Positions 1 to 64,000 of a stretch of 64,000 nucleotides of DNA are shown here, in pieces. The notes under the pieces were generated by a model. That model ran no database searches and was not told the origin of the DNA. It was given only the letters and a program-made list of their open reading frames with translations. Position numbers and translations under genes: made by a program. Location: NCBI RefSeq assembly GCF_963675165.1, contig NC_087381.1, forward strand, positions 5,147,378 through 5,211,377, given 5' to 3'. Each line of letters opens with the position of its first letter. Position 1 is the first letter of the stretch. This stretch comes from Halichondria panicea. Lineage: Eukaryota; Porifera; Demospongiae; Suberitida; Halichondriidae.

Positions 1-112
1 ACTACATCGGACCCAGATGCTTCTCTTTGCAAGGTCAAGTCCACTCCCTGAGCAGTCAGTAGAGGGAGCAATGCACTGAGAGTAATCAGCACACTGAAAG
101 CAGCAGTCTTCA
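1..112 (-). CDS. 5' exon (signal peptide) of a vWA-family gene, runs off the window
   Basis: On the minus strand an ATG at 112-110 opens a hydrophobic signal peptide ([20 protein letters not shown]) followed by [17 protein letters not shown]. It differs by only a few bases from the first exon of the plus-strand vWA gene at 33156, and the start codon context is also similar. The reading continues past base 1, so the gene lies mostly outside the window. By analogy with the 33-kb copy it should encode a lysozyme-like segment and a vWA domain, but none of that is visible here. The near identity suggests a recent duplicate. Confidence 0.75.
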
Positions 113-473
113 TTGATATATTGATTAAGTTAACAAGTGATGTGGCGACTAAAATGTTGACAGTGCAGAAAGTGATGCATGATGGCCACTATAGGGAAGT
201 ATCCCTCAGAAAATCATGTACACAGCACAAGGAAACTATAATTATGCCCTCAAACCCATGCACACACACATAAGGAAACTAGGCCACCAGAAAGAAAATT
301 ATACCCACACACACAAGGAAAGTTTAACCTCAAACCCACACAAAGTAGGAAACTCTAACCTCAGAAATGTACTCTCATAAAACAAGGCTCAATATCGTGA
401 AATGTCAAAAGGATATATGACTGTGTACAAGTGTGTGTTGGTGCATTGTTTAGCATAACATTGTATACCCAAC

Positions 474-1182
474 TAGGCCCTGATAAATTATGCTCAGAAT
501 AATTTTAGCATAATAGATCTTAGCCTCGATTCCAGCCGCGAAGATCGAGGCTAAATAGATCTAGGTGTCTAAAGATATCAATGTTCATTTTTGGGAAATC
601 AATTTTTGCATAACGAATGTTCTCATAGCAAAAAGTGGCTGAAGGGGAGTACTGATTAGGCCAAGCCAACTTAATAACATGTTTCACGACTTTCATTAGC
701 AATTTATAGACCAGCTAGGCCTGTAAAAAAAAAGTATGAATCTCATTAAAAATGAAGGGAGAGTGGGTGTTTAGGCTGTTAGAGAAATTGTTAGGCTTCC
801 CAAACCACACTGGTAAGTTGTGGTCACAAAAAAACCTTATAAGGGTGTTTTTTTACAAAAAGAGACCTGCTTGCATCCGTGAAGCATGTAATTAAGTTGG
901 CTTGGCTTTATAGTGAATATTATGGATCAGTTCAAGTCGGCAAGATAACACTGAGAACCATGCATGATCATATTAATTATGTCATGTGTCAGTCATGCAT
1001 GTGCTGTGTTTATGCCTACGTCTTAATTTCGTCAATAATTATTATGTCACATTTTTTGGAAATAATTACATTTTTATGAGAATAATCAGGGAATAATCGG
1101 ATTTTTTATGAGAATAATAGGTACATTTTTCAAAAATAATATAAAATAATGGGGAAAAAAAAGCATAATTTATCAGGGCCTA
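474..1182. mobile_element. MITE-like element with TIRs reading TAGGCCCTGATAAATTATGC
   Basis: The left end (474-493) and the right end (1163-1182) are inverted copies of one terminal sequence. A second inner inverted pair lies at about 659-688 and 880-910. No transposase is encoded. Sequences resembling the terminus recur singly near 5167 and 23942-23972, so it is a dispersed family. A small foldback element (521-553) is inserted inside it. Confidence 0.6.
521..553. mobile_element. 33-bp foldback mini-element with 9-bp target duplication
   Basis: TAGCCTCGAT at the left end and ATCGAGGCTA at the right end are perfect inverted repeats around a short loop. The element is flanked by exact direct repeats AATAGATCT (512-520 and 554-562), a 9-bp target-site duplication. 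The same terminus and duplication length recur at 10573 and 13395. Confidence 0.65.
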
Positions 1183-1204
1183 ACCTAAACCAATGCATGC
1201 ACCA

Positions 1205-1340
1205 ACAATGAGTCCAATTGAGGGATTTGAGACCCGAAGCATAGACATAGTTTAAATTACATGGAACGTAGCGAGGGGGCTATATAAACTAATGGTCTGA
1301 TGATCTCAAAATCCCATTGTGACCATTGGACGAGGCTATA
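1205..1340. repeat. Imperfect palindrome related to the 3410 foldback
   Basis: The segment from about 1210 to 1335 folds imperfectly. Its right part (ATCCCATTGTGACCATTGGA) matches the right flank of the foldback at 3410-3504. Confidence 0.35.
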
Positions 1341-1570
1341 TATACCGGACAACTAAGCAATGAGAAAGATCAATGAGCGTGGTTTGCGAGCTTGAAGACT
1401 TACAAAAAACTTGGAAAGCACAGCGCATCTGTATAGGAGACGACATGACATGTTGTTCAACTAGCCATTTGAAGGCTACAAAATCTGGCCACTCTTTCTG
1501 CAGTATAATAATGGTATTATAGTCTACTTTGAGACTATAATTATTGTTTTTCGGTGTAACTATAATCAAA

Positions 1571-1690
1571 GAACCGGCTCAGTTTATCTAAACGTAGTGA
1601 TATAGGAGTCTGGACTGTACGAATGTGAAAGACAGTTTACCCACCTGCCTGTTGAGAGCAGGGGAGGGGAGGGACGTACGAGGAAGAAAA
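1571..1690. repeat. Dispersed repeat, second copy at 27119-27220
   Basis: Both places share GACTGTACGAATGTGAAAGA followed by TTGAGAGCAGGGGAGGGGAG and GTACGAGGA with few mismatches. No coding potential is seen. Bases 1340-1570 show nothing recognisable. Confidence 0.55.
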
Positions 1691-1768
1691 AACAATACAG
1701 ATATCAACAAAAGTCATGGAAAAAGTGATATTGACCAAATAAACTTATGTAAAAGCCGTTTTTTATAG

Positions 1769-1951
1769 TACAGTGGAATCTCAGTTAACAACTACCTCCG
1801 AATAAAGGCCAGCTGCTATATATAACGGCCAGGCACCCAGGTCCCAAATGAACAGTTTGTATACAAAACAACCTCTCAACAAAGGCCACCTCTGTATAAA
1901 GGCCAAAACATTGTTCACCAAAGGTGTCCGTTATAGAGGGGTTCCACTGTA
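1769..1951. mobile_element. MITE with TACAGTGGAA / TTCCACTGTA termini
   Basis: A 183-bp element with perfect 10-bp terminal inverted repeats beginning with TA, as for Tc1/mariner or pogo-type MITEs. The interior consists of repeated AAAGGCCA and ACAAC motifs. Related copies, partly degraded, lie at 43909-44095, 41975-42075 and 37395-37495. No transposase is encoded. Confidence 0.65.
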
Positions 1952-2384
1952 TACACATGCACAGAGGTGCATTTTGAAAAGATAGGTGGTGCATGCCATT
2001 GACGCACAGTGCAGTGCAGGTCAGTTGGATTTGGTCCTGTATATAGAGCTATATACTCTTGAAGAGAGTAATAAGAGCTTGAGCTGCACCATGCTTGTCA
2101 GATCTCCTTTGATAAGCCATTCCATGGAATGTTTATATCATAACGATTTCATGACCCGTTATGGTTGTTAATTACCAGTCCATGAAATTCCTGGTATACC
2201 AATTGCCACATTGGAACTTGACCAGGCGTTCTGTCTGTAACAAGCAGCCTGTTCTCGACGCTATAGGCCATTTCAACAAAAGGAATACCTTTCGTTAATT
2301 AAAATGCAAAAATATGAATTGATAGTTGACCCTTGAAATTGTGCAGACTGATCAAATATACCTGAACATTAATTTTGTTGGCGG

Positions 2385-2760
2385 TTTTTGTTTAACCATG
2401 CGCACAGTTAATTGTGCCAGCTATAGGCCGAGGCGGGTGACCCTTCTCTACCATCATACTAATTGTACCCCTCTGATGCCAGTAAAAATGTTACGAATTG
2501 TCAATTTATTGCATATAATAATTATGAGCAGAACACTTAATGCTTCTGAGGTGTAAAATTGAACTGCATAGAGTGTCCTCAATACCATAGCTAACACGTC
2601 CTCCAACTTTGAAGTCAAACTGTTCAAGTAACGTAAATGCAACAACCAGAGCCACTAAGTTCTAATGTGTCTGCCACTAATGTTATAACGTCCATGCACT
2701 GCCAAAATCTCAACGTGACCTGATTACTCGGCCGTAATAACCAAGGGGGCTGGGGGGCAG
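2385..2760. repeat. Dispersed repeat, second copy at 24484-24945
   Basis: The two regions share long blocks, for example ACAGTTAATTGTGCCAGC, TGAGGTGTAAAATTGAACTG and CAAAATCTCAACGTGACCTG in the same order, with small indels. They are about 400 bp each and non-coding. Bases 2760-3076 hold nothing I can identify. Confidence 0.6.
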
Positions 2761-3076
2761 GTTTTCATACTGCAATTATGTATCTAAACTATGTTAACAA
2801 CTATGAGAACATTAAATTAAGTTTCACCAGCGCAAGAGCCGCCTTGCCCAGGAGTTCGCCCCCATTTCTATTTGTGCCTCCACCATAAAACATTTTCTTA
2901 CAGCCCTGGATTAGAGCCTCGCTTCGTTAGGAATTAAAAAGGGGCTGGCAGCATGAAATTGATATGAAAACTCAAGAAGCAAAAACAGCATGCAAATGAA
3001 CAAAGTCTAAAATGCTCAAAATACTCTCATGTTAGCTAACTACTTTTTCACTTGTTATAGTATCCAAGTATTGTAC

Positions 3077-3319
3077 TCAGTCAGTCGTATCTTTTTTTTT
3101 ATCCAAAAACGCACTCGTTTCAGTATCGGATTGACAACTTTTTTTCTTACGATCCTTCACTCCACACACGACAACGAGTATTAGAATACAACAGCATACA
3201 ATGAGCAGGATCACCACAATTGGTACCACTATGGCCGTGTTTAGATTGACTGTGACTACTACTTCAGGGGGGTTTATAGTAGTGTCAGTGATGACTTCTT
3301 CCTCGGTTAGAAGCTGATC
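3077..3319 (-). CDS. Last exon encoding a membrane anchor and cytoplasmic tail
   Basis: On the minus strand an acceptor (TTTATTATAG) at about 3320 precedes an open exon of 80 codons ending in TGA. The peptide starts DQLLTEEEVITD, has one strong transmembrane helix (TAIVVPIVVILLIVCCCILI, continuing into LVVVCGV) and a short basic-acidic tail that begins DRKKKSCQ. It must be the 3' end of a minus-strand type I membrane protein whose upstream exons are not found between 3320 and 12000; transposon debris lies there. It sits directly upstream of the vWA-family first exon at 1-112, so it may be the tail of a neighbouring member of that family (inference). Confidence 0.5.
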   Translation of the reverse strand, partial: DQLLTEEEVITDTTINPPEVVVTVNLNTAIVVPIVVILLIVCCCILILVVVCGVKDRKKKSCQSDTETSAFLDKKKDTTD

Positions 3320-3409
3320 TATAATAAAGAGAGACAATGCAATATAATAATGATCTAGTTGTGCTCAAGGAAATTGCCTATATATAGTTATAGGATGAAT
3401 CCAAGGTTT

Positions 3410-3504
3410 CTATGGGATTATGAGACCCCGAGGGCCTGAGGCTGTAGCGCCCCCGAGTGCAGCGAAGGCGCTACTAAGGGCCTGAGGGTCTCATAATCCC
3501 ATAG
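3410..3504. repeat. Foldback palindrome with CCCGAGGGC-type core
   Basis: CTATGGGATTATGAGACC (3410-3427) is the exact reverse complement of 3487-3504. An inner GTAGCGCC...GGCGCTAC hairpin occupies the middle. The centre carries CCCCGAGGGCC, seen in several other palindromes of the window whose arms are unrelated. Confidence 0.7.
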
Positions 3505-3649
3505 TGACCGTTGGATGAGGCCTATAACTGATTTAGAATAGTGCTAAGCAAGCTAAGCTATATTAACACAAAGAATACTTGGATGAGAGACTTGGATGAG
3601 GCAATACTTTAATCTCATTGGAGATAAGATGCCTCACATCGATCGCGTA

Positions 3650-4990
3650 TACACCTTCCTCATTTCCTCACTAAGTACGATGTGTACTTCAGGATGAAGA
3701 GGGAGCTCATGGCTGGAGGAATCCCAGTTGTAAAAGTTTCTACCTTTTACCGCTTTTGGAAAGAAGATTTTTCGAAGGTGCTCATTCCCAGTGTAAGTAT
3801 TCTATAATTATACTATAACCATATCAACTATAACAATTTACAGCAAATTAAAGCGCTTTCAGCAAGTGTGATATTTGCACTAAGTTTGACCAGGAAAGAA
3901 TGAAGAGTGGATTTAAGGAGGAGTATGATCAACATCTACAGATTGTTCAGTAAGTGACTCTGCAAGCCTTTACCTTATATTCAAGTACAGATTACATTTA
4001 CACGCAATTAATTCTTTGCCTTTAGTCAGACAGCAATAAAATGTACGTAACTCACAATTATGCATTTTATTCCATCTTGCTATTATTATTATGGTGACAG
4101 GCAAGGAAGGCGGAAGTATTATGGTCATCGGGAGAAATCTAGAACAAATCCACAGCACAGTGTTACCCTCATCATTGATGGCATGGATCAGCACAAGACC
4201 AATCTTCTTCACCTCGCAAAGATCTCAAAGTCTGTGCAGGGATTGCTTCCTCTCAGAACACGTCACTGGAGTGCTAGTACACACCCGGGCATGCACCTCA
4301 TGGAAAGTTAGCTCACGTCTACATTGACATACTGCAATTCCCTCATGACTGCAACGTTATATACAATTCATGTGCTACTCAAATCCTTGATTGCTTTAGA
4401 TCATCTCCCACCAGTTCTGAACATCCAACTGGACAATACAACAAAAGAAAACCAAAACAAGTTCTTCCTGGGGTTTTGTGCATTGTTGGTAGAACGGAAG
4501 ATATTCACTAAGGTATCATTATTATAGCATTGTAATAATTATTACATAGCAACTGCATGCACTGCCCTGCCCTAATGACTACAATTATAATCATTCATGC
4601 ATACATTGTCAATGCATGGTTGCCCATGCATGCATATGACACTGTATACATTGTGCTATAATAGGTGCGGGTAAACTTCCTACCTGTTGGTCATAAATAT
4701 ACCCATGAGGACATTGACCAGCTTTTACATAATGATTATTGCATGTATAATTGTACAGATCTCCAAAAGCAGATTACACAGTCAAGCACACCTACCCCAA
4801 CGGTTGAGGTACTCAATACTATTTCTGATGTGAGGTCGTGGCTGGAACCTTGTATTGACGGACTAAACGGTCACTCTCTTCCACATTGCTTCAAATTCTT
4901 TTAGAAGATGGGAAAGCTGTGATATATTTTCAGCATTGGAGCAGTGATGCTTGGTGCAATGCTGATGTAGCAGTGAAATGATGTAGCAGT
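3650..4990 (+). pseudogene. DUF7869-type transposon gene remnant, N-terminal part
   Basis: Exon-like blocks at about 3650-3793, 3863-3952, 4101-4306, 4400-4512 and 4665-4903 give the order known from a widespread animal transposon-encoded family. First comes HLPHFLTKYDVYFRMKREL with the FWKEDF motif, then KCDICTKF, then RKYYGHRE with IIDGMDQHKTNLLHL. These are followed by IQLDNTTKENQNKFFLGFCA and finally VGHKYTHEDIDQLL. After 4903 the reading continues only after a frameshift (EDGKAVIYFQHW). The IDGMDQ, LDN and GHxxTHEDIDQ motifs are the family hallmarks (from memory of the family, not searched). Phase mismatches between blocks and the frameshift indicate a pseudogene. A C-terminal piece lies at 10790-11640. 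Confidence 0.6.
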
Positions 4991-5328
4991 GAAACTACTT
5001 CTGGCAAGTCCGCATGTAATATATAACGTTTTTTCAGTGATCATAATAAATACCGTACAAGCACATGCATACATTATGTATGGCAACACCCTTTGTGTTA
5101 GGGTGTATGCAGTTGCTAATAGCGGTTTTTTACAGACGCTGATGTTCGTTATATTGTACAGCTCTCTAGGCCCTGATAATACACCCATTCGATACTTGAA
5201 TTCTTGAAAAATGTGCCTATTACGCTCATAAAAATTTGGATTTTACACTATAATAGCGTAACATTTTGAGTATTAATTTTCGCTGATTCGTGCATTTTAC
5301 TGTAAGGATCTTTACCAAAAATACACCT

Positions 5329-5472
5329 ATGATGTTTAAGGTAGTTAAACAAGGTTAATCGAGGTACTCCGCTTGCCCCGCCTACTGCATTATGTACTGC
5401 CCAGCATCTACGCGCATGCGTAATTATCTCTACACCACCTCGTGCTCGATTATAGCTACCTGAGTTTAAAGC
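5329..5472. repeat. 144-bp repeat, exact second copy at 10043-10186
   Basis: ATGATGTTTAAGGTAGTTAA through CTGAGTTTAAAGC is found in both places with a constant offset of 4714 and no difference that I can see. It contains a TACGCGCATGCGTA near-palindrome. It is non-coding and the duplication must be recent. Confidence 0.85.
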
Positions 5473-5589
5473 TGTCTTCTCTCTCTGGTTCCATCTCTCC
5501 TACACCGAGGGACACACCCGCCGACCCGGTGGCCCTCAACGAAAGACTCTCCACCCTCGAGCAGGCCCTGGCTGCAGCTTAACAGACTC

Positions 5590-6060
5590 ACCAGCCTTAT
5601 CACCGTGAGTCTTTGCCCACCCTGCCCTGCCTACAATAACAGCTTATAAAATACCGCCCCGCTCTGCTCCATACTATATATTGCCCTATAATAATTATAC
5701 TGCCCTGCTATAGTATACTGCCTCGCCCTGCCCTCTATAATAACTATATTACGCTCTATAACGTTGCCCTGCCCTGCTCTATATTATTATGCTGCCTCTA
5801 TAATATACTGCCCTGCTCTGCCCTATAATGTACTGCTCTATAATAATATTTTATACTGCCCTGCTCTGCCCTATAATGTACTGCTCTATAATAATATTTT
5901 ATACTGCCCTGCTCTGCCCTATAATGTACTGCTTTATAATAATATTTTATACTTCCCTGCTCTGCCCTATAATGTACTGCTCTATAATAATATTTTATAC
6001 TGCACTGCTCTGCCCTATAATGTACTGCGCCCTGTAATGTACTGCTCTATAATATACTGC
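5590..6060. repeat. Minisatellite of about 48-bp units (TATAATGTACTGC family)
   Basis: Units built from CTGCCCTGCTCTGCCCTATA plus ATGTACTGCTCTATAATAAT recur, most regularly between 5828 and 6025. Because the unit is a multiple of three, long open frames arise by chance. Confidence 0.85.
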
Positions 6061-6456
6061 CTTGCTCTGCTCTATGCCCGCTCTCTATGCCCACTCTATG
6101 CCCGCTCTCTATGCCCGCTCTATGCCCACTCTATGCCCGCTCTATGCTCGCTCTATGCCCACTCTCTATGCCCACTCTATGCCCGCTCTATGCCCGCTCT
6201 ATGCCCACTCTGTGCCCGCTCTATGCCCACTCTATGCTCGCTCTCTATGCCCACTCTATGCCCACTCTATGCTCGCTCTCTATGCCCACTCTATGCCCAC
6301 TCTATGCTCGCTCTCTATGCCCACTCTCTATGCCCACTCTATGCCCACTCCATGCCCGCTCTCTATGCCCACTCTATGCCCGCTCTATGCCCACTCTATG
6401 CCCGCTCTATGCCCACTCTATGCCCACTCTATGCCCGCTCTATGCCCGCTCTATGC
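6060..6456. repeat. Minisatellite of 12- and 14-bp units (CTCTATGCCC RCT)
   Basis: About thirty units of CTCTATGCCCAC or CTCTATGCCCGC, some extended by CT. The mixture of 12- and 14-bp units leaves all three plus-strand frames open, so the long open frames here are not evidence of a gene. Confidence 0.9.
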
Positions 6457-6990
6457 CCCCGATAATGTACTGCTCTATAATATACTGCCCCTATAATGTA
6501 CTGCTCTATAATATACTGCCCCTATAATGTACTGCTCTATAATACACTCTGCCCTATAATGTATACTGCTCTATAATATAATGGGCTGCTCTGCTCTACC
6601 CACCCTGACCTGCCCTCACCTATAACAGCCTACAAAATACTGCCCGCTCTGCTCCATACTATATACTGCCCTGCTATAATATACTGCCCTGCTCTGCCCT
6701 GCTCTATAACGTTGCCCTGCTCTGCTCTATAATGTACTGCTCTATAATAATTATACGGCCCTATAATATACTGCCCTGCTCTGCTCTATACTATACTGCC
6801 CTGCTCTGCTCTATGCCCCGCTCTGCTCTATAAGGTACTGCCCTGCTCTATACTATACTGCTGTATAATAGACTGCCCCGCTGAGGCTGCTCTGCTCTTA
6901 TAATGTACTGCTCTATAATAATGCTCTATAATACTGCCCAGCTCCATAATTTACTGCCCCGCCTATAACATACACCCTATCCCCGTATAC
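6457..6990. repeat. Degenerate continuation of the TATAATGTACTGC satellite
   Basis: Loose copies of CTGCTCTATAATATACTGCC continue to about 6970. The same sequence reappears at 9560-9665. Confidence 0.75.
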
Positions 6991-7004
6991 CGCCAATCTA
7001 TCAC

Positions 7005-7313
7005 TTGGTGACCCCCCCCCCTGACGCACACTCGCCCACAGGTACCATAGACAGCGGAATGCTGTCCCCAGCCACTATTTATAGCATATCAATTATTAGG
7101 CAAAAAAAAAAAAAAAAGTTTATGTACCCCTCTTGGCTGTACTACGACACAGAGTTCCAGAAATGGGGCCGCCACAACACACTGCCGCCCACCATTAACA
7201 CCCAGCTGTACTCCCTCGCCTTTACCGGACAAGGCAACCCTGTCTGTGTCGTGGTGCCCGGTATGCCAGGTAGACGGAGGAAACCACACCTTAACCTTTG
7301 GGGTGGTGCCTAA
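7005..7313 (+). pseudogene. Possible retroelement gag-like fragment
   Basis: After an A-tract, an open segment encodes YPSWLYYDTEFQKWGRHNTL followed by PPTINTQLYSLAFTGQGNP. The W-x-x-YD-x-x-F core followed by an aromatic L-W/Y segment resembles gag-like proteins of invertebrate retroelements as I remember them. Only about 60 codons are convincing. Another open piece at 5497-5580 (DTPADPVALNERLSTLEQAL) could be from the same protein, separated by the minisatellites. No reverse transcriptase is seen, so function is not supported. Confidence 0.3.
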
Positions 7314-7372
7314 AAGATCAAAAGATTATAATAACATTCAGCCACATAACTATAATTGAATTGCTATAACAG

Positions 7373-7411
<39 letters not shown>

Positions 7412-8030
7412 GGTAGATACATGTAACACACCACTAACTCACAAGCCAACAAACCTAAAGAAGTATACTAAGAACAGCCATACACAAAGTACAGTACATC
7501 TCGTACAAGGGTGACAAAAAAAAAAAAGAAAAAAAAAAAAATTATGGATCATGCAACCTTAGACATAATTATGTATAGGCCCACACAAGCAAACTTACAT
7601 GCAATGGCGCTCATAGGCACATATAAAGCAATTGTGATCCTACAAAAAACTGGGAGTTCATAAAAAGATTCAACTTTGGGCACAGAATTACAATGCATAT
7701 CACAGCACAAGCCAACTAATCGCACAAGCCAACTAATTACAAATTATGACCTAATCCTACCCGGAGAGCATAACACAACCAACAAGCCTATTATGTCGGG
7801 ATGAAAATGTCCTTACACAAGTAAACAGTACACTCATAAGCCCAACAAGCCTTTGCTTCCCCTGAAAAGGTCAGAACACTATCATGCAATCAACCTCTAT
7901 ACATGTACACAGTGAGCCTAATGAGTGACTGAGTGGTGAGCCTAATTGAATTGTAACCTTGGTCGGAAGCATGCAGAAACTTCACACAAGCCTAGGCATA
8001 AGAATTAACTTTTGGCAGCACTGATAATGT
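7314..8030. other. Non-coding stretch with A-rich runs
   Basis: A 32-nt poly(A) run lies at about 7377-7408 and a shorter A-rich run at 7516-7540. No gene or repeat family is otherwise recognised. Confidence 0.5.
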
Positions 8031-8069
8031 AAATTGTTAGCACTGTATGAAGTATCATGCCACAGGCAC

Positions 8070-8340
8070 ACACGGCACGGGCGGGCACGCACACACACAC
8101 ACACACACGTGGGCACCAATAGTGAATACACACAAATGTGCACACCAATACACACACACAGATACACACAAGCGCGCACGTGTGCACAGATACACACCCT
8201 CGCGGGCACACATACAGACACATACACACACATACACTCGCATGGGAACACATATACAGACACACACACACACACACGCACGCACGCGCACAGAAAGATA
8301 CACACACACATACACACACGCACACACACACACAAACACC
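8070..8340. repeat. (CA)n-rich microsatellite
   Basis: Compound CA/CACG/CATA repeats. Open frames on both strands are products of the repeat. Confidence 0.95.
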
Positions 8341-8559
8341 ACTTACTGTAAGCAGTTCCACTCCTGGCCTGCCTATGGACTCCCACCATCTCAACCAATC
8401 CGTTGGCCCAAACTTTTCGGTGTTCAGCATTCTTCACAGCTGATAACAGAATACATCGTGGATGAGACCAACAGATAGCTAAGCAAATCAATGATAACCC
8501 CCTTTACATTGCAACACTGCTGAGCGTACATATATAGGCTTCTGTATCTAAACTCGGGC

Positions 8560-9480
8560 TTCAACACACTGCTGGAGCCAGTATACTTTACAAGCTACGC
8601 AGGTAAGCGTATAGTATTATCAGCTAGCTAATAATCATACGCACACAAAGCTTACCTCTAAAGTAATCTCTCGCTCTGTCCTTGGCTGGTTGACTCTTCG
8701 ACTGTTCAGATAAAACTACAAGGCAGCTTGAAGAGAACCGTTACTGTTACTAAGGGGTGCATCTTTCTTTGCCACACCGAAACAAATAAATTGAATATCA
8801 AACACTGTACACTACACTCTAAAAACAGGCTCTAAACTAACTCAGCTTCTACACAAGTATACTTCACACACTCATAAACTATCTAGGCAAGTGCATAAGC
8901 ATATTAAATCAGCTCAAAGGCTTATGAAGGCTTATACTAGCTACATAATGCTTGCTATATACGCACACAAAGCTTACCTCTGAAGTGATCCCTTGCTCTG
9001 GTCCTTGGCGGGTTGACTGTTTCGTTGAAAACCAGGAGATCCTGACACAGTAACTACTGTAGACTACTTTGCTAAGAAGTTGAATAAAGAAAACTGTCAC
9101 TGTTTCCAAGTTATGCGTCTTTCTTTGCTAGAGGCAAAGGCTGAAAAAGAGAAAATAAATCTCAAAACAGGCTCTAAACTCACGAAGCTACTCTTCCAGT
9201 ATATTTCACACACTCAGAGGCTATCTATAGGTAGGTGGACAAGCATATTAAATCAGCTCAAAAGGCTTATAAAGGCTGAACTAGGAAAATGCTGACTGTA
9301 TACACACACACAGAGCTTACTTGGGAAATGATCCTTCACTGGGGCCTTGGCTGGTATACTCCTCCGTTCGAAACTTAGAGATCCTGGCAGAGTAGCTATT
9401 CTTGACTAGTTTGCAACAAAGTTGCCTGCAGAAAACTGCTACTGCTTCTTAGCTACGCATCTTTCTTTGCTAGGAGCTGA
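8560..9480. repeat. Three diverged tandem copies of a 320-355-bp unit
   Basis: AAGCTTAC landmarks fall near 8649, 8971 and 9314, and CATCTTTCTTTGC landmarks near 8760, 9116 and 9458. Each copy also contains a TTGGCTGG/TTGGCGGG block. On the minus strand each unit offers a short open segment (e.g. QPAKDRARDYFR) ending at a consensus donor GTAAGC, so these could be triplicated small exons. I cannot link them to any gene. Confidence 0.6.
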
Positions 9481-9731
9481 TAATAAAAGTAATTTAAAAT
9501 TAATTGGATTTTGGTTCCGCGGTGGGTGGTACTACGTATGAGATCATAACCGCGGCTATTCGGTCTATAATGTACGGCTCTATAATATAATGCCCTGCTC
9601 TGCTTTATACTATACTGCCCTGCTCTGCTCTATAATGTACTGCTCTATAATATACTGCCCCGCTGAGGTGGCATACTTACCTTTACGCAATCGATGTATT
9701 AATTCCTTGGGGGTAGGACATGCGTCCGATG

Positions 9732-10042
9732 GGCTATGACTGTTGGCTAGGCCACCTCTTTACCCCCAAGTACTTAATTAGGGGAGCATCGTAATTATTA
9801 GAAACGCTTCATCATTATCTAATTAGCGAGGTTGCACCCCTCTAATTAATTAGAGGGGCTTCCTATCCATATTAACGGCCTTCAGTCATGGTCCGGCTCA
9901 CCCTCCAAGGAGCGTTGCGGTAATGGGTAGCTGTACTCATCGCTTGCAGCAGTACCTAGAATGACGTATATCTTCGTAGTGGTAATGGTATCTAATTGGG
10001 TGCATGGCTTGCATATTTATTACTTGACGTACAGTAGATTAA
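9732..10042. repeat. 311-bp repeat, copy 1
   Basis: It is identical by eye, without indels (offset 518), to 10250-10560. It includes a CTCTAATTAATTAGAG palindrome. Function unknown. Confidence 0.9.
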
Positions 10043-10249
10043 ATGATGTTTAAGGTAGTTAAACAAGGTTAATCGAGGTACTCCGCTTGCCCCGCCTACT
10101 GCATTATGTACTGCCCAGCATCTACGCGCATGCGTAATTATCTCTACACCACCTCGTGCTCGATTATAGCTACCTGAGTTTAAAGCCCCACACCCAACCC
10201 TCCCTTGGTTTCTATACATTTCTCTGTCATTACGACATGACCGAGCCGT

Positions 10250-10560
10250 GGCTATGACTGTTGGCTAGGCCACCTCTTTACCCCCAAGTACTTAATTAGG
10301 GGAGCATCGTAATTATTAGAAACGCTTCATCATTATCTAATTAGCGAGGTTGCACCCCTCTAATTAATTAGAGGGGCTTCCTATCCATATTAACGGCCTT
10401 CAGTCATGGTCCGGCTCACCCTCCAAGGAGCGTTGCGGTAATGGGTAGCTGTACTCATCGCTTGCAGCAGTACCTAGAATGACGTATATCTTCGTAGTGG
10501 TAATGGTATCTAATTGGGTGCATGGCTTGCATATTTATTACTTGACGTACAGTAGATTAA
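10250..10560. repeat. 311-bp repeat, copy 2
   Basis: Exact partner of 9732-10042. The 207 bases between the copies contain the 144-bp repeat shared with 5329-5472. Confidence 0.9.
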
Positions 10561-10572
10561 CAACTTTACATG

Positions 10573-10660
10573 TAGCCTCGATCCCAGGCCGAGTTTTCGC
10601 TTTTATAGCGGTTAGGCGAAACCGTTATAAAAGCGAAAACTCGGCCTGGGATCGAGGCTA
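10573..10660. mobile_element. 88-bp hairpin element with 9-bp target duplication
   Basis: TAGCCTCGATCCCAGGCCG at the left end and its reverse complement at the right end extend into near-perfect arms of about 40 bp around a short loop. Exact direct repeats CTTTACATG flank it (10564-10572 and 10661-10669). Same family as 521-553. Confidence 0.75.
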
Positions 10661-10789
10661 CTTTACATGCAAAATGTTTACTGCAGGAGATTCCATGTGG
10701 CATTCCAAATAGAGCTCACCTGTCTGACAACAAGATAGACCTGCCGCGCACGTCTACACATAGATATTCCAAAGTTTTAGTCTTGGATC

Positions 10790-11640
10790 TCTGATGATGC
10801 TCGTATTTGGTGGGAGCAATTTGAATTTGGAATTACCCCCTGGCCCTTGCTACATCTCCAAGAAGGTGAGCAAACTTTCATTTCAATCAGAATTATATAC
10901 GTAACACCATTATACTTTAATAATTATTACACAGTTTGTCAACTGGCCCAACTCCCAGCCTCAGGATCAGCAGATATGAGCTGTGATGCGCCTCAGAATA
11001 CCCAGCTTCAAGCTCTATTTGCTGCAGAGAATGAAGAGTGCAATGTAAGCAATAATTATACGACAGTTCAGCACACCTATTGCACCTTCCCTAAATTTAT
11101 AATAACCTAAATTTAGGTCACTTTGCATAATTCTTCAACTTAGGTATACGTAATGCATAAGTATATACACACAATTCCTAAATTTAGGTCACATGTGTGC
11201 ATACAAACAAATTATACCATCCCTAAATTTAGGTCACTGAGCAGGCTTCCTAAATTTAGGTTGCTTTGCTTCACATGGTATCTACCTTCAAATTCGATGT
11301 TATACAGGTGTACACTGGGGCCTACCGAAAGCAATCACGAACAGACGTTAGGGAGGTGCAGGATTTAGCAGGTCTTAAGATTGATCAGTTGCTGGCAGTC
11401 AGAAGCTGTCCAAGCAGTAACATCGAGCCATGGATTGCTCAAGTTCGATCGATCTCAGATTCAGAGGTATAGAGTTGTCTGGATGGAAGGGAAATACAAC
11501 AGCAAATGGATAGTGGCAAGAAGACAGGATCCAGAAAACAAGAAGAAGCGAATTGAGTGGGAAGATTCAGTCACGAAATCCTCAATACTCTTGTATGATT
11601 TCCAGTTACGTCCACCAGTCATCTACGTAAAAAGACAATA
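10790..11640 (+). pseudogene. DUF7869-type transposon gene remnant, C-terminal part
   Basis: Exon-like blocks lie at about 10800-10866, 10933-11043 and 11308-11640. The last reads VYTGAYRKQSRTDVREVQDL, then EPWIAQVRSISDSE. After a one-base frameshift near 11466 it continues RVVWMEGKYNSKWIVARR, WEDSVTKSSILLYDF and a stop. The PWIAxV...VVWMEGKYNxxW order followed by a hydrophobic SILLYDF segment is the C-terminal signature of the same transposon family as 3650-4990 (family knowledge, not searched). The two halves may be one element split by about 6 kb of later insertions. Confidence 0.5.
11085..11262. repeat. Cluster of CCTAAATTTAGG palindromes
   Basis: Four perfect copies of the 12-bp palindrome CCTAAATTTAGG plus one partial copy lie within about 180 bp, three of the perfect ones followed by TCAC. 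They sit in the interval between two exon-like blocks. Confidence 0.8.
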
Positions 11641-11927
11641 AAACATTTAAAGAGTGTATACCAAGAGCTAAAGCAAAGTAACACCTAATGTTGTGTATAT
11701 TTCATGTTTATGTGATACAAAATATATCTCTGTTAGCTTCTTCAAATCTAGTATGCTAAACAGAGTCAATAAAAACAAGTTAACACAATCATGGAATACA
11801 ACAATAACATAACAATGCAGATAAGATTTACAAATAGACAAAAAATCAAACAATTTTTGTTTAATAATTCTATTCTGATCCTGCAAAAGAGAAAGGGAGC
11901 TTTTGACAGTGAATGTGTTTGTACATT

Positions 11928-12230
11928 TCGTGTGAGGTCGGCATGATCATAATTATACTAAAAGAGAAATGCAGCTTTAGCTATAAGGTTTGTTATTGAT
12001 GATTTTAGTCTCTGTGGTACTTCCAAACAGTGCGACAGGGATGTAGATGTATATGTAATGCAGTGAATAAACATGCAGAATAACTGTTACCAGGAGTTTT
12101 TGCTGTTACACAGTACAGTGTATAACATTATAGTGTGAGGTTGGCAAGTTCACACTAAAAGAGAAATGCGCGCACAGCTTTATAGGTTTGTCATTATGAT
12201 CTCTGTGGTACTTTTAAACAGTAATACTAC
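11928..12230. repeat. Direct duplication upstream of the GPCR gene
   Basis: The blocks 11928-12035 and 12132-12230 share GTGTGAGGT, ACTAAAAGAGAAATGC, AGGTTTGT and ATCTCTGTGGTACTT in order. Not coding. Bases 12230-12410 hold nothing recognisable. Confidence 0.55.
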
Positions 12231-12415
12231 ATGTATATAATCACCAGTATGATACACACGATATTTAGAGCAAATGTGAGACAAGTTAGTATAATTATAT
12301 ATAGGCGTCTATAGATATAATTATACTGACCAAAATACGCAAGGCCATAAACTAATTTGACTAAGCTACGTCACAAACACTATTATTATATATAGTCTTG
12401 TTGTTGTATAAACTG

Positions 12416-12502
12416 TGAAGTAGGAAATGCACTATCCAACACCACAAGTGCATGTATTCGTACACTCCTGGTGTGGTTAGATATAGGTACATTTCCTACT
12501 TA
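12416..12502. repeat. Foldback palindrome
   Basis: AAGTAGGAAATG...AACACCAC pairs with GTGTGGTT...CATTTCCTACTT over about 35 bp with few mismatches. Confidence 0.6.
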
Positions 12503-12633
12503 CACACTATTTAAACACACTGTTTAAACACTAATAAAACATTACACAATAACTATCAACAGACATTCTGTTAATTTTCACCTGCAAATGGTGCATGTCA
12601 AACCAACAATGATGAATAATGACCGCTCTCCCT

Positions 12634-12657
12634 CATCCTGTTTATATAAACAGGATG
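12634..12657 (+). promoter_or_regulatory. TATA-containing perfect palindrome upstream of the GPCR start
   Basis: A 24-bp perfect palindrome (arms CATCCTGTTTAT / ATAAACAGGATG) contains TATATAA at its centre. It lies 71 bases before the ATG at 12728, a position suited to a core promoter. Promoter function is inferred. Confidence 0.35.
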
Positions 12658-12727
12658 CATGGGAATGAGCATAACTGTGGCCTTACAACCAAAGCAATCA
12701 TTGTCAAAAAGAACACATGCATGCAGG

Positions 12728-15700
12728 ATGGGAGTTTCAAGTCAACTTCTACTGACATTGATCCTCTTGCTCAATTCCACTGCTGGTAAGACACTGCTTT
12801 TTTTTAATAAATAATACAATGTGAGGACTGTTGTGTCAATAATATAAATGCAGGAATGTATTCAGTTATACTGATGGTAGGACATGCTGCTTCCAGTGCA
12901 TGGGTGTTATTCTGCATGGCAGATATATATATTTTAGCAGATATCATATTAACATAATTTAGGGCCATGCAAAGGAAGTAGATCTAATCGGGTCAGGCAA
13001 AAAAACAGACTGCCCAGGGGGTGCTCCCCCTCTCGCTCGGTTAGAAGGGAAATTTTAAGCACTATTTGATCTTTGAATTTAGCCATTGGCTTGCTTCCAA
13101 AGCCTTTGCCTGCATTGTCTGAATTGTTCTGGAAATTATGGAAAATGACTAGAACTATAGTAGAAGCTATAATTATTGTATAACAGCATGCATGCAAGAG
13201 TCCATAAATAAAAGAGAGGGAGTATCAAACAAAGCAAATTGCCCTGTATCAATGTATTCAGACTTTCTGTCTGCAACACGTTATCAATGATAACAATGTG
13301 GTAATAAGATTAATTGCTGCCTCAAGGCAAGTGCATGGCGGCTCTAGGCGCTCGGATTGGTCAGTTATACCATCACGCTATTCAACTTATGAGTTAGCCT
13401 CGATCCCAGGCCATATATATATGCACTCTTTTTTCCTTCAAGACCTGTGAAGGAGACTACTTATGAGTTAGCTGTGCACTAAAAGCGCTATATAGCTGTT
13501 TGAGAGTCAGAAAAAAGCTGGCAAAACTGCATGCAATGAGATCAGAGTTCACAAGAAGGGCTGCAGTGCTGGCTGGTATATACTGCCAGCCAGCAGCCCT
13601 TCTTGTGAACACTCCATTTTTAATGATCTACTGGCAAAATACTTACGAACAGTTGGCTATCCAAATGCTTGCTCGGCTCTGTGCATGTTTTTGAGAACCT
13701 CTTTCACCGTAAACATTTGGGAACCAACTTTTAGCCATTATACAGAGGTGACCTTTGTAGGAAATGTGTTGTACACAAAAAATGGGCTGATTTATATATT
13801 GCAGTTGGCCGGCCGTTGAGTGTGGTATGATATAATTTTATCATCACTGCATGGGTATATTAATTAATAGGTATATATGGCTCAAGCAACCAGCTGTTAC
13901 ATGATGTGAATCACAATCTAGGCTTTTGTTCCGGGCCTGGGTTTTTTAAGGTTAATCTATTATGTATCATCAATAATTATTTTTCTGGCATTGAACAGGT
14001 ATGGGTCAGGTCCGGAATGTTACAGTACAGCAGACTTCAGTTGCAGTAGTGAACGACCAACATTAAGAGTCGCAGGTCAGGACTGCTGTGATGAGGGATT
14101 CTTGTCCTTCAATACAGGAGCCGATATCTGTCAACTGTGCTCCGGTAAGATTCACAGTATTAAAAATGTGAATTAAAGAGGGGACTGTGCTCTTTTTAGA
14201 AAATTTTAACTCATTTTTAACTAGTAATATCCTTTGTAGAGCAATGTGCTTAGTAGTCAATGTGCATGCTTTGCTCGACTATATCCCTATAGCTGGCTGT
14301 GCTGATCCATTCGACTCCAGCTAGTATTAGTTTCATAATAAATTTATGATTTCTCTCCATTCAAATGCAGGAAATGTGATTTGCTCGGCTAACATTGGCT
14401 GTACTGATGGCTTTAATGCCAGCCAATCTCTGAGTCGTGGCGAGTGTTGTGCTACTGGTGGGGGAGTGGCTTACACAGACAGTGCAGGAAGATGTTTACA
14501 ATGTGAGTCTATCTCTACAAATTACCGTATATACGAGTTATAAATTTTTCGTACGGTGCACATTTTGGTAGCTAGTTTAATTATTCGTCTGAAAATTAAG
14601 TTATAGTTGTGACACATGCACGAGTGCCACATGGGATATATTGGCTCAGTAGTGACTTAGGCCCGAGGGCCGCAGGCCTCAAGAGCAAAGGCACTACTGA
14701 GCCAATATATCCGATGTGCGCACGAGTGAGCTGTGTAACAACTGATTTGTTGCATTCCTTGTGCATTCTTTTCCGTGTACACATCACTCCTTTTATAGGA
14801 CAACTAGTTTCAACTACTTGTGGTGGCTGTGGAATGCACCAGACGCATGAAAAACGTTTTCTGCTTACCACTGAATCTGTTAACAGTGTTATACTATAAA
14901 AGGGACCGTTTCAGGTTACTGGGTGGAGGGTGGGCTTTACGTAACTTCAGCCATACTATGCCAGTATCTAGATAGTGGCACAGTTCAAGGCTTGACCTGT
15001 GCCATATGGCAGATACTGGCACAGTGTTTCCTTTGATCTGCCCACTCAAAATGCAACAATGCGCAATAGTCACCACCTTGAGTAGGGTGAAACTTTTTAA
15101 TACGAAATAAAGTGGGTAATTATTATAGTTAGTAGGAAAATTTGTATTGACAAAAATTCCCTGATATACGTTATTTACTATCGTGTTAGACTAAAAAATA
15201 TCTTGGTTATACAAGTAAATAGTTATTGCTCTTTTTTAAGGTCCTCGTTCCATCACTGGTTGCTATAGTGAGGTCGAGTGTAACGGAGACATCATTTCTG
15301 TAAGTTTGATCGAGTCAGCTACTGCTCAGGTTAGAGAGTGTTGTCTCAGCACTGCCGGACTCTCCTATAACCTACTGGGACAATGCATCGACTGTATCGG
15401 TATGTAATCTCTCAATATAGGTATTTAATTTGAGGCCCATTAATCTGGCTGTATTATATATAGAGGGTGACCTGCATACAGGGGGTAACCACAATAATAA
15501 CATACATGTAATAGTTGTACCATAGATATCAAGGGTGTATTGGATTTGTACTACCGAGGGCAGTTCTATGTATTCCCTGAGGGTGCAGTCCGAGGGAAAA
15601 CATACAACTGCACGAGGTAGTACAATAACAATATATACACACGCAGATATCCATGGTATAGGTAGCTTGTACTATGAATACCAGTAGAAGCAATTAGAAG

Positions 15701-18700
15701 CTGTTATCCAACCATTTACAGCTGAGTAGTAGTAAACACTCTTCGATCCCTGCCGTGCATGCACTGTGCACATTTTGTGTGCGTGTGCTTGCACTTGACA
15801 AACCACATTTACAACTTCAGACACCCGCACATTTTTTGCTTTTCACAAAATTTTTCTCGGTATAGTATTCTTTAAAAGAGAGGGTCCTTAAAGGGTAGGA
15901 GGGCTTCAGGCTGACCACAGCCAATGTACCCTAGGGTATATGAATTAATGTACACCCTAGCAGGGTACATGGGATTTGTACTCTGGAGTATCCTGAGAAT
16001 TTCAATGGATATTCCTTAGTGTCAGAGCACATCATGGTACAAGTAACGTTCTACCAATTGCAATATCCACAGTGTATGGATTTCTTGAAGAGAGGCTAGA
16101 AGCAGTTGAAAGGGGACAAGGCTATATGGTTGGTATTGGGTACATTAAACGACCTGACTCGGTTACCAACCTTATCAGAGGAGACATCCTTGTAGCTGAT
16201 GATGGGACTGCAAGTGAGGCTAATCGTCTAATTTCTTTGTGTTAATGAAATCTCTCCCAAAAAATTGTTTGGCTATTATTTTAGCTTTATTTTTTGCAGG
16301 TGTGGGCATAGATTTTCAGATCAGTTCCGACAGATACACAGTTCGTCCGGGTGTGAATCAAGAAATCATTGTTACGTATCGGGTAGACAGTATTGCTCAA
16401 GAGCCCATGGAGACTGCCCAATTGCAACTAAGTATTACTACAACGCCACCAAGGGGATTACTGGCACGTGACACATTGGATCTGATTGTCATTGACAATG
16501 GCTGTAAGGATTATGTAACTAAAATAATGTTTGTGCCCATACCTTGATTATAATTAGCCTGTATATAGCATGCAATGTGAAATGTTGCTAAGATTGACCA
16601 AAAAGTGTAGAAACAAAAATTCGGCACGAGTATAACTCCAATCTGTTACAACATCATTCACATGACTGGACATTTTTCGCAAATGTTTTTTTGCTGATAG
16701 TGTTTTCACACTTTATTTAACATGTTTTATGTGAATGTAACAAATTTGTTTTTTACTGTATATATAACTGTCACCACTGTAACACCTGTAACACCAGTCA
16801 CTACTGCATGCATGTAACGATTGTAACAACCGTATAACACTATAGTCACCACTGTAATACCCCCTTTTTTTGACAGAAAGTGCAAAATACTTATTACAAC
16901 TTTTACATGCTTCTATCCTTGAAAATCCCTTGAAAATCATTCATCAAGCCATCAGATATGTAATAGACTTCTGTTTCCATTTAAGCTTCTATATAATGGC
17001 TGCGTGGGTTAATTGTCAAAAATTACAAGCACAACAATAATTATAACAAAGCAAACTATAGTAATATAATTATATGTAAATCTCCTAACACAGTTAACTA
17101 TAATATACTAAATGCATATTTTTTTCAATGTTCTCAACAAGATTTTTGTGGCAGCTAGTGAGTGTGTGGATACTTTTGTTATAACAATTACCGTATTACT
17201 TTGCGAGCATCAAACATGTGTAAACTGCATGTGCGAGAGTTAATCAATTCGCAATAATAAATCGTAACACCTAAATTAGTACTGGTAGATTGCAACGGAT
17301 TTTCTGTTGATTTGGCTCATTCATAAGGTTTTTACCACAACATTTTTGGTATTAAAAGTTATTTTATTTGGAATAAAAACAACGTGATGTTTTATAGTAA
17401 TTATTAATTTTTATGTTTATTAACGTATAATATAAGTCAATTGGTGCCTTGGGATAATTAAATGATTACAAAGGTCATGTAGTACACAGTACATTGGTTC
17501 AAGCAGCTTTATTTACTCCTCTTATAGCATCGGCTACATTAGTGTCATTTATATATAGAGCAACGGATTTATTTGTATGTGTCTTGTACAATGCACACAC
17601 TTTTACAGCTGGTTGTAAAGCAGAGGTATACCAGAATCATTCTTGGCCCAACACGGCACTAGGGTCTACTGCACTGTCCCCTTGTCCATGTGTAGAAGTA
17701 TTGGATGTGTTTGCAGGGAATGTCAGCAGACAGTGCTCTGGATCAATCAGTGAGGGAGGTATGTGGAAGGATGAGCTTGACCTCAGCAGCTGTGAGACTA
17801 CACTTTCAGACATATCCCGGGAATTGTGTGAGATTGCACTAGTAAGTGGTTTGAGGAAATAAATATTATCTGTTGAACAACTGCAGGACTAATTCTATAT
17901 AATTATATATATATGTAGCTAACTGTTTCAAAAAATACAACTAGAACAAGCTAGCTGAATTCCTATTCATTTCCACTTACTGTACTGAAATGCTATTCTG
18001 TTTTTACTAGGGACTCTCAACAAATAAGACAACGCAAACATCCAATCAGATTGCCAACATCACATCCAGACCACAAAATCTGACTGCAAGTCATATCACC
18101 TTGGTTACTGCAATAGTAGAGCAAGTAGCAGCAGAAGCTGCTGTCAACCAAGAGGTGAACATTATGTGATAGTTAGTATATACATGCATGCATGCATGGA
18201 TATGAGGTATCTATTATATATAGTGTCCTAAATCTCGAGGGCTTGCCCGAGGGATGAGGGACACTATAACCATAGATACTGAATGCACATGTACTGATCC
18301 CATGCACTTTTCATTGGCTATATGTACTAGCCGTACCTCATGCAGGAAAAAAGTGTATCTATAAAAGCAGCAAGCCTTAGCAACAGCTTTATTTTTGAAA
18401 CTGCCCTGTTCTGACAGGGTGATTTCTGCTTCCCTGCTAAAAAACCTTTGTATTGGCCCTGAATTGCCCAGCTTCAATATTGTGGATTAACTACATGTAT
18501 GACTCCACCTTCTGCAGGAAGCGCTCTGCAACAAACGAGCCCAGCCCCCTTTTTTGCAAAAAAAAGCTCAAGCTTCTCAGTTCTGTACGGCTAGTTAGCA
18601 AGGAACAACTTGCTATACACTATCGTTCCCAAAAAGACACTATATAGAGTCTACTGAATAGGCGTACAAACAATTTTAAAACATGGCTTCAGAATAGAAA

Positions 18701-21700
18701 CAGAAGTCAGGAAGACAAAGTTGACAAATACTTAGACACAAAAACCTGCTTGTGACAATGGACAGTTAAAATCATTAGCTCTCAGTATTCCTCGTAGAGA
18801 CAAGAAAAGTTACAGGTGAACCCTACGAACCAGTAAGCGCTATAAATAGAAACACTAAATAGCCCTATTGTAGTTGCAGCTACAGCTTCATTTGTACTGC
18901 ATAATAATACTCAATTTGTACTTAACTTTATACCCTCAAGTTTATAATTCCCATTTTTGTACACTCGGTGTACTTAACTTTATACCCTATATAAGCTTAT
19001 AATTCTCTGGGAGACTATGAAATTATGGCTAATTCCCTGCTAAACACACACAAGTGGGATCTAAAGCTTGCCGAATTTTACATGTTTAGGTGAGAGACAA
19101 CTATCTTCAAACAATCAACAATATTCAGCAAGCCGATGCTGACGTCATCTATGAGAGCCAGATGGTAATGAATTCATCAACAAGGTATGCAATAATGCAT
19201 GTAGCCAACGTAATTAATGTTGTGGGACTCCCTAATTCTCTTTGCTATTTACCTTCAATTCCCTGCATGTGTTTATAGTTGCCAAAAGCCATTTCATAAT
19301 GAATATAGTGGCTGTTGATCAATAGACTTAGTCAACACTGTATTGTTATAGCAAGCCAGTTTAATTATGCTATATAATCTTTGCCATGCAAAATTTATGT
19401 TTACGCTATAATTATAGCATTATTATTTTACCCTCCTCGTATAGGATTCTTGCAAGCCTCGAAACATTTGTGGTCAATCTCAATACTTCAACTGTTTTCA
19501 GAAACTCCACAAGCAATCGAACTGTTCTCAGTTTTGAAACATTTGCTATCACAGTGCAAGATTTAGACCCTGACAGTTTCCAAGGCCAGACATTTGCTGT
19601 TGATTTAGGTCCAGTTGAAGAGGCAATAAAAAATACTGGCGTTATCGACCAATATGCTTTGATGACAACTAATGCTGATAATAGATCAAAGATTGATTTT
19701 CTTAGTGAAGACACTGAAAACTCAACTGCCTCTCTACGCTTAAGCCCTTCCTTGTTTGAAAAATGCCCTACAATAAATCGTACTTCACTTTGGCAGAGAT
19801 TAAGTTACTCTGTTTTTTTGTCTGATGTGCTTTTCCTTCCTGAGAACAGAAGTACTAATCAGGTGGGATCTATTGTGGTGGCTGCAAGACTAGCTTGTCT
19901 GCAGACCAACAAGACAGTACCAATACGAACTAGCTTTCTGATCAGGAATACGGTATGAGCAACTTAATACTCTGCAGTATAGATTTATTACATTATTTGT
20001 TTGCAGGATAATGTCAATAACAGCAGTTGTGCTATGTATAAGACTAAAGGTAAGTGCCCTTGGATAGCAGTAACACATGCAGCACTATTGTTAAAACCAA
20101 TAGGCTTTAACTGGATTGGCACTATACTCTTGTAGCTTTTTAGCACTTTTCACATATATTCTCGGGTGTTTAAACTGTTATATCTCTGCAGAGAAGAATC
20201 ACATCTGAAAACTGACTGCATAGCTAGTTTCTAGAGCTATTGTTTTGTTACTCTCGTTCCCTGGCCGATTTGTCTCTAAAATAATGCTAGGTCGACTCCC
20301 CGGCCTGGTATTGATTGTATCTGGGAGTGACCGGAAATTGCGCATTGTATTATTATTTTGTGCCATCATGTCACATCAGTGATTAAGTGATATATGCACT
20401 GGAAATTAATGCTGCTATAGTCCGAGATAATAGCTGTTTTTTGTAGAGTGTACTGCACAGCAATACTGTGTCTTAACAGACAAATGTTTAGAAGCAAGGA
20501 TCTCAAATAAGAGCTTCCAGAGAGGCTTAATACTGCATTGGATGTGCCTGCTAAGCTTTCAGGTGGCATGACAAAGATTGTGTGTTCACATGCAGTGCAT
20601 CAAGAGACAATAGAATCCTGATGTCACTGGCCATGCAAGATAGCAACCAGAAGTGTTGGTAGAGCTATATCCATCTCAGTATATAGATTTAGTACAGGTA
20701 GTTCTATAAGATCGGTCCCTAAGAAGGACATGCACGAGTGTCACTCTTTCAATGAGTTCGCACCCATCAGCTAGTACGACGGGGGTTGGAGGGAAAAGGC
20801 TCGATTTTGCTCCTGTATACAATAAATTCACCATACATTTTATACTCACAGTGATGGTACACAACGCCAGTGCCAGTGCCGTAATGTCACACCTTGATCC
20901 AGGCATGATCCAGGTACCAAGGATTGAGCTATAGTTAGTGTACACTTTTCCAATGATGAAAGGTATTATTGATTTATATCGCTCACCTTAATTGACAATA
21001 CATCCCAGGCCCAGCCACTTGTGGACACCCCTGAGCAGAGATCTATGGCCAGAGTCTGAGGGTAGACTCTATATACTAGGTGTATCTGAAACTTTCCAGC
21101 AATCAATGGTCCTATATAATAGTCAATCAAAGGGTAGCCACTGATAGCAGAAACTTCAAAGAGAATGGCCAGTAATTCAAAAAACATTTCGCGCAAACAG
21201 ATAGACAACCGCTAGCTGCATGCAGCTACTGTCTTCCAAGTTTAATGTCTTAATTCCTACTTTCTTATCTGTTGCACTCAGCTATACTCTGTCTTCCAAG
21301 TTCTTGTCTTTCTACATAGATTCTCATCTGTTGCACTCAGTATATATAATTATACTCTGCCTTCCAAGTTATTGTCTTCTTAGATTCTCATCTGTTGCAT
21401 CTATTATAATTATGTACATGCGAATTACCATCCAATAATTCATGACGATATAATAATAGAAACAAGGATTGAGAAGCGAATAATCATGCATGGTTGATTA
21501 TAATTATAGTGTCTGGTGCCAGGTCCTTTGATATCCAAGGAAAACGTTACAAATAAATATCTGAATAACTGCAAACTTATGAAGATATGCCACCCACTAA
21601 CTCCACCCACTAACTCCACTCTCTCCATTCGTTTTGTGAATCGCCTCTAAAAGCATAATAAATTTCGCGCTATTAATTTGGTCAAATGACGTTGTGTCTT

Positions 21701-23711
21701 CTGTTAGCTAAGTATTTCGTGGACCTAATTTTCATAGTGGATCGAAAACAGTGAAAATTAAGCACTTTGAAGATGTATCGCTATACAACATAAATTATAA
21801 TGCATGGTGGTGTATGTTTGAAAACGAAAAAAGACCTTAAGAGTTTGCAGTATGGTAAATGCAGCTTTAAGAAGCTCACAAAAAAAATTCTGTCATTTAT
21901 TAATGCCAGCTATTTCAGATCAATTTGGAGCTTGGGACACTGCTGGATGTAGAGAGATAACCAGTTCCAATGGGAGAAAAGATTGCGAGTGCAGACAATT
22001 GGGCCACTTTGGAATACTCTTTGTAAGTTTAGTAGAGTCTACCTGGCAACAATGGCAATATACATACCTGCAACCTTTTGTATCTCCTCATGGTTACAGG
22101 ATTTGAATCCAACTTCATTACCTGAAAAGCTTTCAATTGCTTTGAGCACCATCACATACATTGGTCTGAGCTTGTCTGTAGTTTGTCTTTTGGTGTTCAT
22201 ATTCACCATTTTTGTCAGCAAGTAAGTATAATATAACCTTATTACATCAACGTTAAGTTTGAAATTTCTAGGAAGCTACTCGCTGATAAGCAGAACCAAA
22301 TCCTCATCAACATTAGTATTTCCCTGATGTGTTTGTACTTCACCTTCCTCATTGGAGGGTTCGCTGTTGGTATCCCACCTATCTGTGGGTTCATGTCTGC
22401 CCTCTTGCAGTACTTCTTCCTAGTGTTTTTCTCCTGGATGGCTGTAGAAGCTGTCTGGCTCTATCTCAAACTGGTAGTAGTAACGGGATCTCAGTCCCTC
22501 ACCTCCAAGTTTATGCTGAAGGCTGGACTCTCAGCTTGGTGTAAGCAATCACTAGTATCGTGTATTGTTTATCTTGATGGATTGCTTGTGCACTCATGAG
22601 TTGATAGTACATTCAGTGATTCTTGTGTGTGTATAATGAGGATGCTTTGTCCATGCAGTGCTGCCCTTTATGATTGTAGTCGTCAGTGCTGGAGCAGGAT
22701 ACCAGTACTACAGCAACCCATACTAGTAAATGATTTATATAGTAATTCCAAAATTAATGTTTGTGAAAGGAATTATAGGCTGATTTTTAGCGTGGGGGAG
22801 GATATACTAGCACACTAAAAGAAGTTCCGTGTAGTTCAAATCATTCACTCTTGTTACCTGAGGCACGCGTGGGCGGCCACGGGTATAGTAGTAGTATAGT
22901 ATATAGTGTGATCCTGGACCTAGTCCACTGTGCATGCCTCATGTACCACTAAAACTCTGTTCTCACAGCATGCCTCTAGTCTGGTTTAGTTTTATTGCTC
23001 TTGAGTTGCTGTGCTAGACAGCTCAGTCATACATCACTATACATGCACTGCATTATATCACTCTACTGGTTTCTTTATAATCATGTCACCAGCCGAGGGT
23101 TTGCACTTTAGTGCTCCAGTTATACAATAGGACATGTGTATATTCCATCGATCACATACACACATCATTATTCATTCAGCTGTCGTCCTACTGAATGGCC
23201 TTTCTATTTTGGATTCATTCTTCCTTTTGTCATCATCTACGTACTCAACTGGATTGTGTTTGTTGCCATCATGGTGTCCATTTGCAAGCATTTTAGAAAC
23301 TTGCAGTCACTTCGTGAGAGCTCCGTACGTCAACAGTTGAGGAATGTTAAGGAGAACTTGATCATTGCAATGTGCCTATCGATTGTACTTGGCCTGGGTT
23401 GGGGCCTTGGACTAGTATCAACAAGCTCTGGTCTTGTAGAGCTGTCATTCACATTCCAAGTGATATTCTCTATCTTTGTGGGTTCTCAAGGTGTGCTGAT
23501 TTTTATTCTATATGGTATTCGAAACACTAACTTCCGCCAGCTATGGATAAAACTCTTTAGTGGCTGTAGATCAAATACTGATAACTTTGTGTCTTCTGAG
23601 AAAGGGAGCACTAATCCGCGAGATAATTCTAGCACTGTCGGAGAGGAATTATCGAGCATGAGCACATTATCAAGCAAGCAGTATTCCCTACACAATGAAG
23701 AAAAGAAATAA
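12728..23711 (+). CDS. Adhesion G-protein-coupled receptor, 981 aa, 16 exons
   Basis: Coding exons: 12728-12785, 14010-14144, 14371-14502, 15241-15399, 16073-16213, 16300-16503, 17609-17841, 18011-18154, 19090-19184, 19445-19952, 20007-20049, 21919-22022, 22100-22221, 22272-22540, 22659-22725 and 23180-23711. All junctions are GT-AG and the sum is 2946 nt in one frame. A signal peptide (MGVSSQLLLTLILLLNSTAG) is followed by three Cys modules of about 44-53 residues with a CC pair, each in its own phase-1 exon. Next come a beta-rich region (possibly Calx-beta-like), a hormone-receptor-like region (SWPNTALGSTALSPCPC...SRQC) and a GAIN region. The GPS has its four Cys and its W (GAWDTAGC, CEC), but RQLG replaces the usual HL(T/S). 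The 7TM part follows (ICGFMSALLQYFFLVFFSWM, then VEAVWLYLKL). The tail is rich in Ser. The ligand cannot be told. Confidence 0.88.
13395..13459. mobile_element. TAGCC-type mini-element with 9-bp target duplication (GPCR intron 1)
   Basis: It starts TAGCCTCGATCCCAGGCC and ends GAGACTA, with imperfect termini. Exact direct repeats CTTATGAGT flank it (13386-13394 and 13460-13468). Confidence 0.6.
13547..13611. repeat. Long hairpin in GPCR intron 1
   Basis: GTTCACAAGAAGGGCTGC pairs with GCAGCCCTTCTTGTGAAC; the inner GTGCTGGCTGG/CCAGCCAGC also pairs around TATATA. Confidence 0.75.
14622..14722. repeat. Foldback palindrome with CCCGAGGGC core (GPCR intron 3)
   Basis: The left arm (GGATATATTGGCTCAGTAGT and outward) is the reverse complement of the right arm, over more than 35 bp. 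The loop contains GGCCCGAGGGCCGCAGGCC. Confidence 0.75.
15530..15660. repeat. Foldback palindrome with CCGAGGG core (GPCR intron 4)
   Basis: Arms around TTGTACTACC / GGTAGTACAA and ACCATAGATATC / GATATCCATGGT pair. CCGAGGG and CTGAGGG occur in the centre. Confidence 0.6.
18203..18275. repeat. Foldback palindrome with CCCGAGGG core (GPCR intron 8)
   Basis: GTATCTAT...ATAGTGTCC pairs with GGACACTATA...ATAGATAC. The loop is CTCGAGGGCTTGCCCGAGGG. Confidence 0.7.
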
Positions 23712-23865
23712 CTCAAAGGGACAAAATCATGAAAGTAAATAGCTGAGTTTTTAGCCGCTTAACTTAACTTCTAGATCTAGTTAGTTATAGTATATGAATA
23801 GAAGGTTGATTATATGCATATAATTATATAGATGCTGATTTATGTTATACATGTTACAGTACTGA

Positions 23866-23871
23866 AATAAA
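23866..23871 (+). terminator. Polyadenylation signal of the GPCR gene
   Basis: AATAAA lies 155 nt after the GPCR stop codon. Confidence 0.55.
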
Positions 23872-24483
23872 GTTGTGGGCTGCTAGGAAGACAAGCATAA
23901 TTATAATTTATGTAGATGGTCAATTATCCTTTTTACCCTTGCAATTATTCTGAGCATAATTTATCAGGGCCTATACTCCTTCCTTTACACTAGTTGTGGG
24001 AAGTATAACTAAGAATTTACTATAGAATTCTGGAAAACTAATGAATTCGCTCAAAACACATGTCTATTATTATACCTTAATTTTATACTATTATATAAAC
24101 GGGTACTAATTTTTTAGCGAATTTTAGCAAATTTGTAATTAACGCTAAATGAAGTCCACAACTAGATCTAGAGTAAGGCATCTATAATCAGACACAATGC
24201 ATGTTCAGACACTCATTCTAAGGAAACAAGCAGTGATAAAAAGTTTTCTTTTGCACAATCTGATCAAGCATGTGTTACTATGAATGTATGTGCAAAAAAG
24301 AATTGATAAATATCAACTACTAAGTCTTCAAAAGCTGAAATGTGCTAGATTTAGTGTCTGATAAACGGTAAGAATGGACAAAAAAATCTATCATCAGACA
24401 CAACCTATACCTTTTCTTCTGTAGGGCGATATTCTGAGAGTCACATATAGTAATTACAGTTAAGGCTATACCTATAAGTTTTT

Positions 24484-24945
24484 TGTTTAACCATGCATGC
24501 ACGCGCGCACAGTTAATTGTGCCAGCTTAGGCCGAGGTGGGTGACTCTTCTCAACCATCATAATTTTTAATTATACCCTCTGATGCCACTGTAATTGTAA
24601 TTGTAGGTAATGATCAAAATGTTACGAATTTATTGTCAATTATTGTCCAGCTTTATGATAATTATTATAATTATGAGCAGAAGCTTAAAAATAATAACAC
24701 TTCTGAGGTGTAAAATTGAACTGCATGGAGTGTCCTCAATACCATAACAACACATCCTTCAACTTTGAAGTCAAACCGTTAAAGTAATGTATAAATGCAA
24801 CAACTACTGGTATAGATGATCATGAGTCACTAAGTTCTAATGTGTACTCCACCAACAGCTATACTATTATAATGTCCCGGCATGCACTGCCAAAATCTCA
24901 ACGTGACCTGATTATTTACATGGCCGTAATAACTAAGGGGGCACA
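24484..24945. repeat. Dispersed repeat, second copy of 2385-2760
   Basis: Same order of shared blocks as at 2385-2760 with small insertions. Bases 23900-24480 otherwise hold only AT-rich sequence and a MITE-end motif near 23942. Confidence 0.6.
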
Positions 24946-25177
24946 CCGGAATATAGCGATCAAGAGTCTACCGTATTATATAGCAAGGTAATAAAATACT
25001 TGCACAACAAAATTTAATTACAGATCTTAACTCAAACATAATTATAAGATAGTTTTACGCCTAACATAATTATTTTCAATGTACACATAATTATTCTAAC
25101 AGCCATTTTGGAATGATGATGTCATATGATGTAACAGGTGGTGGCCCAATGGAAGCGCCAATAGTTGAACTTTCAGT

Positions 25178-25672
25178 ACCTACACTCAAATTGATCCAAT
25201 CACATTTATAGTTTAGAAGATATTCACAAAAACGTAAAAAATCTAAAGTTCTACGTACTCTCTTTCATTGGTTGTTGCACTGCATGTACAGTACTATCTA
25301 GCCTCGATTCAAGGCCGATTAACAAGAGTGCATCTTCATGCACTCCTGGTACTATATATTTTTGTAAACAGTATAATTATAGCTTTATATACGGTAATTT
25401 GTTGCCTTCCAGTCTAAGTAGATCTACTACATGACTGTAGGTTAAAAGCTGGAACATAAAATTTTAGCAATTTATAATTGTCTGTATTTTGGGAATTGCA
25501 ATTAAGCTATTTGACTGTTGTATCTCAGTATAATATTATAATACATGCATGTGCCTGCACTCAAATTGATCCAATCACATTAAATTTTAGTTTAGAAGAC
25601 TGATATTCACAAAAACATAAAAAATGATAAGTTCTATACTCTCTTTGCACGGTTGTTGCACTGTAGATGTAA
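25178..25672. repeat. Pair of direct repeats (25178-25296 and 25553-25672)
   Basis: Both contain CTCAAATTGATCCAATCACA, TTTAGAAGA, ATATTCACAAAAAC and GGTTGTTGCACTG. They are intergenic and non-coding. From 25700 to 26430 I see nothing but AT-rich sequence. Confidence 0.6.
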
Positions 25673-26436
25673 GCATTCATGCATGCATTCAACATGCAGG
25701 ACGGTGTATATCTCAAACTATATATTTCTTAACTCCCAGAGCTACTGTATAACAGATGGGATGCATGCTATAATATATACACAGTGTATAATTATATACA
25801 TTTACACGCATGCAAAATTGTGACAAAATAGAAATTCTAATTATATTAATTTCCATATTAATGACTGACAGCAAGGAATTATAATTGTTCACGTTGTGTT
25901 AGGGTGTCTCGATACTTGACAGTTCTTTAGCTTGCATTGTGGTACTAACTATTGTGGAGTGGGGCTCACATTTGAACTCCTACAGTGGGAAAACGGAGTC
26001 AATAAGCACATATCGACATTGAAATCCCTTTGTACCATATTCTACTGAGATTTACGCCCATGCCCCACTTTAAGCGAAAGTTCCTGCATGGGCCTCAAGA
26101 ATATGCCCATGCATGCAAATTTGCCTCAATAGAAGCTTTAATATCAAAATCTGCCACTACAAAAACTAATGACTTGTTGTGGAAGGCTACATGTATATCA
26201 ATGCTGTAAACTGCAAACACACAGGTAAGCAGATGTCACAAACAGACAAACTCGCCTGTTGACATATGAATAAAATAATAGATGTACAAAAACCATCTAA
26301 TACAGAAGCAACAAACTACAAATTAGAGACCGGTATAAAGGATAACTTCAGCTGCAAATGTATAGCTCTACATCAAATAAAGGTCGCATGAACAGCTATA
26401 GTATAGAACCAATTAACGTGCAAGTTCAAGCTTCTT

Positions 26437-27026
26437 ATAGCCTCGAATCCAGGCCGATTAAAATACGGCCTGGTATCTATATTGAATGGGTGATAGTGCA
26501 CATGCACAAACTGAGTCCCCCAGAATCTGGGGGGATTCGTTATACGTCAGTAAACCTTTGTAAAATTATACCGTAAACTATATACACTGATGTAGTTTGT
26601 TTACTAGTTTTTATACTTTGTCTCCTGTGAAGCTGTGGCTTATGCCCTCTATTCCGTTGTCGAGAAGGCTTGCACACTGGTCTAAAGCCAGAAGAGGGTT
26701 TCATCTACATGTATATACATGTATTTACGATGGTCGTATATAGTCACAGTTAATTGGAAGCACAAAGTCAAAGACTTGCCATAGTCAGCACAGAAACTAA
26801 GTTCAAATCCTGACCATGGATACGACCATTATAGAGGTAGATGAGAGCCTCTTATGGCTTCAGACCAGTGTGCAAGCCTTCTGGCAACACGAGCTAGCTA
26901 AGCTTCACCACAGGCCATACAATGTAGATAGTACATGGGCGTGGATGGACCACACATAATTTATTATTAATTACCCATGCAATAGATACCAGGCCGTATT
27001 TTAATCGGCCTGGATTCGAGGCTATA
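26437..27026. mobile_element. 590-bp element with 45-bp perfect terminal inverted repeats of the TAGCC family
   Basis: Bases 26437-26481 and 26982-27026 are perfect inverted repeats that begin TATAGCCTCGAATCCAGGCC. A second inverted pair (GAAGGCTTGCACACTGGTCT at about 26670 and its partner at about 26860) lies inside. No coding sequence is present. It appears to be a long relative of the short elements at 521, 10573 and 13395. Confidence 0.75.
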
Positions 27027-27118
27027 ATTATGTACAATGCTAACACGTACAGCACACATGCAGCTACATGTATAATTATAATTATAATTTTATATGCAAT
27101 ACCAAGAACCCTAATGAA

Positions 27119-27220
27119 AGAATTGGCTCAGTTTAACATACAGGACTGTACGAATGTGAAAGACAGTTCACCCACTCACCGGTTGAGAGCAGGGGAGGGG
27201 AGGAACGTACGAGGAGCAAA
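27119..27220. repeat. Dispersed repeat, second copy of 1571-1690
   Basis: Shares the GACTGTACGAATGTGAAAGA and GAGCAGGGGAGGGGAG blocks. A 13-nt G run lies at about 27406. From 27220 to 27900 no gene is certain; the terminal CSDE1 exon may lie here. Confidence 0.55.
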
Positions 27221-27925
27221 CCCACCACTGCTGTCCGGACCAATCGGCTGACGGCTCACATTCCTGTCAGTGTGTAAGAAATGAAAATCATAATGTCAAC
27301 TTGCACGTATAATTATGTGTTTGTTCATGCTACTTCATTTGTCTGATTGTATAATAATTATGATATTCATATTTCTATATACATGTATAGGGTTTCATCT
27401 ATAGGGGGGGGGGGGGGGCTGGGGTGAATTTGTATAATACATTAGTACAGTCTATGATGTGCAATATGTAACTAGATCTACTGTGATGCACTATGTAATA
27501 GAGGGTGTGGTCAACAAATGTGGGAGTGGCCAAACATTTTGCAGCGTGCGTAAACCTTCCCCCCCAAACTTTTAATCCTAGATGAAACCCTGATGTACGT
27601 ATCATTCATAGAGTGACGATTTACTGCTGACTAAAGCAACCCACACGTACAGGATGCAATATAAAGCCACAGACACATAATGAACGTTTGATGCGACCAA
27701 GGCGGATGACGAGAAACATTACAATAGCCAAATTACTGTACATGCATATACTGTATGCTTACATAGGTAACAAGCATTGTAATAAAAGTCATACAGTCCC
27801 TTACACGGTCAAACGCTTCCAGGCATAATTTGGTAAGGAGGGGTCGCCACAAATATACAATGTAGCAATTACACAGGCAACTCCCCCTCGGAATAGATTG
27901 AAGTGATCAGCTGAAGAAAACTTAC

Positions 27926-28661
27926 ATTGGGGCCTGAGCTCTTGGCGTGACTTGTTTTCTTCTCAACCTTTCTGGCCTTTCATTGGCACTGTACATGTAC
28001 ATGTGTATGCAAACACATTCAAGCATGACACAATACAAGTATATAAAGTCTACACAAAGATAAATTAAGGTATACTCTTATGCATGTACATATACATATA
28101 CATGTATATAAATTAAGGTACTGTACATGTATGCATGGGGATAAATTGAACAGCCTCATGTTGTTTACCAGTATACGTGTACATGCAGGTAGTGCTGAGG
28201 TCCACATTACAAAAAGTTCGTTTTTCCAACATTCAGAGGCCTTTTAGTACTAACCACCACTAAGACAATAATGTATGGGCTTCCATGCATGTACATGTAC
28301 ATGTAGTCAGGAGCAAATGAGATTATGATGCAGTTTACTACACTGTACATATTGAATTGAGAGATAGAAAATAGCCACCACTTCAACTACAACACTTATA
28401 CACACATTGTACGTGTGTCCCTCACACATCACATACATGTACATACTGTACGTGTGTCCCTCTCACCTGAGCTTCTTGACATGGCTGGCACTATTCTTCT
28501 TTGATTTGCTGTTGCTCACCAAAAGAAACTCGACCTCATCTCCAGAATGTAGGGCAGTGAAATCAGTTTCCACAGATTTCATGTGGAAAAAGATACTCTC
28601 TCCATTACTGGTGGGGCTGTTGCTACGGCTGGACAAGGACCCGTGGCAGGTGATGAATCCG

Positions 28662-28710
<49 letters not shown>

Positions 28711-28734
28711 AGTGTGAGTGTGTGTGCGAGTGTG

Positions 28735-28804
<70 letters not shown>

Positions 28805-31800
28805 AGTGTGAGGGGACGTTGGTACAGTTGTATATGTATACGTGTGTGTATGCACAAATGATTGTGGTGCAATAAGTAAACATGCATGTACATGTACAGT
28901 ACACATGCATGCAGTTAGACTATTCCAAATAAAACATGGCACGTGCATGGTTGGCCCACATGGCATATCATGCTGTCTATTGTGGTCACCCCAAAAGCAG
29001 CATGCACCCTCTATAAAACAGCCAGGTTATTACGTCCAAAGTCTCTAAAACAACACGTGTTTCAAGGTTCTCATTTTAACCGAAAATTGAACCCTAAAAT
29101 ACCTGTAGGCAACATCTTATAAGCAGAATAGCTGCTTGTACTAGTCACATGTACAGTGATGTGCTCAGATTGTTGGTACAATCCTCACAATACACTCTTT
29201 ATTAGCGCGTGTTGTCTAGCGGTAGTCTCTAGTTTATAACATGTACGCACCTCTCCCTTGATGGTCTCCACAGTGCCCCTGAGGAACTTCTTGCATGACT
29301 GCACATTGACGGCCCGCATAGTGTCGGAATGGGGACACACCCCCACCCGGAACTGGACCTGAGAAAATGGGAGGGGCTTTAGATCAGAGTGTTAAAATTA
29401 ACAATCTAATTACATGAGATTGTACTGTTTTATGCAGGATGTGGAAATTACTCAAAACAGGGTTGACAATCCCCGGCCATAACCAGAGAACTGCCATACA
29501 TGTACAAATGTACATGTGTATATTTGCATGTTTTTCAATAACGACAAGCATGCATGCAGTTACATGTAAATATATGACTATGTGTGCTTATACAGTGGGA
29601 AAATAGATTTGGTTAAGAGCAACGATACTGTACATGTACGTACAAGTACATGTTTGGTCTTTAAAAGCTACTAAAACGTTTCGTCATGTAAGTATTACCG
29701 TATAGCGGGTAATTTTCGTGGGGTAAAATATTCGTTATTTTCGTGGGCAAGCTGACCTCCACGGAATTTTAACGTAGGCGTGGCTTACCGGAACGTAGGA
29801 ATGCAGGCAGTGCAGGCAGACAACGAGACTAAACGAAATTTTTACTCACGAAAACCACCGTTTCTCGAGTTGAACGAATTTTTACCCCACGAAAATTACC
29901 CGCTATACTGTAACAATCCAGACGGTTTTATAATACGCTTAAGAATTTTAACAGAGAAACATGTAAAAAAACTGTGTAAGAACAGTGCAAGTACAGTGCA
30001 CATACAATTATGTACAGTCATGTTATGTACCGTGTCTCCCTGAGCTAGTGCAACTCTGTGATCAGCGAGGCTCGTGGCACTGAAGGGCAGCTGAGGAGGA
30101 AGGGAGGGGCCATCTCCGCCAGTAGGCTTGATAATGCCCTCATAGTCAAGCTATGGAGGGTGGGAGAGATGGGTGAAGTAGATGTGCAGACAATACCGAG
30201 AACAAGTATTAAAGTATACACGTACATGTACATGTATGTACAGTATGCACTGGCACAATGCCTACATGCATCTACGTACAATGTACTACCAGGTATAATT
30301 TATGCAGCAAGAGCATTGCCAGGAAAAAGCATACACGTATAATAAGGAAAAAGCACATACATGTAATATACAGTACCAGGAGTGCCCTCCTGACATGCAG
30401 TTACGTATACGTATTGGTGAACACATGGTCTATGTAACATTAGTTCAAGAGCTACAATGTACACACATTAGTGCTAGCTATAATTATTTGTACACAATGC
30501 TCACAGCGTTGTCTGTGCTCTTCATTGGCTTCTCTACGACGCCATTGTACTGTCCTTGCTTCAAAGCCTGCAGGACATGTGGGGAAAGAATAATGAATGT
30601 ATCAAGCAAGATACATGTACTGCGGTGCCTCTTATTAAAATGGAACAATTCAGGGGCGGATCTACCAGTATAGGAAAAACAAGTAGGTAGGTACAATGTA
30701 GGTGCAAAAGGAAAGGAAACACGCACACGTGATTTTGAGATTAAATTCTTCAAGGTCAGGGGGTGCTGGAGCACCCTCTGCTACTCTCTAAACCCCCGCC
30801 CCTGAACATCACCATAAGGTCACTACAAATGAAACTGTAGTTTCCTGTCAGAGGTGCAGTATTATCGTGAATATCATTATAAACGTGCGACATCATTCAT
30901 TAAAGAACCACCAATTTAACAGCATGTGCTTGAAAGCAATCTTATTGTGTGCCGATAAATGACTAGCAGTGGCAGGATGCAAGTGGTGGACGGGAACTAT
31001 ACAGTCTCATTTGGAGTGGCCTAACATAATTATTCACTTCCATGTTGTATATATGACAACCCCCTTTCCAGGAAATGTTTGCACATCCGGTTCATTCTCA
31101 GGTACTGACAAATTGTATTGTGGAAGCGAGTTTTGGAAGCACATGCACTTTTTTCCTTATTAGTCATGCCAACAAAACAGCTGAGGGTTTAGCACTTCAC
31201 ATAGTGCTCTGAGTGTGTTTCTAATGGCGCTTTCTTGTTCGACTCCTTTGTTTGCAAGAGTACATGTAGCTGTACATGTGCAATCCTTGTGGGTGCTTTA
31301 CTGTTTTTAGACTGAGTACAATTATCTCAGGTACCACTTGTATCTGTCACGTACGTTTGAAGAGGTCCGATCTAACAGCAAGTTGTGGTCCATTAAAAGT
31401 TAGGCATTTACGGAGAATAGAAACCATACATACATGTACTGTATACATGTACTGTATACATGTACTGTATATGTACATTGCTTACATTGGCAGCTATAGC
31501 CAGATGTGCCCTAACTAGCGCCCCCTCCCTTTAAATAAAACCTTAACACTACACCCTCACCTCCGATTGAATAGTGCCTTGGGGCAGTTTGGTGATCTCA
31601 TCAGCCGACAGTTTGCTGTTCTTGCGTACTATACCGTACTCGACCTCGTCCATCACCTTGAGCTCGTGGGGGTCGCAGAATCCGTTGCATGACCTGGAGG
31701 TGACAAAGGAAGAAAAGTAAACAAGCCATGACTACAGCCTTACAATCCCAGTGACGCATATATGCTGTATCTTTGACTGACTGTAGTTTTTAGTTTGGAT

Positions 31801-34800
31801 CGACCAATTTTCAAAATCAAAACTAAAATAATACATGTACATGTATGCATTCAGTAGCTCTTAGGGAGCTGCATGTACGTATCATATGGAATAGTTAGAG
31901 CTTAGAACAAGTTACTGGTTAAAATCTAATGATTCTGACAAAATATGTCCATGGCATACAAAATGGTAATGAAACTGCTGCAAATGTAAACTCGTTATTG
32001 CAATACATGTAGCTGTGGCCAGCCCTCCATATAGGGCCTTAGTGAGGCCATACATACATGTACATGTACTGTACGCTGCACATGAATATCAGAGAAGGGG
32101 AGTTCCACTACATGTATATACGCATTTACATGTAGTGGAATTTCCACACTATTTATTTCACACGAGAAGGAGCCCCACTATAAATATGACCCTGACCCTG
32201 ACACTGATATGACTTCACTGACATGACCCTGACACTAACATAACACTAACACGACCCTGACACCGAATACCCCGGCCCTGCTCACGTGAAGGGAAAGAAC
32301 AGTTCACAGTCGTGCTCCTCGGACTCTATAAATCCGTAGCTGTCCTTCAGAGTAGCCACAAAGCCCTGAGGGAGGAACAGATCGCATAGTAAATTTAGAG
32401 TGATTAAAAGTTCTTAGCTATCAATTACTCATACAGAGCGTGGGTAGCTCCACCACTTTAACATCATGTTGTCAAGGTAACAAGCGAGTAATGAAATTCA
32501 TACAGTCCCTAACCGTATTTTTATAACATTACACGGTCACGTATAGCCTCGAGGCATAATTTGGTAAAGATCGCTATGATATAAAATTCGTGTCGTATGC
32601 AATATACATGCAGGCAGCTCACCAGCTTGTATACCTGCATGTATATTTCATACAACACTCAGGTTTCACTACATACATGTAGAATGACATCTCAGGCTTG
32701 GGGGAAGTTGGGACACACATGCAAGTATGATCACACTACCGTATTACTCGTAAGCTTATACGTCACAGTACATGTGCATCCTCCCATTTGGAAGCTAATT
32801 ATTATTATTTTGGTACCCTGGCTATACAATATATCTTGTACGTTCCTCGCTGTATGTGCACCCTTACTTCCATGCACAGTATGTTATTTCCTGTGCTACC
32901 CTCTCCTTACTTGCTACCAGTACACTATACCCTCCCCTTAATCGCTACCAGTACTTACCCTCCCCTTGCTTCCAGTACCATACCCTCAGTGCATGCATGC
33001 CTGCATCTTACATCAGCACATCAAAGTTGTTGTGCACATAAGGTACAGGCATGCACCACTCAACCTAAAGAGCTATAAAAGGACCCGAGTTATGACCAAA
33101 ATTATTATCAAACTATCATTGTGACTTTAACAATCCTCATTAAATCAATCCATCAATGAAGACTGCTACTTTCAGTGTGCTGATTACTCTCAGTGCATTG
33201 CTCCCTCTACTGACTGCTCAGGGAGTGGACTTGACTTTGCAAAGAGAAGCATCTGGGTCCGATGTTGTCAGAGCAGCAGTAAATAGCTATGTTCGGTTTT
33301 GATCGACAACTTCTCAGGCGAATCGCTTTTGTTGAATCGAGAGATGGAACTGACACGGATACGTATCGACCTGGCTACAAATGGAGGCATATGGCAGGTG
33401 GATGAAGATAAGTTTTTGAGCATTCAAGACACAAATAGATCTAGTACACGAAATGTTGCCGTAAGAACGGCGTTCAACATTGATTGGCCGAGTGTGCAGT
33501 GGAGGGATTTGAGGATTCCCCTTTATTCGGGAATAGCAGCGAGACTGTTTCTGTTAAACATTTCTGATACAGAATCTATTCCGTGTGATATACCAGGACA
33601 GGCTGCTTACTGGAGTACGCACTACAGCAGTAACACCATTGTGGAGACATATATTGAAGACGTTACCCTCTTGACAAGCGAAAATCGTAAGAGAAAGATA
33701 TACATGTACATGCATAAATTTGTTGGCAAGTGCATGCATTACTGCCAAACAGATTCAGTCTTAGTGAAAGCATTGTATGGCATTATAATTTCATGTTAAT
33801 TTAATCAACAGCATGTCTTTGTATCATTCACAGCCTGTCGGGTTAATAGCAATATTGTGATGGTCCTGGATGAATCTGGCAGTGTTGGGCGTGATGATTT
33901 TAGTCTAGTGAGACAGTTTGCTGCACAGTATGTGGACAGCTTGAAAATCGGACCAAATGATAATCAAGTAGGTGTGATCACATTTAGCACCTCTGCCCAG
34001 GAGCAATTTCGTCTAGACACCCACAGCAACGCTACATCTTTGGAAAATGCTGTGGCAGCTATTCCTTATAATGGAGGAAACATCAACATACAAGATGCTC
34101 TCTGTCAACTTCTCCGAGTTTTCTCAACTGAAGGTCGTACAGATCCCAGTGTGTTTAGAGTGGCCATGGTCTTAACTGATGGGCGGTCTACAGTAAACAC
34201 TAACGACTGTGGCTATTCATCAGTTGCTGAAGCTGCGGCTGATTTGAGGGCTGCCTCTCCACCTATTAATGTGTTTGCAATCGGAGTCGGGACTAGATTT
34301 CGGAGAGAAGATTTGGTAGCCATTGCCAGTCAACAGCAGTATATTTTCAATTCTGTTGACTTCTCACAGTTGTCGTGCGTTCAGAGTGCTCAAGAGGAAC
34401 AGATTTGCAGCACAAGTAAACCATTCATTTTCATTTGCAACTAAAATCCAACCCTATACTATTAGCACGTACTATACCGTGCATGCTAATGATTGTAATT
34501 ACCGATACCATTTTTATCGTAGGGCCCATGCACCACTATAATTTGTATATATATATATGACATTGTAGCCTTTATATATATACGTACATGTATGCAGGCC
34601 TACAATAATTAATTACTACTATTCTCAAACAAAATCCAGTTACAACACCTGTTCCAAGAAACACCACCAACAATGGTGAACTGGAACGTGGGGAGCAGGC
34701 TCGGTGGAAATTCACTATTTCCGAATGTGGCGTGTCATTTAATCTCACCGTACAAGAAGGGGATGTCGTTTTGTACGCGTCAACAGAAATCACAGCACCA

Positions 34801-37800
34801 AATGAGGCCATTTATCAGTGGAGAATTGAAGTTTCAGCCACATCCAATTCTTTTGAGGTCATAAACATTATTCCATTGGGAGACAATGCTGTCAACTGCA
34901 GTTCTGTTACTAATGTCACTGTGTTTACAACTATTGTCGGTATAAACGATACCAACAGTTTCATGGTATCTACCGATGGTAAGCACACATTACACAATGA
35001 AAAATAGTTCCATGCACACCATCCCCACGTATAATTATTATGAAAGGGCTGTTCTTTGCCAATAAAATTATGGAAATGTCATCTATCAAGAAAGTAGATT
35101 ACATCACCCACACTTGGATGGGTTGATAGATTACATCACCCACGCTTGGATTGGTCAGTGTGCAAATTCCAAGCTTGTGACAGATACAGGAAGTCACGTT
35201 ACTCTCCGCATGCATCTGATGTACAGTATGCCTACGTTCGATACTCTCTCTCTATCATAAACTCTTGATAGTACCAATGAAACATGTATGCCCCGAGGCA
35301 TTTAGCATCGCAATGCTTGAATGATTGTTCTCTAATGAGCTCAGTGATCAGTTCGCCAGGCAATATCATAATCATAAGCTCACCTATACATAGCCCTACA
35401 AGCACATGTGCTTATAATATACAATACGTACCAGGCTACATATCCATTGTATGTACACGATCCAGCACACACTGTACGTACCCTGAACTTGATGTCCTTG
35501 GCTTTCTGAACCACCCTCACATCAGTGGCGAACACGAGGTTGTCGTAGCTACGAGTGGCCACCTGGAACTCAACCTGAGAGGAACAGATGTTGTTCAGCA
35601 GTAGATAGTATTGAGAGAAGGACAAAATAATAAGTATTATTCAGAGGCCTTTTAGTACTATACATGTACATACATGTATAGTACACTAGTCGGTGGTGGT
35701 TGGTACTAATCACCTCTAGACAACAAAAAAACCTCTTAGGCTTAGTTTACTACATACATGTAAAAGCGAAAAATGTGGTTGTTGAATTGAGATTGAGGAT
35801 TGAAATAATTATAGCCACCATTTCGAAATTAGACGTATCACTGCATGTAGTGGAACCTCCGATAAATACCCTCTGTACTGGTATTAAGTACCCTCCACAG
35901 AGGACAGTGCTTCGTCGCACTTAACCACAAAATGGACCCATTTCTCAATTTCTACAATTAATGTGTACCACTAGTCTTGTTGCACTTATAATTATGATCT
36001 CTCCAAAACGTAGACTTCAACAGCCACATGTACATACACCAGTATGAGTAACCGTGTAAATCAACAATCTTCTAAATATCTAATTAATTTAAAGCCCCGA
36101 GCTCTCACCTGATCTCCAAATTGTAGACGATCGGAGGACCAGTAGAACTTGACCACCTCCACATCACCAGTGGGACCCAGGAAACGAATAGTCCCAGAGT
36201 CACCCTCACTGTGCGTGTGTGTGGGGGGGGGGGGGTCATATCATAATTATGTATAATAATTATTATGTTCATTTATGACCAACAGAATTTATACGTGCAC
36301 AAGTCATGTGTACTTTAAGCTGGCTGTACATGTTATGAACATTAAAATTGCCAGCAATAGCAAACTTGATGATTTAGAGTAACTACATGCATACATGTAT
36401 ATTAGTTTTAATTTTTAGATTCACACCACGTCCTTAGAGCTGCTAAATGGTTTTGTACAGTAGCTTTGATCCAATTAAAATTATAGTTGCAAGGGCAGAA
36501 AAGAACACAAGGCCTCAGAGTGTGTTTCCATGGATTTCGAGTACACGTACACGTACAGTATAAGCAGGGTTGGTTGCTAGGGACTCCCTCACACCACCCA
36601 CCACCCACCTCTGTATCTTGTGCACGCTGGGTTGGTTCCTAGGGCAATCTCCAGGCAGCTCTTCCTCCACTGATCCAGTGTACACATCATTAGAACACAG
36701 CTGCAAGGTACAAACACGCTATTAATAGAGGGTACCCTGCAATAAAGAGGTGGTCTACTAACACTACTTGAAACACGTGCTATGGAGAGACTTTGAGGCC
36801 CATTAAACTGGCTGTATTATAGCTAACAGCTGCTAACAGGTACAAATGCATGCTAGGGGGCCTATTAACGGCTGTACACGTATTACAAAATGTGCACATA
36901 CAAGTACAACTGTACAGTGTACAAGCTGTACAGTCATGTACACCGTATAGAGGGTGACCTGTTTTATGGAATGCCACTCTGACCAGACTTCTGCATTCAT
37001 CAATAAAATGCATTCATCAATAAAAGATCATAATTACAGACTTTTGGGTGGCCCCGGCCAACACTCAATATAGCTTCCACCAAATAACTTCCTCATACAT
37101 GTAATACCATTACATGCATGTACATGTACATGTACATACCGTCTTACACGTACTAATAGTCTCTATGTACAAAACTACATGCACAGTGTACAGTGTATGT
37201 GATGGCCTTATTCTACATGACTTATTTTACATGACTGTACTAAATTGATTACCTCAAACTTGACAGTGCCCAGGGGTATGACCTTGATCCTGACAGCATG
37301 GAGTCTCTCGTTTGTGTAGTCCTGCAGTAACATAGACATAAGTAATGGGCAGCTGACTAGTATAACATGTACTACTGTAACAGTGTGGTGACCCTCTTAA
37401 TGGCCACTTTTAAAGAAAGGCTGACTAAAAATAGATACATGTATATAACGGTCAGGACCCAGGTCCCCTCTGTACGATGTACAGAGGCTAACTTTTTTTC
37501 CAATGTAAAGATGTACACATGAGTGTACTCACATTCTGTACAGAGAACTCTACTTCATCGTACTGCGCCAGTTTGTGGTCCTGGAATGGAGAAAGAACAC
37601 AAACTAATAGGACAGCTAGACTACAATACAGTACACACATGCGCATGCACTGGTTTGCCTATGCACTGCAACTGTAATGGACTAGACATGTTACAATTTG
37701 ATTCGAACAATGATTTTGACCGGTATGGCCTCACGTAAAGACCACCATCGATAGTTGGTTGTCAAGGCTACACAATCAACCGAGGCTACATTTTGTACAT

Positions 37801-40800
37801 ACATGTATATACATATTCCCAATAATAGTATATACATTGTACATGCCATAATTATACATGTACATCATGTACACTGTACATGTATGAATGGCAATGTATG
37901 TATACATGTACACAGTCAGTGAACCCTGTCATTAGCACACTTACGAGATCAATGACTTCGTTGAAATGGAAGAACATCCTCATGTCCCTCTGAGCACACT
38001 TGATGAACCCGAACCCATCCCTCAGTGCCGCCACCACACCCTGTAGGGGAGGCAGGCAATAACGACATGATGCACAGGCAGTACAAATATACATACATAT
38101 ACATGCATGACCAAGCGACTGGTCCACTGCACTATCAGTATGTGCCGGACATTTTAGGTGCTTCAAACTCAGGCTATAATGTACATAATTTATACATGTA
38201 ATAATATATGTTATAGTTATAACACGGGCACAAGGGATGTATGGAATATATTGCACTGAAGCACGGGGCGTAAGCCCCGAGGGCTGAGTGCAATATATGC
38301 CATGCATCCCGAGTGCACGTGTTATAACTAGTTTATATCCCGAGGGCATAGCAACATAACACTGTTTTAGTAACACAATATAAACTGCACAAAAAGATGA
38401 CAAAGACAACTCTAGACACAGCTCCATCTCTTCTCTCTTCTAGACGCCAGTATATGCAGCGTATTAGATTGGCATGACCGACGAATGGCTTGACACAAAA
38501 TCCAACGCTGAAAGCACTGCAAAACAGCCCCACCCCCACTACTGCTGCAAAGAAACAGCCCCACCCTACTTACTGCTGCGAAGAAACAGCCCCACCCCAC
38601 TACTCAGTGTATTTTAAACTGCTGCTCGAACAGCCCTCCACTATCCTCGGCATCACAACCAACCCAAAGAAGCTCGCCTCTACACTGCTGCAAAACAGCT
38701 CAAGCCCCCAGCAAAAAGAGCCGCTTCTAGTGCTATGGTGAAGCAGAATTGACATGCATCACAAAGTCGAGGACTAGGTCTAGGAACACAGAATCTTCCA
38801 CAAAATGAACCTTGGACAATTTAAAAACCTGCATGGTTGCAAAGAAACTCCAGTAGTGCTGAACATTCCTGCATGGCTGGACTTACTTTGATATATACTT
38901 GTTATTTCTCATGATACAATAATTGTCTGCTTAATTTAATTGTCTGTCTAATGCCATGCAGAGGGGCGTTTTGTGGTTAGTGCATTATGACTTTCAGCAG
39001 TGCATTATGCTGCATATTGCACCTGGTAACAACGTGGCAACGGGATATAAGTACACATAATTATATTATTATTAATTGTACATGCTCTAAATATGACATG
39101 TGAAGAGTTTCTATTTGTTTTACAATAATTATATTGACAATGAACCCACCGTTTCCCTCTGAGATGTGTCCTTCTGCTCCTCGACCAGGCGGTGTAGCCT
39201 CACACCCGTGGCTCTCTCTGTGCCGTCTCTCTTGTCAATGGCCAGACTGAAGTTGACTATGTCCCCGGAGAGCATTGTGAAGTCCCCCACCTGGTCTGTG
39301 TCACTATACGACAGCACACGAACCCTGTACATGTGTGTGTGTGGGGGGAAGGTCACTAAGTCTCTCTGCAGCATGTGTTTTGACCTGTTAGCAAGGTTTT
39401 ATTACAGCCACTGTTGATCTACCCAACAGTGGCGGTCAACACTGTACGAGGCAATTCAATGCTACATGTACATGTAGATGCTATAGGCTCACGTACACAA
39501 TAATGGTCAGGCACTCTAGGAAAACTTCATTAGCAGGCCACACTCTATAATACAGGCCACCTCCTTATTACAGCCACTGTTAGTCTACCACAGTCACTGT
39601 ACCAAATAAAGCGCTAACACAATAGTATAGTACGGTACCGTAACAAGCGGTCAGGCTGGTCAGGTTTTGGCCTGACCACTTTTTGGAACTAAGTAGGTAA
39701 TGGTCGTCATTATTGAAAATTGCATAATGTTTCCTGGTAATTATTATGGTCGTCAATATTGTAATCGAGTATAAAATTTACCTTGGTCTGCATTGCTATA
39801 TCCTACTAGTATCATCAACTCACCCGTCCATGTCCTCCATGTACGTGACCTCCCCTTGGGTGCTCTCCGTCTCCTTCCCGCGGCCGTGGGTGAACGAGCG
39901 GATGACAGGTTTCTTGACCACCCCCTGTAAGAAGTCCCCCGCTACCTCGTCAAACTGGACTGACCCGGCGGAGAGGAGCTGGATGTTGGCAGCTACGTCC
40001 TTACCCTAAGAGAGAGGGGTGAAACAAACATCCACTAAACACACATAGCCTTTGCATATACATGTACATGCATCCACTCTTTAAACGAAAATTAAGCTGC
40101 TCTTACATGTATCTCACAAAATGAGGCCCTAAGTTGAATACAAGTGTGGAACTACATGTCCAAATACAGGGCATGCTAGATTTCAACAATACATGTATGT
40201 GCATGTACACAATGCAATACTAGTGTATCCATACTACACGCTTGTTCATACAATCTCCAGTACAGCAATGCCCGAGCCCACCACCCACCTGTCTGTTCTG
40301 CACCACGAACTCCACACAGGAGCCTACCTCCACACTGGACTCACCAGTCACCTCACTGTAGTGGAAGAAGATCTGTAGGGGGAGTGGTGTAACGTGGGTG
40401 TAAGGGTGCAGTGGGGGATAGGGGACACAATGTACGACAGGCACGGTGCAGCTCAAGCAATTAGCCTCTGATTACACTCAGCAATTACACTCAGCGTGGG
40501 CGGATAATTGGTGCTCAATCAAAGACTAATATCTTGAGCTGCACCGCGCCTGTCGTACACGATCTCCTCTGGTACAGTGGCGGATATAGGGGACAGGGTC
40601 ATTTTATTAATCGTATGTGTAAAACTGCATCTACACCTAGTGGAACCGCAAAATCAAAATGTGGACACTTTTGGAACTTATGGAAAGCGTCCTTTTTATT
40701 GACGGGTTCATTCGTACATGTATGCACATGTATGTGCTAGAGTTGGGACTTGATTGAGTGTTCTGATTATAAGAGGTGTCCTTATTTCAGGGAGTCTACA

Positions 40801-43800
40801 TTTAATTAGTGGTTCCACTGTACACCATTCATCATCATAACAGTATTCTGCTATACATGTACATGTAGGACTCACGTCTTTGACAAGGTCAGCTCTCTCG
40901 ATGAACCCGAAGGAGTCCTTCATTGTCTTCACTATTCCCTGCACGTGGAAGGAAACAAACAGTTGAGAAGTGTATGTAGTACAAGCACACTGTAACTGGC
41001 AATCTCTCTACACGACTACTAAAGTGCATACAGGTACAAAGAGCCTTATACACACTTGTACATGTACATGCATAAAAGGCAGACTTCGAAAGGATTATAC
41101 AATCTGTACTTGTTTGTAATACAATGTAATAGTACCGTATTGCGGGAAATTTTCGCGGGTGCAGCTATTTGGCTCCAGAGCCCTCAGCAGAAATGTTCTT
41201 GGGTTCTAATATTCGCGTTTCAATGCCAGGAAACCACACCCACCAATAGCTTTGTATGTGAAATACTGGTGCGTGGGAGTTTATCCCAGTTTTGCGTCGA
41301 CTGCTCTGCCCTCGAAAAACGCAAAAAAATGTTGCACCTCACGAAAGTTTCCCGCTATACGGTATTCATTTGAATGTGTACTGTATAAGATATCATTACC
41401 TGCACAGTCTCCACCTTGGCTGGCTGCACCAATCTCACCAGCCTGGCTTTAAGAGCTCCGGTCCTGCATAGGAATAATCCATGTACATGTAATTCAGCTT
41501 TAATAACAATAGAGAGGACAAGTACATGTGCAGTCAGTACTTGGGGAAACATTTAATGCAGTCAAAATCACCGACTGTTTTCATTGCGTGATTGTACGGA
41601 CTTGGTTGATCCAATTTCAGGGAATCTACTGCATTTAGGGGCATCACTGTACTTGTACAACAAAGCTTTACACACAGTACTGTCTGTATACATGCTCTGT
41701 ATGCTCTGTATACAGACACAGTTAAAAATAGGGTTTCATAGAGAGGGGGGGCGCCCTGGGACCCCCCCCTCTCCTAGAAATCTGAAAAATTAAGGTCACA
41801 TCCTAACCACACCCACCTCTTGTTCTTGGCCATGTAAAAGGAGACCTCATCTCCCTTGCGAATGTCTCTCTCATCGTTGACATCAGTGAATGTGTACGGC
41901 ACAAAGAAGACCTCCTAATTTAAAAGTAAACACAGAAGTAAGTTATCAATGTTAACATGTACACGCACATGTACAGTCAGTGGAATCTTAACGGCCAAGC
42001 TGAACGAAAAGGCCAACTATGAAATGATTATAAAGGCCAGGCAGGTACCAAATGCAACAAAACAACCCCTCAAACCCCCACTAGATGAAACCCTGCTGTT
42101 GTGCAACTATCCAGCTCATCTGTAGTACTGAAACAGTGTACGCACACTACAGACACAGACACAGACACTTGTAGAGTACATGACGGTATTGTGCTAGTGC
42201 TCACGCACCCCACTCCTCTCGTAGATGATCCTGCCCATCATGGGATCATTGTAGGTCTGCTTCACCTGAGCAACAAGAAACACATACGCATCTATGACTA
42301 AGTACATGTATAACATGGGTAGGTACAGTACTTGAAATAAGCAGGCAACCCTTTATAATAGAATAGGCATCAAATATTTGGACTTGTTGTTTTATTGTCA
42401 GAATTGATTGACCTAAATTCTTTACCAACTTGCAACAGTAGAATTCACTCTCACCTTTGACCCTCTGGCCGGCCCATCTCTCTCTGAAGGGGAAGCCCCT
42501 CTTATTGAGATGATCTTGGGCTCACAGTCAACCTGAGAGAGAGACAAGGGCACATACTTTTATGATTACGTGATAACACCAAACATAGGTACCAAAAATG
42601 TCCACGTTTGACAGCATGTGGAATGCCGTTTAAAGTAAAAATCGGCAGTTTTGACAAATATCCCCAGTAGAATATCGTGTTGCTAATGGTAATATACCTT
42701 TCCCAGTAGTCTCTCCTCGCTGATGCTCTCGAAGGAGACGGTGCCAGTGGGTAGGAGGACCAGTCGTCGTGCTATCAGCTTACCAGTCCTGGAGTCCACA
42801 CCCACTTCAAACTCCACCTCATCTGGAGGGGGGTACATGTATTGTCCATGCTCAACACATACGGTCTTTGAATAAGCTATTGAATGAATTGACTTCGAGT
42901 TGGTAATTTATTTTTATTGTGTCAATATTTTACAGCCATTCAAAAACGAGCACAATAATTCAAAATTATTGATTTAGATACGTAACTAAGTAGACATTAA
43001 AATTGAGGGACCTCTTAGAACACTCATCGTCAATTAGAACACTCATCGTCAATTAGCCCTATACAATGTACTTATGACACTATCTGAACACATGATGATG
43101 ATGATGTACATAATTTGTATCTACTAGTTTGCAATTGGGAGCTATGTAGGAACACTGCAGCAATGTACATGCATGCACACAAGACAGCACAATGAGGTAC
43201 CTCCAGAGCTGAGTTCTGAGGCACTGCCATTGTATTGTGAGAAGTGGAAGAAGATGGACTCATTCCTCTCACAGCACGTGATGAACCCAAAGCTTTGCTG
43301 GAGAATAATCACAGAGTACAAAGAGGTTGAATATGCAGAAAGAGGTCATGCGGTTAATATGGCCATTGTAGTAACTGTACACAGACAGTATGAAATGCAA
43401 TGTAGGATGTGGGACAGGTTTTGGGTTTAAATTCTTCAAGAACTTTATATGTACTGATCGACAAGTACACTATACACACTGATGATGCCTACCATGAGTT
43501 TGTCAATGATCCCAGTCTCTCTGATGCTAGCACTGCAACAAGCAATAAGCATAATGATGTGTGAGTGTGTGTACAGTATAAATTAAGTGCAACCCATAAA
43601 CGATGTCTCCCTGAAGTACAGTACAGTATAAGGACACGTCATCAACCAAAACAAGCTTTCTCTATAAGCTCAGCATGATTCAAAAGCATGGCCAATGTTA
43701 ACTGACCCTATAAGCACATGTGCATATCAACAGTTGATACGGCACTGTGTACACTGACCTCGTGGCCACGAATGATGAGGAGCTAGGTTGCTGAGACTTG

Positions 43801-44359
43801 AAGCTCCCACTCTTGTTGAAACTGCCGCTTCGACTGCGGCCCGCAAATGGATCCTGTGTGTGCATGTGTGCGTGTGGGTGGGTGGATTGTTATGTGTGTG
43901 TGGAGTGGGTGTCTAAAGGATACAGTTGATGCTATATAATGGCCACCCCGGCCAAATAACTGAGAAATCAAGGCCAGGTCCCAAATTAGCAATTTGTGGG
44001 AGGGGAAAACAATCCCTCAACAAGTCTGTATTAAATAGCCAAAATCTTGTTCACCAAATACGTCCGTTATGAAAGCTAAGGGGTTCCATATATTAATTGC
44101 CAGTATACAGTCAGTATATGTAGTCGAGTATTGCACATCATGCACAACAATGTGCAATCAATAACACATTAACAGTATAGCTACGTGTCAATGCGTGTAC
44201 AACTATTACAAAATTGTTGAGTACCAGTACAGGTATAGAAATAAAGCATGAGTTGGTTGCACTTGTTGTGTGAACCTGTTAAGCCTACTTTTTGTATGAA
44301 AACCTTCATGTATTGATGCAGCAAGAGAATCTATTAACAAAAGTACTTACCGAAAACAT
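27926..44359 (-). CDS. CSDE1: CSDE1/UNR homologue, cold-shock-domain RNA-binding protein, 26 exons found
   Basis: Minus-strand coding exons in order: 44351-44359, 43759-43853, 43493-43532, 43201-43297, 42698-42822, 42455-42532, 42209-42265, 41817-41914, 41400-41463, 40876-40938, 40289-40372, 39824-40005, 39150-39324, 37945-38040, 37533-37580, 37253-37321, 36609-36700, 36109-36208, 35482-35574, 32286-32365, 31561-31693, 30505-30567, 30031-30150, 29251-29358, 28467-28663 and 27926-27988. Phases agree throughout (809 complete codons). The five canonical cold-shock domains show FGFI...[21 protein letters not shown] with [15 protein letters not shown] with [15 protein letters not shown] with LFFPF, and YGFITCH with IFFHM. 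Order and length match animal UNR (human about 798 aa), which controls mRNA translation and stability. The stop exon below 27926 is not identified with certainty. Confidence 0.88.
28664..28812. repeat. (GT)n microsatellite abutting a CSDE1 3' splice site
   Basis: On the CSDE1 (minus) strand this is a CA repeat of about 140 nt ending directly in CAG before exon 28467-28663. Confidence 0.9.
29696..29912. mobile_element. MITE with TACCGTATAGCGGGTAATTT-type TIRs
   Basis: About 30 bp of terminal inverted repeat, flanked by TA. Lies in a CSDE1 intron. Related to 41133-41364. Confidence 0.75.
33156..35007 (+). CDS. vWA-domain secreted protein nested in a CSDE1 intron (two apparent frameshifts)
   Basis: Exon 1 starts at ATG 33156 (signal peptide [20 protein letters not shown]). 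The protein continues through [10 protein letters not shown], then shifts frame near 33284 to [20 protein letters not shown] and again near 33379 to [12 protein letters not shown]. This block ends at donor 33686. Exon 33834-34415 is a complete vWA domain with MIDAS motifs (DESGSVG; VLTDGRS). Exon 34640 onward encodes a beta-rich domain ([17 protein letters not shown]). It can splice at 34978 (GTAAGC) or run on to a stop at 35005-35007, with AATAAA at 35061. The E-S...GGIWQ pattern resembles lysozyme/SLT-fold motifs (inference). No membrane exon follows before CSDE1 resumes. It could be a pseudogene, or the shifts could be assembly errors. Confidence 0.6.
35061..35066 (+). terminator. Possible polyadenylation signal of the nested vWA gene
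   Basis: AATAAA 54 nt after the read-through stop codon at 35007. Confidence 0.4.
38216..38332. repeat. Foldback palindrome with CCCCGAGGGC core (CSDE1 intron)
   Basis: AGTTATAACAC at the left end and GTGTTATAACT at the right end continue inward through ATATATTGCACT / AGTGCAATATAT. The centre is GGGGCGTAAGCCCCGAGGGC. Confidence 0.75.
38515..38615. repeat. Short minisatellite, about 33-bp unit, three copies
   Basis: Repeats of AAACAGCCCCACCCC followed by CTACTGCTGC. Open minus-strand frames here are repeat products. Confidence 0.65.
40431..40556. mobile_element. MITE-like inverted repeat (GTACGACAGGC termini)
   Basis: GTACGACAGGCACGGTGCAG continues into CTCAAG, and is inverted at the other end with one mismatch. 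A related single end (TTGAGCTGCACCATGCTTGT) occurs at 2079. Confidence 0.6.
41133..41364. mobile_element. MITE with TACCGTATTGCGGGAAA-type TIRs
   Basis: The right end reads TTTCCCGCTATACGGTA. Same family as 29696-29912. In a CSDE1 intron. Confidence 0.7.
43909..44095. mobile_element. Degraded copy of the 1769-1951 MITE
   Basis: Shares CAGGTCCCAAAT, TTGTTCACCAAA, GTCCGTTAT and GGGGTTCCA in the same order. CSDE1 intron 1. Confidence 0.55.
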
Positions 44360-44891
44360 TTGTGGTGTCTCTTTGTTTGTTCAATGTTATAAGTATTTCA
44401 TTCAGATATTGGGTCCGACTTTTGTTTGATTCTTTTCGTCTTGATTATATTTATTGATCGTACATGTGGATATCGAATTTTTAAAATGCGTAAAAACCAG
44501 TCTGTATAAGATATGATTGCTTCAAAAAAAGAGAGAGAGATCGTCCAGATTTGTGTTGAACCTGTGAACGTGTGTGAAAGAAGGGTGGTCATCAATTAGA
44601 ATTAGAATTTTTTATGCAAATCTTACATGTTCATAAAACACACTATTATCTCACCTATTATGCTGAGTGATTTGCCAATTTGGTGTGCTTTATAAAAACG
44701 CTACAAAGAGAAAGAAACCTAATCTACAGAGATAAAGAAGTTCTGGCTCCTGCCCAAAGAAGCCAAAGCCACTAATTAATGGGTGCAAGTCGAGTCAGCA
44801 AGATTTATAATTAAATATTAATTATTTTTGTTAGCTCGCCCATTAAATTTGCTTGTTACTATTAGCAACCACAGAAACTTTGAAGGCAAAA
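44360..44891. promoter_or_regulatory. Divergent CSDE1 / NME5 intergenic region
   Basis: Only 532 bases separate the two start codons, which point away from each other, so a shared bidirectional promoter is likely (inference). The 5' UTRs must lie here. No TATA box at a convincing position was seen. Confidence 0.45.
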
Positions 44892-46699
44892 ATGGAAGAC
44901 ACTCCAATTTTCCCCGACCCTCCTGTTGTAACTGTGGAGAGAACTCTGGCTATTATCAAACCTGATGCAGTGCATAGAGCAGATGAGGTTATGGAGGACA
45001 TCAAAAGTTTGGAATTTTCCATTCTAAATGTGAGTTGTAGAGCTCAAAAATAAATTAATTTCTGAAATATTAAAATGCACCTTATAACTTTATTTTTTCA
45101 TATTCACATTCATACAAATACGATTAGTCTTGCAGACGTCTGAGACGATGTACATACCCTGTACGTACGTACATGTAGCGAACAGGCCGGATTTGTGGAA
45201 CACTGAAATTTAGATAAATTATGCTCACCTGTAGTTAAAAACTGTACGTTAAATTCATTGTACTGCCCAGAATAGTCAGTACATGTACCTTACATGTGCA
45301 TATTCAGGTAACTTACAGTCTAGTAGAGAACGGACACCTTGGGGAAATTTTTGGTTGGCCTTTCTTCATGGGTGGTGGCAGTTTAAGTGCTTCCACTGTA
45401 ATTATACAATCTCTGAAACCTGTAAAGATGCAGTAGAGTGTATTTATTGCATGCCCTTTTGCCATCACCAAATCTTTATCTCTCATCACAGCAACGCAGG
45501 TTGAGGCTGACTCCAGAACAGGCCTCCGACTTCTATGCTGAGCACTATGGCAAAATGTTCTTCCCAAGTCTCATCGCTTACATGCAAAGGTATGATGGGT
45601 TAATCTCACAAGATATATTTAGTAGCTCTGAGGAGCATTCAGTATCTCGATGGTGTGTACATGTAGATCAAAAATGTGTGATGGCTCAAAATTCTGTAGT
45701 ATTTCCATGAAGTGTTTGAGTTGAATGCATGTACCTTTTTGGTAAACTCTTAGAGTACTAAGTTACACGCACCGGATGGGCCTTATAATTATTTGCCAAC
45801 AATTTCATTGGTATAAAACCTTGTATTCCTTGCAGTGCTGACATCATAGCACTGGTTCTGGCCAAGCGTGATGCTATTCAAGAGTGGAGGGATCTGCTGG
45901 GACCCACGAATGCGGTCAGAGCCAAGCAAGAAGCTCCCGACTCACTCAGGGCAAAGTATGGGCATGATCAAACAAGAAATGGGCTGCACGGCAGTGATAG
46001 CTACCATACGGCCGAGAGGGAGATCAGATTCATGTTCTCAGAATGTAAATAAGTGAAGGGCTACTCATGTACATGTACATGCATTAATTAGTTAGTTTCC
46101 ATCATATTATGAAATTATTGTTTCTGAGGTTCAAACATTATTTTAGTGTACGTATACAGTAATGATATATAATTATAGGTACCGACGTTTCTAGAATTTA
46201 AACTAATACATGAATACATAATTATTATCTCTGTCTTTTCTTTGTCTGCAGCGATCACAGAGCCCATCTACCACGGCCAAGATGCAACTGACTATCTCCA
46301 GAGCAAAGTGAACCCTGTCCTCACCAAGGCTCTCACACATCTGTCCAAACAAAAACCAGAAGACCCACTGGTACGCACAATCATTAAAATGATGTGATGG
46401 AAATAATAATGCATCAGTTGAATGTACACGTGACGTACGACTATTTTTCATGTGTGAATCTATACTGCCCATCCCCTGCTCCATTTTGAGGACAATTATT
46501 TGTATGCAGTTGCTAGTTACCCTAACCAACTATTCACCTACATAAGCGTATAATCATGTAAAGTACAACTTAAAGGCTCAAAATTGTATTTTGCTTATCT
46601 GCATCATTCACGCCACTTATTCCCTTGCAGACCTGGCTGGCTCAATGGTTGCTGGACAACAATCCTAACAAACCCAAAGTGACAGAAGTGGACACATGA
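44892..46699 (+). CDS. NME5: NME5-type nucleoside diphosphate kinase, 210 aa
   Basis: Exons 44892-45029, 45492-45589, 45836-46044, 46252-46370 and 46631-46699 join in frame (633 nt). The start MEDTPIFPDP precedes VERTLAIIKPDAVHRADEV, then LRLTPEQASDFYAEHYGKMF, LLGPTNAVRAKQEAPDSLRA and the active-site block NGLHGSDSYHTAEREIRFMF. The catalytic His is present (NxxHGSD). The C-terminal segment WLAQWLLDNNPNKPK matches the conserved DPY-30-like tail of NME5. Length agrees with human NME5 (212 aa). NME5 proteins belong to radial-spoke and ciliary complexes, so a ciliary or flagellar role is expected. A TTG 39 nt upstream is in frame, but ATG 44892 fits the family start. Confidence 0.9.
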
Positions 46700-47088
46700 A
46701 CTCATTCATAATTATAGTTACAGAAACTGTGTAGCACATTACATTTTTATGTTCATGTTTATGCAATTGGTATGACCACAGTGGTACATGTAGTGCCTGC
46801 AGCGGGAATTTAAGTTATTTTAGGTGAAAATGAGGGTGATCGTAAAAATGTATTACTACCAGTATTTTTGATCAAAGATAGAAAATTTAATGTGCAAACA
46901 GTTAGACCTTAGCCAACGCATAATTATGTTAGATTCCTTATTAAACCGACAACGATTGGTCTTTTCCATCGCTAAAGCGATACGTATAATTATTGTCCAC
47001 TATAGCTCTTCATAAACCACCAAATACGTTTATACCCACCACCTTAATTAAGGAAACAATAATATTTTATGTATATTATTATTTTAAT

Positions 47089-50000
47089 ATGCCTAGACAA
47101 TTAAGTCATGCGTATAGTATAGGCAAATCAGATACGCCCCTTTTTGGTACTAGAGGTACGTGTACGAACAAGTTTGTAGCTAGATCTACGAAAATGAGGC
47201 ACCGTACAACGAACAAGAAAACCAAGAAGCTAAGGAAGAAGTCTCTGGAATTGCAGGCCTTTGTTAAGCATTCCAGTGAGCTTCATGAAGTTCTCAATGA
47301 TGGTGTGTTAACAAGATTGGTTTGGGATCTCTTCCAAGCTGAAATATTCTCTCAAGCCACAGTTAGTAGTATAACACACGTCATGCTTAGTGAGAGTGAT
47401 AAGGCTACAAAGCTCGTTGGTGCTATAATACAGTCTATTAAGTCTGATAACTCAAATTTACTGACCATCCTCGATTGCTGCGACAAGTATCTTGAGTTGA
47501 AGCCGGTCGTTATGCGAATGAGAGAAGAATACGACCATCTCAAAGATGTTTCGCCAGGATTTAAGAATGGTACGTAAGCGTAGCTAAGAGTATATTAATT
47601 AATGCAACGTAGTTAGTAAGTAGTGATCAATCAGGTAGTAAAACTGTATATCGCAACATTTTCAAAGGGCTTAATTTTCGCTTTTTTCGTGGGTTAGCAA
47701 TCCTACATGAAAATTGCTTTTTATCTGCTATAACGTGGAGGGAGTGTTTCCGGTTCGAGGCATTTCGTTGAATAAATTGTGTGGGTTGACTGCTTACCGG
47801 AAACATTCCCAGGCCATGTCATCAAATCTTTACACGTTATAGCAGATCATTTCATGTATACGGTTGCTAATTCCCTCAAAAACAGCGAAAAGTACTACCG
47901 TATATCTTTTAATTTATCGGACAGCAAAAAATAATTATTTGGGAAATTTTCCGGGTATAATTGGAACAGATTTTTATAGAGCATGCGAAGTGTCCGGAAT
48001 AATTAGAACAAGCAAGCAGCTGCATGCGAGCTAGCTAAGTTTAATAGAACAGGGTACGACTGAATAGTTGCACTAGCTATCTAAAACTAGCTACTCAAAG
48101 CTATCTAACTGCAGCACTCTAAGTATAATTACTTGCCATCAATGAATGGTAACTCAATTTTTTATATTGTCCGGATATTTAGAACAAATGTAATATTAAA
48201 GTACTGGAGTGTCCGTTGTATTAGAACAACGAAAATTGCCCAAAAGAGTGTCCGGGGTAATTAGAAGTGTCCGATAAATTATAAGATATACGGTAACACG
48301 TACTATGATGACAGTAGACTCTCGCTATTCCGGCTCTCTGAAGGTACGGCCACCTCGATATACCGGCCGTTTGGTTTGGCACGAATATATGTTTACTGCA
48401 CAAACTCACCCTGCATGAAGTACGGCCACTCGCTATTCCGTATACTGGGCAGCGCTGGCTCCCAAACTAATAAAAAGAAAACCAAGAAAACCAACCCCCT
48501 AGAGGACCGGGTGGGTGGGAAAAATGATTGAAGCAGCTACTCCGCTCTCAGTACAATATTAAACAGGTGGTCGCACGAGGCTGGTCATCCTAATACGCAT
48601 GCGCGGCCACAGCCGCACCCTGGGTAACCCCCTTTGGCGTTAACTACGTTTAATTACATTTTATATACATTTTATTACGGCCGGATTTGACGTTTTGGGT
48701 GTGGTTTGGCAGATAAAATTGGATTACACTTAAATAGAGAGTAAAATGATTCATTAATTATCATCCTTCATTATCCTCGAGACAAGAACCGCTCATTAGA
48801 TTCGAGGTAAGGTCGTTTTTAAGCAGCGGCTATTTCCTGAAATACAGCCACCGCGCTATTCCGGCCAAACTGCACTAGCTGTCCCAAGGGTGACCGGATT
48901 AACGAGAGTCTACTGTGTAGCTATATATACACATGTGATGAGCAGTTGGTATAATTATGTGCCGGGAACTGATTGTAGATTTCACTGTGATGATGCATGA
49001 GCATGTCTCATTAAAATAATTATGATGACAATAATTATATTTATACGCTTTGGTCTGAATTCTCAGGTTCACGTAATCGTCAATTTATTATTTATGCTTA
49101 CATTCACAAATTTAGAAGTTATTGCAAGCCCAGCTGGACAAAACAGATCTTGTCCTGGACTAACAAAGAAGTGCTGTGTGAGAGGCACAATCGCCACCAT
49201 AATATCAATTTTTGTATTGATGATAATTGGATTCAGATGTGTGAATTATGTTGAAGGACGTTTTGAGATAACTTTTTTGGGTATTGGTCAAGACCAACAA
49301 ATTTTAGAACATGAGTTTGAAAGAAGTGATGACGAAATGCCAAAGCAAATTAGTTATGGCAGGCCAAATGCACCTCTAATTAACATCAGTTTACCATTGC
49401 CGTCTCGCCCCATGCCGTTTGTTGGTAGAAAAGAATTAATAAACGAAATAATACAACGTCTTCTTGGTACCCACACATCAATAGTAGGATTGTTTGGGCC
49501 TCCTGCGTTCGGAAAAAGTTCATTGGCTATTCATGTTGGTCATGAAGTCATGAACAAAAAAGGCGTTAGTGTAAGCTACGTTGATCTAAGCGAATTCAGA
49601 CTATCCTTTGAGCAACAACCTCACGCCAGAAGCCATGTCAGAGGAGTTCAGATACATGGTGACAATTTTGGGAAACGTTTACTAGGCAGGTCTGTCAACG
49701 GTGACCACCTATTGAACTGGGCAGCTACAATTGAAAACATTTCTATTTTGATTTTTGATAACTGTGATCCTGTTCTCAATAAATGGCATGATGAATTCCA
49801 AGAGTTTATACTAGATTTGAGAAAGTCATCTAGAAATAATTTGAAGGTCATAATTACAAGCCAGCTAAAAATTTCTTTTGTGGACCACTTTACTGATATT
49901 GAAGTGTTAGAGTTAAGTGACAAGGATTCAAAATCCTTAATCAGTGTTCTTCGACCAAATTTGAATCATCACTTACAAACTGAAATAGTTGAACTCGTAG

Positions 50001-51463
50001 GAAACTGCCCTTTGGCAATTAAGGTGGCAGTTATGCTGCTCAAAACAATTAGCCCGACAATGTTAATCCAAGATCTAAAGGCAAAAAATGTTGATGTGAT
50101 ATCTTCTTCACAATTTCCAAGGCGTGAGAGATTCAATGTTGTAATGGACACTGCTTGTCAATATCTCAGCAACAACTCCATAAGAGCAGCATATCTCTTT
50201 TCGTTATTTCCTGGTTCATTTGATGAAGATGTTCTTTCATTTTCGTTTTTCAGAGAATTTCGTGATGAGGTCAACAATCTTTTTGAGCGGTCTCTCTTTG
50301 AAAGGTACGCTCACATTTTTGGAGAAAGATACAAGTTGCATAAGCTAATAAAAACATATTTTAGGGAGAAGATTTTGATAGATTCAAAAAATGTATTGAA
50401 ATCTGACTTCAAAACAACATTCGTAGAGTATTATACAAAGAAACTTTATAATTATCTCACTTCTATAAAGTCGATTAAAGAACCAGCTCAAAAAGACCAA
50501 CTTATCACTAGCGAACAGCATAACATACGACAGCTAGCTAGAATTTTGTTAAGTACAGAAGATCACTACTTTTCTTCAGAAGAAATAATAGTTCTTCTAT
50601 TTTATTCTCAACAAGGAGGCTTAGAGAGCAACCATTCAAGTATTATTCTAGATGTCACGCTTACATTTTTAGAAGAAAACAACACATTGCTGAACAAAGC
50701 GTGCTCTCAGACTTACACGAGTGTATGCAAAGTATTGATATCCGACCTATTGCTCTCCATTACCGAAACTGGCTATACATACCTCCCTTGTACAATTTGT
50801 GACACAGTTAGTGGCCCAGACAAGCTCATGAACTTTATCACTGATGACTTGCTACAGTTAATTGACAATTCTTATGTTTTCTGCTCACAAAACAATTTTG
50901 CACATAACATTGTCAAGATTTTGAAGTATTTGCTTTTTTCATTGGAGTGTTGGTTTTCATTGCAGTATTCTTCAGTTGTCTTTCGCGTTCAAATGGGAAA
51001 GACTGGCTCATTTCAATCTTTATTGCACTTTCTATATTTTTTTTTAGTGATTCAAACAATTGAATCTTACGTTATGCTTTGTTTCACAATTTTTCTACTT
51101 GTGATTTTGTATGCTTTGAGAGGTTATATCTGGAACAAGTGTGTCACTACTCATCTTTTCTTTTTGTGCATTCTTTATCTTAATTTTTATGTTTTGGGTG
51201 TTTTAGCTAACGCTCTTGGATATTTTTCACTAGAAGGAAATGGATCAATGAGATACCAACAGTGGTGTCTATTATGCATACATTTAACATGTAAAAACTC
51301 GTTTTGGATCGCAAATTTTCTTAACAATCTTATATGCTCAGTAATTTTTCCTGGTATTCCTCTATACTTTATAGCTAGATATTTTGTTGGCAGCATCATT
51401 AGCTTATTTATGAGTGATTTTCATCAATTTGTATACACAAGTAAAAGACGTTTCCACAATTAG
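47089..51463 (+). CDS. Membrane-associated STAND (NB-ARC-type) ATPase with N-terminal death-fold-like domain
   Basis: Exons 47089-47569 and 49116-51463 join at phase 1 (GTACGT donor, TTTAG acceptor) to give 942 aa. Residues about 40-155 are basic at first (RHRTTNKKTKKLRKK), then helical (LHEVLNDGVLTRLVWDLFQ, DKATKLVGAIIQSIKSD), the size and look of a death-fold/CARD domain (inference). A hydrophobic segment lies at about 184-200. An NB-ARC ATPase follows: FVGRKEL, Walker A GPPAFGKSS (288-296), Walker B ILIFDNCD (371-378), VIITSQ sensor, GNCPLAIKV (GLPL-like) and YKLHKLIKTYF at the MHD position. A helical region precedes about four C-terminal transmembrane segments (about 795-925). AATAAA is at 51499. 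STAND ATPases are signalling switches in immunity and cell death; the membrane segments are unusual. Confidence 0.7.
47670..47891. mobile_element. MITE-like inverted repeat (intron of the STAND gene)
   Basis: TTTTCGCT...GTTAGCAA...TGCTATAACGTG pairs with CACGTTATAGCA...TTGCTAA...AGCGAAAA. Confidence 0.55.
47896..48295. mobile_element. 400-bp MITE with TACCGTATATCTTTTAATTT termini
   Basis: The right end (AATTATAAGATATACGGTA) is the inverse of the left. GTGTCCG motifs repeat inside. It lies in the intron of the STAND gene. Confidence 0.7.
48311..48916. mobile_element. 606-bp MITE with ACAGTAGACTCTCG termini
   Basis: Perfect 14-bp TIRs (ACAGTAGACTCTCG / CGAGAGTCTACTGT), with sub-terminal CCGG-rich repeats. 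It ends about 200 bp before the second exon of the STAND gene. Confidence 0.75.
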
Positions 51464-51498
51464 CTTTTTGTATTCACACAATCCCCATTATGTTTAAT

Positions 51499-51504
51499 AA
51501 TAAA
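51499..51504 (+). terminator. Polyadenylation signal of the STAND gene
   Basis: AATAAA 36 nt after the stop codon at 51463. Confidence 0.55.
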
Positions 51505-51509
51505 ATTAA

Positions 51510-53340
51510 TATGCAATTCAGTTATACCTAAAATTTTATAGTTATGTTTGTTCTTATCGGATTGTCTTATATGCAACCAATCGGCTGGAGTATGTATAAT
51601 TATGTGTGGATACAGAGGTTACATGCAGAGGAGAGAAGAACCTAATTAGTTTTTGGCATCACTGTATTTTGTGCAGTCATAATTATATATAATTATAGCT
51701 TTTTTTATTTAGTTTTTTGTGTTATTATTTTGTTTGTCTTGTGTTTGCTATTGTAAGGATTCCACATTAGACCATCTATGATAAGCTTCTCAGACTCAAT
51801 ATCAATAATGGGTAAAGATGATTAACTAGACAATGAAAAAGTAGTAGAAAAATCAGAAGTAGGCGTAGCTGGGAGAGGCTCGATTCACATGTAGATCTAC
51901 GTGTACACAACTCTGGCTCTTTGGCTACGGCCTGTTGCAGGACAGGTATATAGGTCTACATCACTGTGGATATTCCCAAGAGAGACTCTGAGTAACCACG
52001 TACTGACTGATACAAGTCTAGGATTGATCCCACACTTGTACACTGTACTGCTGGTATGTTGTGATAAAGCCATGACAAATGGCTGTGTCGCGTCCGTTTG
52101 TTAATTAATAGACAACCAAACGATACATCGTATCTATGGATAAAGCGTCCGCTATTGTAGTGTAAATGCGCACACACTTATTATTTTGTGCCATTGCCCT
52201 TTTTATAGCATTCTGATGATCCTATTGATTTCTTTTGTTTGTGTAACTTCTAGGGCTGTATTTTATGTCGTACACAAAGGAAATTCCCGTGCTTTGATTC
52301 CGGTAGAGTGTTCACACTTTGTATTTGTACAGTTCACAATCTTTGATGCTGCAACTTGAGTTAACAGTTCAGCATGTGTCTAATGTTGAGTCAGTATATC
52401 ATGTGCTGTGTGTACATGTTCTAACAAAGCTTAGCTCATGTGTTTTGCTTTCCAACCATCAAAGATAATTATTGTTTAATGTCACATTTTGTTTATTGTG
52501 CAAGCCTCCGCTTGTTGTCATGTGCTTGTAAAGGCATTTGCAACTCTTGTAAAAAGCTTGTAACACTCGTGTACTAGCTGGTTCAGCTTATAGTATTTGT
52601 TGTTTTGAAAAGACACATGACAGAATAACGACACCTCAGCAGCATGTACAGTTGTGTTTATAAATAGTTGTGCTTGTTTAGATTTATTATTAGTATCAAA
52701 AAACAACCTGAATTCAGTAAAGTCTTCTTCATCCATTATACGCGCCAATCAAGAAGTTATTTGTGAGTTATAATTATCTTATTTATCTTAGTACGTACCT
52801 AGTTTAAGTACGAACTGTATCTGAGGTTATTGTGAGAGCTTGATTGTGTTTGTATCTGCTATCATTATGTCATTGTCTTTTTTCCGAGACTTAATTTACA
52901 AGGTACTGATGTGGATATTTATGTTGTGGTTGTGAATAGCGTATAATATCTCAATAGTGATCATACCACCATTAAGAAATCTTAAACCAAGCTTTGGCTA
53001 CAGTACATTAGGGTCCGAACCGTGTTTGCAGATATCCACACCTTATATTATCAAGCTGGTTGATATCGATGCATAATAATAATATAATGATGACACGTCT
53101 AATAAGCTTGCACTATAGCTACAGTGATACTGTTACCAGTTGACATTCTTCAAGTTTGTGTTATTGTTTTCCTGGCTTGTTTACAATACAAGAATCTGTT
53201 GCTTTTATTGCTGCACTTTAAGTTAGTGCAATGCTCGATCATGTGTACAGTCCCTAATTAATAGCAGACACATTTTAGGCAACAAAGTTAATTAACAAAA
53301 AGCCCGTTTAATAATTAAAGCTCCACTGTGATACTTACAG
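51510..53340. other. Intergenic stretch without recognisable genes
   Basis: AT-rich sequence with short open frames only, none with splice-consistent or conserved content that I can recognise. It must include the promoter of the TBC gene. Confidence 0.5.
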
Positions 53341-53350
53341 GTATACAAAC

Positions 53351-54235
53351 ATGTCTTACTCTAACGGAGCATCACTCTCAAATGCTAAGACTCACCATCG
53401 CCACGGTAACCCTGTGAGTGACTCGGAGTTCAGTGATTGGTTCGATTCTGACGGGAGACTAGTGAATGAGGCGGCCATGAGAGAGGCTCTCTTCCGCTGT
53501 GAGTGGATCATTATGGTTATGATTATGTACATGTACATGTAGTGGCACCTTTCATAACAGACACATTAATTTTGGGAGTATAGTTTTGTTCGTTGTACGA
53601 TGGTAGCCTTGTTGAGGTGTTTGGGACCTGTCCTTTATATCGCAGTGGACCTTTCTTCAGGGGTGGCCATTAGCTCTTAGTGAACATACATTAATAATTA
53701 TAATAACTACCGCAATCATGCAATCAATTACCCCCTCCCTTTAGTGGGTGTGTCCTCTCCATGTCGTCCCTGTCTCTGGAAGTTCCTGTTTGAAATATAC
53801 CCCCTCAACTCAACAAGACGGTGAGTAACCATGCACACACAGTACACCCTTAGGGCATCACTATAGCCTCACAATTATCACTATACCTAACAGAAGTAAG
53901 GCTACAGTGAAACCCCCAAACTGGGGTAATTTGAGAGGTGTCCTTTACTCTTCTTTATTGTACTCTCTGTGTTAATGCGGGAAAGTACGTGTACTAAAAT
54001 TTGGCAGACAGAAGTGTCGATATGCTGTAATAGGATACATTGTGAAGATTCCACTACAGTATTGCAGAAGTTATTCAAAATCCCTGTTATATTATTTAAT
54101 CCACACACCCACACACCTACACCTACACACACACACGCACGCACACACACCACGCACGCACACACACGCACACACACACACGCACCCACACACACACACA
54201 CACACCCACACACCTACACACACACACACACACAC

Positions 54236-54277
<42 letters not shown>

Positions 54278-57200
54278 CACACACACACGCACACACCTAC
54301 ACCTACACACACACACACACACCACGCACGCACACGCACACACGCACACGCACACACACACAGTGACCAGAGAACCATCGACCTGGAGAACAGAGCTAAC
54401 TACCTGGCACTTCGACAACGCTGGCAAATCCTCGATAATACAATGCAATCCCCCGAAACAACCATCCATGACCAACCCTCGTATCTAGAACTGAGCGACG
54501 ATGAAATAGTTAATCAATCCCGATCAAATTCCCCCTCCTCCAATGAAAAATCCCCTGTCACAAATGATGAATCTCCGACCAATGATGATACAGGTTCGAT
54601 AGAGGCCAGTTTGGACTGCAGTGGAGAAATGTGTAGCCGATGTCACAAGATGATAGCCTCGGGCTCTTTAAGTAACTCTGTAACTACAAACAGTGAAAGC
54701 GGATTTTCAGAAGCTTCAAACACGACATTCTCCTCATGTACTTGTACAAAAAGTGACCAATCAAAAAGTTCTGAAAATGATGGAGTTACATGTAGGCGCA
54801 CAACTGTTGATCTGTCTGCATCCTCTGAAAATGAGTCTGGGTGCGAGACTAATATTCAACCTACAACCTCAAGTACTAATGGTTCAACTTTATCCCCGAG
54901 CGATGGCAGCGGGTGTCAGAGTGTTGATCAGAGCTCGTGCAGTTGCAGTCGGTCAGTTGGGGAGACTAGCAACGAGTGTGGCATCTGTCAGGAGAGGGAG
55001 GAAGGTGTGAAGAAGTGCGTGTGTGAGTTCAAGAGCAGCTGTGAGAACTTGAGTCAAGACGATGAGGCTTTGTTGAAGATCCTCGATTTCCCTTCTCGGG
55101 TGAGTCAGTGTTTTTAGTAAATGTGCCGAGTACTGTGAGCTAGTACAGTGCATGTGTTTTGCTGCTCTATTAATTAGGCTAGAATGTAAGGAATGTTGCC
55201 CAATATATATATAAGGGCGTATGGAATCCTATATAGACTAATAGAGCATAAGTTCATATTAATTAGCATTAACAGTTTCTCCTTTTAGCATTAAGTTTAT
55301 ACTTGTGCACGGTTACACATGTGCAACGTATTCAAACATTGACACTCACCACACTCACTTACCACCACCCCACACACGAACCACACATACACACACCACA
55401 CAACACAGGTATACGCAGCTCGCCGGCCTGTCCAGTTAGAGACCAGCTATCCCAAGGCCAGGAGAATAGTTCTCAGAGATGTGGCCAGAACTGACAGGAA
55501 CTATCACTACTTCACTCACAAGCGCAACCTGAGGAAGGTCCACAGAATACTCCTCACCTACGCCATGTTTCACCCGGGTGAGTTAGAGCTATGGTATATA
55601 CTGTACGCGGTTTAGAAGGAGTGATATGTATAAGAGTTCTCCTAATTGCTGTAATTGCTGTAATTGACTTTATTTATTGTGTATGTACAGTTCTTCCGTA
55701 CATATTACAGTCATGTACATGTTTTTGTTTCCTGGTAACGTAGTAAGTTTTCAGTGACCATGGCAATTGCAATTATAAGTAACATACTTTCACTAAATAC
55801 ATGTAATACATTACATCGTCACAAATGACACTCCAAATGGAAGTTCGACACATTTTTAGTGATTTAATTGGCCACCCCCCCTCCCCCCTCCAGAGGTTGG
55901 CTATGCCCAGGGCATGAACGACATCCTGGCCCGGTTCCTAGTGGTGACAGACTCGGAGGTTGACTCGTACTGGCTGTTTGCCAGCTACATGTCCAAGAAG
56001 AGAGAGGACTTCCTCGAGCACACCATGATGAGGAAAGTTGGTGAGTGCAGTGGCTCTTGTATCACTAGTGCATGTAGTGTGCTGTAATAGAGTTGTGATT
56101 TGCATTAACGATTCCGCATAATCGATTACCAATTAAGTGTGGCCCGTACACTGTACAGGTTAGGTGTGTGTGAGTATATAATTGTAATAGGTTGCACTGT
56201 CTGAATGTTTTCCTGTTGGTCTGCAGCATTTGTGAAGAACCTGGTGAGGGAGGTGGATAGAGAGTTGTACAGCTTCTTTGACAAGTCTGATTGTCGTGAC
56301 TACCTCTTTTGTCACAGGTGAGTGGGGTGTGTCCATGCATGGGAAATTAGTTGCTTACTCCTATAGTTGAAGGTTGTTCGTTTGAATATACTACACTGTT
56401 ACCTCTATACAGTATATAGACTACATCAATTTAACCGAATGCGTAGGTGGTGGTGTGATATCCACATTACAAACGCACTCTGTAGTGTTTTGCACTATAA
56501 CAATGGTTGATCTTTACCTAACACAAATCCCTGTAATGTTTTGCACCAGAGGAGGAATGCCAGTGTCAAAAGGTCACTAATTAAAACACCATATGGCCCT
56601 ATGTTTTACATGTAAAACTGAGTTTACCCTCGTGCCCCTGAGTTTATACACCACCAATAGCTTGATCCTCTTTATAATCACAACAGAAATCGGTTGAGCT
56701 ATCGCGCCCCAGAGGAATCAGCTTGAGAGGAGATCCAGGATTTAATTGCAACCTTTGTCCTTTTACTGCATTCTTCAAAACCACAAGATATGGAAATTAG
56801 CCTTCCATGGCTAGGGTATAAATTTTGATGTACTGGCTTGCTGCACTGGATAGACCTAGGTATAGCAAGCTTTCCAAGCAGGCAAATAAAGAACAGAAGC
56901 GCTAAGCTGCTATATGCAGCAAAGGTCAAGAACCCAGAACAAGAATGTTTAATCCTTCATTAAACGTGACTCTATTGACCCTGGCGTTCCTCCTCTGGTT
57001 TTGCACTGTTGATCTTTACCATACAAATCCCTGTAGTGTTTTACACTATAAATAGTTGATCTTTACCTAACACAAATCCCTGTAGTGTTTTGCACTATAA
57101 CAATGGTTGATCTTTACCTAACACAAATCCTGTAGTGTTTTGCACTATAACAATGGTTGATCTTTACCTAACACAAATCCCTGTAGTGTTTTGCACTATA

Positions 57201-59370
57201 ACAATGGTTGATCTTTACCTAACACAAATCCCTGTAGTGTTTTGCACTATATCAATGGTTGATCTTTACCTAACACAAATCCCTGTAGTGTTTTGCACTA
57301 TAACAATGGTTGATCTTTACCTAACACAAATCCCTGTAGTGTTTTGCACTGTAACAATGGTTGATCTTTACCTAACACAAATCCCTGTAGTGTTTTGCAC
57401 TATAACAATGGTTGATCTTTACCTAACACAAATCCCTGTAGTGTTTTGCACTATAACAATGGTTGATCTTTACCTAACACAAATCCCTGTAGTGTTTTGC
57501 ACTATAACAATGGTTGATCTTTACCTAACACAAATCCCTGTAGTGTTTTGCACTATAACAATGGTTGATCTTTACCATACACAAATCCCTGTAGTGTTTA
57601 TTTGCACTGACTGTAACAAAGGCTTCGTTAAAAAATAATATATCTTTTCCCCATGCATAGATGGCTGTTATTAGACTTCAAGAGGGAATTTCCCTTCGAG
57701 GAGGCCCTGAGGATATTTGAGGTGCTCAACAGTCAGTACCTGGAGCTCAACTCTGACCGGGCTCTCGTGGTAACAGACAAGGTCATCGCCAAGGAGTTTG
57801 AAATGGATGGTGAGTGCTCGTTTATGCATGATAATAATTAACATGTACAATCATTTGTATAGGTCTATTAAGTTATAGAAGAGTACTATACGTACAATCT
57901 CCCTACCCTATGCAGTCCTCTATATGCATGCATGTAGTCCTGTGCCTGCATGCATGGGTACATTTATTGGCTATAGATAATGCTGCACCCCATAGTCATG
58001 TATTGATTCCATAGATAAAGGAATTCGAATAAAGAACTTCTACCCCTGTATTATACACTTGTATTTTCTTTATTCAGCTGGTGAGACCCGCTCTGAGAGG
58101 TCAGAGGTCAACCTGGAGTTCACGTTTGATGTTTTTGTGTGTGTGGCAATTCTGACAATGAACAGTAATGACATTTGCAAGGCTTCTGATGCTGCTGGAA
58201 TCTATGGCTGTCTCAACGGGTGAGTGAAACATGTGACTTTGTATCAATACTGGTGACAATGCCTCTATTGTTTATCAATTGTGCCAATTAAGGCTGCTTA
58301 TAGTATGCTTATACTCTAAAACTTAGATATGTACAATGTATATTGTCCATGTACTCCATCTGCCATATGGTAATTGATGTAGTGCCAGTGTGACAATGCC
58401 TCTACTGTCAATCAATTGTGCCAATTAAGGCTGGTATAGTTTATGTAGACTCTAAAACTTACAATGTATATTGTCCATGCACTCCATTTGCCATATGGTA
58501 ATTGATGTAGTGCCAGTGTGACAATGCCTCTATTGTCAATCAATTGTGCCAATTAAGGCTGGTATAGTTTACGTAGACTCTAAAACTTACAATGTATATT
58601 GTCCATGCACTCCATTTGTCATATGGTAATTGATGTAGCCAGTGTGACAATGCCTCTATTGTCAATCAATTGTGCCAATTAAGGCTGGTATAGTTTACGT
58701 AGACTCTAAAACTTACAATGTATATTGTCCATGCACTCCATTTTGCCATATGGTAATTGATGTAGCCAGTGTGACAATGCCTCTATAATAATAGTAATAC
58801 AATATGCATGACCATTACAGATACACGTGTATGTGAATACTGAATAAAGTTTGATATACATTTCTGCTGCAAATCAATCTTGGATCTTTGCTAACCGCTT
58901 CTCTATAGCTCATGCGAAAAGGCTGTAAAATGCTGTATAGGGACGAGCTATATAGCTCGGTTTTTACGGTTGTGCAAAATAGCAATTAATTCAGGGTGTG
59001 GCTGTCCGTTCTGGAGGTTATTTTCCATTGCTAAAGCAGATTAGGAGTATAGAAAACTGCTCTTTATACGCAGTATAGAGAGGTGGTCGCTCCTGAGAGG
59101 TTGCTTTACATTGAAGTCATTGTATAGTTTCAATCCGGACCTGAGCTCTTGACCGTTTTATAGCGTGTGGTTGCTCTTCGGAAGTGGTTGTTATGGAGGT
59201 TCCACTGTTCTTTTGTTGGCGGTTCTATGCAGTTAACTAAGTATGTCATTCCCATGCACAGACTCTCCATGAAGATGAATCTGACTGAAGTACTGACACA
59301 GGCAGAGGAACTGTTTTACAAGTATTGTAGACAGAACATCACTAGGGGATTTGCTGAGATAGACTTGTAG
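53351..59370 (+). CDS. TBC-domain RabGAP (TBC1D25-like), 588 aa, nine exons
   Basis: Exons 53351-53498, 53745-53820, 54364-55099, 55409-55577, 55894-56040, 56227-56317, 57661-57809, 58078-58219 and 59262-59370 join in frame (1767 nt). The start MSYSNGAS leads to SEFSDWFDSDGRLVNEAAM and a TBC N-terminal block (PCLWKFLFEIYPL). Exon 3 adds a Ser/Asn/Cys-rich insert of about 200 residues. Catalytic motifs are intact: VLRDVARTDR (Arg finger, R347) and YAQGMNDIL (Gln finger, Q382), followed by YWLFASYM, RWLLLDFKREFPFEEALRIF and a C-terminal helix LTEVLTQAEELFYKY. The KREF-x-F-x-(D/E)ALR segment is closest, from memory, to TBC1D25. The protein should speed GTP hydrolysis on a Rab GTPase. Partial copies follow downstream. 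Confidence 0.85.
53903..54061. mobile_element. Possible MITE (TACAGTGAAA ... TTCCACTACAGTA) in TBC intron 2
   Basis: Imperfect terminal inverted repeats of the TACAGTG type. It abuts the CA microsatellite. Confidence 0.4.
54102..54363. repeat. (CA)n microsatellite forming the 3' end of TBC intron 2
   Basis: About 260 nt of CA, CACG and CACC repeats run without interruption into the acceptor CAG at 54361-54363, directly before exon 3. Confidence 0.95.
56481..57618. repeat. 51-bp minisatellite, about a dozen units (TBC intron 6)
   Basis: Unit CTGTAGTGTTTTGCACTATA + ACAATGGTTGATCTTTACCT + AACACAAATCC. One unit lies before and the rest after an inserted element (56546-56998). The 17-codon unit creates an open frame of chance origin. 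A single decayed unit occurs at 60058-60115 in the downstream copy of the gene. Confidence 0.95.
56546..56998. mobile_element. Non-autonomous hAT-like element inside the minisatellite
   Basis: Ends CCAGAGGAGGAATGCCAG and CTGGCGTTCCTCCTCTGG form 18-bp TIRs with one mismatch. TTTTGCA lies on both sides as a 7-8-bp target duplication. Termini of the CAGAGG type with about 8-bp duplications are typical of hAT elements. No transposase is encoded. Confidence 0.65.
58252..58790. repeat. About 126-bp tandem repeat, four units plus a partial (TBC intron 8)
   Basis: Units begin near 58252, 58393, 58519, 58647 and 58770 with TGTGACAATGCCTCTATTGT, and include CAATTGTGCCAATTAAGGCT and GCCATATGGTAATTGATGTA. 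One unit and a partial occur at 60840-60990. Confidence 0.9.
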
Positions 59371-60140
59371 TTTGATTATTACTGTTGTTTTAATCGTATT
59401 TTTTCTCATCTGCCTTATATCTACGTATACAGTGCATGTCTTTTTAAGCCAAGCTAAAAAATCCTATAAACGTATTAGTTGGCCTATAATTATAGGCATT
59501 AATAACCAATAATTATGCAAAAAAGTTGCCTATAATTTAAGAATGTATTCCGAGGCTATATTCTAATGTTCATGGTTCTGTTTATTATTCCAACATAATT
59601 ATGCTTTCAATTGTAAGTGCGCTTATCTTGGATAGAGAATCTCAAAGAACGTTCTTGTATCATAAAAAGAATATAATTTTATATACATAAAAATAGGGGG
59701 AAAATTTGATCTTTTATAATGCAGACGACAGTGGCTGGCATGCCCTGGCCCAATTAGCTTGCTGGGGTTTTTATCAGACATTGTAGATCTAGAACAAAGA
59801 TTAAACCATGCACCCCCTAATCACATGCATGCACCTCTAAAAGTATGATTGTATGCCTAGAATATATGGCATATATAATATGCTCATGGCATGCATGCAG
59901 AGCTAATATAATTATATATACTACATGTCCTTATTATTCTATTGGATGGTCATCACCTAAGCTAATAACATCTTCCAGAACACACTATTTATTGTACTTA
60001 CATAATTATAGTAATTAGTAGTAACCATGGTTGCTGCCCATATTGACCTGTAACAATGTGGTTGATCTTTACAAATCCCTTTAGAGTTTTGTCTGTAGCA
60101 ATGGTTAATATTCGTTAAATGATATCTCTTTTCTCCATAG

Positions 60141-61553
60141 AATTTCCCTTCGAGGAGGCCCTGAGGATATTTGAGGTGCTCTCTCCCCAACAGCTCCAGC
60201 TCTCGCCCGTGCTCAACAGTCAGTACCTGGAGCTCAACTCTGATAGGGCTCTCGTGGTAACAGACAAGGTCATCGCCAAGGAGTTTGAAATGGATGGTGA
60301 GTGCTCGTTTAATTTAAGGATAATAATTATGTACTGTACATGCATGTATGTACAATTAGGTTCAGGTAGTCTCTATACGTACAATCTCCCTACCCTATGC
60401 AGTCCTCTACATGCATGCATATATAGTCCTATGCCTGCATGGGTACATTTGATTTGTTGGCTATATAATTATAATGCTACACCCCATAGTGATGTTAGCT
60501 CTGTTATAGGTTAAAGATCTATCATTAAAGGAATTCGAGTAAAGAACTTCTACCACTGTATTATAAACTTGTAATATTTTGTTCAGCTGGGAGACCCGCT
60601 CTGAGAGGTCAGAGGTCAACCTTGAGTTCACGTTTGATGTTTTGGTATTGTTACAACAGTTGTCTACGAATTTGCATTGTATCCATTCATAAGAAACAAA
60701 GTACCCAGCTCTATGCGACGAATTGGAGACGTTCGTGTGTGTGGCGATTCTGACAATGAACAGTAATGACATTTGCAAGGCTTCTGATGCTGCCGGAATC
60801 TATGGCTGTCTCAACGGGTGAGTGAAACATGTGACTTCTGGTGACAATGCCTCTATTGTTTATCAATTGTGCCAATTAAGGCTTACTTATAGTACTCTAA
60901 AACTTAGATATGCACAATGTATCTTGTCCCTGCACTCCATTTGCCATATGGTAATTGATGTAGTACCAGTGTGACAATGCCTCTGTAATAATAGTAATAC
61001 ACAGATGCATGTGAAAGCATATTCTTCGAATATACATTCCTGCCTCAAATCAATCTTGGATTTTTGCTATCCGCTTCTCTATAGCTCATACAAGCTTTGA
61101 AAAAGCTGTATATAGGGACGAGCTACAGCTAGGTTTCACAGTTGTGCAAATAGCTGCTAATTCTGGGTTTGGCTGTCCTTTCTGGGAGATTATTTTCAAT
61201 TGCTAAAGCTGATTAGGACTATAGACACGCAGTAGAAAGGTGGCCGCTCCTAAGAAGTTGCTACATTGAGTCATTGTAAATCCGGACCTGAGCTCTTGGC
61301 CGTTCTATAGCGTGTGGTTGCTCTTCAGAGGTGGCTGGATAGTGGAGGTTCCATGCATTGTAACAGTTTCGAGTAGTTCTTTTGTTGTTGGTTCTATGAT
61401 CAAGTATAACAATTCCATCTAAGTATGTCATTCCAATGCACAGACTCTCCATGAAGATGAATCTGACTGAAGTGCTGACACAGGCAGAGGAACTGTTTTA
61501 CAAGTATTGTAGACGGAACATCACTAGGGGATTTGCTGAGATAGACTTGTAGT
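60141..61553 (+). pseudogene. Partial TBC gene copy: exons 7, 8 and 9
   Basis: 60141-60296 repeats exon 7 but lacks its first 25 or so bases (the WLLLDFKR block) and keeps 33 extra bases encoding SPQQLQLSPVL. An exon 8 copy (60588-60817) has lost one base (CTGGGAGACC for CTGGTGAGACC) and holds an insertion of roughly 90 bases. An exon 9 copy (61441-61553) is intact through FAEIDL and the stop. Introns are also copied. Not translatable as a TBC protein. Confidence 0.8.
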
Positions 61554-61671
61554 TTGATCATTATTTTAATCGTATATTTTTCTCTCATCGCGTTATATCT
61601 ACTTACAGTGCATGTCTTTTTAAGACACACTTCATTATGGTCTAAGGAATTGTATGGATGTATTAAATAGA

Positions 61672-62494
61672 TGGCACACGCTAACACTCGTCGCCATGGT
61701 AACCCAGTGAGTGACTCGGAGTTCAGTGATTGGTTCGACTCTGATGGGATACTAGTAAAGGAGGCGGCCATGAGAGAGGCTCTCTTCCGCTGTGAGTGGA
61801 TCATTGTGGTTATGGTTATGTACATGCATGACATTGTATATGTATAGTGGCACCCTTTCATAACGGATACATTAATTTGGGGAGTATCGAGTACGGTTTT
61901 GTTCGATGTGTTATACAGAGGTAGCCTTTATTAATTATTTTTGTTGAGTTGTATAATTATACACAAACTGTTTGTTTGGGAGTTTACCTTTCTTCGGGGG
62001 TGGCCATTAAGGGGGATACCAGTTTTGAAACTAGATCTAATGGTTCAATTTTATCCCCAAATGAAAAACGGGTGTCAGGGTGTTGATCAGAGCTCGTGCA
62101 GTTGCAGTCGGTCTGTTGGGGAGACTAGCAACGAGTGTGGCATCTGTCAGGAGAGGGAGGAAGGTGTGAAGAAGTGCGTGTGTGAGTTCAAGAGCAGCTA
62201 TGAGAACTTGAGTCAAGACGATGAGGCTTTGTTGAAGATCCTCGATTTCCCTTCGCGGGTGAGTCAGTGACGAGTACTGTGAATACAGTGTATTTATTTT
62301 GTTTTGCCACTCCATTAATAATTAGGGTAATAATTATTCTCCATAGATGGCTGTTATTGGATTTCAAGAGGGAATTCCCCCTTCGAAGAGGCCCTGAGGA
62401 TATTTGAGGTGCTTAACAGTCAGTACCTGGACCTCAACTCTGACCGGGCTCTCGTGGTAACAGACAAGGTCATCGCCAAAGAGTTTGAAATGGA
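61672..62494 (+). pseudogene. Partial TBC gene copy: exon 1, end of exon 3, exon 7
   Basis: 61672-61788 copies exon 1 (SEFSDWFDSDGILVKEAAM) with a different beginning (MAHANTRRHGNP). Part of intron 1 follows, and then about 62075-62262 copies the end of exon 3 (SSCSCSRSVGETSNECGICQ to FPSR). An exon 7 copy at 62347-62494 has an extra C (GGAATTCCCCCTTCGA) that shifts the frame. Exons 2, 4, 5 and 6 are absent. Confidence 0.8.
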
Positions 62495-62758
62495 TGGTGA
62501 GTGCTCGTTTAATTTATTATGTACTGTACATACATGTACAATTAGGTTCAGGTAGTCTATTAAGTTAGAAGAGTACTGTACTATACGTACAAATACTCAA
62601 CCCTAATGGCTATATAGATGATCATGTTTGCCATAAATACTGCGATCTGATTGGCTAAAGGAAGTGTTCTATCCAACTTATAAAATCATGTACTTCACTT
62701 AGAAAATCATGTAGCAAAGATTAGCATTCAAATCTGATTGGCTAGATACTCATGGTTG

Positions 62759-62886
62759 CTATGATCTAAAATGCTGTTTAGGAAGTTTCCACATGATTTA
62801 GAAGCCCTCAGGGCTAGTAGAACCCTCACTACGTTCGGGATACTACAACCAGTCCTTTGAGCTTCTAAATCATGTAAAAACTTCCG
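62759..62886. repeat. Foldback palindrome between TBC gene fragments
   Basis: GGAAGTTT..ACATGATTTAGAAGC pairs with GCTTCTAAATCATGT..AAACTTCC. The centre has CCCTCAGGGCT and TTCGGGA. Confidence 0.65.
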
Positions 62887-63069
62887 AAACATTGTCTAAC
62901 TACATGTACAGTCCTGTGCCTGCATGGGTTCATTAGATACAATAATTCTATACCCATGACTGTGGTTAATTCTGTTAAGTTAACGATCTATCATTTATGT
63001 ATAGTATTGATTGGATAAAGGAATTCAAGTAAAGAACTTCTACCCCTGTATTATAAACTTCTTTCTTCA

Positions 63070-63210
63070 GCTGGTGAGACCTTCTCTGAGAGGTCAGAGG
63101 TCAACCTGGAGTTCACGTTTGATGTGTTTGAGTGTGGTGATTCTGACAAGGAACAGTAATGACATTTGCAAGACTTCTGATACTGCCGGAATCTATGGCT
63201 GTCTCAACGT
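63070..63210 (+). pseudogene. TBC exon 8 copy (third)
   Basis: GCTGGTGAGACCTTCTCTGA through ATGGCTGTCTCAACG matches exon 8. Changes around 63130 shorten and shift the reading frame. Confidence 0.75.
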
Positions 63211-63220
63211 TTTATGGTAA

Positions 63221-63285
63221 TCCAGGTACTGACTGTTGAGCATCTCAAATATCCTCAGGGCCTCTTCGAAGGGGGAATTCTCATA
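63221..63285 (-). pseudogene. Inverted fragment of TBC exon 7
   Basis: Read on the minus strand: AATTCCCCCTTCGAAGAGGC through CTCAACAGTCAGTACCTGGA. It carries the same extra C as the copy at 62347, so it derives from that copy. Confidence 0.75.
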
Positions 63286-63544
63286 TGGTAATTCATGTAG
63301 TACCAATATGACAGAGCCTCTATAATAATAGTAAATTATATGCATGACCTTTACAGATACACGTGTATATGAATACTGTAAACGTGGATTCTCCGAAAAA
63401 ATTATACTGTACATTCCTAAATAATCATCACACACAGAAAATTCACCGAGTGAGTATACATACAAGTTGCACGTGTATACTATTAAGAAGCCAATATAAA
63501 TTCTGAATTATGCCTGAATTAAAGAGTTGCAGATTGTTCGTGCG

Positions 63545-64000
63545 CGCAGTTGCAGTTGGTCTGTTGGAGAGACTAGCAACGAGTGTGGCATATGTCAAGA
63601 GAGGGAGGAAAGTGTGAAGAAGTGCGTGTGTGAGTTCAAGAGCAGCTGTGAGAACTTGAGTCAAGATGATGAGGCTTTGTTGAAGATTCTCGATTTCCCT
63701 TCGCGGGTGAGTCAGTGTATTAAGAGTAAATGTGCCGAGTACTGTGAATACATGCATATTTTGTTTTGCTGCTTCTTTAATTAAGCTAAGAATGTAAGGA
63801 ATGTTGCCCATTATATATGTAAGGGCGTATGGAATCCTATATAGAGCTTAGACTAATAGAGCATAAAGTTCATATTTAGCAGTTACAGTTTCTCGCATTA
63901 AATGTGTACGAGTAAATACTTGTGCACGGTTACATACATGTGCAATGTATTCGAACATTGACTCACCTCCACACACACACCACATTCACTTACCACCCCC
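63545..64000 (+). pseudogene. TBC end-of-exon-3 copy with following intron, continuing past the window
   Basis: 63545-63714 encodes SVGETSNECGICQERE through LLKILDFPSR, ending at the same GTGAGTCAG donor. The following intron sequence (GTAAGGGCGTATGGAATCCT, GTGCACGGTTACA) also matches 55190-55380. An exon 4 copy should follow outside the window. Confidence 0.8.

What the first reader, a model, noticed from the sequence alone, without database searches (positions are those of the whole stretch)
47089..51463. STAND ATPase with a death-fold-like N-terminus and membrane segments on both sides of the NB-ARC core
Walker A (GPPAFGKSS), Walker B (FDNCD), the GNCPLA loop and an MHD-like YKLHKLIKTYF define an NB-ARC-type STAND switch. 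Known NLR or APAF1-type proteins are soluble and end in LRR, WD40 or TPR sensors. Here the C-terminus is a bundle of about four hydrophobic helices, with another hydrophobic segment before the ATPase. A STAND receptor held in a membrane by its sensor end would be a new architecture for innate signalling or cell death.
Basis: partly seen in the sequence, partly recalled or inferred. Interest (0 to 1): 0.72.

Follow-up and report, generated by a model that had tools for sequence, protein, structure and literature searches.

The report
Membrane-embedded Apaf-1-like CARD ATPase
This animal gene appears to join a cell-death docking domain (CARD), an Apaf-1-type molecular switch and several predicted membrane-crossing helices in one protein, and it belongs to a small family in the same genome, which suggests a death or immune switch that works inside a membrane instead of freely in the cell.

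The parts
47194..47569 (+).
47089..47193 (+). In-frame extension upstream of M36; probably 5' untranslated, possibly translated
   Evidence: open in the window, closed by a stop in paralogue L018
47570..49115 (+). Intron, phase 1, GTACGT...TTTAG; holds two inverted-repeat elements
   Evidence: about 50% identity to paralogue against 70-100% in exons
49116..51463 (+). Exon 2: TM1, NB-ARC-type STAND core, helical arm, C-terminal hydrophobic block, stop
49187..49243 (+). Hydrophobic helix TM1, between CARD and ATPase (TIATIISIFVLMIIGFRCV)
   Evidence: KD 2.31; GES 1.69; hydrophobicity kept in L018 although the first 90 residues of exon 2 have dN 0.37; equivalent in 10 of 10 family loci, ending 42-87 residues before the P-loop
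49391..50434 (+). NB-ARC-type STAND core used for alignment A4
   Evidence: profile matches Apaf-1 1z6t E 2.6e-9, AfsR, PH0952, NRC4, NRC2
49496..49519 (+). Walker A, GPPAFGKS
49754..49768 (+). Walker B, FDNCD (DNCD invariant in 8 of 8)
50000..50017 (+). GNCPLA loop (GxP motif)
50333..50359 (+). MHD-like motif (KLHKLIKTY; H, I, Y invariant)
50993..51442 (+). C-terminal hydrophobic block, about 4 (perhaps 5) predicted membrane helices
   Evidence: five GES peaks, 1.15, 1.76, 1.64, 1.45 and a borderline 1.00; best 130 aa mean KD 1.18, 5.4% charged, against -0.12 and 21.7% in the rest
51499..51504 (+). AATAAA polyadenylation signal 36 bases after the stop
   Evidence: read directly in the sequence

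Best explanation
A membrane-embedded, Apaf-1-class STAND signalling ATPase. Shown by sequence and fold prediction: a CARD-like domain, one hydrophobic helix, an NB-ARC-type nucleotide switch aligned with Apaf-1 through its winged-helix part, a further stretch of about 200 residues, and a C-terminal bundle of about four hydrophobic helices, in one two-exon gene of a ten-locus family. Inferred: the hydrophobic parts hold the protein in a membrane; the C-terminal part, which differs most among relatives, receives or relays a signal there; ADP-to-ATP exchange in the NB-ARC core makes the protein oligomerise; this clusters the CARDs, which recruit a death-fold partner (caspase or adaptor) and start cell death or inflammation.
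For: Core homology to Apaf-1 along the whole aligned core. CARD fold from a model made without any alignment. The six-sequence exon-1 profile matches 17 of the 27 CARDs found in the same genome at 92%; 60 of 60 column shuffles gave 0.6% or less. CARD-like exon upstream in 9 of 10 family loci; profile links between them are given; in L024 it passes Pfam's CARD cut-off. TM1 in 10 of 10 and C-terminal hydrophobic block in 9 of 10. The blocks of L021 and L025 are 48% identical over 217 aa, so the block is a conserved protein part there. 12 of 12 sampled NACHT exons of the same genome have no such helix before the P-loop (12 of 102 listed). The genome has 33 caspase-type and 27 CARD matches.
Against: A single spanning TM1 would separate CARD and ATPase by the membrane; flanking charge favours CARD in the cytosol (N side +24/-9, C side +20/-26 over 11 loci), which would leave the ATPase outside it. 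Window exon 1 plus its near copy alone do not match CARDs (0.5%, no better than shuffles) and match the nearest trio of relatives only at 26% (score 26.3 against at most 15.0 in 15 shuffles); a PDB search with the six-sequence profile finds no CARD. The window's core is below Pfam's NB-ARC cut-off (11.9 of 23.5 bits). The C-terminal model is useless (pLDDT 42.7). None of the 4 caspase frames scanned showed a CARD in the same exon. No expression data.
Confidence: 0.58

Rival explanations
1. Split topology: CARD in the cytosol, TM1 spans once, and the NB-ARC core lies in the ER lumen or outside the cell, so that the protein carries a signal across the membrane.
For: Net positive charge on the N side of TM1 and net negative charge on the C side, summed over 11 loci, ten of the family plus L027; TM1 stretches of 21-41 residues without charge, except one Arg inside in the window and in L027.
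Against: STAND switches are known in ATP-rich cytosol (established knowledge); glycosylation sequons are not enriched in the part after TM1 (8 loci); flank charges are even or reversed in L020, L023 and L024, and some N flanks may include intron sequence because the open frame was used.
Confidence: 0.17
2. Executioner: the hydrophobic helices are the effector, and oligomerisation through NB-ARC opens a pore or channel, as plant resistosomes do; the CARD regulates or recruits.
For: Multi-helix C-terminal block in 9 of 10 loci; the core profile also matches the plant NLRs NRC4 and NRC2 (their pore function is recalled).
Against: In plants the pore part is at the N-terminus (recalled); here that place holds a CARD. 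The block varies from 2 to 7 KD segments among the nine loci, odd for a pore.
Confidence: 0.13
3. Not a membrane protein: TM1 and the C-terminal block are hydrophobic but buried.
For: Segment count is within whole-protein shuffles; KD and, borderline, GES also peak inside the soluble core.
Against: Two further scales keep TM1 and a C-terminal cluster, GES with four C-terminal peaks above those in the core; TM1 stays hydrophobic while its sequence changes; found in 10 of 10 and 9 of 10 loci.
Confidence: 0.07
4. Two separate genes: a small CARD-only gene and a TM-NB-ARC gene that begins in the open frame upstream of 49116.
For: The window's second open frame runs up to 49001 with possible starts.
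Against: In L018 the frame is closed about 10 bases before the same acceptor; phase-1 donor candidates in 7 of 8 and acceptor candidates in 8 of 8; CARD-like exon upstream on the same strand in 9 of 10 loci.
Confidence: 0.05

Closest known systems
Apaf-1 / CED-4 (CARD-NB-ARC apoptosome ATPases)
   Same: CARD-like domain followed by NB-ARC plus winged helix; the core profile's best solved match is Apaf-1; exon-1 model's best matches include caspase-9, RIG-I, CED-3 and Apaf-1 CARDs
   Different: Apaf-1 is soluble and ends in WD40 (recalled); here a hydrophobic helix sits between CARD and NB-ARC, and the C-terminus is a hydrophobic helix block without WD40 matches
Transmembrane-domain NLRs of sea anemones (PMC5094078)
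   Same: STAND receptors with predicted membrane helices in an early animal; proposed to be membrane-bound (passages)
   Different: NACHT plus LRR with 3-5 helices at the N-terminus; here NB-ARC type, no LRR, one helix before and about four after the core
Membrane-domain NLRs of the sponges Dysidea avara and Amphimedon (PMC12909245)
   Same: Death-fold plus STAND receptors with transmembrane domains in sponges
   Different: Described as NACHT-LRR NLRs; layout of the helices is not given in the text I saw. In this genome L027 (CARD-like frame upstream, TM, NACHT, LRR) fits that kind, the window gene does not
Expanded Apaf-1-like CARD/DLD-NB-ARC genes of placozoans (PMC6321704)
   Same: Several divergent CARD-NB-ARC paralogues in a simple animal (passages)
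   Different: No membrane helices mentioned for them in the passages I saw
KAP-type P-loop ATPases (Kidins220; recalled, not tested)
   Same: STAND-related ATPases with membrane helices
   Different: Helices lie inside the ATPase; no CARD

Membership tests
NB-ARC class of STAND ATPases | P-loop, Walker B, GxP loop, MHD-like motif | tested here: met
   GPPAFGKS, FDNCD, GNCPLA, KLHKLI; invariant columns in 8 of 8 aligned sequences
NB-ARC class of STAND ATPases | Homology along nucleotide-binding, helical and winged-helix parts | tested here: met
   Profile A4 to Apaf-1 1z6t positions 3-346 of 347, E 2.6e-9; the window alone finds no related chain, so this is by family profile
NB-ARC class of STAND ATPases | Pfam PF00931 curated cut-off by the window protein alone (a tool threshold, not a defining part) | tested here: not met
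   11.9 of 23.5 bits; 2 of the 9 relatives scanned reach it, L023 28.5 and L026 23.8 (the frames scanned for L020 and L024 lack the P-loop part)
CARD (death-fold superfamily) | Six-helix bundle of the death fold | tested here: met
CARD (death-fold superfamily) | Sequence-profile similarity to CARDs | tested here: inconclusive
   Six-sequence profile 92% against 17 CARDs with clean shuffles; L019+L020+L022 84.6%, L024 97.4%, L027 51.8%, L023 31.0%, L021+L025 5.9%, window pair 0.5%; PDB search without L023/L024 finds none, with them a CARD leads
Apaf-1 proper | C-terminal WD40 propellers | tested here: not met
   No WD40 match; C-terminus hydrophobic
Bona fide NLR (NACHT plus LRR) | NACHT domain and LRRs | tested here: not met
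   No NACHT or LRR match up to E 1 in the window protein
Integral membrane protein | Membrane-spanning helices | tested here: inconclusive
   Three hydropathy scales agree on TM1 and a C-terminal cluster but no dedicated topology predictor or experiment
Caspase-recruiting death machinery | Binding of a CARD partner and caspase activation | not testable with these tools
   Needs protein experiments

The most novel reading that the evidence does not exclude
A STAND receptor whose CARD and nucleotide switch lie on opposite faces of a membrane: the NB-ARC core sits in the lumen or outside, followed by the C-terminal bundle, and a single helix passes the oligomerisation signal to cytosolic CARDs, making it a true transmembrane apoptosome-like receptor, present as a small gene family.
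Probability: 0.17. Interest if true: 0.85.

Novelty: new variant of a known kind. Interest (0 to 1): 0.56.

Why it matters
Apaf-1-type switches are textbook soluble proteins. A family in which the same CARD plus NB-ARC unit is built into a membrane, beside a large ordinary NACHT repertoire in the same genome, would show that early animals also ran death or immune switches from membranes, and would give a simple system to ask how a STAND oligomer signals across or within a bilayer. It also makes the sidedness question directly testable.

Tried and rejected
CARD from sequence alone: Pfam and PDB searches with the window's exon 1 gave no CARD. A PDB search with profile A1 led with a CARD and listed several, but this came from including L023 and L024; without them no CARD appeared, so I do not count as evidence for the window's own domain. 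Pairwise profile tests show that the window pair is the weakest link: 26% to L019+L020+L022, 1.6% to L021+L025, 0.1-0.2% to L023 and L024. L024's CARD matches CARDs (97%) but none of the other exon-1 groups directly.

Counting hydrophobic segments as proof: rejected, because whole-protein shuffles reach the same counts.

Glycosylation sequons as a guide to sidedness: no signal.

C-terminal structure: single-sequence model failed (pLDDT 42.7); not searched against folds.

CARD-caspase partner: 7 regions fetched for 33 caspase-type matches, 4 frames scanned; only caspase domains passed cut-offs. Prodomains in other exons would be missed.

TM1 as a general feature of this genome's NLRs: not seen in the sampled NACHT exons (0 of 12 of 102 listed; best KD 1.58), but L027 (NACHT-LRR) has one. 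Exons further upstream were not seen.

Wider census: a second query (L021) found the same ten loci plus one broken fragment at C14:4672442. NCBIfam gave a sub-cut-off match of the core to bacterial TPR-STAND proteins (FxSxx_TPR, E 3.1e-7, 29.3 of 300 bits), in line with the STAND reading.

Large NACHT, CARD and caspase sets fit an animal; I did not identify the species.
Full report
WHAT IS THERE. Joining 47089-47569 to 49116-51463 gives an unbroken 942-aa protein. The window holds no other copy. In its own genome (131 Mb, 39 contigs) the second exon finds 11 matches; one pair of rows falls in one gene (L024), so these are ten loci: the window, an 86% copy 310 kb away (L018), and eight relatives at 26-39% identity over the matched parts (L019-L026). 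A second query, L021, finds the same loci and one broken fragment. The search scores only its best candidates, so ten is a lower bound.

THE GENE MODEL. Exon identity between window and L018 is about 70-100% per 150-base bin, intron identity about 50%. Exon 1 has dS 0.25 and dN 0.06, exon 2 dS 0.17 and dN 0.08, so both are kept as protein. The rate is uneven: the first 90 residues of exon 2 have dS 0.54 and dN 0.37, the last 330 have dS 0.04 and dN 0.02, and the two bins after the stop are 95-99% identical outside long gaps; recent gene conversion of the 3' part is my reading. A phase-1 donor candidate is found in 7 of 8 loci examined and at least one phase-1 acceptor candidate in 8 of 8 (there the acceptor column printed as 2 counts the bases that exon 2 gives to the split codon, i.e. 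phase 1). In L018 the frame closes about 10 bases before the acceptor, so exon 2 there is best read from an upstream exon. L018 also has a stop upstream of the Met that corresponds to M36, so translation most likely starts at 47194 (907 aa).

By sequence the CARD link is indirect. Window plus L018 match the other four exon-1 relatives of profile A3 (82.6%, score 36.2; 60 shuffles reach 17.5 at most), and the six together match 17 CARDs of this genome (92.3%, score 40.5; 60 shuffles reach 13.1 at most), but window plus L018 alone do not match CARDs (0.5%). Taken in groups with 15 shuffles each, the trio L019+L020+L022 matches CARDs at 84.6%, the pair L021+L025 at 89.6% and L023 at 57.9%, and here the last two figures are trio-to-group matches, not matches to CARDs: directly to CARDs, L021+L025 reach 5.9% and L023 31.0%. 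The window pair matches the trio at 26.3% (score 26.3, shuffles at most 15.0). L024 matches CARDs at 97.4% and passes Pfam's CARD cut-off (24.7 of 23.9 bits) but does not match the other groups directly. A CARD-like exon lies upstream on the same strand in 9 of 10 loci, L019's being 5.4 kb away; none was found for L026.

THE CORE. Alone, the window's core is under every Pfam cut-off and finds no related chain in the PDB. The profile of eight family cores finds Apaf-1 first, over the whole length (E 2.6e-9), and further down AfsR, PH0952, NRC4, NRC2 and Roq1. The window's place in that family is secure (26-34% identity for the longer matches, E down to 7.8e-39). It is therefore an NB-ARC-class STAND core by family profile; NACHT is not matched by the window.

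THE HYDROPHOBIC PARTS. TM1 (49187-49243) is present in 10 of 10 loci with Kyte-Doolittle 2.10-3.04, ending 42-87 residues before the P-loop. In L018 its letters differ widely (dN 0.37 in the first 90 residues of exon 2) but hydrophobicity is kept (2.31 and 2.42), which suggests selection for it. The C-terminal block has mean KD 0.79-1.56 over its best 130 residues in 9 of 10 loci (L026 has none; in L025 it is in a separate open frame) against -0.32 to 0.09 in the rest. Wimley-White keeps TM1 and a C-terminal cluster and has no peak in the window's core. GES keeps TM1 and five C-terminal peaks, the last borderline, but also has two borderline peaks (1.03, 1.04) in the core. Segment counts alone are not above shuffles. 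12 NACHT exons sampled out of 102 listed have no comparable helix before the P-loop, so this is not a general habit of the genome's STAND genes as far as sampled; L027, a NACHT-LRR gene with a near-cut-off CARD-like frame upstream (21.4 of 23.9 bits), does have one. L023 and L024 carry TPR-like stretches below Pfam's cut-offs between core and C-terminal block.

HOW IT MOST LIKELY WORKS. From the established biology of Apaf-1, CED-4 and NLRs: nucleotide exchange drives ring or wheel assembly and clusters the CARDs, which recruit caspases or adaptors. I infer the same here, with the assembly anchored in a membrane by TM1 and the C-terminal bundle. The genome has the means: 33 caspase-type and 27 CARD matches, some of which may be exons of one gene, though no CARD was seen in the same exon in 4 caspase frames scanned. 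The weak point is sidedness. If TM1 spans once, CARD and ATPase are on opposite sides. Flank charges, summed over 11 loci, favour CARD inside, sequons say nothing, and a re-entrant or peripheral TM1 would remove the problem. I keep this open as the most novel reading.

WHAT IS KNOWN. Sea anemones have NLRs with 3-5 N-terminal transmembrane domains, 8 of 35 examined (PMC5094078, passages). The Dysidea avara paper confirms transmembrane domains in sponge NLRs and credits earlier Amphimedon work (PMC12909245, passages and sections 19 and 24); I take that work to be Yuen et al. (recalled), whose DOI as I recall it is not held. Placozoans have twelve Apaf-1 homologues if death-like domains are counted as CARDs (PMC6321704, passages). 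A survey of death-like domains reports a very large set of TRADD-N proteins in Amphimedon, most architectures having N-terminal death-like domains (PMC8195603, passages). Six paper searches (combinations of NB-ARC, APAF1 or Apaf-1, CARD or DEATH, NACHT or NLR, transmembrane or membrane-bound, sponge, Amphimedon or Porifera) listed 15-20 papers each out of 21-71 found; none of the listed titles or abstract starts describes a CARD-TM-NB-ARC-multi-TM protein. I read only the passages and sections named.

VERDICT. A real, intact-looking, conserved gene of a small family. Architecture is well supported, with the CARD resting mostly on fold prediction; membrane insertion is likely but untested; function is inferred. 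It is a new variant of a known kind.

Noticed in passing
47896-48295 and 48311-48916: The intron holds two elements with terminal inverted repeats (28 and 23 nt, 96% and 91% complementary), like non-autonomous DNA transposons; the paralogue's intron is unalignable here.
   Followed up: partly
49116-51700 against L018: From about 50400 on, exon 2 and the bases after the stop are 95-100% identical to the paralogue 310 kb away while the 5' part of exon 2 is 70-86%, as if by recent gene conversion.
   Followed up: partly
L027 (C17:1264500-1274400): A NACHT-LRR gene in the same genome with a CARD-like frame upstream and a hydrophobic helix before the NACHT domain: probably a membrane NLR of the kind reported in sponges.
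   Followed up: partly
L023 and L024 (C6:4319500-4336400): Two neighbouring relatives add TPR-like stretches (below cut-off) before the hydrophobic C-terminus; L024 also has a weak DEATH match (E 0.046) before its CARD.
   Followed up: partly
C1:15512183-17380266 and elsewhere: The L022 CARD-like domain has 42 matches at E 0.01 or better in the genome, itself included; ten weak ones (E 5e-4 to 5e-3) form a repeated set on contig 1 with open frames of 383-385 aa: perhaps a CARD-like family outside the STAND genes.
   Followed up: no
54876-55358, 62037-62269 and 63543-63978: Three copies (86-95% identical) of a gene end; the first two read as a cysteine-rich stretch (SSCSCSRSVGETSNECGICQ).
   Followed up: no
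57008-57599: Tandem array of a 51-base unit, 11.7 copies at 97%, mostly within a 175-codon open frame (57111-57635).
   Followed up: no
9732-10042 and 10250-10560: Exact 311-base direct repeat; 144 of the bases between the copies (10043-10186) match 5329-5472 exactly.
   Followed up: no
45426-46700: Exons of the neighbouring upstream gene on the same strand; they look like an NME5-type nucleoside diphosphate kinase with a Dpy-30-like end (recalled, not searched).
   Followed up: no
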